NCBI GenBank assembly: GCA_947036815.1 | Contig: CAMQRS010000008.1 | Location: 1-47,747, forward strand | Length of the DNA stretch: 47,747 nt | Direction: 5' to 3' | DNA from: an uncultured Erysipelotrichaceae bacterium | GTDB lineage: Bacteria > Bacillota_I > Bacilli_A > Erysipelotrichales > Erysipelotrichaceae | Shown here: piece after piece, positions 1 through 47,747 of the stretch | Layout: each line of letters begins with the position of its first letter | Position numbering within the stretch: the first letter of the stretch is position 1 | The notes under the pieces: model-generated | Told to the model about the DNA's origin: nothing | The model's input: only the letters and a program-made list of their open reading frames with translations | Databases searched by the model: none | Translations under genes and position numbers: made by a program

Positions 1-31
1 GTATTTTTTTGTTTCTCGTAAGTTTTGTCAT
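1..31 (-). CDS. IS3-family transposase OrfA, first ten codons only
   Basis: The frame starts at the ATG on 29-31 and reads MTKLTRNKKI before leaving the window. It is preceded at good spacing by AGGAGG (43-48). The start resembles the N-terminus of the helix-turn-helix OrfA of IS150-like elements, which binds the inverted repeats. Whether the element is intact cannot be seen. Confidence 0.65.
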   Translation of the reverse strand, partial: MTKLTRNKKI

Positions 32-79
32 AAAAAAATGAACCTCCTAAATTGGGTGTCCAACTTTCGGGGTTCATTT
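1..79 (-). mobile_element. End of an IS3-family (IS150-like) insertion sequence, rest lies left of the window
   Basis: Read on the minus strand, the segment runs from a terminal-type sequence (TGAACCCCGAAAGTTGGACA, about 57-76) through an AGGAGG ribosome binding site at 43-48 to an ATG at 29-31 that opens a reading frame starting MTKLTRNKKI. This is the arrangement I know from the left end of IS150-like IS3 elements. The bases 36-44 and 71-79 form a 9-bp inverted repeat (AAATGAACC / GGTTCATTT), a hairpin often seen at such ends that could limit outside transcription. The exact outer boundary and target duplication cannot be set because the other end is not in the window. Confidence 0.75.
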
Positions 80-236
80 CGTTTATACCTAGATTACATC
101 CTATTTACTAATAGATTTTACTCCGCCAACACTAGAATGTAAAGAACTGTTATTTTATACAAAAGTTTTTACAGCCTTACTTTTAGGGCTTATTTCATAC
201 CTTTTAATAATATATTATCTATTGTATTAAACGCTT

Positions 237-3200
237 CTATTTAATTCTTTTCTTTTTATTTGATACTACAAATATAATTACTGCAAATGCCATCAATAGC
301 GCATACTTACCTACATTAGTTGTATCACCTGTGTCTCCACCATTTCCTGTGTCTCCACCATCTCCAGTTTCTCCACCATCTCCGTTATCTGTATCTAACA
401 CTAAATTTTTAAATGCTTTTAATAATTCAGAAGTTGCTTCGTCCACTTGAATTTGTTGAGCACTCATATCTTTCAACATCACTTTTGCATCTTCTAATGC
501 TTTTAAATATAATTTATATGAATTTTCTTCATATTTATTATTATCGTCTGCTTCAACCTTAGCAATAGTACTAGATAATTCACCTCTATTAACTAATCCA
601 TTATCATTTTCAACATTACCAAGTTTAAATTTGGCTTGCTTAATATACGATAAGTCAGTTGTTACCCCACCTGTCCAAGATTCAGAAAATTCTTGATCAA
701 AGTGTCCATATGAATTCATAATAAAAGTACCATCTTCTAATACCACTACTCCAGCATAACCAGTATCACCAGATTTAGCATTTTGCGTAAAGTCTTCTTC
801 CATCAAAATTGTATAATCTCCATCATTTTGATTCATTAAATCTTCATAAGTTCCAACCCAAGTTACCCAATCACCTGCTAGCCAGTCATTATTTTCAAAT
901 ACTCCATTGCCATTAATATCATATTTTATTTCTCTGAATGTTATTACTAATCTTCCACTAATGGGGTCGTATGCAATTTTATGACGTTCTCCTGCTAAAG
1001 AACCTGGTAAATCCATTGGTTCACTCCAAGTTACTCCTTCATCATCTGAATATATAAGTGTTGCATAGTTGTTGTGTGATTGAGATCTTGCAATTCCTAC
1101 GATTCTATTTCCATCAGGAGATCTAAACATCCCTATTTCACACATTTTATATTCCGATTCAATATCTCTATATTCTGTTAAATATTTTTCTGGTTTACTC
1201 CATTGTTCATTTCCATTTTCATCAAATGTTAAATAAGTTTTAAAGTTTTCATAGCTATAGTTATGATATACACCCATCCATTTTTGAATATAGCTTCCAT
1301 TTTCATCTTTTAACTGAACTAAACTTGCCATACCAACAATTACATCGTTAGTATCAGTTGATGATAAATCTGTATACCAATGTGCATATTCAGTCCATGT
1401 TTCTCCATTATCATCAGAATAAGATGAATTCCATCCTGTACTATTACCATCAGAATCAGTTCCCCATCCTGGACATGATGTAATCAACATGATTCTTTCT
1501 GTTCCATCTGCTAACTTTAACACATACATTGTAGGTGTTTCTTGACTTCCAATCCATGACTTAGGTAAGTCTGTGTTTTCAGTCCATGTTTCACCTAAAT
1601 CATCACTATTTTGCATAATGATTGGTCCTTTACCATGTCCCTTTGGATATGCAGCAATCAATCTTCCACTACTTGTTTGAACCATATCTGGTTGTCCTAA
1701 GTATTGACGATCTGTTCCTATTTTTTTCTCTATATCACTTAAATATTTTTCTTCTAATTCATAAACTGGTGTAGTATTTACAATTGGTAATTCTTTTTTT
1801 ACTTTAATTTTCACAGTATCACTATACCCTGATGCAGCATTTGCAACTGTAACAACAACTTCTCCACGTTTATGAGCACTCACTACTCCATATACATCTA
1901 CACTAGCAATTTCTGGATTACTTGATGTATAGGTTATTGTTTTATCCTCTTCGTCACTAACTAAATTTGTTTCAATTTTGTAAGTGTCATCAATATAAAT
2001 CTCTTTTTTTGATTCTGTTAAATTGATACCAGAAACTAAAGTATTTGCTTTTATTTCTGATTTCGTAAGTACTCTATTGAATACTTTCAATTCATCTATA
2101 TATCCAGAGAATCCATTTCCTCCGATAATATCAATAGGCGCTAATGTACGATTACTAGAAGTCCAAGAATTTATACTTCCTGTCAGTTCTCCATTTACAT
2201 ACATCATAAGACCTTTAGACTTGTCTTGTACCCATGTTAAATGATAATAGTTATCTTTTTCAAATGGATATTCTGCTGTTAATACATCTCCTGATCCTTT
2301 ACCTACACGGAAACCAGAAGGACGACTCTCTGACATTTTTAAACTAAATGCAAAATCTCTATTTGTATCCATCATCACAGAAATTTCTTTATTGAAATCT
2401 GTTGTTGATTTCACCCAATAGCTCACACTCCAATCCGCATTATCATCAATACCATGTGTAGTATCAAAAGTCATATTTTGTGATTCATTTTCCATATATA
2501 AAGCATTTCCTGATTTACCTTCTACAAAAGTTGCTCCATTTATAGTTCCTTCACGAGTACCCCAAGAATCTGATCCCGTTTCATCGTCAAAAGAATAATA
2601 CGCAACTTGTGCAGATTCTGGAATCGCTACCGGAGTAACTCGTACTTTTACTGTATCCAATTTCGTATTATCTTGATCTGAAGTCGCTATTACTTCAACT
2701 GTTCCTTGACGTAAACCGCTAACAACTCCGGTTTTAGAAACACTTGCGATATTTTCATTTGAAACACTCCAAATTATTTTTGTATTTATTACATTAGAAG
2801 GAGCAACTGTAGCTGTTAATTGAGTAGCATTACCAATTGGTAGAGAAATATTTTCTTCGTTAATAGTAACTGATTCAATTTTATTTGTTCCTGATTCTAA
2901 TATTTCAATATATCTATCTGTTAATGTATTTAAATCCGATCTAAACATATCCATTTCTGATGATATATTTGCAACCTCTTCATCTGTTAACCATCTATTT
3001 CTTTGTACGTATGCTCCAGTAGCTATTTTTGCATACATATTATCAACATCATTTTGTAATGATGGTATTTCTGCAACCATCATTCTTATCTTATTCACAT
3101 CTCTTACTCCGTTTATCATAGTTTCCATACGGATTGAACTATTATATCCTGGTTTTTTTGCATCTTTTTCCGTTGGATATACGACAAAGCAATCTCCAGC

Positions 3201-5828
3201 CTCAAATGCATTATGCGTTGTATCTCTTAATGGATCTGCTACCCATGCATCCAATGCCCAACGTAAAAATCCATCAGTTTCTTCAGATGCATTAATTACA
3301 CTCCAGTAACTTTCAACTGGTGAACTTAATGAAAAGTTTCCAGGCACATGCTCAGTACAAGAATATAGAGATGTCTTTAGTCCTAAAGCTTCACGATCAG
3401 CAACTAATTGTGTAAATTCAGGAGCATGAGCTGCTGCTGCATTATCACCTACTGATAACACATCTACTCTTCTTGCCATATCTGCTTTTGCGACAAATCC
3501 ATCCATTGCTCCAGTTGTTTTAAATGGAATATCGTGTATGTTTTTAACCGAATCAATTAGATCAAATGCTCTTACATCAAACCCTCTCTCATCAATTCCT
3601 ATATGTATTTTATCAAACCAACCTTTTTCCATAGTATGTTCAATAAAATTTTGTAAAAAGTCTGTCCAAACAGCATTATATCTATCATTTCCTACTGAAT
3701 ATCCTTCATACTTCAGTACGTCATTTTCCCAATATGCAAATGAATTTGTCCAAGGAGCTATACTATACGCAATAATATTTCCGTCTAATCCTTGTTCTAT
3801 AGCAAATGCCACCCATTTATCAAAATCAGTGTAATCATATGTCATAGATCCGTCAGCATTTTTGATCCATTTTATCATAGAAGGAACATGAGTTTCATTT
3901 TTACTATATGTTTGACCAGCCCAAGCTTCTTCAACAATTGTAGTTGTAATTGAAGATCCTCCAACTGCTTTATATAATTCTATTCCTTCACTTAGAATAT
4001 CAAAATGTTCAGGACTAAAAGGCGTTACGTCATAGTACTCTGCAGAGCTATATGGATATTGCCATAACTCTACATCAAAAGAGTTTTGGAATTCTGAAGC
4101 ATTAGGTGCAGTTACATCTTTTACATCCACAGTGTAAGTAAATGTGATTGGTTCAGATATTTCATCAGCATTTACTGTAATTTCAGTTGTGTATGTTCCT
4201 GCTATTGCCTCTGCAGGAATTGCGACTTCAACCCAAATCGGTTGTAGTTCATTAAATCCTATATCAATCTTATTTGCATCTATTAAAACATCTGAAACTT
4301 CACTTCTATTTGTTCCATTATCTGCCGGAACTGGTCTATCTTTACTACCATAACCTAAATAAGAACCGTTATATGCTTTTGCTGATTGAACAAAAGATGT
4401 TTTTACATTTTTACTAGAAATTGTATTTTTGCCGTTTGTTAAATCAGAAGCTGAAACTGTTACATTTTTTAATTTTGATGCCTTGGCAAATACTACAATT
4501 TCAGAAACTGCTTTATCATTTTTCCACGCTGTCAATTCACTAGAAAGCGTACCCATATTATTTACTTCTTGATAACGATCTTGAGTATATTGTGTATCAA
4601 TATCAACAATACTTCCACCAATTCCAGGTGTCACAGGTGTTACTGTTATCATTACCGTTTTCTCAATATTAAATTTAGCCGATGACAATGTTATAGTTGC
4701 CGTCCCATCATTAATTGTTGATATCAACCCTTCTTCATTTACAGTTGCGACATTTTCATCACCACTTGTATAAACTAAATCTGATAAAGTTGCATAATCA
4801 GGATTCACTGTATATGAAATTTGTTGTTGTGCACCTTCTGCAATTGTATAACTTTCTGAGGTTAAAGTTATATCAGTTACTGGATACGGGCTGTGGTATA
4901 CCACAACCTTAGCACTATCGATAGGTTTACTTTCTTTAGCAACTGCTTTAAGTTTATGAGAACCTTCCGCTAATCCCTCAAAAGTTGCGATTAAAGCTGA
5001 AGGTATATTTGAAGCATTATATAAACTATATTCTCCTTCAGATACACCATCAACGAAGTACTCTACGTTACCCATTGGACGATTCTTACCAGCATAAACT
5101 TCAATTTTATTTCCTACAAAATCAACTTCATACCAAATATCTCCTGGATTTTCCTCCGATGGTACATTTGACCATACATGCTCTGGATCTGTTCCAAACG
5201 CATCCCAACCAATAGCTGAATAGGTAAATTTATTACTAGATCCGGTGATTTCATCATGAGGTATTACCGTTCTTTCCACTGTATCAGATTGAGATCCGTG
5301 GACTTTTGCATAACTTATTTGCAACCCTGTTTGAGTTCCATCATTTGGTAAGGATACATTTACTGTATGCTCTCCATAAGTTAACCCTTGTTTACTATAT
5401 AAAACTGTTTCTTCCTTCAGTGTAGAAATAGAAACAGTTTCTGCTACGTCTTCATTTATTTGAAAAGTGTTTAACGTAGAACCAGTACTTCCAATACCTA
5501 CTAATTCAACTCCTGTACCAACAAATGTGAAACTATATGTATGTTTACTTGCTTCTGCATTATCTGCATTCCACGTCCAACGCTGAGAAATTAATTCAGC
5601 ACTTCCACCTGGAAAATTAGCTGCGCTTGTTCCCCATCCAGATGCTCCAGCAGGATCTGTAGCAGCTGAATATGTGAAATAATTTTGTTCTGTTGACGAT
5701 TCCACAGTATCATCTACAATGACATAACCTCCCGTTGCTTTCACATTATTAAAGAAATCACCTGTCATTGCTAAACTAGAACTTAATGCAATGAAACATG
5801 ACAACATTATTTTAAATATTTTTTTCAT
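237..5828 (-). CDS. Giant secreted multimodular glycosidase: GH123/DUF4091 plus LamG, Big2 and BNR propeller modules
   Basis: This 1863-residue protein has a signal peptide (about 1-31). Two beta-sandwich, carbohydrate-binding-like modules (about 35-315) and a Big2 domain (about 318-396) follow. A GH123/DUF4091 region spans about 405-975, with WQYPYSSAEYY and the Asp-Glu pair in GIDERGFD near 742-750, matching the Asp-Glu pair used for substrate-assisted catalysis in GH123 beta-N-acetylgalactosaminidases. Then come Big2 (about 982-1065), LamG (about 1068-1265), Big2 (about 1265-1345), and a beta-propeller with three Asp boxes (SDDLGETW, SDDNGETW, SDDEGVTW, about 1355-1727) of the exo-sialidase superfamily. 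It ends with a FIVAR-like helical module (about 1744-1810), a Gly/Asp/Thr linker, a membrane segment (about 1838-1855) and a KKKRIK tail. The tail looks like a cell-wall sorting signal but has TGD without LPXTG. Expected role: extracellular removal of GalNAc and perhaps sialic acid from host glycans. The gene stands alone between IS remnants. Confidence 0.88.
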   Translation of the reverse strand: MKKIFKIMLSCFIALSSSLAMTGDFFNNVKATGGYVIVDDTVESSTEQNYFTYSAATDPAGASGWGTSAANFPGGSAELISQRWTWNADNAEASKHTYSFTFVGTGVELVGIGSTGSTLNTFQINEDVAETVSISTLKEETVLYSKQGLTYGEHTVNVSLPNDGTQTGLQISYAKVHGSQSDTVERTVIPHDEITGSSNKFTYSAIGWDAFGTDPEHVWSNVPSEENPGDIWYEVDFVGNKIEVYAGKNRPMGNVEYFVDGVSEGEYSLYNASNIPSALIATFEGLAEGSHKLKAVAKESKPIDSAKVVVYHSPYPVTDITLTSESYTIAEGAQQQISYTVNPDYATLSDLVYTSGDENVATVNEEGLISTINDGTATITLSSAKFNIEKTVMITVTPVTPGIGGSIVDIDTQYTQDRYQEVNNMGTLSSELTAWKNDKAVSEIVVFAKASKLKNVTVSASDLTNGKNTISSKNVKTSFVQSAKAYNGSYLGYGSKDRPVPADNGTNRSEVSDVLIDANKIDIGFNELQPIWVEVAIPAEAIAGTYTTEITVNADEISEPITFTYTVDVKDVTAPNASEFQNSFDVELWQYPYSSAEYYDVTPFSPEHFDILSEGIELYKAVGGSSITTTIVEEAWAGQTYSKNETHVPSMIKWIKNADGSMTYDYTDFDKWVAFAIEQGLDGNIIAYSIAPWTNSFAYWENDVLKYEGYSVGNDRYNAVWTDFLQNFIEHTMEKGWFDKIHIGIDERGFDVRAFDLIDSVKNIHDIPFKTTGAMDGFVAKADMARRVDVLSVGDNAAAAHAPEFTQLVADREALGLKTSLYSCTEHVPGNFSLSSPVESYWSVINASEETDGFLRWALDAWVADPLRDTTHNAFEAGDCFVVYPTEKDAKKPGYNSSIRMETMINGVRDVNKIRMMVAEIPSLQNDVDNMYAKIATGAYVQRNRWLTDEEVANISSEMDMFRSDLNTLTDRYIEILESGTNKIESVTINEENISLPIGNATQLTATVAPSNVINTKIIWSVSNENIASVSKTGVVSGLRQGTVEVIATSDQDNTKLDTVKVRVTPVAIPESAQVAYYSFDDETGSDSWGTREGTINGATFVEGKSGNALYMENESQNMTFDTTHGIDDNADWSVSYWVKSTTDFNKEISVMMDTNRDFAFSLKMSESRPSGFRVGKGSGDVLTAEYPFEKDNYYHLTWVQDKSKGLMMYVNGELTGSINSWTSSNRTLAPIDIIGGNGFSGYIDELKVFNRVLTKSEIKANTLVSGINLTESKKEIYIDDTYKIETNLVSDEEDKTITYTSSNPEIASVDVYGVVSAHKRGEVVVTVANAASGYSDTVKIKVKKELPIVNTTPVYELEEKYLSDIEKKIGTDRQYLGQPDMVQTSSGRLIAAYPKGHGKGPIIMQNSDDLGETWTENTDLPKSWIGSQETPTMYVLKLADGTERIMLITSCPGWGTDSDGNSTGWNSSYSDDNGETWTEYAHWYTDLSSTDTNDVIVGMASLVQLKDENGSYIQKWMGVYHNYSYENFKTYLTFDENGNEQWSKPEKYLTEYRDIESEYKMCEIGMFRSPDGNRIVGIARSQSHNNYATLIYSDDEGVTWSEPMDLPGSLAGERHKIAYDPISGRLVITFREIKYDINGNGVFENNDWLAGDWVTWVGTYEDLMNQNDGDYTILMEEDFTQNAKSGDTGYAGVVVLEDGTFIMNSYGHFDQEFSESWTGGVTTDLSYIKQAKFKLGNVENDNGLVNRGELSSTIAKVEADDNNKYEENSYKLYLKALEDAKVMLKDMSAQQIQVDEATSELLKAFKNLVLDTDNGDGGETGDGGDTGNGGDTGDTTNVGKYALLMAFAVIIFVVSNKKKRIK

Positions 5829-6173
5829 TTTTTCTCCCTTTTTTTTATTATTTTAAAATATATTAACAAATTACAAAACACCTCACTAATGTAACCGTTA
5901 TCATACATTCTTATTTTAATCTTATCTCCTTTAAATGTATTTGATTTTTTTAACAACCCGTTTGTACTTTTCAGCAGATAATGATTAAAAAAAAACTTAA
6001 AACCTAAGAAATTAAGGATTTTGTATTTATTTTTCAGTTATTAAATTTTTATAACAGAACTTTTATATTAAAAAAAAGATTCAAATTTTCTGCCCCCCTA
6101 CTAAAGTAAACACATGAAACAATTAAATTTCTAGAATATCAGTAGAAATTACAATAGTATAATTGCCATTGAG
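5829..6173. other. Gene-free leader between glycosidase and IS remnant
   Basis: I see no coding frame in this A+T-rich stretch. It contains the glycosidase ribosome binding site (GGGAG, just before the start), the cre site, several A/T runs, and an 8-bp perfect inverted repeat AATTTCTA / TAGAAATT at 6126-6133 and 6143-6150. The repeat has no T-run, so it is not a standard terminator. Confidence 0.5.
5890..5903 (-). promoter_or_regulatory. Candidate cre site (CcpA) upstream of the glycosidase gene
   Basis: On the minus strand the bases read TGATAACGGTTACA, which fits the cre consensus TGWNANCGNTNWCA at every position. It lies 62 bases upstream of the start codon and overlaps a -10-like TATGAT. 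CcpA bound here would block transcription when preferred sugars are present. No convincing -35 box was found, so the promoter itself is not called. Confidence 0.65.
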
Positions 6174-6873
6174 TTAGGTGGCACCGAGCAAAGTTTTTTC
6201 ATATTTACTGAGTGCCATTTTAAGTTTAGTATGTATTCTTTTACTTAAGTAATATCGTGTTAAGTAATCATAAATCGATATTTTTATTTTTAATCTATGC
6301 TTGTTAGGTATTATTAATTCACATTTTATGATTCTGTGATAAAATTCAATTACTGCATTATCTACTGGTGCTTCAGGTGTACTCATAAAAAGTCGTATAT
6401 GATTGCTTTTTAATACTGTTTGATAATCAAATGAGCACTACTGTGAACCGCGATTTTAATGTATTTTGGTTGGCAGTTTCTTCTTGCATTAGATCAATGG
6501 GTTTATCACGATTGATTTTTTCATGTGTGTATTCACTTCGAAGCATCTTGGATTTTTGTCGTTAAATCGATATATGTACTTAAATATAAGTGTCTACCAC
6601 TACATGTAATATAAGTGATATCTGTTCCCCATATATCACCTCTGATTTGTTGATTAAAATTTTTCTGTAGAAAGTTCGTTTTATAATCGCTTCGATCGGC
6701 ATCTGTTCTCCTTAATTAGCTCTTCTTTTATGATTCCCTTTTGCACACGAAATGTTTATTTGAGCATTAAAAAAATGTATTTACTTACACTTTACAATAA
6801 CTACTTTAATACGATTAACTTCATAGTCAGTTAATAGTTCTCATTACTTAATTATTGATTCATTTTTTGTCAT
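6174..6873 (-). pseudogene. Decayed IS3-type transposase (remains of OrfA and OrfB)
   Basis: The 3' part (6174-6386) encodes STPEAPVDNAVIEFYHRIIK and onward to KYEKTLLGAT, which is the end of the rve/DDE domain where D-N-A-V-I-E carries the last catalytic Glu. Farther upstream (about 6550-6690) another frame gives IRGDIWGTDITYITCSGRHL, the W-x-TDITY motif with the first catalytic Asp. A possible OrfA start (MTKNES) lies at 6871-6873 behind AGGAAAAT. Frames change repeatedly, stops interrupt, and only about 700 bases remain, so it cannot make a transposase. It differs from the element at the left edge. Confidence 0.8.
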
Positions 6874-6970
6874 ATTTTCCTACCCTCTCTAATGGCTATA
6901 GTATATATTATATTACTACATCATTTGTATAATTATACTAAAATTAGTAGTATATATTGTTCATATATAA

Positions 6971-7007
6971 AAAGCAAAGCACTCTTATTTACGTGCTTTG
7001 CTTTTTT
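6971..7007 (-). terminator. Hairpin terminator after the cvpA-mutS2-uvrC-HTH cluster
   Basis: The minus strand reads GCAAAGCAC, a ten-base loop, GTGCTTTGC and then a run of T. It lies nine bases beyond the stop of the small HTH gene. The A-run on the other side makes it potentially bidirectional. Confidence 0.85.
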
Positions 7008-7015
7008 ATGTTGCA

Positions 7016-7219
7016 TTACTTAATCTCTATTTCTTTCACTTTTATCAATTCGACCACTGCTTGAGCTCTACCCTTTACTTCTAATTTAAGTAATACATTG
7101 GATATATGGTTACGTACTGTTTTACTAGTGATTCCTAATTCTTGAGCGATTTCGCTCGTACTATAGTTTTGTATCAACAAATCAAATATTTGTTTTTCTC
7201 TTGGAGTTAATATGTTCAT
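7016..7219 (-). CDS. Small stand-alone LuxR/GerE-type HTH protein
   Basis: The 67-residue product is almost only a LuxR_C helix-turn-helix: LTPREKQIFDLL, then STSEIAQELGITSKTVRNHI, then LLKLEVKGRAQAV, the classical four-helix pattern, with no receiver or ligand domain. This is similar in size and layout to GerE of Bacillus. I chose ATG at 7219 because AGAGG then sits five bases upstream; the GTG at 7225 would overlap the ribosome binding site. It follows uvrC by about 33 bases with its own terminator after it, so it is probably the last gene of the DNA repair cluster. Its targets are unknown. Confidence 0.8.
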   Translation of the reverse strand: MNILTPREKQIFDLLIQNYSTSEIAQELGITSKTVRNHISNVLLKLEVKGRAQAVVELIKVKEIEIK

Positions 7220-7252
7220 GTGCACCTCTGTTTAATCCATACTATGTACAAA

Positions 7253-9016
7253 TTAAATTAATGTGTCATGTAATACGTCGTAAATGTTTTTAGCTACCTG
7301 TGTACTAACTACTTGTGCTATCTCATCAACACTTGCCTCTTTTAAGTTTTTCAGACTCTTGAATGTACTCCAAATTTTCTTTATTCCTACCTCACCCAAT
7401 CCATCCACCTCATCAAGTATCGACTTGGTTTGGGCTTTTTTACGCAGATTTTTATGGTAGGTAATCGCAAATCGATGTACCTCATCTTGCATTTGAGTCA
7501 ATAAGAAAAATAGCGGAGAATCTTTCTTCACCTCTAAAAGTTGCCCATTCGCATCCATTAAATTACTCGTTCTATGCTTATCGTTTTTTACTAATCCACA
7601 CAATATAATACCTTCTATATGTAGCGACTCTAAAATTTCTTTTGCTGCTAATATTTGTAAGTATCCACCATCTACTAATAAAACATCGTTTTGTTTCTTT
7701 TGTTCTTTAAGTAATCGGAAATATCTACGATACACGACCTCTTTCATACTGTCCATATCACTTCGATAACCTTGCAACTTATACAAACGATACTCTTTCT
7801 TATTTGGAATACCATCTTCATACACCACCATACCTGATACATTAAACTTACCAGAGATATGAGAGTTATCATATATTTCAACAGTGTGTACTTCTTTATT
7901 TAATAACGTAGACAACTGCTTCATGGCTTCTTCTTTTTGATCTTCTTTGCGTTTCACTAATTCAAATTGTTGGTCATGATAGTTTTTCGCATTATCTGAC
8001 ACCATATCAACAAGTTGTTTTTTATTACCTCTTAATGGTACATGTACCTGACAATCTAAGAGGTCTTGCAATTCTACATGCAATCCTTGAGGGAGTAGTA
8101 TTTCATCAGGCAATGGATTTGACTGATAGTATTGTAGTATAAATGATACAACAGCTTCCTCAACTTCTTCAACAATAGGACTCATCGATAGACTTCGTTC
8201 TATTATTTTTCCATTACGCAAAAAGAATCCTTGAATACAAATATATCCTTTATCAAAGTAGTATCCAAATGCATCTCTATCTTTATGGTCATTAAACATA
8301 ACATGCTGATTTTGAGTTGTGTGTTCAATTGACTTAATCATGTCATATATTTCTTGTGCTTTTTCAAAGTTTAATTCATCACTTGCTTGAAGCATTTCCG
8401 TTTTTAGTTTACCTAGCATATCCTTTGCGTCACCACGTAAGAACTTACGTATCTCACTTGCCATACGCTCATATTCTCCTTCTTCAATCTCTTGAATACA
8501 AGGAGCTAAACACTGTCCTAAATGATAGTATAGACAGGCTCTCTTCGGAATGTTTTTACATTTTCGTAACGGATATAACTTATTCAGTAAGTTCTTTGTT
8601 GTATACGCAGCTCCTGAATTGGGAAATGGTCCAAAGTAAAATGCTTTCTTATCTTTATTGTTTCGTACGACACTCAAGGTCGGCGCTTTTGTTTTTGTTA
8701 ATTTTAAGTACGGGTAACTCTTATCATCCATAAACATTATATTATATTTAGGAGTGTGCTCTTTAATTAAGTTTATTTCCATAATCAATGCTTCTTTTTC
8801 ACTCTGACATGTAATATATTCAAAATCTTCTATATGTTGCACTAATTTAGTTGTCTTAAAATCATGTGCACCACGAAAATAGGAACGAACACGAGTACTT
8901 AGTTTAATTGCTTTTCCTACATAAATTATCGTTCCTGCAGTATCCAACATTAAATAACAACCAGGCATTGCTGGTAAGGTATCTAATTTTGGTTGAATCT
9001 TATTCATATTAGCCAT
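7253..9016 (-). CDS. uvrC: Excinuclease ABC subunit C
   Basis: UvrC makes the 3' and 5' incisions in nucleotide excision repair together with UvrB. The 587 residues match the usual length. The GIY-YIG nuclease domain is at about 14-95 (MPGCYLML and IIYVGKA), the UVR segment that contacts UvrB at about 200-235, the RNase H-like second nuclease from about 340 (VEIYDNSHISGKF, VDGGYLQI), and the helix-hairpin-helix pair at the C-terminus (DEVDGLGEVGIKKIW). The start at 9016 has AGGAG upstream and overlaps the end of mutS2 by eight bases, so the two are translationally linked. Confidence 0.97.
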   Translation of the reverse strand: MANMNKIQPKLDTLPAMPGCYLMLDTAGTIIYVGKAIKLSTRVRSYFRGAHDFKTTKLVQHIEDFEYITCQSEKEALIMEINLIKEHTPKYNIMFMDDKSYPYLKLTKTKAPTLSVVRNNKDKKAFYFGPFPNSGAAYTTKNLLNKLYPLRKCKNIPKRACLYYHLGQCLAPCIQEIEEGEYERMASEIRKFLRGDAKDMLGKLKTEMLQASDELNFEKAQEIYDMIKSIEHTTQNQHVMFNDHKDRDAFGYYFDKGYICIQGFFLRNGKIIERSLSMSPIVEEVEEAVVSFILQYYQSNPLPDEILLPQGLHVELQDLLDCQVHVPLRGNKKQLVDMVSDNAKNYHDQQFELVKRKEDQKEEAMKQLSTLLNKEVHTVEIYDNSHISGKFNVSGMVVYEDGIPNKKEYRLYKLQGYRSDMDSMKEVVYRRYFRLLKEQKKQNDVLLVDGGYLQILAAKEILESLHIEGIILCGLVKNDKHRTSNLMDANGQLLEVKKDSPLFFLLTQMQDEVHRFAITYHKNLRKKAQTKSILDEVDGLGEVGIKKIWSTFKSLKNLKEASVDEIAQVVSTQVAKNIYDVLHDTLI

Positions 9017-11324
9017 TTTTGGCTCCTTTTTTCAACATTACTACACTTGCTCCAAATCCACCTTCACCTTCGCCTCCTAGACGATAGCTTTCGACATATT
9101 TGCTTTTCTTCAAATATTCATGAATAACAGTTTTTAATACTCCTGTTCCCATTCCATGCACAATACGCACTTGTGACAACTTAGCCATCACTGCACTATC
9201 AATGTATTTATCCACAAAAATAAGTGCTTCACTTGCACGATATCCAATCACATTACATTCCATACTTACTCTACTTGTCATTGTTTTCGTTGAATGAGAT
9301 ACAACTCGTTTTGCCTTAGGTCGTATTATTTTTTTTAACTCACTAGTTTTCACATTCATTTTCATTCCATTAGTAAAGACAGTAGCACGAGATCCTTTAA
9401 TTGCGATAATTTCACCATGATACCCTAATTTCACCAATTCAACATAATCATTCATTTGATATGTTTCTTTGCTTTCCATAATTTCTTCTGCTTCTTCTTT
9501 GGAATTAAACTTAGATTTAATTTCAATTAGTTCATGAACCTTCACATTACTCTTCAAGGCTTTAAGTTCATCAATAATTTCTTCTGCTTCTAGCATTGCA
9601 TCTTCTTTTATTTTAATAGCTTCTTGCTTTGCGTTTGCTAATTGTTTTTCTTTTTCTTTTTCAAAACATTGTTTTTGATGTCTTAATTCTTTTTCTAATT
9701 TTTCTATGACTATTTCTTTTCGTTGCATTTCATCTTGTTTGGTTTTCATCTCTAATAAATCTTGGTCTAATTTTTCTAGTAATTTTTGAGCATCTGTTTT
9801 ATTACTTTCTTTTAGTATGTAGGCATGATCTATAATTTCTTTATCTAAATCATAACGTTGTGCAATTTCCAATGCATTCGAAACTCCTGAAAATCCTTCT
9901 AGATAACGATAAGTCGGTTTCATTTTTTGCATATCAAAACCTACTGAAGCTAATAAAATATCTTCTTTATTTTTTGCATACTCTTTTAATTTAGAGTAGT
10001 GAGTTGTTGCGATACACATAATATTTTTACGTCTTAAGTATTCCAGTGTTGCGATAGCTATCGCTTCCCCTTCTTGTGGGTCTGTTCCACTTCCTAACTC
10101 ATCTAATAGTACTAGTGAATGTTCACTTGCATGCTTACATATGTAAGCTAGATTAGATATATGAGCTGAAAAAGTAGATAATGAATGTACAATTGATTGT
10201 GCATCTCCTACATCTACAAATACTTGATCAAAGTAAGGTATACTTGCTTCCTCACAAAGTACTGGATAACTCGCATACGTTAGTATAGTAAACAATCCAA
10301 TCGTTTTTAGAGTAACTGTTTTCCCACCCGTATTACTTCCACTAATCAATAGGTTTTGGTATGGATGTTTAATTTCATACGTATTAGATACTACTTCTTT
10401 TTCATCAATTAGCGGATGTCTTGCATGTTTTAAATATAAATACTTATCTTCATTCAAATCTGCATATACCCCACCATATAGAAAGGCAAAACGTGCTTTT
10501 GCGAACCACACATCCAGACAAGTCATCGTATCTAAGTCTGATAAAAATTCATTGTTGTGGTCTTTTATTTGTGCACATAACTCTTTTAATATAGCATGTA
10601 TTTCTTCTTGTTCTTTGTCTTTTAATGATGCTAATTGATTGTTTAATTCAACTAAAATAGAAGGTTCTATATAGACTGCTTGTCCTGAAGCACTCTCTCC
10701 ATGAATCATCCCTTTTATTTTATTCTTATCACTTACTTTTACTAATAAACAACATCTTCCATTACGATATACTGTAATATTTTCTTGCAAGATAGAGGCG
10801 TACTTAGCTACTAATGATTGATTATTACGACTGATATCGCCTTCACATTTTCTGATTTGGCTACGTAAACCTCGTAAAGTAACCGATGCACTATCTAATA
10901 TTTCATAACTCGGTGCAATACAATTTTCTATATGTACAATAAGCTTTGGATAATGATGGAGTGAAGCGGTTAAATCTTGTATATGCGTCACCTCAAATTC
11001 CACTTTTTTCATGTAGGTGTGTACATCTTCAATTCCTTTAGCGAATTGTGCAATTTCAAAGATTTCTTTACTCGAAACCACCGCTCCTTTATGGATATCA
11101 TTCAATGACTTTCTTAAGTCTCTTAGTCCATAAAAAGAAGGAGATTCATATGCTTCATATAGTTTAAGTGATTCTTTACCTCTTTGTAGATTTCTTTGAA
11201 TACTCAATATATTAAAAACTGCCTCTTCTTCAAGTATTGTTTGCTTCGCTAAACTCGAAGCACAATAATTGGCAACCTTTTGCTTTACTAATTCAAAATC
11301 TAGTTGTGCATGCATCTTTTTCAT
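9009..11324 (-). CDS. mutS2: Endonuclease MutS2 (Smr-domain MutS homologue)
   Basis: MutS2 is a MutS-like ATPase that in Bacillota acts in recombination control and in rescue of collided ribosomes. The 771-residue product has the Walker A motif SGSNTGGKT near 328-336 and the Walker B region LVLLDELGSGTDPQEG near 400-415. A long charged coiled coil spans about 510-610, followed by a small beta domain (about 625-670) and the C-terminal Smr domain with HGMGTGVL near 740. The mismatch-recognition domain of MutS is absent, as expected. Its ATG overlaps the cvpA stop by one base (TAATG) and its end overlaps uvrC. Confidence 0.97.
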   Translation of the reverse strand: MKKMHAQLDFELVKQKVANYCASSLAKQTILEEEAVFNILSIQRNLQRGKESLKLYEAYESPSFYGLRDLRKSLNDIHKGAVVSSKEIFEIAQFAKGIEDVHTYMKKVEFEVTHIQDLTASLHHYPKLIVHIENCIAPSYEILDSASVTLRGLRSQIRKCEGDISRNNQSLVAKYASILQENITVYRNGRCCLLVKVSDKNKIKGMIHGESASGQAVYIEPSILVELNNQLASLKDKEQEEIHAILKELCAQIKDHNNEFLSDLDTMTCLDVWFAKARFAFLYGGVYADLNEDKYLYLKHARHPLIDEKEVVSNTYEIKHPYQNLLISGSNTGGKTVTLKTIGLFTILTYASYPVLCEEASIPYFDQVFVDVGDAQSIVHSLSTFSAHISNLAYICKHASEHSLVLLDELGSGTDPQEGEAIAIATLEYLRRKNIMCIATTHYSKLKEYAKNKEDILLASVGFDMQKMKPTYRYLEGFSGVSNALEIAQRYDLDKEIIDHAYILKESNKTDAQKLLEKLDQDLLEMKTKQDEMQRKEIVIEKLEKELRHQKQCFEKEKEKQLANAKQEAIKIKEDAMLEAEEIIDELKALKSNVKVHELIEIKSKFNSKEEAEEIMESKETYQMNDYVELVKLGYHGEIIAIKGSRATVFTNGMKMNVKTSELKKIIRPKAKRVVSHSTKTMTSRVSMECNVIGYRASEALIFVDKYIDSAVMAKLSQVRIVHGMGTGVLKTVIHEYLKKSKYVESYRLGGEGEGGFGASVVMLKKGAKNG

Positions 11325-11983
11325 TATGATCCTTGTCCTTCCATTAATAATATAATTTCAATTATTTGTTGTTGATTAAATCCTTTATTATGTAACCATG
11401 CTCGTACTTCTTCTATTTCTTTTCCATCGATCATATGTTGGATTTGTTGAACATCATAAAACAAACCATTACTATCATCTAACCTTAATACATCTTTTAT
11501 ATAAATTAAATTCGTTTCTTCTAACGCAGTACTTCCATTAACGATAAACGGAGAGCTTAATATAAATATCATAATAATATATATAATAATAGATTGTAGT
11601 CCACCAAAGAATAGCCCGATGATACGATTCATTGATCCTAGTAAGGGAATATGATTCAATCCTTTTAAAATAGGCAACAGTAATGCAGCACATATTCTGA
11701 TTAAAATAAAACTAATAAACCATAAGCACAATAAATTAATACGATCATATAATAGGGTTTGTGTAATAAAACTACTATATGCTCCATAGTCACTAGGTGC
11801 AATTTGGATTAATCCGTTCATACTTTGTGCCATATAGAACGCAATAAATATTGATCCTAAACTAGCAGCTAGACTAAACATGCTAAATAATAGTCCATTT
11901 TTATACCCTCTGTATGCAAAATATACGAATACTAATATACAACATATATTAATCCCTTGGATTTGTTGAACTGATAAAATCAT
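11324..11983 (-). CDS. CvpA-family membrane protein
   Basis: The 219 residues hold about four hydrophobic helices and the start FAYRGYKNGLLFSMFSLAAS, which fits the CvpA family. CvpA is linked to colicin V production and envelope stress tolerance in Proteobacteria; in Bacillota it usually sits next to mutS2, as here. The hydrophilic C-terminal tail (about 155-219) is probably cytoplasmic. It is the first gene of the minus-strand cluster and diverges from rnhC across an 86-base gap. Its ATG has AGAGG upstream. Its exact function is not known. Confidence 0.85.
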   Translation of the reverse strand: MILSVQQIQGINICCILVFVYFAYRGYKNGLLFSMFSLAASLGSIFIAFYMAQSMNGLIQIAPSDYGAYSSFITQTLLYDRINLLCLWFISFILIRICAALLLPILKGLNHIPLLGSMNRIIGLFFGGLQSIIIYIIMIFILSSPFIVNGSTALEETNLIYIKDVLRLDDSNGLFYDVQQIQHMIDGKEIEEVRAWLHNKGFNQQQIIEIILLMEGQGS

Positions 11984-12032
11984 ATAATACCTCTTTCTCT
12001 TATTTTATCGTATTGAAATACTTAATGCAACT

Positions 12033-12057
12033 TATCTATTTTATGATAAAATAGATA
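12033..12057. promoter_or_regulatory. Perfect 25-bp palindrome over the rnhC -10 region
   Basis: The arms TATCTATTTTAT (12033-12044) and ATAAAATAGATA (12046-12057) are perfect reverse complements around one G. The palindrome contains an extended -10 element, TGATAAAAT (12044-12052), and ends 12 bases before the rnhC ATG. Its position between two divergent genes fits an operator, but a short stem at the 5' end of the rnhC mRNA is also possible. I know of no established site of this sequence. Confidence 0.55.
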
Positions 12058-12069
12058 CGAGGTAATAAG

Positions 12070-12972
12070 ATGAGTACATATACAATAAAATTAAGCATAC
12101 AGCAAATTCAGAAATTAAAAACTAAATCATTGCATGCTAAGGTGTGTAAAACACCACCTTATGCATTATACCAAATAAAGACAAATGATTGCACTATTAC
12201 TGCATACGAATCACTAAAAGTAGTGTTCCAAGGAGAAGGAGCCTCTTTTTACGCTAGTAACTATGGTGAAATTGAAACAAAAACACCTACAATTGCAAAA
12301 CCTGTTGCTGCAAAAATAAAAATTGCGTATCCACAGTGTGGTAGCGACGAGGTTGGTACTGGAGATTATTTCGGTCCTGTTGTCGTATGTGCTACTTGTA
12401 TTAAAGCAGAAGACTTAGACTATTTAAAACAGTATGCCATTCAGGATTCAAAGCAAATCAAAGATAGTGATATATTAGTCATTGCTCCTAAATTAATGGA
12501 AAGACTAACTTATAGTCTCTTAATTCTAAGTAATGAAAAATATAATCAAGTACATGAAACTAACAATATGAATGCGATTAAAGCAAAACTTCATAACCAA
12601 GCGTTCTTACATTTAGAGAAGAAATTACAAGAACCCTTACAACATGTGATTGTTGATCAATTTACACCAGAAAAATCATATTACAATTATTTAACAAATG
12701 AACCAAATGTATTCAATCGTATTCATTTTGAAACAAAAGCAGAAAGCAAGTATTTAAGTGTTGCTTGTGCTTCTATGATAGCTCGCTATCACTTCTTACT
12801 AGCCATGGATAACATGAGTGAGAAGTACGACTTTCCTTTTCCTAAAGGAGCTGGTAAGGGCGTTGATGAACTTGGAGTTAAGTTCTTACACAAATATGAT
12901 GAACCTACATTATATAAAGTATGCAAGTATCACTTTAAGAACACTCAAAAAGTGCATGATTTAATGAAGTAA
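12070..12972 (+). CDS. rnhC: Ribonuclease HIII
   Basis: RNase HIII cleaves RNA in RNA-DNA hybrids. The 300-residue protein has the N-terminal TBP-like substrate-binding domain (about 1-85) and the catalytic core beginning with CGSDEVGTGDYFGPVVV near 93-109, whose Asp and Glu are metal ligands. Further conserved segments are DSKQIKDS, VIVDQFTP and the ESKYLSVACASMIAR helix. In Bacillus rnhC lies beside zapA, cvpA, polX and mutS2; here it is turned away from cvpA and zapA and polX are missing. GAGGT precedes the ATG, and a terminator follows at 13031. Confidence 0.96.
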   Translation: MSTYTIKLSIQQIQKLKTKSLHAKVCKTPPYALYQIKTNDCTITAYESLKVVFQGEGASFYASNYGEIETKTPTIAKPVAAKIKIAYPQCGSDEVGTGDYFGPVVVCATCIKAEDLDYLKQYAIQDSKQIKDSDILVIAPKLMERLTYSLLILSNEKYNQVHETNNMNAIKAKLHNQAFLHLEKKLQEPLQHVIVDQFTPEKSYYNYLTNEPNVFNRIHFETKAESKYLSVACASMIARYHFLLAMDNMSEKYDFPFPKGAGKGVDELGVKFLHKYDEPTLYKVCKYHFKNTQKVHDLMK

Positions 12973-13030
12973 TTAAGCTTAATTCAAACTTAAGTTTTTC
13001 GCTATTTAAGTAGCATCAACAATATATATA

Positions 13031-13065
13031 AAAGCTAGAACGTTCAAACGCTCTAGCTTTTTATT
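13031..13065 (+). terminator. Terminator of rnhC
   Basis: AAAGCTAGAACG, a short loop, and CGCTCTAGCTTTTTA form a hairpin with one mismatch followed by T-rich sequence, about 60 bases after the rnhC stop. Confidence 0.85.
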
Positions 13066-13145
13066 ATTGCATTCTTAATTAAATCATAAGATACTTCATA
13101 TCTAAAATTAATATTTGATTGGTATACTTTAGTAGGGTGATTAAA

Positions 13146-13250
13146 ATGAGAAAACACAAATTAAATACCATTCATAAAGCATGTCTAATATTCCTATTCT
13201 CTATTATTATTTATGATGTCATCAATGATATTATATTATTGTTCTTCTAA
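13146..13250 (+). CDS. Possible 34-residue membrane microprotein
   Basis: An ATG with AGGGTG eight bases upstream opens a frame MRKHKLNTIHK followed by a hydrophobic stretch (about 13-23 and 29-34) and a stop. A TATACT sequence lies shortly before it. The positively charged start and single hydrophobic segment suit a small membrane peptide. It overlaps the 3' end of the opposing transglycosylase gene by 15 bases. No family is recognised, and an open frame of this size could arise by chance. Confidence 0.25.
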   Translation: MRKHKLNTIHKACLIFLFSIIIYDVINDIILLFF

Positions 13251-13931
13251 TGAGCTATGATACTCTTCTTCATTGATGTATGCATGCTCTAACATCGCAT
13301 TTAATACGTCTACTTGTCTTATTATAGCAATATCATAATGATTGCTTAAAGCATAGTTAGAAGGCGATTGTGGAAGTCCTGCAAGTAAACTAGATTCAAA
13401 TAGCGTTAATTCTATTGGGGTCTTATTAAAATAACCACTACTTGCTTCACTTATTCCATAGTAATCATCCCCATAATAGATAACATTTAAATACAAGGTA
13501 AGGATTTCATCTTTACTATAGAGACTTTCTAAGTGAAACGCCATAAATGCCTCACTTATTTTTCTTGTATATGATTGCGTATAATCAAAATATAAATTTT
13601 TAGCTAACTGTTGTGTAATGCTACTACCACCACCGACAATTTTCTTTTCAACAAAATTATAATAAGCACTTCTAACAATAGAATAAAAATCTAATCCTTC
13701 ATGTTGATAAAAACGATGATCCTCAATAGCGACAACAGCATGTTTTAAATCTACACTTATTTCATCAACACTTACATAAGAGTCCCATTCTTGGATACTT
13801 TCAACTAACTCTTCGATTGGTAACTCTAGTTTTGCTTCTTTATATTCACTATATCCTACGTATATAAATAATGACAATAAGATAAGTATACAAACAATGA
13901 TTCCAACAAAAAAACGTTTAATATAATTCAT
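13236..13931 (-). CDS. Monofunctional peptidoglycan glycosyltransferase (GT51)
   Basis: The enzyme would polymerise lipid II into glycan strands on the outer face of the membrane. A membrane anchor lies at about 7-27. The GT51 motifs follow in order: EDHRFYQHEG at 70-79 with catalytic Glu70, GGSSITQQLAKNLYF from 101, RKISEA with the second Glu near 127, LNVIYYG, and LLAGLPQSP. At 231 residues there is no room for a penicillin-binding transpeptidase domain, so it resembles MtgA/SgtB rather than a class A PBP. AAGGAG precedes the ATG. A hairpin lies between it and the upstream yneF-like gene, so it depends on read-through or an unseen promoter. Confidence 0.9.
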   Translation of the reverse strand: MNYIKRFFVGIIVCILILLSLFIYVGYSEYKEAKLELPIEELVESIQEWDSYVSVDEISVDLKHAVVAIEDHRFYQHEGLDFYSIVRSAYYNFVEKKIVGGGSSITQQLAKNLYFDYTQSYTRKISEAFMAFHLESLYSKDEILTLYLNVIYYGDDYYGISEASSGYFNKTPIELTLFESSLLAGLPQSPSNYALSNHYDIAIIRQVDVLNAMLEHAYINEEEYHSSLEEQ

Positions 13932-13950
13932 TTTGTACTCCTTAAAAAAT

Positions 13951-13973
13951 AAAACACAGTGTAACTGTGTTTT
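13951..13973 (-). terminator. Hairpin between the yneF-like gene and the transglycosylase gene
   Basis: AAAACACAG and CTGTGTTTT form a nine-base-pair perfect stem with a five-base loop. On the minus strand it is followed by TATTTTTT, and the stem touches the stop codon of the yneF-like gene. Confidence 0.75.
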
Positions 13974-14188
13974 TATCTATTAGCATTTACAGATTTCATA
14001 ATCTGTCTAATTTGTGATTCACTAGGTTTTCTACCCATTTGCAAAAACATTGCACGAATCATCTTTTCATTTATTGGTGGATTTTCTTTTAACTCTTTTT
14101 CAAATTTTTTACGAGTGAAGTAGAAGCCTAAACCTCCACCGATAAGTAATCCAACCACTAAAGATAATATCCCATACCAAAAGTCCAT
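13973..14188 (-). CDS. YneF-like UPF0154 membrane protein
   Basis: The 71-residue product begins MDFWYGILSLVVGLLIGGGL, a single N-terminal membrane helix, followed by FTRKKFEKELKENPPINEKM and the conserved MFLQMGRKPSESQIRQIMK segment typical of UPF0154. The function is unknown; relatives occur across Bacillota and Mollicutes. I chose the ATG at 14188 because AGGAGG (14195-14200) precedes it by six bases and the family starts here; an open frame extends farther upstream but has no ribosome binding site. Confidence 0.88.
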   Translation of the reverse strand: MDFWYGILSLVVGLLIGGGLGFYFTRKKFEKELKENPPINEKMIRAMFLQMGRKPSESQIRQIMKSVNANR

Positions 14189-14219
14189 AATACGCCTCCT
14201 ATTTATTCTTATACTTAGT

Positions 14220-14248
14220 ATTATACAAAATTTATACACAATGCACAA
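14220..14248 (-). promoter_or_regulatory. Promoter of the yneF-like gene
   Basis: On the minus strand TTGTGC (14243-14248) and TATAAT (14220-14225) are separated by 17 bases, with the start codon 31 bases beyond the -10 box. Confidence 0.6.
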
Positions 14249-14274
14249 TACTTTTAGTATAACAAATGAAAATA

Positions 14275-14655
14275 CTAATATATAAATTCATGATTATTGT
14301 AAAAACTATACCATTTATTCACTTTATAGTTATCATCTATGAAATAATAGTGACTATAATAGCGTTGAATAAACAATTCGAACCCTTTTAAGTTACTTAA
14401 ATTAAAATGATTATTCGATATCATACAGTAACTAACCTCTTTTGACACGGGATGGGTATACCGAATAAAGTTATTTTTAATTTCATAGTTATCAATATCA
14501 TAAAACCGTTGTAAGCGATATATAAAATCGTCTACATCAATTTCTTCACAGATCATTTCTAATTGCCTACTATTTTTGAAAAGTAAATGCTGTAATATTT
14601 CTTCTTTGTTTTTAAATGTATAGTAAAATTCTTTTTTAATTGGATATAATTTCAT
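14275..14655 (-). CDS. Hypothetical protein, 126 residues
   Basis: I do not recognise this protein. It is rich in aromatic residues and Asn (NNHFNLSNLKGFELFIQRYY, HYYFIDDNYKVNKWYSFYNN), has no signal peptide or membrane segment, and looks like a small alpha/beta cytoplasmic protein. The ATG at 14655 is preceded by GAGGTG; an upstream in-frame extension lacks a ribosome binding site. It sits alone between gmk, whose terminator precedes it, and the yneF-like gene, so it probably has its own promoter. Codon use resembles the neighbours. Confidence 0.65.
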   Translation of the reverse strand: MKLYPIKKEFYYTFKNKEEILQHLLFKNSRQLEMICEEIDVDDFIYRLQRFYDIDNYEIKNNFIRYTHPVSKEVSYCMISNNHFNLSNLKGFELFIQRYYSHYYFIDDNYKVNKWYSFYNNHEFIY

Positions 14656-14710
14656 AAAGCACCTCAATAATACATTCAGTATACAATGACAAAGGTGCAA
14701 AAAATGTCGA

Positions 14711-14736
14711 AAAAAAACACATATTTACTATGTGTT
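14711..14736 (-). terminator. Terminator of gmk
   Basis: On the minus strand AACACATA and TATGTGTT form an eight-base-pair stem with a five-base loop, followed by a run of T. The stem begins within the gmk stop codon. Confidence 0.85.
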
Positions 14737-15301
14737 AATCTTTCATATGTCTTTTTATTATTAATCCTATGTATTGCGCAGCTAGTTCTGGATCATCATT
14801 ACATACTACGTATTTATAATCTTTAATTAGAGTCATCTCTTTTTCCGCTTTAGCTAATCTTTGTTGGATTATTTCTTCCGCTTCCGTTTGTCTTCCTCTA
14901 ATTCTATTTTCTAATTCTTCCATTGTAGGTGGAATCATAAAGATACTAATTCCATCTGGTACTTTTTTAGCTACTTGTTGAGCTCCTTGTACTTCTATTT
15001 CTAATACAACATTTTTCCCTTGATCACGTAGTTTTTCAACTTGATTCAACGGTGTCCCATAGTAATTACCAACAAATTCTGCCCATTCTAATAATTCTCC
15101 ATCTTTAATTGCTTGTTCAAACGCTTCTTTTTCAGCAAATATATAGTCTTTTCCATCTATTTCACCTGTTCTAGGTTTTCTAGTAGTCATTGATATAGAG
15201 TACGTTAAATTCAAAGAATCATCTTTCATAAAATGTTCTCGTACTGTTCCTTTTCCTACTCCACTTGGTCCACTTAATATAATTAATAATCCTCTTTTCA
15301 T
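14735..15301 (-). CDS. gmk: Guanylate kinase
   Basis: The enzyme phosphorylates GMP to GDP with ATP. The 188-residue product has the P-loop LSGPSGVGKGTV near 9-20, the GMP-binding segment YSISMTTRKPRTGEIDGKDY near 34-53, VVLEIEVQGAQQV, and the lid-region RGRQTEAEEIIQQRL. The length is normal for the family. In many Bacillota gmk is followed by rpoZ; here the next gene on the strand is an unknown protein after a terminator. It diverges from rqcH. Confidence 0.97.
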   Translation of the reverse strand: MKRGLLIILSGPSGVGKGTVREHFMKDDSLNLTYSISMTTRKPRTGEIDGKDYIFAEKEAFEQAIKDGELLEWAEFVGNYYGTPLNQVEKLRDQGKNVVLEIEVQGAQQVAKKVPDGISIFMIPPTMEELENRIRGRQTEAEEIIQQRLAKAEKEMTLIKDYKYVVCNDDPELAAQYIGLIIKRHMKD

Positions 15302-15327
15302 CCCTCTACCTCTTTATTGTTTAAGAT

Positions 15328-15336
15328 ATTATAGCA
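15328..15336 (-). promoter_or_regulatory. Extended -10 promoter of gmk
   Basis: The minus strand reads TGCTATAAT, a full extended -10 element, 27 bases before the gmk start. No good -35 box is seen at the usual distance. Confidence 0.6.
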
Positions 15337-15391
15337 TTATATATTTCACTTTTAAATGCCTATTTTATAAATCGTATAATTTGTCTTTTTA

Positions 15392-15400
15392 TGCTATAAT
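15392..15400 (+). promoter_or_regulatory. Extended -10 promoter of rqcH
   Basis: TGCTATAAT lies 16 bases before the ATG at 15417, identical to the element upstream of divergent gmk. It would give a 5' leader of only about ten bases. No clear -35 box is seen. Confidence 0.6.
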
Positions 15401-15416
15401 TTGTTATGGTGATAAA

Positions 15417-17069
15417 ATGGCAATAGACGGAATAATCTTACATACTTTATGTAAGCAACTGCAAGGTTGTATGCCTTGTAAAATAACAAAAATACAACAA
15501 GTTTCTGATACAGAAATTCTTTTTACAATACGTAGTAATAACAAGAATTCAAAGTTGATGATTTCAACACATTCGAATTATAATCGAATCCATATAACAA
15601 AACGAACATATGACACTCCAGATCATCCCTCTTCGTTTTTAATGTTATTAAGAAAATATATAAGCGGAGCAATTATTAAGGATATGAGACAAGACGCATT
15701 AGATCGTGTCGTTATATTTTCATTGGAAACTAGAGATGATTTAGGTGATATATCTAATATGAAAATGTATGTAGAACTGATGGGTAAATATGCAAATGTA
15801 ATATTAGTAAATCAAGAAAACAAAGTGTTAGATGCATTAAAACGAATACCTCCCTTTGAAAACAGTGTACGAACAATACATCCGGGGGCTCTTTTTGTTC
15901 CTGTGAATCCGCATCTTGATAAAGTAAATCCATTTACTTGTGAACAGGTAGATGTAACTACTTCACTAACGAAGCAACTTCAAGGGTTTTCTCCTGTCTT
16001 ATCGGATGAAGTGATGTATCGAATGGAGCAAGGTGAAAACTTCCATGACATCATGCAACAAATTCAGCATTCTACTGATATTTACTACTATGATGAAAGT
16101 AAGAAAGATCACTTTCATATTATTGAATTAACACACTTAGGTTATAGTGCAAGAAAAGCAGATATTCAAAGTGCGATGGATAATATGTACTTTGAAAAAG
16201 AAGAAAAAGTACGTATTAAGGAACAAAGTGGAGATTTATTCAAGATAGCTAGACAAGAATTAAAGAAAAGTAAAAATAAATTAGCGAAGTTACAACAAAC
16301 ATTAGAGGATGCCTATCAATTAGATAAATACCAACAATGTGGTGACTTATTATATGCATATGCGTATCAGTTCACTAGAAAAACGAAACAAGTAACACTT
16401 CCCTCTTTTGAAGATGGTAGTGAGATACTTATTCCTTTAGATGAAAAGTTAGATATTAAACAAAATGCAAAAAAATATTATCAAAAATACAACAAATCAA
16501 AAACTGCACAAATAGAAGTAGCAAAACAGATAAGTATCACAAAAGAATCAATTACGTACTTTGAATCACTATTGGTTCAATTAGAATTTATTCAAGTTGC
16601 TGATGCATTAGAAATAAGAGAAGAACTTATTTCCCTAAATTATATTAAAAAAAGACAACGTAATGTACGTAAAAAGAAAAAGAATGTGCCTAACTTTATT
16701 CATTTAAATATTGATGACATTGATATTTACGTAGGTAAAAACAACATTCAAAATGATTACATTACATTTAAACAATCTCGTAAACATCACTTGTGGCTTC
16801 ATGCAAAAGATATACATGGAAGCCATGTAGTAATTGCTAGTGAAGAGGCAGATGAAAAAACACTGCGTATTGCATGTATGTTTGCTGCGTATTATTCGAA
16901 TGGTAGAATGTCTAGTAGTGTACCTGTAAATTACTGCCATATCAAACAATTACGTAAACCAAATAATGCAGCGTTAGGATTTGTCACATTAACAAATTAT
17001 AAAACCATTTATATTGATCCTGAAAAAGATTTAATTTTATCTTATTTAGATCAATATCAAGTAAAATAA
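15417..17069 (+). CDS. rqcH: Ribosome quality control protein RqcH (NFACT family)
   Basis: RqcH binds stalled 50S subunits and recruits tRNA-Ala to add C-terminal alanine tails that mark the nascent chain for degradation. The 550-residue protein has the NFACT-N domain (start MAIDGIILHTLCKQL; ALDRVVIF carries the conserved Asp-Arg pair), a helical and coiled-coil middle (about 270-400), and the NFACT-R domain (IDIYVGKNNIQNDYITFKQS, then HHLWLHAKDIHGSHVVI). The family was formerly called fibronectin-binding FbpA. I chose ATG at 15417, where family alignment begins and GGTGAT precedes; an upstream ATG would fall in the promoter. The carboxypeptidase gene follows after 13 bases. Confidence 0.94.
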   Translation: MAIDGIILHTLCKQLQGCMPCKITKIQQVSDTEILFTIRSNNKNSKLMISTHSNYNRIHITKRTYDTPDHPSSFLMLLRKYISGAIIKDMRQDALDRVVIFSLETRDDLGDISNMKMYVELMGKYANVILVNQENKVLDALKRIPPFENSVRTIHPGALFVPVNPHLDKVNPFTCEQVDVTTSLTKQLQGFSPVLSDEVMYRMEQGENFHDIMQQIQHSTDIYYYDESKKDHFHIIELTHLGYSARKADIQSAMDNMYFEKEEKVRIKEQSGDLFKIARQELKKSKNKLAKLQQTLEDAYQLDKYQQCGDLLYAYAYQFTRKTKQVTLPSFEDGSEILIPLDEKLDIKQNAKKYYQKYNKSKTAQIEVAKQISITKESITYFESLLVQLEFIQVADALEIREELISLNYIKKRQRNVRKKKKNVPNFIHLNIDDIDIYVGKNNIQNDYITFKQSRKHHLWLHAKDIHGSHVVIASEEADEKTLRIACMFAAYYSNGRMSSSVPVNYCHIKQLRKPNNAALGFVTLTNYKTIYIDPEKDLILSYLDQYQVK

Positions 17070-17082
17070 AAGGAGTCTCAGT

Positions 17083-18411
17083 ATGACAAAATTTAAAAAA
17101 TTAATAGCTAGTTTATTGTGTGTGTTCGTAGTGTCAGGTCTTATGCCGACAAACGTTAGGGCAATTGAATACGGAAGTGATGGAATCACATCTTATAGTG
17201 AAGGGGTTGTATTAGTAAATTTAGACACCCATACAATTGCATACGAAAAAAATAGCGATGACACATTTTTACCTGCTTCAATAACTAAAATTATGACATT
17301 TATTATCGCCAGTGAATTGGCAACTGATGTAGAAGCGACTGTAACTGCTCCTATTTCTGTGTTTAATGAATTGGTAAAATATAATGCAAGTAATGCTGGG
17401 TTCGTGGTCGACGAAGAAATTCGTATTCTTGATTTACTATACGGATTAATCTTACCCTCTGGATGTGATGCAGCAGCTATTTTAGCAACTACTTTAACGG
17501 ATAATGATCCTGATGAATTTATTGATTTAATGAATGCTAAAGCGGTTGAATTAGGTGCTGTAGATACACACTTTGATGATGTACACGGGTTAGATAACGA
17601 ACACTCATATACAACAGCGAGTGATATGGCTATCATTACACAATATGCATTAGAAAATGAATTGTTTACTAAAGTTGCTACTACGCAATACTATGAATTA
17701 CCTACTACTAATTTGCAAGCCCCAAGAACTTTATACCATACAAACCAAGTGTTATACTCAGGATCTTCTTATTACAATTCAAAAGTTTCAGGTATTAAAA
17801 CGGGAACAACTGGAGATTACGAAAAGAATTTAATTACTATTGCTGAAAGTGATGGTACTAACTACTTGTTAGTTTTACTAGCAGCTCCACCATTAGACAG
17901 TGCAGGAAATGCGATTGAAGGTACCTATAGTGATACTAACAAAATATATGATTGGGCATTTAATAATTTATTTGTTCATCCATTAGTGAGTGCAGCAAAA
18001 GAAATGAAAACTGTAGATATTGCCTATGCAAAAGATAGCGATACCATCAAAGCAGTCACTAAAAATGAATTGGATGTTCTGCTTCCTTCTCATGTAGATG
18101 TTGAAAAAATAGAATCAAAGATTACAACAAACAAAGACTTAGAAGCTCCTATTGAAAAAGGAGCTACGATTGGTAAATTAGAATATATTTATGATGATGA
18201 AGTAATTGCGAGTACTCCTTTAGTTGCCAAAGCTACAATGGAAAAAAGTTACTTTAAATTTATTTGGAATTATCTAAAATACATCCTTATGGGTATTTTA
18301 ATCCTAACAGTCGTTGGGGCACTTACCTTAGTCGGATTACGTATCTACAATAAAAATCGTAGATACTCTAGAATATCTAGACCTATCAAACGCAAACGCT
18401 CTCGTTATTAA
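17083..18411 (+). CDS. D-alanyl-D-alanine carboxypeptidase (PBP5-like, S11)
   Basis: This low-molecular-weight penicillin-binding protein would trim the terminal D-Ala from peptidoglycan stem peptides. Residues 1-27 are a signal peptide. The active-site motifs are Ser66-I-T-Lys69 (PASITKIMT), Ser126-Gly-Cys128 in the place of the SxN motif, and Lys239-Thr-Gly (SGIKTGTTGDY). A C-terminal beta domain (about 300-385) leads to a membrane helix (about 398-425) and a very basic tail (NRRYSRISRPIKRKRSRY), so it is a true transmembrane anchor rather than an amphipathic helix. The Cys in the second motif is unusual against the textbook Asn. AAGGAG precedes the ATG; it is probably co-transcribed with rqcH. 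Confidence 0.93.
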   Translation: MTKFKKLIASLLCVFVVSGLMPTNVRAIEYGSDGITSYSEGVVLVNLDTHTIAYEKNSDDTFLPASITKIMTFIIASELATDVEATVTAPISVFNELVKYNASNAGFVVDEEIRILDLLYGLILPSGCDAAAILATTLTDNDPDEFIDLMNAKAVELGAVDTHFDDVHGLDNEHSYTTASDMAIITQYALENELFTKVATTQYYELPTTNLQAPRTLYHTNQVLYSGSSYYNSKVSGIKTGTTGDYEKNLITIAESDGTNYLLVLLAAPPLDSAGNAIEGTYSDTNKIYDWAFNNLFVHPLVSAAKEMKTVDIAYAKDSDTIKAVTKNELDVLLPSHVDVEKIESKITTNKDLEAPIEKGATIGKLEYIYDDEVIASTPLVAKATMEKSYFKFIWNYLKYILMGILILTVVGALTLVGLRIYNKNRRYSRISRPIKRKRSRY

Positions 18412-18413
18412 TT

Positions 18414-18463
18414 AAAAAAAATCATACACTTCGTGTTTTTACACATAAGCGTATGATTTTTTT
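18414..18463. terminator. Bidirectional terminator between the carboxypeptidase gene and nox
   Basis: An A-run and ATCATAC at 18414-18427 pair with GTATGAT and a T-run at 18451-18463; a smaller inner pairing CGTGT/ACACA is possible. It serves the plus-strand gene ending at 18411 and the minus-strand gene ending at 18468. Confidence 0.88.
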
Positions 18464-18467
18464 CTAT

Positions 18468-19811
18468 CTAATTTGTTGCCGGTGCGTTTAAAGCAGCCAT
18501 CGTTATAAAGTTATATGGTTGATTAAAATGAGGTAAAAAGAATGTATCCAATAGTTTCAATGTATCAATCGTCACTTGTTCTTGTATTGCTAGAGAAAAC
18601 ATATGAATTAGTAATGAGACATCTTCATCACTCGCTAATTGAGCTCCAACTATACGGCGTGATTTCTTTTCAAAAACGATACGAAGCGTTACCATGTAGT
18701 TTTCTTTAATGAATCCAGCACGTGCTAAATCTGAATAATCGCTATAGGCTACTTCCATTCCTGCAAGATTTGCTTTCGTTACACTTAATCCTGTAGAAAT
18801 TAAATTTAATCCAAATACTGATATCGCATTTGATCCCTGTACACCTAAACTTTCCAACTTTGTTCCACATACATTATGAGCCGCTACAATACCTGAGCGT
18901 ACCGCATTCGTTGCTAATGCGATGTAATTTGTCCTTTGCAACGCATTATCTTTTAATGTCGCACAATCTCCAATCGCATATACATCTGGCACCGTAGTTT
19001 CTTGTTTAAGATTTACAAGATATGCTCCCTTCTTAAATAATTCTAACTTAGCACTTCCTAACTGTGTATTTGCTTTGAACCCAACTGCCCACACAACCAT
19101 ATCCGCTTTTATAGTTTCACGATTGGTAGTAATTGATTCTACTTTAGTAGTTCCTTCAAACCCAATTACTTCTTGATTCAATTTTAAATTAATACCAGAA
19201 TCTATTAACCTTTGTTTCATCATTTCTGTAAATGGTTCATCATAATAAGAAGGTAAACAAGTAGAAGCAATATCAATCAATGTGACATGTTTTCCATTTA
19301 ATTTAAATGCTTCAACTAATTCAACGCCGATATATCCAGCTCCTATTACTACCACTTCCTGAATGGTTGGATCATGATCCAACGTATCAATGACTGCCTT
19401 TGCATCTTGATATAATTTCACTTGTTGAATATTCTTTAATTCACTCCCTTTTACTTTTGGAATGATAGGTATTGATCCTGTGGCTAACACTAGCTTATCA
19501 AAACTTTCTTTAATTAGTTTACCTGTGTTGTCTGTTGCACTAACGACTTTAGCATCATAATCAATATGTGTTACTTTCGTTTCCATATGTATGGTAGCGC
19601 CTTTGTTAGTTAATGTTTTAGCATCTGAATAAAATAGTCCATCCGCATTATCAATTTGATTACCAATCCATAACGCCATCCCACAACCTAAAAAACTAAT
19701 ATTAGAGTTTTCATCAAATACTACTACTTCTGTATCTTTATAATTGTCCAATATCGTATTAATACAAGCTGTTCCTGCATGGTTTGCACCAACTACTACT
19801 ATTTTTGTCAT
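18468..19811 (-). CDS. nox: NADH oxidase (probably water-forming)
   Basis: This 447-residue flavoprotein belongs to the CoA-disulfide reductase/NADH oxidase group. It has the FAD-binding start KIVVVGANHAGTA, the redox-active Cys43 in FLGCGMALWIG, the NAD-binding VVVIGAGYIGVELVEAF, the second FAD motif DVYAIGDCATLKD, and a C-terminal dimerisation domain. A single Cys in this position fits enzymes that reduce oxygen to water and regenerate NAD. The AGGAGG before the ATG is strong. It lies alone between terminators, suggesting a monocistronic role in oxygen tolerance. Confidence 0.92.
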   Translation of the reverse strand: MTKIVVVGANHAGTACINTILDNYKDTEVVVFDENSNISFLGCGMALWIGNQIDNADGLFYSDAKTLTNKGATIHMETKVTHIDYDAKVVSATDNTGKLIKESFDKLVLATGSIPIIPKVKGSELKNIQQVKLYQDAKAVIDTLDHDPTIQEVVVIGAGYIGVELVEAFKLNGKHVTLIDIASTCLPSYYDEPFTEMMKQRLIDSGINLKLNQEVIGFEGTTKVESITTNRETIKADMVVWAVGFKANTQLGSAKLELFKKGAYLVNLKQETTVPDVYAIGDCATLKDNALQRTNYIALATNAVRSGIVAAHNVCGTKLESLGVQGSNAISVFGLNLISTGLSVTKANLAGMEVAYSDYSDLARAGFIKENYMVTLRIVFEKKSRRIVGAQLASDEDVSLLIHMFSLAIQEQVTIDTLKLLDTFFLPHFNQPYNFITMAALNAPATN

Positions 19812-19879
19812 AATGACCTCCTATTATCTGTATCTATATAATAACCCATTCATATACATATATACGCTCTAATGCTCAA

Positions 19880-19905
19880 AAAAAATAGGATGTGAGTCCT
19901 ATTTT
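19880..19905 (-). terminator. Terminator of ppaC
   Basis: AAAATAGGA (19882-19890) and TCCTATTTT (19897-19905) form a nine-base-pair stem; on the minus strand it is followed by a T-run. The stem overlaps the ppaC stop codon. Confidence 0.85.
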
Positions 19906-21512
19906 AATAATGATGCAATTTTGGGTATAATTTGTTTTTTTCTTGAAATAAATCCGGCAATATAATCATCCGAATTTGAGGTATTTCTAAATTCTATATC
20001 AATTGTTGAAGCTAATTTACCACTAAATAAAAATTTACTTCCTTTTCCTTCTACATTAGAGAAGGCCATCATTAGTAAATCATATTTAAATCGTTCATTT
20101 TCACTTACCAAATACGATTGGAATTCATTTTGTATTTTATTAATACATTTTAAATCAAATATATTTGTTTGTCCTATCGCAATAGAGTATCCATCAAGTT
20201 CATATTCTTTAAAGTCAGTATACAGTAGTTCTGAAAATTCTTTACCAGTGATATTTGCTGTTTTTCTAAACATTTCTTCAGATAATCCAGGTAAGTCTAG
20301 TTCATATTTTTTAGCTAATTGATTTGCTGTTTCTATGTCTAATGAAGTACAAGTAGGCGAATTAAAGTTCATGGTATCAGAAATAATTGCACAGCATAAT
20401 ATTCCAGCAATATGTTTTGGAATATCGATAAAATTTTCACGATATAAACTTGCAATAATCGTACATGTACTTCCTACTTTTGAGTTTCTGAATATAATCG
20501 GTTGGCTAGTTTCAATATCTCCAATACGGTGATGATCAATTATCTCTAGAATATTAGCATATTCAATATCATCTATCGTTTGACTCTTTTCATTATGATC
20601 TACTAGAATGAAATTCTTTTTAGAATATGATAATAAATGGTATCTAGCAACAGATCCTACAATTTCTTCATTTAAGAATACCGGATAATTACGATATCTT
20701 GTTTTCAACATTACTTTTCCGACATCTTCTACATATTCATTTCCATTAAACGATATCATGTTCGACACAGGTTGCATAATCAGTCGTACTGGAATACTGC
20801 GATATATCATTTGTATAATCTTCATCACATTATAATTTGTTGAAATTAGTGTAACACCCATTTCTTGTGCCATTTTAATTGTAAAACTACTTGGTACATA
20901 ATTTTCTGAAATTGCAATTACTGCACATCCTTTAGACATACATTTTATCATTGTGTCTTCATTATCACTTAGAACCATAATCGCTCCGACTAAGTCCCTA
21001 GACATTAATTGGTTATCATTAATACGGACAAACCCACTACGTGTAATATTTCCTCTATGTAGAATACTCCCTTTTAAAGAAAGAACTAAATTGTCTATTG
21101 GTGTGTCTTTTAATAAATCTTTTGTGATATTTAAATCCTGCATTTGAATTCTAGATAAATCAGACATGGTAGTTAGTCCTACCATTTTTCCTTCATTACT
21201 TACGATGTAAATAGTTTTTGTTTTATGTTCTATACATAAATCCCATACTCTACGTAACGTATCATATTCACAAGCTGTGACTGGGGGATCCATATCTATT
21301 TCTTTTAATCCAGCCTTCGCACTAGTCATTAATTCAGGAGCTAAAACATCAAATTTATCTAGTATAAATTGGGTTTCTTTATTCACTTTCCCTAATCGAA
21401 CTGGCTTTGCATTTTGATTTAATTCATTTTTTAAATGTGCATAAGCAATAGATGCGCAAATTGAATCGCTATCGGGATTTTTATGCCCTGTAATATACAC
21501 TGTTTTATTCAT
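19899..21512 (-). CDS. ppaC: Manganese-dependent inorganic pyrophosphatase with CBS and DRTGG domains (family II)
   Basis: The enzyme hydrolyses pyrophosphate and so drives biosynthesis. The DHH-type core is split: the N-terminal GHKNPDSDS (His10, Asp14, Asp16) supplies metal ligands, and DHHRIGDIE carries the DHH motif. A long insert (about 65-300) holds two CBS segments (TIYIVSNEGKMVGLTTMSDL; YRNYPVFLNEEIVGSVARY) around a DRTGG-like domain. In the family this insert binds adenine nucleotides and turns activity up or down. The DHHA2 domain closes the protein (SGKLASTIDIEFRN). At 537 residues it matches the CBS-containing subfamily. GGAGG lies before the ATG. Confidence 0.95.
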   Translation of the reverse strand: MNKTVYITGHKNPDSDSICASIAYAHLKNELNQNAKPVRLGKVNKETQFILDKFDVLAPELMTSAKAGLKEIDMDPPVTACEYDTLRRVWDLCIEHKTKTIYIVSNEGKMVGLTTMSDLSRIQMQDLNITKDLLKDTPIDNLVLSLKGSILHRGNITRSGFVRINDNQLMSRDLVGAIMVLSDNEDTMIKCMSKGCAVIAISENYVPSSFTIKMAQEMGVTLISTNYNVMKIIQMIYRSIPVRLIMQPVSNMISFNGNEYVEDVGKVMLKTRYRNYPVFLNEEIVGSVARYHLLSYSKKNFILVDHNEKSQTIDDIEYANILEIIDHHRIGDIETSQPIIFRNSKVGSTCTIIASLYRENFIDIPKHIAGILCCAIISDTMNFNSPTCTSLDIETANQLAKKYELDLPGLSEEMFRKTANITGKEFSELLYTDFKEYELDGYSIAIGQTNIFDLKCINKIQNEFQSYLVSENERFKYDLLMMAFSNVEGKGSKFLFSGKLASTIDIEFRNTSNSDDYIAGFISRKKQIIPKIASLLK

Positions 21513-21706
21513 ATTTTATATCCTCCATATATTCACTTATACTTTAATAATACTATAAAAATAACAATATGTCATTGATTATTCTATTCGTGAATAAATT
21601 CACCAATTCCTTGCTTTTTTTTAGTATCTATTCTTAAACTAATCACTTAACCTCTTCAATTTTAGTATCTTATTCACTCTACTACGTATATAATATTATG
21701 GGGTGA

Positions 21707-22879
21707 TTGTTATGTTTTGGAATTTTCAGTGGTTCTACCATCTTTATATCTCAATATTATGGTGTAAAGGATATTAAATCAATACGTAAAGTTATGTCTA
21801 TCGAATTAATTATAGGATTCATCATTTGTAGTTTTGTGATGGTTATTACTTTCTTTTTCAAAGATAATATATTGTCTTTGTTTACAAATGATCCAGCAGT
21901 AATTGAACTAGGTGTGCAGTATTTAGATATCGCATTCCTTACTTATTTACCAACAGCTATTTCGTTTGCATTCTCTTTTAATTCTAGGAGTATTCATCGT
22001 TTAAAAATAGTAACGTTCATTAGTGCTAGTGCGGTATTAGTAAATACATTCTTAAATTACTGTTTAATTTTTGGGAACTTCGGGTTTCCTATGCTTAATG
22101 TAGAAGGTGCTGCAATCGCAACTTTAATTGCTCGTACTTTAGAACTAACTTTTATATTAGGTTATATATATATGAGTAGAGAACATCCATTAGCAGGACG
22201 TATACAAGACTTTAAATCAATTGATACTTCTTTACTAAAAAAAATAGTTCATACTTCCATCCCAGTAGCATTGAGCGAGTGTGCTTGGAGTATGGGAATT
22301 ACTACTTGTTTTATTGCCTATGGCCAACTTGGTACAAGTGCATTGGCAATAAAACAAGTAGCAGGTTCTATCAACGATATTTTCCAATGTATATTCTTTG
22401 GATTAGGAAATGCATGTGCTGTCATGATTGGAAATGAACTAGGAAGAAATAAAAAAGACTTAGCTTTTCTTTACGGTAAAATTTTCATTGGAATAAATTT
22501 GGTATTATGTTTAATCATGACGTTAGCTTTATTTTTAATTAAAGGAAGTATTGCTAAGATTTATAATTATGATTTAGAAACCACAAAATTATTAAATGAT
22601 TCCCTTTCAGTATATGCGTTATACATTACTCCTAAAATGATGTCTTATGTACATGTTTGTGGAATATTAAGAAGTGGTGGAGATACCAAGTTTTGTATGG
22701 TATGGGATATTGTCAGTATTTGGGGTGTTTCTGTTCCGTTAGCATTCTTTAGTGTGTTAGTCCTTAAACTACCACTTCCACTAGTAATCGCAATATCTTT
22801 TTCTGATGAAATCGTAAAAGCAATTGCTACCTTACATCGTTTCTTTAGTAAGAAGTGGATCCATAACTTAATAAAATAA
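21707..22879 (+). pseudogene. 5'-truncated MATE-family efflux transporter
   Basis: The 390-residue frame is clearly MATE: FGIFSGSTIFISQYYGVKDI, LNVEGAAIATLIARTLEL, SFSDEIVKAIATLHR, about ten to eleven membrane helices. Full members run to about 440-450 residues, and here about 55-60 N-terminal residues, with the first helix and half of the second, are missing. The frame can begin only at TTG 21707, directly after an in-frame TGA, and the upstream 190 bases show no helix-coding frame. A near ATG (21712) is in another frame and stops after 21 codons. A 5' deletion is likely; a functional short protein from TTG (GGGGTGA lies upstream) is less likely. Confidence 0.65.
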
Positions 22880-22944
22880 GATCAAGTAATAGCATCTATA
22901 GTTGAGCATAGATTATGCAAATAACCAATGCATTCAAAACAAAC

Positions 22945-22986
22945 AAAAAGACATGATTCCTAACCTAAATAGGATTCGTGTCTTTT
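22945..22986 (+). terminator. Terminator after the MATE gene
   Basis: AAAAAGACATGATTCCTA and TAGGATTCGTGTCTTTTT pair over most of their length around a short loop, ending in T-rich sequence. Confidence 0.85.
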
Positions 22987-23005
22987 TCTGTTGCATTTAA
23001 TTATA

Positions 23006-23043
23006 GTTAACACATGTATCTATTTGATACATAGTAAGTTAAC
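23006..23043. repeat. Nested inverted repeat downstream of cysE
   Basis: GTTAAC at 23006-23011 and 23038-23043 encloses ATGTATC (23014-23020) and GATACAT (23026-23032). The inner and outer arms are each perfect. No T-run follows on either strand, so it is not a normal terminator; it may be an mRNA 3' stem or a protein-binding site. It lies 17 bases after the cysE stop. Confidence 0.5.
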
Positions 23044-23059
23044 ATCTGAGTTACTACTT

Positions 23060-23617
23060 TTATTTTACCTTGTTTTTATGACAATCACATAAATCGTCTA
23101 ACACTGTTCTTTTAGTTGGCTTCGCTGGGATTCCTACAACAGATACATTATCACATACATCTCTAGTAACAACTGAATTGGCTCCTACTTTAGAATTATG
23201 CCCAAGATAAATGTTTCCTAATACTTTGGCTCCTGCACCAATCATTACATTGTTACCTAGCGTAGGGTGTCTTTTTCCACACTCTTTACCGGTTCCTCCA
23301 AGGGTTACACCATGGTATATGATACAGTCATCGCCGATGATTGTCGTTTCTCCGATGACAACACCCATTCCATGATCGATGATTAATCCTTTTCCTATCT
23401 TCGCTCCTGGATGAATTTCAATTCCTACCCAAAATCTTGCGATATTACTAATCAGTCTTGCTAAGAAATAAAGATGCCAATTATATAAACAATGTGCAAT
23501 ACGATGAAAAAACATGGCTTTCATATGCGGATACAAAAGAGCGATTTCTAGTACAGAATGTACTGCTGGATCATAATTTTTTGTACGATTTATCTGATAT
23601 CTAAGTGATTGAAACAT
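23060..23617 (-). CDS. cysE: Serine O-acetyltransferase
   Basis: The enzyme makes O-acetylserine, the carbon skeleton for cysteine. The 185-residue protein has the short N-terminal helical region of Bacillota CysE and the left-handed beta helix made of hexapeptide repeats ([66 protein letters not shown]). The His in DHG and the Asp in the helix region suit catalysis. It lies 61 bases downstream of the LUD-domain gene on the same strand and probably shares its transcript. No T-box or S-box leader is visible, and no cysK neighbour lies in the window. Confidence 0.95.
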
Positions 23618-23678
23618 ATAATCTCCTTTATTTATTAACTATTATACATGATATACAAAAAAATATAACTAATTTGCT

Positions 23679-24320
23679 CTAATAACCATAATCCTCATTC
23701 ACTAAAATAACCTTAATTCTATTTTTTACATTTTGTCTTTTATGTGTGACATACGTACAACATATTCGAGTATCCAATTGGCAATTTGCACATTGTCCAA
23801 TGACTGTACAAGGATTATCCTTATGTAATCGAATGCAATTTGCTGGAGCTGCGATCATCTCTACTCTTGTTTTTGCTTCTTCTATATCTTTTACTATTTT
23901 ATTTTTTCCCACTACTAAGATCACATTACTTGGTCCAAAAGTAATTGCTGAAACACGATTTCCCATTCCATCTACATTGTATAATTCTCCATTTAAAGTA
24001 ATGGCATTACTACTGCAAATATAGTAATCACAAAGGAATACTTGCCTATATATTTGAAGCATTTCTTCTCTACTTAATCCTTCTTGGTACCGATCTTGAA
24101 AATCAATTTCTAGAGTGCGCAACAAATCGATTACTCCTGTTTCAAATAGTGTTTGAGAACCACCGACACTCACACTAGAACCATCTAGAATTAGCGAAGA
24201 TAACAATTGTTTCGCTTCTTTAGCATTTTCTACGATGTATGCTTCCATATTATTTTGTATTAATGATTTTTGTACTTTTTCAAGCTGTACTCTTTGTAAT
24301 TCTTCAGTATGTTTATCCAT
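23679..24320 (-). CDS. LUD-domain protein (LutC/YkgG-like, DUF162)
   Basis: The 213-residue product fits the LUD family, in which LutC works with LutA and LutB in L-lactate oxidation. Visible segments are SVSVGGSQTLFETGVIDLL, DYYICSSNAITLNGELYNVD, GMGNRVSAITFGPSNVILVV, and a cysteine-rich tail GQCANCQLDTRICCTYV. LutA and LutB are not beside it, so the substrate is open; stand-alone LUD proteins are common in anaerobes. It has its own promoter (24348-24376) and GGAGG before the ATG, and precedes cysE. Confidence 0.85.
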   Translation of the reverse strand: MDKHTEELQRVQLEKVQKSLIQNNMEAYIVENAKEAKQLLSSLILDGSSVSVGGSQTLFETGVIDLLRTLEIDFQDRYQEGLSREEMLQIYRQVFLCDYYICSSNAITLNGELYNVDGMGNRVSAITFGPSNVILVVGKNKIVKDIEEAKTRVEMIAAPANCIRLHKDNPCTVIGQCANCQLDTRICCTYVTHKRQNVKNRIKVILVNEDYGY

Positions 24321-24347
24321 TGTGTATCCTCCTCATATATGAGTACT

Positions 24348-24376
24348 ATTATACTTGTTTTTATTATCTATTACAA
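24348..24376 (-). promoter_or_regulatory. Promoter of the LUD-cysE pair
   Basis: On the minus strand TTGTAA (24371-24376) and TATAAT (24348-24353) are 17 bases apart. A 12-bp palindrome CTCATATATGAG (24332-24343) lies between the promoter and the ribosome binding site. Confidence 0.75.
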
Positions 24377-24385
24377 CAATACCTA

Positions 24386-24394
24386 TGGTATACT
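24386..24394 (+). promoter_or_regulatory. Extended -10 promoter of cca
   Basis: TGGTATACT lies 20 bases before the cca ATG, back to back with the LUD promoter. AAAGGAG follows at good spacing from the start. Confidence 0.55.
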
Positions 24395-24414
24395 AAAAAG
24401 ATAAAGGAGTACTT

Positions 24415-25632
24415 ATGAACTATCCATTTACGTTGTCTAGCCAAAAACTGATACACCTATTTAATCAATTGGGATATGAACTATATCCTGTTGGTGGTTG
24501 TGTTAGAAATCATTTATTACAAATTAAAATACAAGATATTGATATGTGTACAAATGCTACTCCTACCCAAATGCTAGAAATAGCAAAACTACACCAGCTC
24601 AAAACGATTCCTACAGGAATAAAACACGGCACGCTTACCTTTATCATACAAGGTGAATCCATTGAAGTGACAACCTTTCGAAGTGAGAGTACCTACGTGA
24701 ATCATCGTCACCCACTCGAAGTACAATTTTCTAATAGTCTAGTTGAAGATGTCAAACGTAGAGACTTCACAATGAATGCACTGTGTTTCCACAATAATAC
24801 TATCATCGATTATCATAACGGTATTCAGGATATAGAAGACAAATGTATCCGTTGCATTGATACTCCAGATACAAGATTTAATGAAGATGCATTACGAATC
24901 CTAAGAGCATTACGATTTTCCATGCAACTTAACTTTAGAATTGAAGAGGATACCTATCACTCAATTCAGCGTAATGCCCACTTATTAACTCATATCTCAA
25001 AAGAGCGAATCCTTGATGAATTTAATAAAATGTTAAACGCTAATTTTCCAACAACATTTAAAACACTTTTTGATGCGAATGTATTAACATATCTTTTAGG
25101 TACAACAATACATGAATCCCTGTGTATTCAATTAGATTCACAACTATTAAATTCATCAATATCTATTACTAGCAAGCTTGCCTTAGCACTCGATATAGGA
25201 ATAATTAATCCAACAATCCTGCAAAACTTAAAATATTCAAATAAAGTAATATCTGATGTTCGAATCATACAACACCATTTGCATATTCCATTATCAAATC
25301 ACGATGATATTCGAAGATGTTTATATTACTTCAATAAAAATATGGATGTATTATCTAATTATATACATACAAAAGCATGTATACATACCATCAATATTGA
25401 AAAAATAACTAATTATATAGAATTGAGTATTTACAATAATGAATGTTTTCGTCTTCGTGACCTCGCATTAAATGGTAATGAGATTAAACAAATTGGGATA
25501 AGTGATAAATATATTGGACAAGTCCTAACATATTTATTAGAATATATTATAGTACACCAACAAGAGAATAATAAAGTTAGTCTATTAAAGCTTTGTGAAG
25601 GAGCACAAAATGAAATATATAATTGCGAATGA
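24415..25632 (+). CDS. cca: CCA tRNA nucleotidyltransferase
   Basis: This class II nucleotidyltransferase builds or repairs the CCA end of tRNAs. The 405-residue protein has the nucleotidyl-transfer motif GGCVRNHLLQIKIQDIDMCT with the two metal-binding Asp residues in DID, the RRDFTMNAL motif, the base-selection helix EDALRILRALRFSMQL and the ERILDEFNKM helix, then a helical body and tail. The Asp-x-x-Arg template motif that discriminates CCA-adding from A-adding enzymes was not checked in detail, so a poly(A) or A-adding role is a minor alternative. AAAGGAG precedes the ATG. It overlaps the next gene by 23 bases. Confidence 0.92.
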   Translation: MNYPFTLSSQKLIHLFNQLGYELYPVGGCVRNHLLQIKIQDIDMCTNATPTQMLEIAKLHQLKTIPTGIKHGTLTFIIQGESIEVTTFRSESTYVNHRHPLEVQFSNSLVEDVKRRDFTMNALCFHNNTIIDYHNGIQDIEDKCIRCIDTPDTRFNEDALRILRALRFSMQLNFRIEEDTYHSIQRNAHLLTHISKERILDEFNKMLNANFPTTFKTLFDANVLTYLLGTTIHESLCIQLDSQLLNSSISITSKLALALDIGIINPTILQNLKYSNKVISDVRIIQHHLHIPLSNHDDIRRCLYYFNKNMDVLSNYIHTKACIHTINIEKITNYIELSIYNNECFRLRDLALNGNEIKQIGISDKYIGQVLTYLLEYIIVHQQENNKVSLLKLCEGAQNEIYNCE

Positions 25633-26161
25633 TATCCATGGTAGTCACTATTATGCCAACATTATTGTTGAAGCATTTCACCAGCACGAGGCTGATAAAC
25701 TACTTCTGTTAGGTGATTTATTGTACCACGGACCTCGTAATGATTTACCTAGAGATTACAATCCCAAACTAGTAATTCCCTTATTAAATTCATTAAAACA
25801 TAAAATTATCGCAGTCCGTGGAAACTGTGATAGTGAAGTGGATCAAATGGTTTTAGAGTTTCCCTGCTTAGCGGACTATACAATATTAATGGATGAAGGA
25901 AGACAGATATTCTTAACGCACGGCCATATTTACCATCCAAATAATATGCCACTGCTTAATAAAAATGATATCTTTATGTATGGTCATATTCATATTCCAA
26001 TAAGCAACAAGGAAAACGATATTCATATTTTAAATGCAGGTAGCATTAGTATTCCTAAGGAAAACAGCGCACATTCCTACGCTGTTTTAGAAAATAATAC
26101 CTATACTTTATATGATGAAAACCATCAAACTATTTATGTATACTTAATCAAAAACAATTAA
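25610..26161 (+). CDS. YfcE-type metallophosphodiesterase
   Basis: The 183-residue calcineurin-like enzyme has the metal-binding motifs ANDIHGSHYY (Asp, His), LLLGDLLYHGP (Asp), VRGNCDSEVDQ (Asn), LTHGHIYHP and YGHIHIP (His). This is the YfcE/MJ0936 pattern, active on phosphodiester model substrates with unknown natural substrate. Although the frame is open five codons farther up, GAAGGAG is placed correctly for the ATG at 25610, where the family begins. Its start overlaps the cca end, so the two are coupled. Confidence 0.9.
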   Translation: MKYIIANDIHGSHYYANIIVEAFHQHEADKLLLLGDLLYHGPRNDLPRDYNPKLVIPLLNSLKHKIIAVRGNCDSEVDQMVLEFPCLADYTILMDEGRQIFLTHGHIYHPNNMPLLNKNDIFMYGHIHIPISNKENDIHILNAGSISIPKENSAHSYAVLENNTYTLYDENHQTIYVYLIKNN

Positions 26162-26175
26162 AATATTCCAAAAAT

Positions 26176-26204
26176 TTGCATTTTAATTCATATGTGGGTA
26201 TAAT
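26176..26204 (+). promoter_or_regulatory. Promoter of the small membrane protein gene
   Basis: TTGCAT (26176-26181) and TATAAT (26199-26204) are 17 bases apart, 34 bases before the start codon at 26238. Confidence 0.7.
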
Positions 26205-26237
26205 TAGTAATGTAGAAATTCAAAAAGGAAAACAATT

Positions 26238-26456
26238 ATGAATAAAAAAAATATAGATATCAAAAAATATTTGTGTTGGTCTTTCATATTTATTGGAATT
26301 ATTTTAGCTATTATATGGATTGTTGATGCTTATTCTCAACCTAATATAGTTACTAATCCAACAAATAACACCACGCTACAATCAGCTTTATTCTTTGTTA
26401 TCACGTTAGCAATATTTTCACGTAGATTATATAATCGTAATAAAGATAAAAAATAA
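26238..26456 (+). CDS. Small two-helix membrane protein, unknown function
   Basis: The 72-residue product has a basic start (MNKKNIDIKKY), a membrane helix at about 12-31, a polar Asn/Thr-rich loop (PNIVTNPTNNTTLQ) and a second helix at about 49-62 followed by a basic tail. The layout predicts both ends inside the cell. I recognise no family. It has its own promoter, AAAGGAAAA before the ATG, and its own terminator, which supports a real gene. Confidence 0.75.
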   Translation: MNKKNIDIKKYLCWSFIFIGIILAIIWIVDAYSQPNIVTNPTNNTTLQSALFFVITLAIFSRRLYNRNKDKK

Positions 26457-26487
26457 TGTGCCCTTAACCAGGCACATTATTTTTTTA
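26453..26487. terminator. Shared terminator between the small membrane protein and lipoprotein genes
   Basis: ATAATGTGCC (26453-26462) and GGCACATTAT (26471-26480) form a perfect ten-base-pair stem followed by seven or more T. An A-rich stretch on the left makes it work for the minus-strand lipoprotein gene too. Confidence 0.9.
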
Positions 26488-27126
26488 TTCCACTGCTAAT
26501 ACAACATATTTACCATCTAATAACATGATTTGTATAGTCGCATTCATTTTCATATCAGATTCTGATACATCCGTATCTTTATACACTAAGCTAATATCCA
26601 TTTGAAATCCCTCCACAACTACTTCTTCATAATAGGCAGCTCCTGTATCACTTTGAGTTACATCTACGTATTTATTATAAAGGAATGTTTCCTCTTGTAT
26701 TGTTTCAACGCTTACTTCAGTTACCTCAAATAAATGTTTATTTCCATGCTCTTCTTCAATAGAAGTATATTGCGTATACACATACGCTGCTGCATAATTC
26801 TTAAATTCTTCTTGATACGCTTCAGGAATATATGTTAATCCTCCCACATCATTAGCACTTTCTTTATTTTTCAAAGTATAAAAATCTGCACAGAAGTTTT
26901 TTGCAACTAACGTTGCAATCATTTCCCCATCTTCATTATCCGTTAAAGCTTCACTTAACTCGTTAAATGTTTTTGTTTGATATGTCGAAGGATCTTTAGG
27001 ACTTGCATATAATGAGTTTTCAACTATTTCAATCGTTGGATCTTTTTCAACTTCCTCTTCCTCAGCTCCACATCCTACTAAAAGTAATGTAAAACATAAA
27101 CCACATACTTGTAATATTTTTTTCAT
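26485..27126 (-). CDS. Lipoprotein of unknown function
   Basis: The 213-residue product starts MKKILQVCGLCFTLLLVGCG, a type II signal peptide with lipobox LVGC and acylated Cys19, followed by an acidic linker (AEEEEVEKD). The remaining domain is alpha/beta in appearance, with a helical part (about 55-125) and a strand-rich end (VDISLVYKD-like segment, then MNATIQIMLLDGKYVVLAVE). This is an arrangement seen in small NTF2-like domains, but I cannot name a family. It lies 21 bases after the AlaX-type gene and probably shares its transcript. Confidence 0.82.
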   Translation of the reverse strand: MKKILQVCGLCFTLLLVGCGAEEEEVEKDPTIEIVENSLYASPKDPSTYQTKTFNELSEALTDNEDGEMIATLVAKNFCADFYTLKNKESANDVGGLTYIPEAYQEEFKNYAAAYVYTQYTSIEEEHGNKHLFEVTEVSVETIQEETFLYNKYVDVTQSDTGAAYYEEVVVEGFQMDISLVYKDTDVSESDMKMNATIQIMLLDGKYVVLAVE

Positions 27127-27147
27127 ATACTGTCCTCTTTCTTTTAT

Positions 27148-28293
27148 TTATACATATTTATTAAAGATATCAAATATATCTTTTTCCATTCCATCAGCGT
27201 AGGTTCCGCCACCTTGTGTAAACGATATACTTCCACCACCTCGTAGTGAATACGTATTCGCAATTTCTGCAAATACTTTTTTACTATCTTTAACATTACC
27301 TATAGCGACATGCACTTTATCCAAGTGATTCCAAATAAAGATAAAAGGTTTTTTACTTAATGTTTTATATTGTTCAATCATTAATTGAAATGTTTTAAAG
27401 TCCATATCACTAAACAATTTAGTTTGAACTTCATTGACGTTTAATGTACTTAACAACAATTCACAATACTTTGTTTTAACAATATGCATGTCTGCATTTA
27501 AACTTTTATTTTCTTGCATCAATTTCAAGATACCAAATTCAATAAACTCAAATGGTTGAGCTAGTAAAGTACCGGCTTTATCTAATGCTTGGTAATAACT
27601 TTGATAATTATGTAACAATTGATCTCCTACTACATATTTAAGTTTCACACCCTTAGCACTCTTATCCACATTAATTATTTTTATCATTTGTAGATAACGT
27701 AGAGATGGAACATGAATACATCCACAAGGAGTTTCACTAATACCACCTATTTTTACTATTCTCAATTTATCATGATCAAATGCGCTTAGAGGTCCATATT
27801 TTTCCGCTTCTTTTTTAGTTGGATAGAAAACCTTAATCATTATATCGTCACGAATTAATCCATTCACAATTACTTGTAATTCATGTATCTGTTTATCACT
27901 AATTACAGTGGTATCAAATTCAATATCATTTTCATAGTCACTAACATGATGAGCAATTGTTTGGTATCCATAAATACTTTGCATGATACCACTAATTAAA
28001 TGTTGTGCGCTATGTACCTGCGATTTAATTAAACGCGCTCTAAAATCAAGGGTTAATTGTACATCCCCTTCTAAAGGCACATCTAAAAGATGCCATACTA
28101 AAATACCATCTTTTTTTAAAGCCAACACTTTGTGTTTTTGTATATATCCTTGGTCGCTAGTCATTCCACCACTTTCGACATAAAAAATTGTTTCTTCGAG
28201 TAAATGCCAATATAATCCATCTTCCATAACTACTTGTTTTACTTTTGTATGATATGTAGAAATAAAGCAATTATCATATAATATATTTGCCAT
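27148..28293 (-). CDS. AlaX-type alanyl-tRNA editing protein with DHHA1 domain
   Basis: The 381-residue protein is a free-standing relative of the AlaRS editing half, which clears Ser or Gly from mischarged tRNA-Ala. The N-terminal beta barrel contains FYVESGGMTSDQGYI. The zinc site is His94-S-A-Q-His98 and Cys190-G-C-I-His194, matching HxxxH and CxxxH. The C-terminal part (about 215-381) includes a helical linker and a DHHA1 domain with RGGGSISFTQGGG, as in long AlaX forms. Ala in HSAQH replaces the commoner hydrophobic residue. The promoter region has TGATAAAAT upstream and GGAGG before the ATG. Confidence 0.9.
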   Translation of the reverse strand: MANILYDNCFISTYHTKVKQVVMEDGLYWHLLEETIFYVESGGMTSDQGYIQKHKVLALKKDGILVWHLLDVPLEGDVQLTLDFRARLIKSQVHSAQHLISGIMQSIYGYQTIAHHVSDYENDIEFDTTVISDKQIHELQVIVNGLIRDDIMIKVFYPTKKEAEKYGPLSAFDHDKLRIVKIGGISETPCGCIHVPSLRYLQMIKIINVDKSAKGVKLKYVVGDQLLHNYQSYYQALDKAGTLLAQPFEFIEFGILKLMQENKSLNADMHIVKTKYCELLLSTLNVNEVQTKLFSDMDFKTFQLMIEQYKTLSKKPFIFIWNHLDKVHVAIGNVKDSKKVFAEIANTYSLRGGGSISFTQGGGTYADGMEKDIFDIFNKYV

Positions 28294-28424
28294 AATAGAA
28301 CCTCCATTAACTCTATTTTATCATAAATTTAATGAATAATCATGAAGTTTTTCATACTTCACTAAATATTCATATATTAGATTTTAAAATAAGCTTTTAA
28401 TATATATCTAAAGCCCTACATTCA

Positions 28425-28433
28425 TGGTATAAT
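28425..28433 (+). promoter_or_regulatory. Extended -10 promoter of the methyltransferase gene
   Basis: TGGTATAAT lies 31 bases before the ATG at 28465, and no clear -35 box is seen at 16-18 bases. Confidence 0.6.
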
Positions 28434-28464
28434 GGTTACACTTTGGAATAAAGGAGAATCAAGC

Positions 28465-29340
28465 ATGAACTTAGTATCAAAATATTGGGAAGATTATGAA
28501 TGTATTGACAGTGGGAATGGAGAAAAACTAGAACGTTGGAAAAACGTTATTTTACGTCGTCCGGATCCACAAGCATTATGGCCAATCGACCAACTAGATA
28601 AAACATGGAAGCAACCAGATGCACATTACCACCGTTCAAACAAAGGTGGAGGATCTTGGGAATTTAAAGGAAAAGTAAAAGAACAATGGACGATTAATTA
28701 CCGTCATTTAACTTTTAAAGTATCGCCTACTGGATTCAAACATACCGGAATTTTCCCTGAACAAGGGGCAAACTGGGATTATATGTATGACAAAATTAAA
28801 AATGCGAATCGTGAAATACGTGTATTAAACTTATTCGCTTATACTGGTGGAGCTACAATGGCTTGTGCTAGCGCAAATGCTAGTGAAGTTGTTCACGTTG
28901 ACGCTAGTAAAGGAATGGTAAACTGGGCAAAAGAAAATATGCAATTGTCAAACTTACAAGACAAAAAAATACGTTTCATCGTTGATGATGTATTAAAATT
29001 TGTTGAAAGAGAAAAACGTAGAGGAAGAACATACCACGCTATTATTATGGATCCCCCTTCTTACGGAAGAGGCCCTAATGGAGAAATATGGAAAATTGAA
29101 GAACAACTATACCCGCTAATTAAAGCTTGTTTAGATGTATTAGCTGACGAGCCATTATTTTTCATCGTAAATTCATATACAACAGGTTTTAGTGCTACTG
29201 TACTAAATAACCTACTGAATGCTACAGTTGCAAAAAGACATCGTGATGGAGTTATCCAGACTGGTGAAATCGGATTACCTATTACAAAGACGAAAACTAT
29301 ATTACCTTGCGGTATCTATGGTCGTTGGGAATCTAAATAA
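28465..29340 (+). CDS. Class I SAM-dependent RNA methyltransferase (RlmI/RlmK-like, COG1092)
   Basis: The 291-residue enzyme has the SAM-binding motif VLNLFAYTGGATMACASANA, the acidic ribose-binding HVDASKGMVNWAKEN, and the catalytic-side motif IIMDPPSYGRGPNGEIWKIE. This pattern is typical of a Bacillota group annotated as class I SAM-dependent (23S rRNA) methyltransferases. The exact nucleotide is unknown. No PUA domain is present, unlike RlmI. I chose ATG 28465 because AAAGGAG precedes it; the longer frame would start inside the promoter. It stands alone and ends in a strong terminator. Confidence 0.88.
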   Translation: MNLVSKYWEDYECIDSGNGEKLERWKNVILRRPDPQALWPIDQLDKTWKQPDAHYHRSNKGGGSWEFKGKVKEQWTINYRHLTFKVSPTGFKHTGIFPEQGANWDYMYDKIKNANREIRVLNLFAYTGGATMACASANASEVVHVDASKGMVNWAKENMQLSNLQDKKIRFIVDDVLKFVEREKRRGRTYHAIIMDPPSYGRGPNGEIWKIEEQLYPLIKACLDVLADEPLFFIVNSYTTGFSATVLNNLLNATVAKRHRDGVIQTGEIGLPITKTKTILPCGIYGRWESK

Positions 29341-29345
29341 TAAAT

Positions 29346-29378
29346 AAAAGCTCATATCAATTGTGATATGAGCTTTTT
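29346..29378. terminator. Bidirectional terminator between methyltransferase and HAD genes
   Basis: AAAAGCTCATATCA (29346-29359) and TGATATGAGCTTTT (29364-29377) form a perfect 14-base-pair stem with a four-base loop and flanking A and T runs. Confidence 0.92.
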
Positions 29379-29379
29379 A

Positions 29380-30246
29380 CTATTTACATTGTGTATTGTA
29401 TTCTACGATTGCATTCATTACTTTAGCACAACCATCATTTTCATTACTATCACATACATAAGTTGCCTTTGATTGAATATCTGCTGCTGAATTACCCATA
29501 GCTACACTATGTTTAAACATCGTTAGCATAGATACATCATTCATCGAATCCCCAATAACTACAACCTCATCATTCTGGATATTGTATAACTCACATATAT
29601 GAGCAAGCATATCTCCCTTACTTGCTTTTTCATTTGTTACCTCAACATTTGTTGAAACAGATGTTGAAATTTGAGTAGCAGGAATAGTTGATAAATCTTT
29701 CATACATGCTAATTTAGCTGTTTTATTATCAAAATGAAATTCAACTTTCAGTATTTCATTTTCAAATATTTTACTTACTTCTTTTTCAGTTTCCATAAAT
29801 GCCTCAAAATTAAGCGCTGTCAAAAATGACGCTACTTCACCTTCACTCATACCTGACATTTTCATTAGATTATGGGTATATACCTTTGGTAAATTATCCA
29901 TCTCTAAATTTGTATAACTTGATTCTTTTGTATATATTTCTGTTGCACTTGGATGATTCAACAATAATGGTTGTAATGTTGCTAAACATTCTTTATTTAA
30001 AGAGTGTAGTAACACATTATTTCCTTTTTTATCACAGTATTGAGCACCGTTTAATGGAATACATTCTAATTCATGTGCTACTTCATCTATGATGAATTTA
30101 ATTCCTACATAATTTCTTCCGCTTGCCAACATTACTCGAACACCACTTTCAACTAAACGATCCAACGCTTCTTTCGTTGCTTTACTAACTACATGATCTC
30201 CATTTAAAAACGTTCCATCTATATCACTAACAAATAATTTTATCAT
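29380..30246 (-). CDS. Cof-type HAD-superfamily phosphatase
   Basis: The 288-residue enzyme has the nucleophile motif FVSDIDGTFLNG (Asp8, Asp10), motif II MLASGRNYVG, the conserved Lys in the middle, and motif IV VVIGDSMNDVSML. The C2B-type cap between about 80 and 195 and SKGDMLAHICE identify the Cof/YidA group, which dephosphorylates sugar phosphates and similar compounds with broad specificity. The true substrate cannot be told. It is a single gene between terminators with GAGGT before its ATG. Confidence 0.92.
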   Translation of the reverse strand: MIKLFVSDIDGTFLNGDHVVSKATKEALDRLVESGVRVMLASGRNYVGIKFIIDEVAHELECIPLNGAQYCDKKGNNVLLHSLNKECLATLQPLLLNHPSATEIYTKESSYTNLEMDNLPKVYTHNLMKMSGMSEGEVASFLTALNFEAFMETEKEVSKIFENEILKVEFHFDNKTAKLACMKDLSTIPATQISTSVSTNVEVTNEKASKGDMLAHICELYNIQNDEVVVIGDSMNDVSMLTMFKHSVAMGNSAADIQSKATYVCDSNENDGCAKVMNAIVEYNTQCK

Positions 30247-30278
30247 AATTTTACCTCTTCTTGACTATAATAACATAA

Positions 30279-30302
30279 AAAAGCCCCTATTTCTAGGCGC
30301 TT
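30279..30302 (-). terminator. Terminator of the first ABC pair
   Basis: On the minus strand AAGCGCCTA, loop, TAGGGGCTT and a T-run form a nine-base stem with one mismatch. It overlaps the end of the permease gene. Confidence 0.75.
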
Positions 30303-31915
30303 AATGTATCAAATTTTCGTACTCCCCATGTGTTAATTAAATAATATAATGAAGCATCAACAACCACCAATACTAAAATAACTAAATAAAGAAACTGTGT
30401 CACATTCATGAATCCATCAAAGAATTGGTAGAAAGCAACCGGTGATAAGAATACAAGTCCCATTGAACTAAACATCGTTATTAATACTGGCATACCTTGT
30501 TTTACTACTGCATTTTCATTTACCCAATCAAATTTAGGTTTCCATAAGTTCATTATTAGTCCAAACGCAGATACAAATAAAGTAAGTAGTATCGGCACTA
30601 GAATAACAACAATTGTATCTAATATACTCAATTTCAATAATATACTAACGAATATTGAAAGTATCAAACCTGCTGGAATACATGCGATGATATGAAATAA
30701 TAATTTTGTGTTCAGTATATCCATTACTCGAATAGGTAATGATTTAAGAATCCATAAGCTATTCCCTTCTAACGAAATAGATGAAGCACTAATTACATTC
30801 ACTGAACTTGTAGTAGCCACCATTAATATCGCAATCGCGGGTACATACTCTTTCATTTCAATCGTATTCACTAATGTTAAAAGTTCGTCAACCATATCAG
30901 CTTGTGCAATATATACATAAACAACACCGACACAAGCCATTAATGTCATGATAGTTCCCATTGCTGCATTCAATATAATAATTGGATTGTTTGTAAAATG
31001 TCTAAGTTCTCTTAACAATAATGCTTTTGTCATAGAATTCTGTTTCATCTCTTTTTCTACGTAAGCAATATGTTTTGTTTTAGGCTTACTTGTAGATAAT
31101 GAAATAAAGTTTTTAGACAGCACGTAAATCACTAGGATAAACGGTATAATCATACATAATAAATAAATCGCAAAATACATATAGTTTACATCGTATATAC
31201 CTACTGCCATAAAGTATAAAGGAGGTAATACATTTTTAACAATGTCCGCTATTTTTTCCCCTTGTTGAAAGAATTCCATTATATATTGTTGACCTGCAAA
31301 AATAATATAAAAATAGCCTCCTAAGAAAATACTATACATCGCTAATACCACAATGTTTTTGTGAGTAATACGTTTCATTACATTAGCGATAATCCATCCA
31401 AAGAAGCAACTTACTGCTAATATTAAAAATGGTAATGATAAGAAACTCATCGTAAAGAATACAAATTGCATGAATTCAAATCCTTTATTTTGAATAAATA
31501 CAATTGCTGCTGGAATATACACCAACCCTACATATACATAATTCAAAATTAAAATAGAAAATACTCTACTCAATAAAATATCCATTTTCTTAATTGGCAT
31601 TGAAAATAGTAAGTCGTTGTCTTTTGCATTATATAATTCTTGTTGCGCTAGAAATACACTCCCAATAAACGCCAATGTAAATGCAATTGCACCCACTACT
31701 GCAAAATATACCCATTCAAGTGAAAATGCATGCAACGAAGAAATCAATGTTCCAAACATACTAGCAAACATAAAATAGAATACACCTAATAAATAAATAG
31801 CTAGTAGTGTGTAAAGAATAATTGTTCCTTTTCCTATTTTATTTTTTTTCTTCCCTTTACTAGCCATAGTAGCCAACATACCTTTTAAACGTATTTTAAT
31901 TAATGTACTAAGCAT
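30293..31915 (-). CDS. ABC-2 type ABC transporter permease, 540 residues
   Basis: This large hydrophobic protein has about 12 membrane helices in two halves: helices at about 33-55, 65-90, 110-200 and 240-265, then a soluble linker (SLSTSKPKTKHIAYVEKEMK), then a second set from about 305. Such two-half ABC exporter permeases pair with one ATPase and are found in Bacillota; the cargo is unknown. The positively charged start carries KGKKKNKIGKG. The frame overlaps the ATPase gene by eight bases, so the two are translated together. Confidence 0.85.
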   Translation of the reverse strand: MLSTLIKIRLKGMLATMASKGKKKNKIGKGTIILYTLLAIYLLGVFYFMFASMFGTLISSLHAFSLEWVYFAVVGAIAFTLAFIGSVFLAQQELYNAKDNDLLFSMPIKKMDILLSRVFSILILNYVYVGLVYIPAAIVFIQNKGFEFMQFVFFTMSFLSLPFLILAVSCFFGWIIANVMKRITHKNIVVLAMYSIFLGGYFYIIFAGQQYIMEFFQQGEKIADIVKNVLPPLYFMAVGIYDVNYMYFAIYLLCMIIPFILVIYVLSKNFISLSTSKPKTKHIAYVEKEMKQNSMTKALLLRELRHFTNNPIIILNAAMGTIMTLMACVGVVYVYIAQADMVDELLTLVNTIEMKEYVPAIAILMVATTSSVNVISASSISLEGNSLWILKSLPIRVMDILNTKLLFHIIACIPAGLILSIFVSILLKLSILDTIVVILVPILLTLFVSAFGLIMNLWKPKFDWVNENAVVKQGMPVLITMFSSMGLVFLSPVAFYQFFDGFMNVTQFLYLVILVLVVVDASLYYLINTWGVRKFDTLSA

Positions 31916-32618
31916 GATCGTCTACTAAATCTAAGAAGTAATCTTCTAAAGATTCATCTCCTATTACATCTTGAGTTTTTCCAGATACAACTAGTTTACC
32001 CTTTTTAATAATGGCGATATGATCACATAGTTTTTCAGCAACTTCCAATACATGTGTAGAGAAAAAAATTGCATTTCCTTGATCACAGAAAGTTCTCATT
32101 AATTCTTTTAATGCTTTTGATGTTTTTGGATCTAATCCAACAAATGGTTCATCCATAAGAATCAACTTAGGATTATGAATAAACGCAGAGATAAGTGCTA
32201 ATTTTTGTTTCATCCCATGAGAATACGCACTAATTGGTTGTGCTAAATCTTTCGTTAAATCCAATAAATTAGCATAGTATTTGATTCTAGATTCACGATC
32301 TTCTTTACTTACCTTATATACATCGGCGATAAATTGTAAATATTTTTCACCTGATAAATACTCATACAAATCTGGGTTATCCGGTATATATGCAATATTT
32401 CTTTTGCTTTCTAATGAGTTTTTAACAGACATTCCATTTACTGTTATTTCTCCTTGTTCAAAATTCAACAATCCAGCAACGCTTTTCAATGTCGTTGTTT
32501 TTCCCGCTCCGTTATGACCTATAAATCCAAATATTGCTCCTCTTGGAATTTCTAAAGTTAAATCATCAACAGCTTTAAAATCTCCATAATGCTTACTTAA
32601 ATTTTTAATTTTTAACAC
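31908..32618 (-). CDS. ABC transporter ATP-binding protein
   Basis: The 236-residue ATPase has Walker A GHNGAGKTT near 34-42, the Q-loop region, the signature YSHGMKQKLALISAF (a variant of LSGGQ), Walker B LILMDEPFVGLDPKT, and the H-loop FFSTHVLEVAEKL. It forms an exporter with the permease directly downstream. The start is GTG with GGGAG upstream. It has its own promoter 96 bases upstream, so it is not just an extension of the neighbouring YtrA-type operon. Confidence 0.95.
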   Translation of the reverse strand: MLKIKNLSKHYGDFKAVDDLTLEIPRGAIFGFIGHNGAGKTTTLKSVAGLLNFEQGEITVNGMSVKNSLESKRNIAYIPDNPDLYEYLSGEKYLQFIADVYKVSKEDRESRIKYYANLLDLTKDLAQPISAYSHGMKQKLALISAFIHNPKLILMDEPFVGLDPKTSKALKELMRTFCDQGNAIFFSTHVLEVAEKLCDHIAIIKKGKLVVSGKTQDVIGDESLEDYFLDLVDDHA

Positions 32619-32713
32619 GATATTCTCCCTTTTCCCTTTTTAGGATAATGCATTCTATTCATATCCTCTCAACAAATAAAGTAGTTAACTATATATTATA
32701 CTTAACTGTCTTC

Positions 32714-32741
32714 ATTATACAATATTTACCCTGTATTACAA
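32714..32741 (-). promoter_or_regulatory. Promoter of the first ABC pair
   Basis: On the minus strand TTGTAA (32736-32741) and TATAAT (32714-32719) are 16 bases apart. Downstream, between promoter and gene, lies an imperfect 23-bp palindrome, GTTAA-N13-TTAAC with further TATA pairing (32684-32706), a possible operator. Confidence 0.6.
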
Positions 32742-32791
32742 TTCTTATTTTTATTATTAATATTATTTAATATTTGATGCTCCATTGTTGT

Positions 32792-33430
32792 TTAAAATTC
32801 TTTTCTATTATTCACATATATAGAGATACAATAAGCTGCTACAAAGACTAATATACTTATGATACACACACCTATATTTAACGCTGTTTTATCATATTGC
32901 ATTTTTCCACCACTAATAAATGTACTAAAATACAACACGATACTAAATCCTAATGTAAACATTAAGAATAGTTCATTTTTATCAAATCCGAATTTCAGAG
33001 CTAATAGAAAAGTACTCGTAGGTACTACTAACATCAGCATGAATCCAAACGTATAGATGTTACCAATTTCCTCAGCAACAATCTCAGATCCCAATAAATT
33101 CCAAACACCTACAATGGTAGTTACGCAAAACATACTAATAAGTGCATACATCAAGATAGTGATATATCTAGCTTTTATGACATCAGAACGTCGGATTGGT
33201 AAGATAATCTCATACGTATTCCATTTGCATTTAACATCTTTACTAATGGCTGAAGATAATCCACATATTCCACCGAAGATACCTCCCATAGCACCTAGCA
33301 AAAGTCCCCGTTGTGCAGGAAATACCATATTTGAGATAATGGATAAAACTATAATCACAAGGTAACTCCCTACCATCCACTTAAGGCTACTACCAACGGC
33401 ATAAAAATTGTTTCTAATTAACCCAAACAT
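32792..33430 (-). CDS. ABC-2 type permease of the YtrA-type operon
   Basis: The 212-residue product has six hydrophobic helices, including WMVGSYLVIIVLSIISNMVF and GLLLGAMGGIFGGICGLSSA. The conserved cytoplasmic segment CKWNTYEIILPIRRSDVIKA is seen in small ABC-2 permeases (ABC2_membrane_5 type). It follows its ATPase with no gap (TAGATG) and is the last gene of the GntR-ATPase-permease operon. Systems of this kind respond to cell-wall-active compounds in Bacillus, but the substrate here is unknown. Confidence 0.87.
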   Translation of the reverse strand: MFGLIRNNFYAVGSSLKWMVGSYLVIIVLSIISNMVFPAQRGLLLGAMGGIFGGICGLSSAISKDVKCKWNTYEIILPIRRSDVIKARYITILMYALISMFCVTTIVGVWNLLGSEIVAEEIGNIYTFGFMLMLVVPTSTFLLALKFGFDKNELFLMFTLGFSIVLYFSTFISGGKMQYDKTALNIGVCIISILVFVAAYCISIYVNNRKEF

Positions 33431-34294
33431 CTACCTTTCCTCCTTGCTAATCAATCTTAAAATATCATCTAGCATGGCATTATCTACTAATAGTGTTGGA
33501 TGACATTTACTAAATTCATATTTATTCATTACCAACACTTCAATGTGTAGCCCTCTTATTCGAGATGCAATATACTCCGTTGCTTGTAATTTATCGAAGT
33601 CTTCTTGTTTTATTTTCGCTACTCCGTATTCATAGATTAGAGTATCTTTATTTTCAGTTAGTATAATTTTTCCCTCATCTATAAATGTTATATAGTCTGC
33701 TATTTTCTCAAGATCACTCGATATGTGAGATGACATTAGAATGGTATTGTTTTCATCTTCCACAAATTCAAGAAATGCATCTAATACTTCTTCTCTAACT
33801 ACTGGATCTAGCCCTGAAGTTGCTTCATCTAAAATTAAGAATTTTGCTCCATGTGACATGGCAACACAAAGGGATAACTTCAACAACATCCCACTCGAAT
33901 ATTTATTTATCTTCTTATGAATATCCAAATCATACTTAAGTAATAGTTCTATAAACTTATCATGATTCCAATAATCATATATATCAGCTAGTACCTTATC
34001 TAATTGTTGTGCTGTTAGTTCATTATAAAAGGTAGGAAAATCAAATACTACTCCAATATCATTTCTCATCTTTTTGTCTGCATCCAGCATTTCTTTTCCA
34101 AATATTTTAATTTCGCCACTATCTTTATTTATAATATTCAATATAGATCGTATGACTGTACTTTTCCCTGCACCATTCTTTCCTACAAATCCCATCACGC
34201 CTCCTTTAGGGATCACAAATGAGATATCATCTAATTTAAATGTGCTTTTTTTATACGACTTACACAGATTATTTACTTCTAATGTATATTCCAT
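33431..34294 (-). CDS. ABC transporter ATP-binding protein (YtrB-like)
   Basis: The 287-residue ATPase has Walker A GKNGAGKST, the signature YSSGMLLKLSLCVAM, Walker B FLILDEATSGLDPVVRE, and the H-loop ILMSSHISSDLEKI. After the nucleotide-binding domain comes a C-terminal extension (about 215-287), as in YtrB and other ATPases of this group. It starts 11 bases after the GntR gene and is followed directly by its permease. Confidence 0.93.
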   Translation of the reverse strand: MEYTLEVNNLCKSYKKSTFKLDDISFVIPKGGVMGFVGKNGAGKSTVIRSILNIINKDSGEIKIFGKEMLDADKKMRNDIGVVFDFPTFYNELTAQQLDKVLADIYDYWNHDKFIELLLKYDLDIHKKINKYSSGMLLKLSLCVAMSHGAKFLILDEATSGLDPVVREEVLDAFLEFVEDENNTILMSSHISSDLEKIADYITFIDEGKIILTENKDTLIYEYGVAKIKQEDFDKLQATEYIASRIRGLHIEVLVMNKYEFSKCHPTLLVDNAMLDDILRLISKEER

Positions 34295-34305
34295 TTTTGC
34301 CCCCC

Positions 34306-34680
34306 CTATTCATAATTATAAAACATTGTAACTAACTCATTTAATGTACTTTGCTCAATACCATACGTATGGGCTATTTCAACAGCACTCATCAGATGTT
34401 GTTCGATCAGTCTTTGTTGTTCTTCTTGCACAAAGTCTTTGTTTTGTGCAGCAACAAAGCTACCTCTACCTACCGTTGTTTCAATGAATCCATCTCGAGT
34501 TAAATCTTCATATGCTTTTTGTACGGTAATAACACTTACATGTAATGTTTTGGCAAGAGAACGCATTGATGGAATCATGTCACCTGTTTTCAATTCACTA
34601 GACATAATCATAGCCTTCATTTGCGATGAAATTTGTTCATAGATAGGTTTACTTGTATTACTGCTAATGATAATTTCCAT
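34306..34680 (-). CDS. GntR-family transcriptional regulator (YtrA subfamily)
   Basis: The 124-residue protein has the GntR winged helix (PIYEQISSQMKAMIMSSELK, then MIPSMRSLAKTLHVSVITVQKAYEDL, then GFIETTVGRGSFVA) and only a short helical tail of about 45 residues, which marks the YtrA subfamily. I chose ATG 34680 because AGGAGG (34686-34691) lies five bases upstream; the alternative GTG overlaps it. It is the first gene of the operon and probably represses it through the site at 34709-34733. YtrA itself controls an operon induced by lipid II-binding antibiotics. Confidence 0.93.
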   Translation of the reverse strand: MEIIISSNTSKPIYEQISSQMKAMIMSSELKTGDMIPSMRSLAKTLHVSVITVQKAYEDLTRDGFIETTVGRGSFVAAQNKDFVQEEQQRLIEQHLMSAVEIAHTYGIEQSTLNELVTMFYNYE

Positions 34681-34708
34681 AAGCACCTCCTTGCTTCAAC
34701 TGTATATC

Positions 34709-34733
34709 AGTGTACATGTTAAGTAAGTACACT
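34709..34733 (-). promoter_or_regulatory. YtrA-type operator AGTGTA-N13-TACACT
   Basis: AGTGTA (34709-34714) and TACACT (34728-34733) are separated by exactly 13 bases. This is the inverted repeat I know as the YtrA operator of Bacillus. It overlaps the -10 box and transcription start of the GntR gene, so binding would block RNA polymerase. Confidence 0.85.
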
Positions 34734-34759
34734 ATACCAATATTCATCTATCTTGTCAA
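34731..34759 (-). promoter_or_regulatory. Promoter of the GntR-ABC operon
   Basis: On the minus strand TTGACA (34754-34759) and TATAGT (34731-34736) are 17 bases apart, a near-consensus strong promoter that is repressible through the overlapping operator. Confidence 0.88.
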
Positions 34760-34776
34760 CTATCAAGATAGATGAA
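34743..34776. repeat. 13-bp perfect inverted repeat over the -35 box
   Basis: TTCATCTATCTTG (34743-34755) and CAAGATAGATGAA (34764-34776) are perfect reverse complements with an eight-base spacer that contains most of the -35 box. No T-run follows directly, so a terminator is unlikely. It may be a second operator; its sequence does not match the YtrA site. Confidence 0.65.
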
Positions 34777-34864
34777 CATTGTTTTTCACTTACATGCACG
34801 ATGTTTACACTACCTAGATGTTATGCATTCACTTAAAGTAGAACGTATCTTTCCCAATCATATT

Positions 34865-34885
34865 AAAAAAACTCAAAGTTTTGCC
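34865..34885 (-). terminator. Weak hairpin after the his operon
   Basis: On the minus strand AAAACT, loop TTG, AGTTTT then T form a six-base-pair A/T-rich stem ten bases past the last his gene. It is weak, so the true end may lie elsewhere. Confidence 0.35.
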
Positions 34886-34892
34886 CTTAAGT

Positions 34893-35678
34893 TTATAAAT
34901 CTAATTGTTCAATGTATTGTAAGTTGTAATCTTTAAATTCTTCTTTTAGTTTTAGTTCTAATTGTTGCTTCAAAAGATCTTTAGGATGATGAGCATCATA
35001 TCCAAAACAGACCTTACATCCAACTTCACCTATAATTTGATACGTATTCTTATTGGGATACAAGTAGGATTCTTCTACACCCTCATAATATCTTCTTCCA
35101 TACTTTGTTCCTTTTAAGTTAATTTCAATTACTGCATCATGTTCTTTTGCACATATCGCTATTTTACGTATTGCTTTTGCATACCCTTCACTAAAGTCTT
35201 GTTTAGCTAACATAAAGTAATCTGGATGAGCAATATAACGAAACAATCCAATTTCGATTCCTCGGCATACTTGATTCGCCATTTCTTCAATATAGTTATC
35301 TTCATAGAAAGGTGCATGATCATAATAACTAGGTTTACGATCATATGCGTGTTGCCCACAAATCATATAATCGCATTTATTTTTCATTTCTAATAGGTAG
35401 TGTTCCCTGTCTTTAAAATATTCACACTCAAACCCAATTCTTACCTTAATTTTATCTTTATATTCTTCTTTAAGTTTCACTAATTCATCGATGTATTCAT
35501 CAATTTCTAAGTAATCTAAACGCTCGCTCTTATCATCCCAACCCTCATATCCCATATGTTCACTAAACCCTATGGTAGTCATGTTAGCCAGGATTGCACT
35601 TTCAATATACTCTCTCGCCGTACCTGTTGCATGCCCACAACGATAGGTGTGAGTATGATAGTTAAAAGTTTGCGCCAT
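34893..35678 (-). CDS. hisK: Histidinol-phosphatase, PHP type
   Basis: The enzyme removes phosphate from histidinol phosphate, the penultimate reaction set of histidine synthesis. The 261-residue protein has PHP metal motifs YHTHTYRCGHA (His8, His10, His16), GFSEHMG, GFECEYF, ICGQHAYD, IAHPDYF and CFGYDAHHP. It belongs to the PHP class, not the HAD class used in enteric HisB. It follows hisE after one base and closes the operon. Because HisB here is only a dehydratase, this gene supplies the missing phosphatase. Confidence 0.92.
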   Translation of the reverse strand: MAQTFNYHTHTYRCGHATGTAREYIESAILANMTTIGFSEHMGYEGWDDKSERLDYLEIDEYIDELVKLKEEYKDKIKVRIGFECEYFKDREHYLLEMKNKCDYMICGQHAYDRKPSYYDHAPFYEDNYIEEMANQVCRGIEIGLFRYIAHPDYFMLAKQDFSEGYAKAIRKIAICAKEHDAVIEINLKGTKYGRRYYEGVEESYLYPNKNTYQIIGEVGCKVCFGYDAHHPKDLLKQQLELKLKEEFKDYNLQYIEQLDL

Positions 35679-35679
35679 A

Positions 35680-36009
35680 TTAGTAGTTCTCTATTTCCTT
35701 ACGTTCTTGTTTTAAATTACCACTTTTGTTACTTCGTTTATTTAATTCAGCATTTACTTCATCTAATGTAATACCTTTTTCAGCCATCAATACAAACACG
35801 TGGTAAAACAAGTCTGCTAACTCATTTACTACTTCTGGATTATTATCTTCTTTCATAGAAGCAATAATTACTTCAGTCGCTTCTTCACCTACTTTTTTAA
35901 GTATTTTTTCGACTCCTTTATCATATAAATAGGCAGTATAACTTCCTACTTCACTGTTTACTTTACGATCTAGTATCGTATCGTATAAAACTTGTAATTC
36001 ATTTTTCAT
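35680..36009 (-). CDS. hisE: Phosphoribosyl-ATP pyrophosphatase
   Basis: The 109-residue enzyme catalyses the second step of histidine synthesis. It has the four-helix MazG-like fold with the metal-binding acidic motifs KKVGEEATEVIIA and ELADLFYHVFVLM. It is a separate gene from hisI; in many bacteria the two are fused. It begins directly at the end of hisI (TAGATG). Confidence 0.96.
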   Translation of the reverse strand: MKNELQVLYDTILDRKVNSEVGSYTAYLYDKGVEKILKKVGEEATEVIIASMKEDNNPEVVNELADLFYHVFVLMAEKGITLDEVNAELNKRSNKSGNLKQERKEIENY

Positions 36010-36348
36010 CTAGTTAACCTCCATTAGTTTATTAAAAAAACAACTGACCGCACCGGTATGACAAGCAACTCCTATTTGTTCAACAACTAATAATATAGTG
36101 TCAAAGTCACAATCCAATTGTATCTCTTTCACATGTTGATAGTGTCCACTTGTTTCTCCTTTTAGCCACAATCCATCTCTGCTTCTACTGTAATAACATG
36201 CTAGTTTTTTTTCAATGGTAATTTCTAGGCTTTGTTTATTCATATATGCCAACATCAATACTTGCTTAGTATGTACATCTTGTACAATCACAGGTATCAA
36301 TCCATTTCCTTTGTCAAAATCTATCTTATCTAGTACTTGTTTATTCAT
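36010..36348 (-). CDS. hisI: Phosphoribosyl-AMP cyclohydrolase
   Basis: The 112-residue enzyme opens the purine ring of PR-AMP, the third step. It has [48 protein letters not shown] with the metal-binding Asp residues, and the zinc Cys residues in [11 protein letters not shown]. It is monofunctional. It overlaps the hisF end by eight bases. Confidence 0.96.
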
Positions 36349-37108
36349 ACTCTCTTACCAAAATCCCTTTTTCTTTTAATTGTTTTTTCACTTGTGGTAA
36401 GGGGTGTGTACCATAATGAAAGATAGAAGCTGCTAATGCTGCATCTGCAACATCTTCAACAAATACTTCTTCAATATCCTCAATACTACCACATCCACCA
36501 CTCGCAATTAAAGGAATAGGTAACCCTGTATTTACTAGTTTCAACATATCTATATCAAATCCTTGTTTAGTACCATCCGCATCCATACTTGTCAGTAAGA
36601 TTTCTCCTGCACCTAACTCTATGACTCTTTTCACCCAATCCATTAAGTCTAGTCCTGTATTTTTTCTACCACCATTTACATACACATCATAGCCACTTTT
36701 ATCCACTCTTTGTTTGGCATCAATCGCAACGACAATGCATTGTGAACCAAATATTTTGCTTGCTTCCCTGATTAGTAATGGAGTTGCGATAGCACTTGAA
36801 TTTAAAGATACTTTATCAGCTCCCGCCAATAACATATTACGGATATCTTCGAGATTTCGTATTCCTCCACCTACGGTAAAGGGAATAAAAATTGCTTTAG
36901 CAACATCTTGAACAACATCTATCATGGTATTTCTACCTTCATGCGTAGCTGAAATATCTAATAATACGATTTCATCAGCACCCTCTTCATAGTATTTTTT
37001 TGCAAGTTCTGCTGGATTCCCCACTTCTTTTAATCCTAAAAAATTGATACCTTTTACTACTTTTCCATCCTTGATATCAAGACAGGGTATCAGACGTTTA
37101 CTTATCAT
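36341..37108 (-). CDS. hisF: Imidazole glycerol phosphate synthase, cyclase subunit
   Basis: HisF uses ammonia from HisH to make imidazole glycerol phosphate and AICAR. The 255-residue half-barrel-repeat TIM barrel has the catalytic Asp in [12 protein letters not shown] near residue 11, VGGGIRN, the second catalytic Asp in IVVAIDAK near 130, and [11 protein letters not shown]. Its ATG overlaps the hisA stop by four bases (ATGA). Confidence 0.97.
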
Positions 37109-37827
37109 AATGAGTTCTCACATAGCGAAATCGCATTTGGTAAATCAAGTGTTTTATGATACATTGCTTTTCCTGTAATTGCTCCATATATTTGAATATC
37201 AATTAACTGTTGAATGTGTGACATATCTTTGATTCCTCCACTTGCTACTAGATTCATTCTCACTTCTTTTTGTAGGTTTTGTAGCATCTCTACATTGGGA
37301 CCTAACATTGTTCCATCTTTACTAATATCAGTTACAATAATTGTATCGACTCCTTTTGCTTCTAATTCTTTCGCAAATTCAATGTAATTTCTTTGTGATG
37401 CTTGTAGCCATCCTCTTCCATACACAAAACCATCTTTACAATCTATTCCGACTGCTATTTTATTCCCATACAACTGGATTGCTCGGTTTAATAAGACATC
37501 ATCTTCCAATGCACTTGTGCCTAGAATGACTCTTGATATTCCATTGTCCAGATAAAATTTAATTGCCTCTAACGTACGAATCCCCCCACCAATTTCTATT
37601 GGGATAGATACATTTTTCGCTACTTCTATGATGATATCTTGATTGATTAATGAACCCTCTTTTGCACCATCTAAATCGACTAGATGCAAGTATGATGCTC
37701 CTGCTTCTTCAAATGCTTTTGCGATTTCTAATACCGATTGTCCAACTACTTCTTTTTGATTGTAGTCTCCTTGGTATAAGCGTACCGGTTGTTGATTCAG
37801 TATATCTATTGCTGGTAGTATGATCAT
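37105..37827 (-). CDS. hisA: ProFAR isomerase (phosphoribosylformimino-AICAR-P isomerase)
   Basis: HisA opens the ribose ring of ProFAR. The 240-residue TIM barrel has the catalytic Asp in LPAIDILNQQPVRLYQGDY, IEIGGGIRTLEA, the second Asp in ITDISKDGTM and VASGGIKDM. I chose the ATG at 37827, which overlaps the hisH stop by four bases (ATGA) with AAGGAG eight bases upstream; a GTG two codons up is a less likely start. Confidence 0.96.
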   Translation of the reverse strand: MIILPAIDILNQQPVRLYQGDYNQKEVVGQSVLEIAKAFEEAGASYLHLVDLDGAKEGSLINQDIIIEVAKNVSIPIEIGGGIRTLEAIKFYLDNGISRVILGTSALEDDVLLNRAIQLYGNKIAVGIDCKDGFVYGRGWLQASQRNYIEFAKELEAKGVDTIIVTDISKDGTMLGPNVEMLQNLQKEVRMNLVASGGIKDMSHIQQLIDIQIYGAITGKAMYHKTLDLPNAISLCENSL

Positions 37828-38432
37828 ACACACATCTCCTTAAATTTATTTAGCATAGCTAGTCCTTCTTTTCCACTCTTCTCTGGGTGGTATTGCATTC
37901 CTAATATATTTCCCTTATGTACATATCCTACTATTTTTAGGTTTCCATACTCACTAAAAGCAACTACATCATTTATGTCATAATTACTTGCTGAATAAGA
38001 ATGCACATAATATACACAGACATTGTTGTTTGCTTCCAATATAGGATCTTCTTTTACTTGTTGTAACTGATTCCATCCAATATGAGGTATTTTTACACTT
38101 TGATCTCTCATTAATGTGACCTCTCCTTGAAGAAATCCCAATCCGTCACAAGCTTCTACTTCATAGCCTTTTTCAAACATTACTTGCATCCCTAAGCAGA
38201 TACCTAATATGGGTTTGTTGTTGTTTACTTCTTGGCGTATCACATCGATGACATTAGAATCCTGCAAATTTTGCATACAGTCTTTAAATGCTCCTACTCC
38301 TGGTAATATCATGCCACTACTGGCTTGAATGACTATTGGATCACATGTAATGACACAGGGACAATCAATGGCTGTTAGCGCATTGTATACACTATGTAAG
38401 TTTCCCACTCCATAGTCTATGATAGCTATCAT
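37824..38432 (-). CDS. hisH: Imidazole glycerol phosphate synthase, glutaminase subunit
   Basis: HisH is the class I glutamine amidotransferase that feeds ammonia to HisF. The 202-residue product has the nucleophile Cys in PILGICLGMQVMFE, PGVGAFKDCM near the oxyanion region, and the His-Glu pair in GMQYHPEKSGKEG. Its start overlaps the hisB stop by one base (TAATG). Confidence 0.97.
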   Translation of the reverse strand: MIAIIDYGVGNLHSVYNALTAIDCPCVITCDPIVIQASSGMILPGVGAFKDCMQNLQDSNVIDVIRQEVNNNKPILGICLGMQVMFEKGYEVEACDGLGFLQGEVTLMRDQSVKIPHIGWNQLQQVKEDPILEANNNVCVYYVHSYSASNYDINDVVAFSEYGNLKIVGYVHKGNILGMQYHPEKSGKEGLAMLNKFKEMCV

Positions 38433-39010
38433 TACAATACCCCTTTAGTGCTACTTACTTCATTGGAAGTAATTTGAATGGCGGTACGTAATGCTTTTCC
38501 TAATGCCTTGAAAATAGATTCTACTTTATGGTGATCATTGTCTCCATACAATGTATTAATATGTAGTGTCATGTTCGCATTATGTGCAAATGCACGCATA
38601 AATTCTTTTGTCATCTCAGTTGAGTACGTATGAATCGTATCTCTTTTGAAGTCGCAATTAAACACTAAGTATGAACGATTGCAGATATCTAAATCTACAC
38701 AAGTTAATGTTTCATCCATCGGTACTCTTGCACTTCCATAGCGTTCGATGCCTACTTTATCTTTCAATGCCTCTAAGAATAACTCACCTAGTAATATTCC
38801 TGTATCCTCTATTAAATGATGGTCACAGACATCTAAATCACCAGTGGCTTTAAGTGTTAAATCTATTTTTGATTGAAAAGTGAGTAGTGTAAGCATATGA
38901 TCAAAAAATCCTATTCCGGTATTCACATTCGCAATACCACTACCCTCTAAATTAAGGCACATTTTAATTTGAGTTTCATTTGTATTTCTCTCTCTACTTG
39001 CTGTTCTCAT
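38432..39010 (-). CDS. hisB: Imidazoleglycerol-phosphate dehydratase
   Basis: The 192-residue monofunctional enzyme converts imidazole glycerol phosphate to imidazole acetol phosphate. Metal-binding motifs are GFFDHMLTLL, CDHHLIEDTGI, HNANMTLHIN and NDHHKVESIFKALG. It lacks the phosphatase domain of the enteric enzyme. Its ATG overlaps the hisC stop by four bases. Confidence 0.97.
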   Translation of the reverse strand: MRTASRERNTNETQIKMCLNLEGSGIANVNTGIGFFDHMLTLLTFQSKIDLTLKATGDLDVCDHHLIEDTGILLGELFLEALKDKVGIERYGSARVPMDETLTCVDLDICNRSYLVFNCDFKRDTIHTYSTEMTKEFMRAFAHNANMTLHINTLYGDNDHHKVESIFKALGKALRTAIQITSNEVSSTKGVL

Positions 39011-40041
39011 AAGCGTACCTCCTTAGATATTTGTCTGATAATTTCTAATATTTTTTCATTTTGTTGTTTAGATCCTATCGTAATTCGAATACTATCGTCC
39101 TCATAATTACGGATGGTTATTCCTGCTTTATCGAGTGCTATGAATAACTGCTCTTTATATTTGGTTGTTCCATATAAGTAATTAGCTGTAGAAGGATATA
39201 ACGTTATACACGGATCTTGTATGTTTGTATACGCTTCATACAGTGCCTCTCGTGAGCATTTAATTTCTTCTATTCGTTGTTCGAATAACACGGTATGTTT
39301 CAGTGCTATTTTAACTATTGTTTGGGTAACTACATTCACATTATATGGTACTTTATATGTTTTTATATAGTCGATATTTTTCTTATTTGAAATTAAGAAT
39401 CCACATCTTACTCCCGCCATTGCATACGCTTTAGATAGGGTTCTAGTTACATATAAGTTGTCATATTCATCAATGTAATCTAACATTGTTTCTTCACAAA
39501 AGTCAGCATATGCTTCATCTATAATGACTGGTATATTACTAAATGCTTCTAGTATTTGTTTCAATTCATTCTGTTTAATTAAGCGTCCTGTTGGATTGTT
39601 TGGATTCGAGAACACAATCAAATCTATTGCTTCTTGTGTACCTTGTTTAATAAAGGCTTCTACATCAAAGGTGTCATTAATTCCATAGTGATATTTCACC
39701 ATTTCCCCACCTTGGATACTCACATAGTAATCATACATCGAAAAATCAGGAGATAAGGTAAACAATTTCTTCCCTTGTTTAATAAATAAAGAAATCATTA
39801 ATCCTAACATCTCATCACTTCCATTCCCTGCAATTACTTGAGTTGCTTGTTTCTGTATTAGTGAGGCATAGGCACTACGTATATTTATATTTTCATCTTC
39901 AGGATATCGATTAAAATCAATCGTATCTATTGCTTCTCGTATTTCACTAATAATCGTATCTTCTAGATTGCGATAGCTTTCATTCGCATTCAGTAAGTTC
40001 GTTCCACTTTGATTCGCTTTATATTGACTCACAGCCTTCAT
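39007..40041 (-). CDS. hisC: Histidinol-phosphate aminotransferase
   Basis: This PLP enzyme transfers the amino group to imidazole acetol phosphate. The 344-residue product has GNGSDEMLGL, SNPNNPTGR, DEAYADF, and the PLP-binding Lys in TRTLSKAYAMAGVRCGF. The ATG at 40041 is favoured because GAGG lies seven bases upstream; a GTG one codon earlier is also possible. It overlaps hisD by about 23 bases. Confidence 0.95.
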   Translation of the reverse strand: MKAVSQYKANQSGTNLLNANESYRNLEDTIISEIREAIDTIDFNRYPEDENINIRSAYASLIQKQATQVIAGNGSDEMLGLMISLFIKQGKKLFTLSPDFSMYDYYVSIQGGEMVKYHYGINDTFDVEAFIKQGTQEAIDLIVFSNPNNPTGRLIKQNELKQILEAFSNIPVIIDEAYADFCEETMLDYIDEYDNLYVTRTLSKAYAMAGVRCGFLISNKKNIDYIKTYKVPYNVNVVTQTIVKIALKHTVLFEQRIEEIKCSREALYEAYTNIQDPCITLYPSTANYLYGTTKYKEQLFIALDKAGITIRNYEDDSIRITIGSKQQNEKILEIIRQISKEVRL

Positions 40042-41320
40042 CACTCATCCTCACTTTCACTGCATTTGCATGACCTTCTAATCGCTCCTTTAACGCAATA
40101 TTTATAATCTTATTTCCATCCTTCATTAATGCTTCTTTACTATAATGTAAGTAACTAGATTTTTTAATGAAACTATCACATGATAATGCAGAATAGAAAC
40201 GAGCTGTTCCATTCGTTGGTAATACGTGGTTTGTTCCTCCAAAATAATCTCCGATACTCTCACATGAATAATAACCTAAGAATACACTACCTGCATGTGT
40301 GACTAAGTCTAAGTATGACTTTGGATTTTCTACCATTAGTTCTAAATGCTCAGGGGCAATCTGATTCGATAACTCAATTGCTTCTTCTATATTATTTACT
40401 AAGATTGCACACCCATAGGTTTGTAGTGATTGTTCAACGATACTTTGTTTAGGTAATTGCTTACTTTGTATAACAAGTTGTTTATTCACTGCTTCTATAA
40501 GCGATTGACTTGTTGTGATTAGGATTGAACTCGCTAATGGATCATGCTCTGCTTGCGATATTAAATCAGCTGCTACATAAGAGGGTATCGCATTATCATC
40601 AGCAATCACTAATATTTCACTTGGTCCTGCAATCATATCAATGTCGACACGCCCATATACTAGTTTTTTAGCTGTTGCTACATAGATGTTTCCAGGTCCT
40701 ACTATTTTGTCTACCTTAGGAATGCTTTGGGTTCCATATGCTAGTGCTGCAATTCCTTGTGCTCCTCCAACTTTATAAATCTTATCGACTCCAGCAATTT
40801 TTGCTGCAGCTACGACATATGGATTCACACTTCCATCACTACTTGGTGGTGTGATCATGACGATATTTTTTACCCCCACCAATTTCGCAGGAATAACATT
40901 CATTAACACACTACTTGGATACGAAGCTCTTCCTCCTGGTACATATACTCCCACACTATCTAAAGGAAGTACTCTTTGTCCTAAATACACTCCATCATTC
41001 TTTTGTATTTCATACCCTTGTTGTAACTGTTGTTTATGAAATAGAGTAATATTCGCTGCCGCTTCTTGTAAGTCAGCAATGAAGATAGCATCTACTGTTG
41101 CATATATTTCATCCATTTCACTCTCGCTCATGCACATATTTTCCAATGTTACTTTATCAAATTTTTGGGTATACGCCAGTACAGCTTCATCCCCATTTTT
41201 TCTAACTTCTCTTATGATAAATTCAACTTGGAAGAGCACTTCTTTATCTGTATCGATTTCTCTACTTGCTAAAAAAGATTGGATATCATCAAGTTGCGTA
41301 TCATTCATTATTTTCAACAT
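40019..41320 (-). CDS. hisD: Histidinol dehydrogenase
   Basis: HisD makes histidine from histidinol with two NAD reductions. The 433-residue zinc enzyme has VYVPGGRASYPSSVLMN, GPGNIYVATAKKLV, DMIAGPSEILVIAD, ISQAEHDPLASS, the catalytic APEHLEL and GDYFGGTNHVLPTNGTAR. The start follows the hisG stop after a few bases with no strong ribosome binding site, so coupling to hisG is likely. Confidence 0.97.
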   Translation of the reverse strand: MLKIMNDTQLDDIQSFLASREIDTDKEVLFQVEFIIREVRKNGDEAVLAYTQKFDKVTLENMCMSESEMDEIYATVDAIFIADLQEAAANITLFHKQQLQQGYEIQKNDGVYLGQRVLPLDSVGVYVPGGRASYPSSVLMNVIPAKLVGVKNIVMITPPSSDGSVNPYVVAAAKIAGVDKIYKVGGAQGIAALAYGTQSIPKVDKIVGPGNIYVATAKKLVYGRVDIDMIAGPSEILVIADDNAIPSYVAADLISQAEHDPLASSILITTSQSLIEAVNKQLVIQSKQLPKQSIVEQSLQTYGCAILVNNIEEAIELSNQIAPEHLELMVENPKSYLDLVTHAGSVFLGYYSCESIGDYFGGTNHVLPTNGTARFYSALSCDSFIKKSSYLHYSKEALMKDGNKIINIALKERLEGHANAVKVRMSDEGCESI

Positions 41321-41324
41321 AACG

Positions 41325-41948
41325 TTAGTCTAGAACCGATTTTATATCTGATAAAAATGATTCTATTTCCTTTCTTTTAAGTTTAAAACTAGCCTTATTC
41401 ACAATGACTCTTGCTGATATATCACAAATACGATCAAATACAACTAAGCCATTCTCTTTTAGCGTAGACCCTGTTTCCATAATATCTACAATAGCATCAC
41501 AGAGACCTAATAATGGTGATAGTTCTACACTTCCTTCTATTTTAATTATTTCTACATCCATTCCTTTTTCAGAAAAGAATTGTTTCGCTACACTTGGATA
41601 TTTTGTTCCTATCGTTACATGTCCCATTTTTTCAAAGGGATTTTTATCTGGTAAACTAGCAACAATAAATCCACATTTCCCTAGTTTTAAATCTAATACT
41701 TCATAGTATCCTTGTTTACTTTCTAACAGTGTATCCTTACCAACAAATCCTATATCGGCAACCCCATGAGATACATAGGTAATACAATCTGCTCCTTTAA
41801 CTAAAAAATATTCATAGTCTTTAATCGTATCTTTTAATACAAGTTGTCTTCCTTTGTTTTGTAGTTGTTCAACACCATACCCACATTTCTCAAATAATTG
41901 TACACTTTGTTTTTCTAATCTTCCTTTAGTTAGGGCAATGCTTAACAT
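41325..41948 (-). CDS. hisG: ATP phosphoribosyltransferase, short form
   Basis: HisG starts the pathway by joining ATP and PRPP. The 207-residue product is the short form that lacks the C-terminal histidine-binding domain; it includes ALTKGRLEKQ, DIGFVGKDTLLE, TKYPSVAKQFF, and the PRPP loop DAIVDIMETGSTLKENG. Short HisG needs HisZ, which lies directly upstream with a one-base gap. Feedback inhibition therefore acts through HisZ. Confidence 0.97.
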   Translation of the reverse strand: MLSIALTKGRLEKQSVQLFEKCGYGVEQLQNKGRQLVLKDTIKDYEYFLVKGADCITYVSHGVADIGFVGKDTLLESKQGYYEVLDLKLGKCGFIVASLPDKNPFEKMGHVTIGTKYPSVAKQFFSEKGMDVEIIKIEGSVELSPLLGLCDAIVDIMETGSTLKENGLVVFDRICDISARVIVNKASFKLKRKEIESFLSDIKSVLD

Positions 41949-41949
41949 A

Positions 41950-43062
41950 TTAGACTACCTCCTGTATCAACATTTCTTCTAATGTATTATCTATTCTCAT
42001 ACTAATAATTTCATCTTTATATTGTTTTCTAAATTGAATAGCTTCCATTGCTTTATTACTTGGATAGCATAATTCCTTTTTAATTTTTGTATTACTAACC
42101 TGCATAGAAGAGAGTAACGCATCTATTTTAAGTGAGAACCCTAGTGCTGGCATATCTTTACCAAACTTAGCAAGTAACGTATCATATCTACCACCACTTA
42201 AGATACGTGTTCCCACACCTTCTATATAGGCTTCAAATATAATACCTGTATAATAATTTAGGTAATTCATTTTCCCTAAATCAACAATAAAGTTGTCATA
42301 TCCTAGTTGAGTTAATTGATTACATAATACTTGCATTTTAATGATTTCATTTTGTAAACCATCATTATATGCATACGTCATCGCTTCTTCTAATACTGCC
42401 ATGTCCCCACTTAACCAAGGTAGCTGTAAGAAGAAATTTTCTTCCCGCTCATTTAGAGGTAATGAAGCAATGTATAATTCAAGTTCAGGTAATTGCTTTT
42501 CATTAATTAAATTAGCTAATGTTTGTTTTTGTTCAGACGTTAGTTTTGTTGTTTTACATGCTTCATTAAATACATTGGCATTACCTAGTTCCATTACCCA
42601 TGTATCTATATCTAATGAATTCATTGTTTCATTCGCTAATGCTAGTACTTCTAAATCATACGCAGCGTCTGCTCCTATTAACTCAATACCACAATCACTC
42701 ATTTCATTGTGCATACCGCTTAACACTGGGTTCACCTTATATACTTTATCACAGTAGCAAAATCGTAATGGTTTGTTCATTTCTCTAAATTTAGTGGCAG
42801 CTAATCGTGCAATAGGAATGGTCATATCCGTTTTAAGCACCACTATTTTTCCACTACGATCAAAGAACTTATACATACGTTCTTCTTCGACTTGTCCAAA
42901 TCCCCTTTGATATGTTTCATAATACTCAATAGAGGGAGTAATGACATTTTCATAGCCCCATTCTTCAAAAATGGTTTCTAATTTAGCTTGTAGCTGTTTT
43001 TTCACTTGTACTTCTTCTAAAATTAAATCCTTCATCCCTGCTGGCAATAAAAATTGTTTCAT
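41950..43062 (-). CDS. hisZ: HisZ, regulatory subunit of ATP phosphoribosyltransferase
   Basis: HisZ is a HisRS-like paralogue that activates short HisG and carries histidine feedback. The 370-residue protein resembles the catalytic core of histidyl-tRNA synthetase (MKDLILEEVQVKKQLQAKLE, TPSIEYYETY, FFDRSGKIVVLKTDMTIPIA, RILSGGRYDTLLAKFG) but has no anticodon-binding domain. Start chosen at ATG 43062, with GGAGG eight bases upstream and the expected HisZ beginning; the longer frame runs into the T-box terminator. It is the first gene after the T-box. Confidence 0.93.
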   Translation of the reverse strand: MKQFLLPAGMKDLILEEVQVKKQLQAKLETIFEEWGYENVITPSIEYYETYQRGFGQVEEERMYKFFDRSGKIVVLKTDMTIPIARLAATKFREMNKPLRFCYCDKVYKVNPVLSGMHNEMSDCGIELIGADAAYDLEVLALANETMNSLDIDTWVMELGNANVFNEACKTTKLTSEQKQTLANLINEKQLPELELYIASLPLNEREENFFLQLPWLSGDMAVLEEAMTYAYNDGLQNEIIKMQVLCNQLTQLGYDNFIVDLGKMNYLNYYTGIIFEAYIEGVGTRILSGGRYDTLLAKFGKDMPALGFSLKIDALLSSMQVSNTKIKKELCYPSNKAMEAIQFRKQYKDEIISMRIDNTLEEMLIQEVV

Positions 43063-43084
43063 TTGTTTTTCCTCCTTGTTATAC

Positions 43085-43298
43085 AAAAAAACTTTCATCC
43101 AAAGGACGAAAGTTTTACTTACGTGGTTCCACCTTAATTCATAATACACTTACGTATATTATCTCATTCGAGTACTTTTATACTCTAGCAATATAACGGT
43201 CGCTTCCGTTAAAGATTACTTAATTCACCTTTACTGCTCCAAGATGTGTTCACTATTTGCTTTGTATTTCTTTTCACCAACCAGAAACTCTCTACCCC
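43085..43298 (-). promoter_or_regulatory. T-box leader with histidine specifier
   Basis: The minus strand shows the T-box sequence AAGGTGGAACCACG (within 43121-43135). The intrinsic terminator AAAACTTTCGTCC / GGATGAAAGTTTT follows at 43104-43116 and 43088-43100, with three-base loop and T-run. A stem I region begins near 43298 (GGGGTAGAGAG). In the stem I region GTGAACACATC offers the specifier CAC (43246-43248), a His codon. Uncharged tRNA-His would stabilise the antiterminator and switch on the his operon. Confidence 0.93.
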
Positions 43299-43347
43299 AA
43301 ATAAAATAACTACTATTTCTTTTCATTGCATTTATCTTTATAAGTGT

Positions 43348-43376
43348 ATTTTACACTCGATGAAAAGTAATGTCAA
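43348..43376 (-). promoter_or_regulatory. Promoter of the his operon
   Basis: On the minus strand TTGACA (43371-43376) and TAAAAT (43348-43353) are 17 bases apart. The -10 box lies inside the palindrome AGTGTA-TTT-TACACT at 43343-43357, which could be an operator in addition to the T-box. Confidence 0.82.
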
Positions 43377-43419
43377 GTTATTTGAAAGGTTTTACACGAC
43401 TTTGTAACAATTTACATTT

Positions 43420-44214
43420 TTACATTGTTGTTGCTTTTTTAGCACAGGCTTGCATGGCTTCCATCAATGCTGATCGAAAACCTTTTTCTTCTAATACTTG
43501 TACAGCTTCAATCGTTGTTCCTTTAGGTGAACAAACCATATCTTTCAGTTGTGCGGGATGGATTCCTGTCTCCATAACCATCTTAGCACTTCCATATACT
43601 GCTTGTGCTGCAAAGGTATAGGCAAGGTCTCTAGGCATTCCTTGCTTGACACCTGCATCAGCCATTGCTTCAATCATCATAAATACGTATGCTGGTGAGC
43701 TACCACTTAATGCGATTACGGCTGGCATCATTGATTCATCTACAATTTCACATTTAGAAAAACTAGTAATCAACTGACGAACTTCATTTAATTCCTCTTT
43801 GCTTATAAATTCATTTACGCATATCGCACTCATACCTTCTAATACCATAGCAGGTGTATTTGGCATGCAACGAATAATCTTAGTTTCTTTATCTAGGATA
43901 TCTTGTAGCATTGGCAAGGTATAGTTAGGTGCAATGCTTACGATGATATGACACTCCTTCAAGCTAGTGAATATTTCAGTCACCACACTTTCATAAAAAT
44001 GAGGTTTAATCGCTAATATAATTACTTCACAATTGTTTACTAACTCTTTGTTACTCATTGCACGTTGAATATTCAATTCTTCTTGCATTTCTATCACATT
44101 CGATTCTATTACATCATAAGCATATAAGTCTTTTGTACTTACTACTTTAGAATGAATCATTCCTTTAATCATGGCTTTAGCCATATTTCCACATCCAATA
44201 AATCCAACTTTCAT
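43420..44214 (-). CDS. proC: Pyrroline-5-carboxylate reductase
   Basis: ProC makes proline from pyrroline-5-carboxylate with NAD(P)H. The 264-residue protein begins MKVGFIGCGNMAKAMIKGMI, a Rossmann dinucleotide motif, and ends with the helical dimer domain carrying ALSGSSPAYVFMMIEAMADAG and the substrate region SPKGTTIEAV. I chose ATG 44214, eight bases after AGGAGG (44223-44228); a start seven codons up would place the ribosome binding site inside the gene. It is 21 bases after the DUF885 lipoprotein gene. No clear terminator separates it from the his promoter. Confidence 0.95.
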   Translation of the reverse strand: MKVGFIGCGNMAKAMIKGMIHSKVVSTKDLYAYDVIESNVIEMQEELNIQRAMSNKELVNNCEVIILAIKPHFYESVVTEIFTSLKECHIIVSIAPNYTLPMLQDILDKETKIIRCMPNTPAMVLEGMSAICVNEFISKEELNEVRQLITSFSKCEIVDESMMPAVIALSGSSPAYVFMMIEAMADAGVKQGMPRDLAYTFAAQAVYGSAKMVMETGIHPAQLKDMVCSPKGTTIEAVQVLEEKGFRSALMEAMQACAKKATTM

Positions 44215-44235
44215 TCGATTATCCTCCTCATTCAT

Positions 44236-45975
44236 TTATTCAATACTTTCTAATACTCTTTCTTCTAACATATCAAACGGTAGTGCACCTAAATCTAATA
44301 CTAGTTTATGGAATTCATAAGCACTAAAATCATCACCCATAGTAGTCATTACTTCTTCTTTTAAATCCAAGAAACGATAGTAATAACCATAATATGGAAT
44401 AAACACTCCTGGATTTTGTAACAATTGTTCATACTGATCATTCGCTGATTCTTCATCTAATCCAAAACTAGTAGTTAAGAAAGCAATTGCTTCTTCTCTA
44501 CTTAAATTATCATAATGTATTTCAAGATCTAAATTTAATATTAATGAATAAGAATACATCTCATTTAGTTCTATAAATTCTGCCATGACTGGATCATCAC
44601 TATAGTCATTCATTTCATTTGAACTATATGTTGCCCATGTTTCACTATATCCTAAATTTGCAAACAGCATACGAATGATATGAGCCCCACTATTCTTCAC
44701 ATAGTTATGTTGATACATATGTCCTGGATACCCTTCATGTGCAATCGTATTATAGTCATCTGGTGTAAATGAACCATTTAATACTAAACGCTCATTTGAA
44801 TTCAATTCATCTAATGGACTTAAATAATACATTGCTGATGCCTGAATAATTTCTTGTAGAGATTCAGGTACTTCTTCCATATGGTAGGTTAATGAATCAA
44901 GTAACGGGAAATCTTCACTTGCTTCTACTTGTGTTTCAAAATAAGCAATTAATTCATTAATATCGTTAATGCTTGTATAATTTACTTCCATTGATTCCAT
45001 TGTTTGTAATTCTGGATGTTCATTTAGTAGAGTCATATATTTTATCAATACATCTTCTTGTACCTCAGCTAAATATGAACGATATTCTTCAACATCATCA
45101 AAGCTAGTATAATTCTCTATTTTTTGCGCGTAATATTCTTGCCCATTATCATAATCTGCGAGTGATGCATCATCATCTTCTGTGTTAATCTTAATTGCTT
45201 TTAAGTCGATTAGTAAGCTATCATAAGCCACTAAAAACGCATTATTATATGCATCGCTTACGTCTTGCTTAGCACGCACCTTTTCTTCATCACTTAAAAA
45301 TGTTAGTGCATCAATTTTTATACTAGCACTCTCTACTATATAACTGTGATCACCATCAACAAACGTTTGTATTTGTTCAATCACTTCATCCATATATGTC
45401 TGAGACATTCCGAATCCTTCATCTTGTCTCTCTTCTTCTAATGTTACATAATCTTTATAGTATTCTGGGGTACTAGTTAAAATAGCTATAAATGAATCTA
45501 AATCTAATTGTTCATCTATATTAAAGAAATACAAAGTTAATGGTAAGGATTGAGGTATCCCATTATTCACATCTAAATAATTAGTCGTTAAATAATACAT
45601 ATCTTGAGCTTCAATCACGTTTTCCATCGCATATTTCAATACATCATAAGATAATTGTTGGTCTAAGTTAAGTGTTTCATAGTCATATTCAACTATTTTT
45701 TCTAATATTTCTTCTGCATCCACTACACCTTCTTCAAAGTCTTCTTTTGTTGTGAAAGGTAGCTCATACTCTTCAATATCAATACCTAATGCTGTTGGAT
45801 CACTTAACAATAGATTGTAATCCATTGCTTCATCACCTGTTAATTCAGGCACTAATTCATCAAGATATTTCGCAAACTCATCACTTCCTTTAGTGGGTTT
45901 TCTTTCACATCCCGCTACACTCAATGATACAAATAACAAACTCAAACACATTCCTGATTTAATGATTTTGTTCAT
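44236..45975 (-). CDS. DUF885-family lipoprotein, putative metallopeptidase
   Basis: The 579-residue protein has a lipoprotein signal peptide (lipobox SVAGC, Cys23) and the DUF885 body, rich in acidic helices. The key motif is HEGYPGHMYQ near 412-421, the HExxxGH-type zinc motif of the family, with downstream WATYSSNEM. Members are annotated as peptidases related to M2/M32-like folds, and substrates are mostly unknown. It would act on the outer side of the membrane. It lies nine bases after the YitT-like gene and 21 before proC, suggesting one transcript. Confidence 0.86.
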   Translation of the reverse strand: MNKIIKSGMCLSLLFVSLSVAGCERKPTKGSDEFAKYLDELVPELTGDEAMDYNLLLSDPTALGIDIEEYELPFTTKEDFEEGVVDAEEILEKIVEYDYETLNLDQQLSYDVLKYAMENVIEAQDMYYLTTNYLDVNNGIPQSLPLTLYFFNIDEQLDLDSFIAILTSTPEYYKDYVTLEEERQDEGFGMSQTYMDEVIEQIQTFVDGDHSYIVESASIKIDALTFLSDEEKVRAKQDVSDAYNNAFLVAYDSLLIDLKAIKINTEDDDASLADYDNGQEYYAQKIENYTSFDDVEEYRSYLAEVQEDVLIKYMTLLNEHPELQTMESMEVNYTSINDINELIAYFETQVEASEDFPLLDSLTYHMEEVPESLQEIIQASAMYYLSPLDELNSNERLVLNGSFTPDDYNTIAHEGYPGHMYQHNYVKNSGAHIIRMLFANLGYSETWATYSSNEMNDYSDDPVMAEFIELNEMYSYSLILNLDLEIHYDNLSREEAIAFLTTSFGLDEESANDQYEQLLQNPGVFIPYYGYYYRFLDLKEEVMTTMGDDFSAYEFHKLVLDLGALPFDMLEERVLESIE

Positions 45976-45984
45976 AGTTTCCTC

Positions 45985-46839
45985 CTATAATTTTTTTTCA
46001 AAATTACCACTAATACTCAATCCCTCTGAAAATATAATAAATGCATTTTTATCAATATCTTTTACCATACTCTTTAAAATATTAACTTCATACTTAGAGA
46101 CTGCCGTCACTAGTATGTACGTTCCTTCACCAGTATATGCACCATGCCCTTCCCAATACGTAACACCTCTTCTTAAATCATGTAAGATAGTGTTTCTTAT
46201 TTCGGGTTTTTTAGTAAAAATCATCGCTGTCATACTAATATTTTGATAATGTATTTTATCAACCACAAATCCAAATATCACTGCATTAATGATTGAATAA
46301 ATAGCTATTTGTACATCAAATAACAACATACAACCAGTGAATAAAACAATATTTACACCCATTGTTAGTTTTCCTATACTAAAATTTTGGATATGTTGGA
46401 TAAAGTAAACACCAATAATATCCAATCCTCCTGAACTTCCACTTGCTCGTAATACACTTCCGATTCCCAATCCACAAATACATGCACCCACAATCAACGA
46501 AGTTAATATATCGTCAATAATAGGAACACTAGGAATTGGAATCAACGCAAAAAACACTGTTTGCAATACAAGGCTCAATATGGTACTAAAAAAGAAATTC
46601 TTTGAAATATATTTATACGCTAAAATCATTAACGGTATATTAAACATCATATTGATATATCCACTTATTTCAAAATCAAATACATACCCAAAACTTTCAA
46701 GTAAGGTACGAATAATCTGTGAAATCCCTACAATCCCTCCAGTATACAAACCAAACGGGGTAACGAAAACATTTAATCCATAGCAAAATAGAAATGTACC
46801 CCCAGTTATAATCATAAACATATTAAAATTTTTATTCAT
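45985..46839 (-). CDS. YitT-family membrane protein (DUF2179)
   Basis: The 284-residue protein has five to six N-terminal membrane helices (about 8-180), including the family signature YGLNVFVTPFGLYTGGIVGI and GSVLRASGSSGGLDIIG. A soluble C-terminal DUF2179 domain (about 200-284) contains YWEGHGAYTGEGTYILVTAV and EVNILKSMVKDIDKNAFIIF. Transport substrates are unknown; the DUF2179 domain resembles small-ligand-binding ACT-like folds. It diverges from the DUF421 gene. Confidence 0.9.
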   Translation of the reverse strand: MNKNFNMFMIITGGTFLFCYGLNVFVTPFGLYTGGIVGISQIIRTLLESFGYVFDFEISGYINMMFNIPLMILAYKYISKNFFFSTILSLVLQTVFFALIPIPSVPIIDDILTSLIVGACICGLGIGSVLRASGSSGGLDIIGVYFIQHIQNFSIGKLTMGVNIVLFTGCMLLFDVQIAIYSIINAVIFGFVVDKIHYQNISMTAMIFTKKPEIRNTILHDLRRGVTYWEGHGAYTGEGTYILVTAVSKYEVNILKSMVKDIDKNAFIIFSEGLSISGNFEKKL

Positions 46840-46966
46840 AATCTTACTCCTTACTTATATATTCATATAATTTATAGGCTTATTATAACGTGTAAATACT
46901 CGTCTGTCTATGAAAATAAAGTATGGACTTTTTCTTTTTGTTCATACTATAAAAGGAGGAATATTT

Positions 46967-47662
46967 ATGTACCTAAATATCATATTAAGAAGTATATTTT
47001 CATTTTTATTTTTACAAATATTAGCCAAATGGGGTGGTCCAAAACAGTTGTCTCAATTGACCTACTATGACTACATTGTTGGTATAACCGTTGGTAACTT
47101 AGCTGGTGCTTGGGCAATCAACGTAGATATTCCATGGTATTATTGCGCATTGTCTATGGTGATATATATTGGATTAACTGTGCTTCAATCCTTATTAACT
47201 ATGAAAAGTTTAAAATTACGTAAAGCCTTAACAGGGACTCCTGTATTCTTGATTCATCATGGAAAAATAATTGAAAAAAATTTAAAAAAAATAAGATTTG
47301 ATATTAATGATTTTCTAAGCGAATGTAGAAGTCAGGGGCAATTTGATATCAGTATGATTGAGTTTGCAGTCATGGAAACAAGTGGAAAGATTTCATTACT
47401 ATTAAAAAGTGAAGAAAACCCAATCACCTTTAAAGGAATGAATAAAAACATAATTCAGGAAGAAATAAGTGCAAACGTGGTTATTGACGGAAAGATTATG
47501 GAAAAAGAATTACGCATGATTGGTAAAGATGCGTATTGGTTAAAAGATAAATTAAAAGATGAAGACATCTCTAATTTATTATTGGTTATCGCTGATCGTA
47601 ATAATCAAATTCAGTATTTTTATAAAAACGAAACATTAAAGCATGCTAATTATTATATGTAA
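46967..47662 (+). CDS. DUF421-family membrane protein (YetF/YkjA-like)
   Basis: The 231-residue protein has three hydrophobic helices within about 4-85, the family segments GPKQLSQLTYYDYIVGITVGN and the later LRKALTGTPVFLIHHGKI, DINDFLSECRSQGQFDISMI and EFAVMETSGKISLLLKSEEN, followed by a tail of beta structure. In Bacillus YetF is a membrane protein of unclear role, tied to spore germination or envelope functions in relatives. I chose ATG 46967 because AAGGAGG lies at correct spacing; the longer frame starts inside the leader. Confidence 0.87.
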   Translation: MYLNIILRSIFSFLFLQILAKWGGPKQLSQLTYYDYIVGITVGNLAGAWAINVDIPWYYCALSMVIYIGLTVLQSLLTMKSLKLRKALTGTPVFLIHHGKIIEKNLKKIRFDINDFLSECRSQGQFDISMIEFAVMETSGKISLLLKSEENPITFKGMNKNIIQEEISANVVIDGKIMEKELRMIGKDAYWLKDKLKDEDISNLLLVIADRNNQIQYFYKNETLKHANYYM

Positions 47663-47688
47663 TTACTAAAAAACCTGCACTCTTGATA

Positions 47689-47710
47689 TGTCCCCAGTTT
47701 CCTGGACACA
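47689..47710. other. IS-end-like inverted sequence at the right edge
   Basis: TGTCCCCAGTTTCCTGGACA carries an imperfect inverted repeat (GTCC...AG / CTGGAC). Its sequence style recalls terminal repeats of IS3-family elements, like the end at the left edge. No transposase frame can be read in the remaining 37 bases. It could also be a weak hairpin after the DUF421 gene, but no T-run follows. Confidence 0.35.
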
Positions 47711-47747
47711 TTTAAAATTGAATCAAGCATTACAAATGGATGTTTCT

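Follow-up and report, generated by a model that had tools for sequence, protein, structure and literature searches.

A predicted secreted Erysipelotrichaceae protein joining a GH123 module to a sialidase-type propeller is a probable orthologue of the Sda-degrading enzyme SiaBb3

Can a single polypeptide strip both sugars from a glycan terminus in which β-linked GalNAc and sialic acid share one galactose? This question is raised by a gene in the genome of an uncultured Erysipelotrichaceae bacterium (1.68 Mb, 97% completeness), which is located at positions 237..5828 on the minus strand of the window, i.e., the whole stretch of 47,747 nucleotides analysed here, that constitutes the entire contig C8. 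The open reading frame codes for 1863 amino acids, is uninterrupted by any internal stop and occupies exactly the coordinates that had been assigned to it by the sequence-only reading. Its product, a predicted secreted two-enzyme protein, combines a GH123 module and a sialidase-type propeller, and a two-sugar attack on Sda/GM2-type glycans was proposed on these grounds. The idea is right in kind and is not new, since it has already been published through the work on SiaBb3 of Bifidobacterium bifidum. By analogy with that characterised probable orthologue, from which the activities, their order and the substrate are inferred, the protein is very probably a SiaBb3-type bifunctional exo-glycosidase that is secreted and probably resides at the cell surface.

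Full-length homologues with identical domain order are found in other genomes, and therefore the two-module architecture is not an effect of chance. The protein (all its features lie on the minus strand) starts with a signal-peptide-like N-terminus (aa 1–31, MKKIFKIMLSCFIALSSSLA...; 5736..5828), read from the sequence with an approximate boundary. It is followed by two β-type accessory regions without a Pfam match (aa ~35–180 and ~190–310; 4899..5726), the first of which has no clear counterpart in the relative from genome G060 (14% identity in the alignment), then by an Ig-like domain and the GH123 N-terminal and catalytic domains. After the GH123 module come a Big_2 Ig-like linker domain (aa 985–1056; 2661..2876), the best of three Big_2 stretches matched by Pfam, a laminin-G/ConA-like domain with possible carbohydrate binding (PF13385 Laminin_G_3, E 8e-17; aa 1116–1260; 2049..2483), a second Big_2-like stretch, the propeller and a helical tail. 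Beyond the tail there is a Gly/Asp-rich linker, a hydrophobic segment and KKKRIK; the C-terminal TGD-TTN, the hydrophobic stretch and KKKRIK were read from the sequence at 240..332. Within the same positions (window 240–332) GGDTGD is found where the relatives have sortase-like motifs, VKTGD or PITGN. The host genome contains a sortase gene. The anchoring motif of the present protein appears degenerate, and the protein might be retained in the membrane or have a poor anchor.

The claim of a GH123 module with an Asp-Glu pair was borne out both by Pfam and by the alignment to a solved structure. The GH123 N-terminal domain (PF22680, E 2e-27; aa 408–553; 4170..4607) precedes the catalytic domain (PF13320 GH123_cat, E 4e-77, and 5.7e-79 in the genome search; aa 589–917; 3078..4064). 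The search of PDB sequences returned CpNga123 (5fqe, E 2e-91) and BvGH123 (5l7v/5l7r, E 2e-80), two solved β-GalNAcases that can be aligned over about 530 residues of the GH123 part; the catalytic stretch ISMDERSMD of CpNga123 is matched there by IGIDERGFD, which contains Asp746-Glu747 (3588..3593). This pair, assigned to the substrate-assisted mechanism and equivalent to D617/E618 of SiaBb3, is intact, so the lack of a catalytic pocket, named beforehand as an outcome that would speak against the two-sugar idea, does not apply to this module. As judged from its sequence, the module is of the β-N-acetylgalactosaminidase type and is predicted to release GalNAc. The GH123 family also includes enzymes that act on 4-sulfo-GalNAc or release disaccharides, and a predicted sulfatase (L002:5490-6851) is encoded upstream of the orthologue in Clostridium paraputrificum, which might point to a target outside mucin, either a glycolipid or a glycosaminoglycan (e.g., chondroitin GalNAc), the likeness to SiaBb3 being architectural only. 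However, the nearest GH123 structures are β-GalNAcases, the catalytic spacing equals that of SiaBb3, and a sialidase-type domain would have no role on chondroitin; such a target seems hardly credible to us.

The second module is a six-bladed sialidase-type propeller (aa ~1350–1740; 609..1781), supported by Pfam, AlphaFold2 and Foldseek. Three canonical Asp-boxes (S-x-D-x-G-x-T-W) are present in its sequence, i.e., SDDLGETW (aa 1408–1415; 1584..1607), SDDNGETW (aa 1471–1478; 1395..1418) and SDDEGVTW (aa 1594–1601; 1026..1049). Pfam gave only a partial BNR_2 match (aa 1442–1606, E 3e-12), the present protein being the only BNR_2 protein found in a search of the host genome, and sialidases were matched weakly (E 3e-6) in the PDB sequence search with a profile of the propeller family. 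The AlphaFold2 model, built on nine homologues, reached a mean pLDDT of 82 and a pTM of 0.85 (the earlier model, based on three sequences, had a pLDDT of 68). When this model was compared with the PDB in Foldseek, sialidases made up nearly all of the best 50 matches (top E 2e-13), GH33 enzymes being the foremost class (TM about 0.55–0.6). The predicted fold thus agrees with the GH33 sialidases, and the three-Asp-box propeller of the exo-sialidase superfamily, postulated from the sequence together with structure prediction as its check, is found both in the boxes and in the modelled fold.

The functional interpretation is provided by SiaBb3, a protein of 1753 aa with GH123 at 281–757 and a divergent sialidase domain at 1229–1607 that contains three Asp-boxes (PMC12856340). 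Its action on GM2 yields lactosylceramide, and mucin O-glycans are stripped of their Sda epitope (PMC12856340, J Biol Chem, December 2025), Neu5Ac being released first and GalNAc second, and inactivation of the sialidase blocked the GalNAc release (PMC12856340). The D617A/E618A substitution abolished the GalNAcase activity, while Y1574A or E1430A/Y1558A abolished that of the sialidase (PMC12856340). All residues mutated in SiaBb3, i.e., D617/E618, Y1241, E1430, Y1558 and Y1574, have corresponding positions in the present protein, namely D746/E747, Y1376, E1564, Y1691 and Y1707. The D/E-Y-E-Y-Y spacings are 630/188/127/16 here, 624/189/128/16 in SiaBb3 and 631, 188, 128 and 16 in the C. paraputrificum relative, so the catalytic positions of the propeller lie within 1 aa of the SiaBb3 spacing. 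Residue spacing, domain order and the number of Asp-boxes make the protein a probable orthologue of SiaBb3. The supposition that one chain holds both activities and is directed to Sda/GM2 gains support by this analogy, as it is proved for SiaBb3, which has the same domain order and matching residue positions.

If the protein acts as SiaBb3 does, the propeller would remove the α2-3 sialic acid from the Sda/Cad/GM2 terminus GalNAc-β1-4(Neu5Ac-α2-3)Gal, the GH123 module would then remove the exposed β1-4 GalNAc via the substrate-assisted Asp-Glu mechanism, and the Ig-like and laminin-G domains may space or anchor the two modules. Are the two steps coupled at all? SiaBb3 also cleaves sialosides other than Sda, 6'SL faster than 3'SL (PMC12856340), GA2 and Gb4 are substrates of related GH123 enzymes with a single domain, and in the same family many GH123 relatives lack a matching propeller. 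This would fit modules that serve different glycans, the propeller acting in general mucin desialylation and GH123 on asialo-glycolipid or Gb4-type GalNAc, with the fusion ensuring co-secretion only. Such uncoupling we regard as unlikely, given that the steps of SiaBb3 are strictly ordered on one epitope (PMC12856340) and that the two modules have stayed fused in genomes from different lineages; coupled removal of both sugars is the reading we follow.

The distribution of relatives was examined at several levels. In the genome-contig scan, C. paraputrificum was the only match beyond the own genome, with a full-length relative of 1871 aa and 55% identity. In the order to which the window belongs, the protein is intact in G060, G300, G616 and G622, and split or broken in G116, G149 and G620; full-length relatives show 51–62% identity. 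The orthologue of G149 (L010/L028, G149:C1) has its propeller and GH123 parts in separate open reading frames, being either a pseudogene or a sequencing error. A propeller match was obtained in nine of the 316 genomes searched, GH123 without a matching propeller being far commoner; the scanned viral contigs yielded no relatives and the plasmids no match to the propeller. Compared with C. paraputrificum, G300, G616 and G622, identity amounts to 75–78% in the propeller, 61–66% in GH123 and 37–62% in the linkers, while compared with G060 the propeller (61%) and GH123 (60%) are about level. In almost all comparisons the propeller thus shows the highest conservation of any domain, which indicates that it is under selection and is not decaying. 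Intact, conserved proteins in C. paraputrificum and several genomes of the window's order extend the SiaBb3-type 'Sda eater' beyond Bifidobacterium, and so breakdown of the Sda epitope of the colon is probably no bifidobacterial speciality.

Which residues of the propeller would carry out the sialidase chemistry? Nine propellers were compared, two of which (L033 and L034) are stand-alone proteins encoded in TGA=Trp genomes; in this set Glu1564 (1137..1139), Arg1581 (1086..1088), Arg1632 (933..935), Tyr1691 (756..758) and Tyr1707 (708..710) are invariant, as are G[ED]RHK (1613–1617), GHG (1397–1399), D1381 and D1688. On the basis of spacing, Tyr1691, placed in DTGYAG, is proposed as the nucleophile (SiaBb3 Y1558) and Glu1564 as its partner (SiaBb3 E1430). 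Arg1581, 17 residues past this Glu, is a candidate for the second Arg at the carboxylate site, and Arg1632 is putatively assigned as the third. Tyr1707 (SiaBb3 Y1574), placed in SYGH, lies 16 residues past Tyr1691. Only one alignment to a canonical GH33 sequence proved usable, and it is weak; in it, the FRIP Arg position is occupied by Gly1378 and the acid/base Asp loop of GH33 blade 1 reads GHGKG, with no Asp. In the propeller the Glu-Tyr pair is present and the Arg1/Asp pair of GH33 looks absent in that weak alignment. The same apparent layout of residues occurs in the propeller of SiaBb3, which is active.

It could be argued from Gly1378 and the apparently missing acid/base Asp, and from the existence of BNR propellers without detected activity, such as Amuc_0623 (PMC10067855), that the propeller only binds sialic acid, like a lectin, after loss of catalysis and that GH123 works alone. 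Yet all nine sequences keep the Glu-Tyr pair, two Arg and other polar residues unchanged, the propeller is mostly better conserved than the other domains, and SiaBb3 with the same spacing turns over 4MU-Neu5Ac at 180 per s (PMC12856340), which makes a purely binding role very unlikely. As to how a catalytic propeller might hold its substrate, GH181 lacks one Arg of the triad and has Gln367 in its place, 17 residues past the nucleophile position (PMC10067855). Since Tyr1707 is found at +16, and SiaBb3 cannot do without the counterpart Y1574, Tyr1707 is proposed as a stand-in for the missing arginine, and D1688, H1398 or D1381 are candidates for the acid/base. Membership in GH181 itself was rejected, because Tyr1691 is invariant where GH181 has Gln (with His); GH181 was also reported to be inactive on Sda (PMC10067855).

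The propeller may deserve a sialidase family of its own. It can be put forward, tentatively, that it represents the Bacillota branch of a distinct family, neither GH33 nor GH181, in which the carboxylate is held by two Arg and Tyr1707, a residue other than the blade-1 Asp acts as acid/base, stand-alone forms exist in TGA=Trp genomes, and the site is adapted to GalNAc-branched Gal. If this is true, the target galactose bears a GalNAc branch, a setting in which most sialidases perform poorly. The conserved but apparently non-canonical site makes the sialidase chemistry a question open to point mutation. The stand-alone propellers (L033, G467:C3; L034, G391:C13) are about 430–450 aa long and come from small TGA=Trp (mycoplasma-code) genomes of the same class as the window; they have the same invariant signature, with no GH123 in the open reading frame, and may belong to the same sialidase family.

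What would the host do with the released sugars? A GalNAc-type PTS operon is present on contig C60 (L075, G000:C60:1-6760) and consists of agaS and the genes of EIIA, EIIB, EIIC and EIID; EIIA (AgaF) scored over its cut-off, and AgaS, the AgaW-like EIIC and the AgaE-like EIID below strict NCBIfam cut-offs. The AraC-type regulator of this operon shares 44% identity with the one adjoining the GH123-propeller gene in G616, and a similar AraC-type regulator gene adjoins that gene in G622; the aga operon and the GH123-sialidase locus may share regulation. The sialic-acid lyase NanA was not found in the host genome (97% complete). The only two DHDPS-family genes found were considered for this role and rejected, as both exceed the dapA cut-off and fall far short of those for NanA; one stands between dapF-like and dapB-like genes and the other after dipicolinate-synthase-subunit-like genes (neighbours read by eye). 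The genome has two copies of nanE, which is no proof of sialic-acid use. Gene content suggests that GalNAc is the sugar taken up and that sialic acid, once released, would remain for others. Given the GalNAc-type PTS operon with agaS and the lack of a detected lyase, sialic acid would seem to be a lid to remove rather than a meal, and it is predicted that it is discarded and becomes available to neighbours.

Only 236 bases separate the gene from the contig end, and hence the local context is silent on one flank; the remaining neighbours (uvrC, mutS2 and rnhC) are housekeeping genes. Between the gene and uvrC there are decayed IS3-like transposase fragments in three frames (window 6174–6702, minus strand), which were read by eye (DIWGTDITYI..., PVDNAVIEFYHRIIKCEL...), the longest piece having no Pfam match. 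Transposase-like genes are also located near the gene in G300, and the GC3 of the gene is 0.158 as compared with 0.18–0.27 in its neighbours. Together with the close similarity across lineages, these features suggest horizontal movement of the gene. The scan for promoters and terminators gave no excess over shuffles. Upstream of the gene, a 69-aa open reading frame (window 7016–7225, minus strand) encodes a LuxR/GerE-type DNA-binding domain (E 2e-18). Elsewhere in the window, a T-box leader (43099–43335, minus strand; Rfam RF00230, 130 bits) precedes a gene with a histidyl-tRNA-synthetase domain and then histidinol dehydrogenase, and probably controls histidine biosynthesis.

How does the protein compare with the known systems? 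With CpNga123 (5fqe) and BvGH123 (5l7v) it shares the GH123 N-terminal and catalytic domains and the Asp-Glu pair, whereas the sialidase propeller and the accessory domains are extra. With the GH33 sialidases of P. gingivalis (8gn6) and M. viridifaciens (1eur) and with NanI (2bf6) it shares the six-bladed propeller, as modelled, the Asp-boxes, the Glu-Tyr pair and two candidate Arg of the triad; however, identity is about 14–16%, and the motifs GHGxG, G[ED]RHK, D-x-G-Y and YG are invariant features of its own. GH181 (Amuc_1547 of Akkermansia) is likewise a propeller of the Asp-box type in which the Arg triad of GH33 is altered, two Arg and the Glu being kept, but it is inverting and has Gln/His for the nucleophilic Tyr that is retained here. 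In Allo_01388 of Allobaculum mucolyticum, a GH123 and GH33 protein of 1765 aa tabulated in 2021 (PMC8409761), both CAZy domains are likewise joined in one secreted protein, annotated as exo-β-GalNAcase and exo-α-sialidase, although it is known from annotation only and the likeness is at the domain level. With SiaBb3 it has in common the succession of signal peptide, GH123, linkers, sialidase propeller with three Asp-boxes and membrane/cell-wall tail, the equal spacing of the catalytic and tested residues and a similar length (1863 aa vs. 1753 aa); the present protein differs in its phylum, in about 130 additional aa ahead of the GH123 catalytic pair and in its apparently degenerate anchoring motif.
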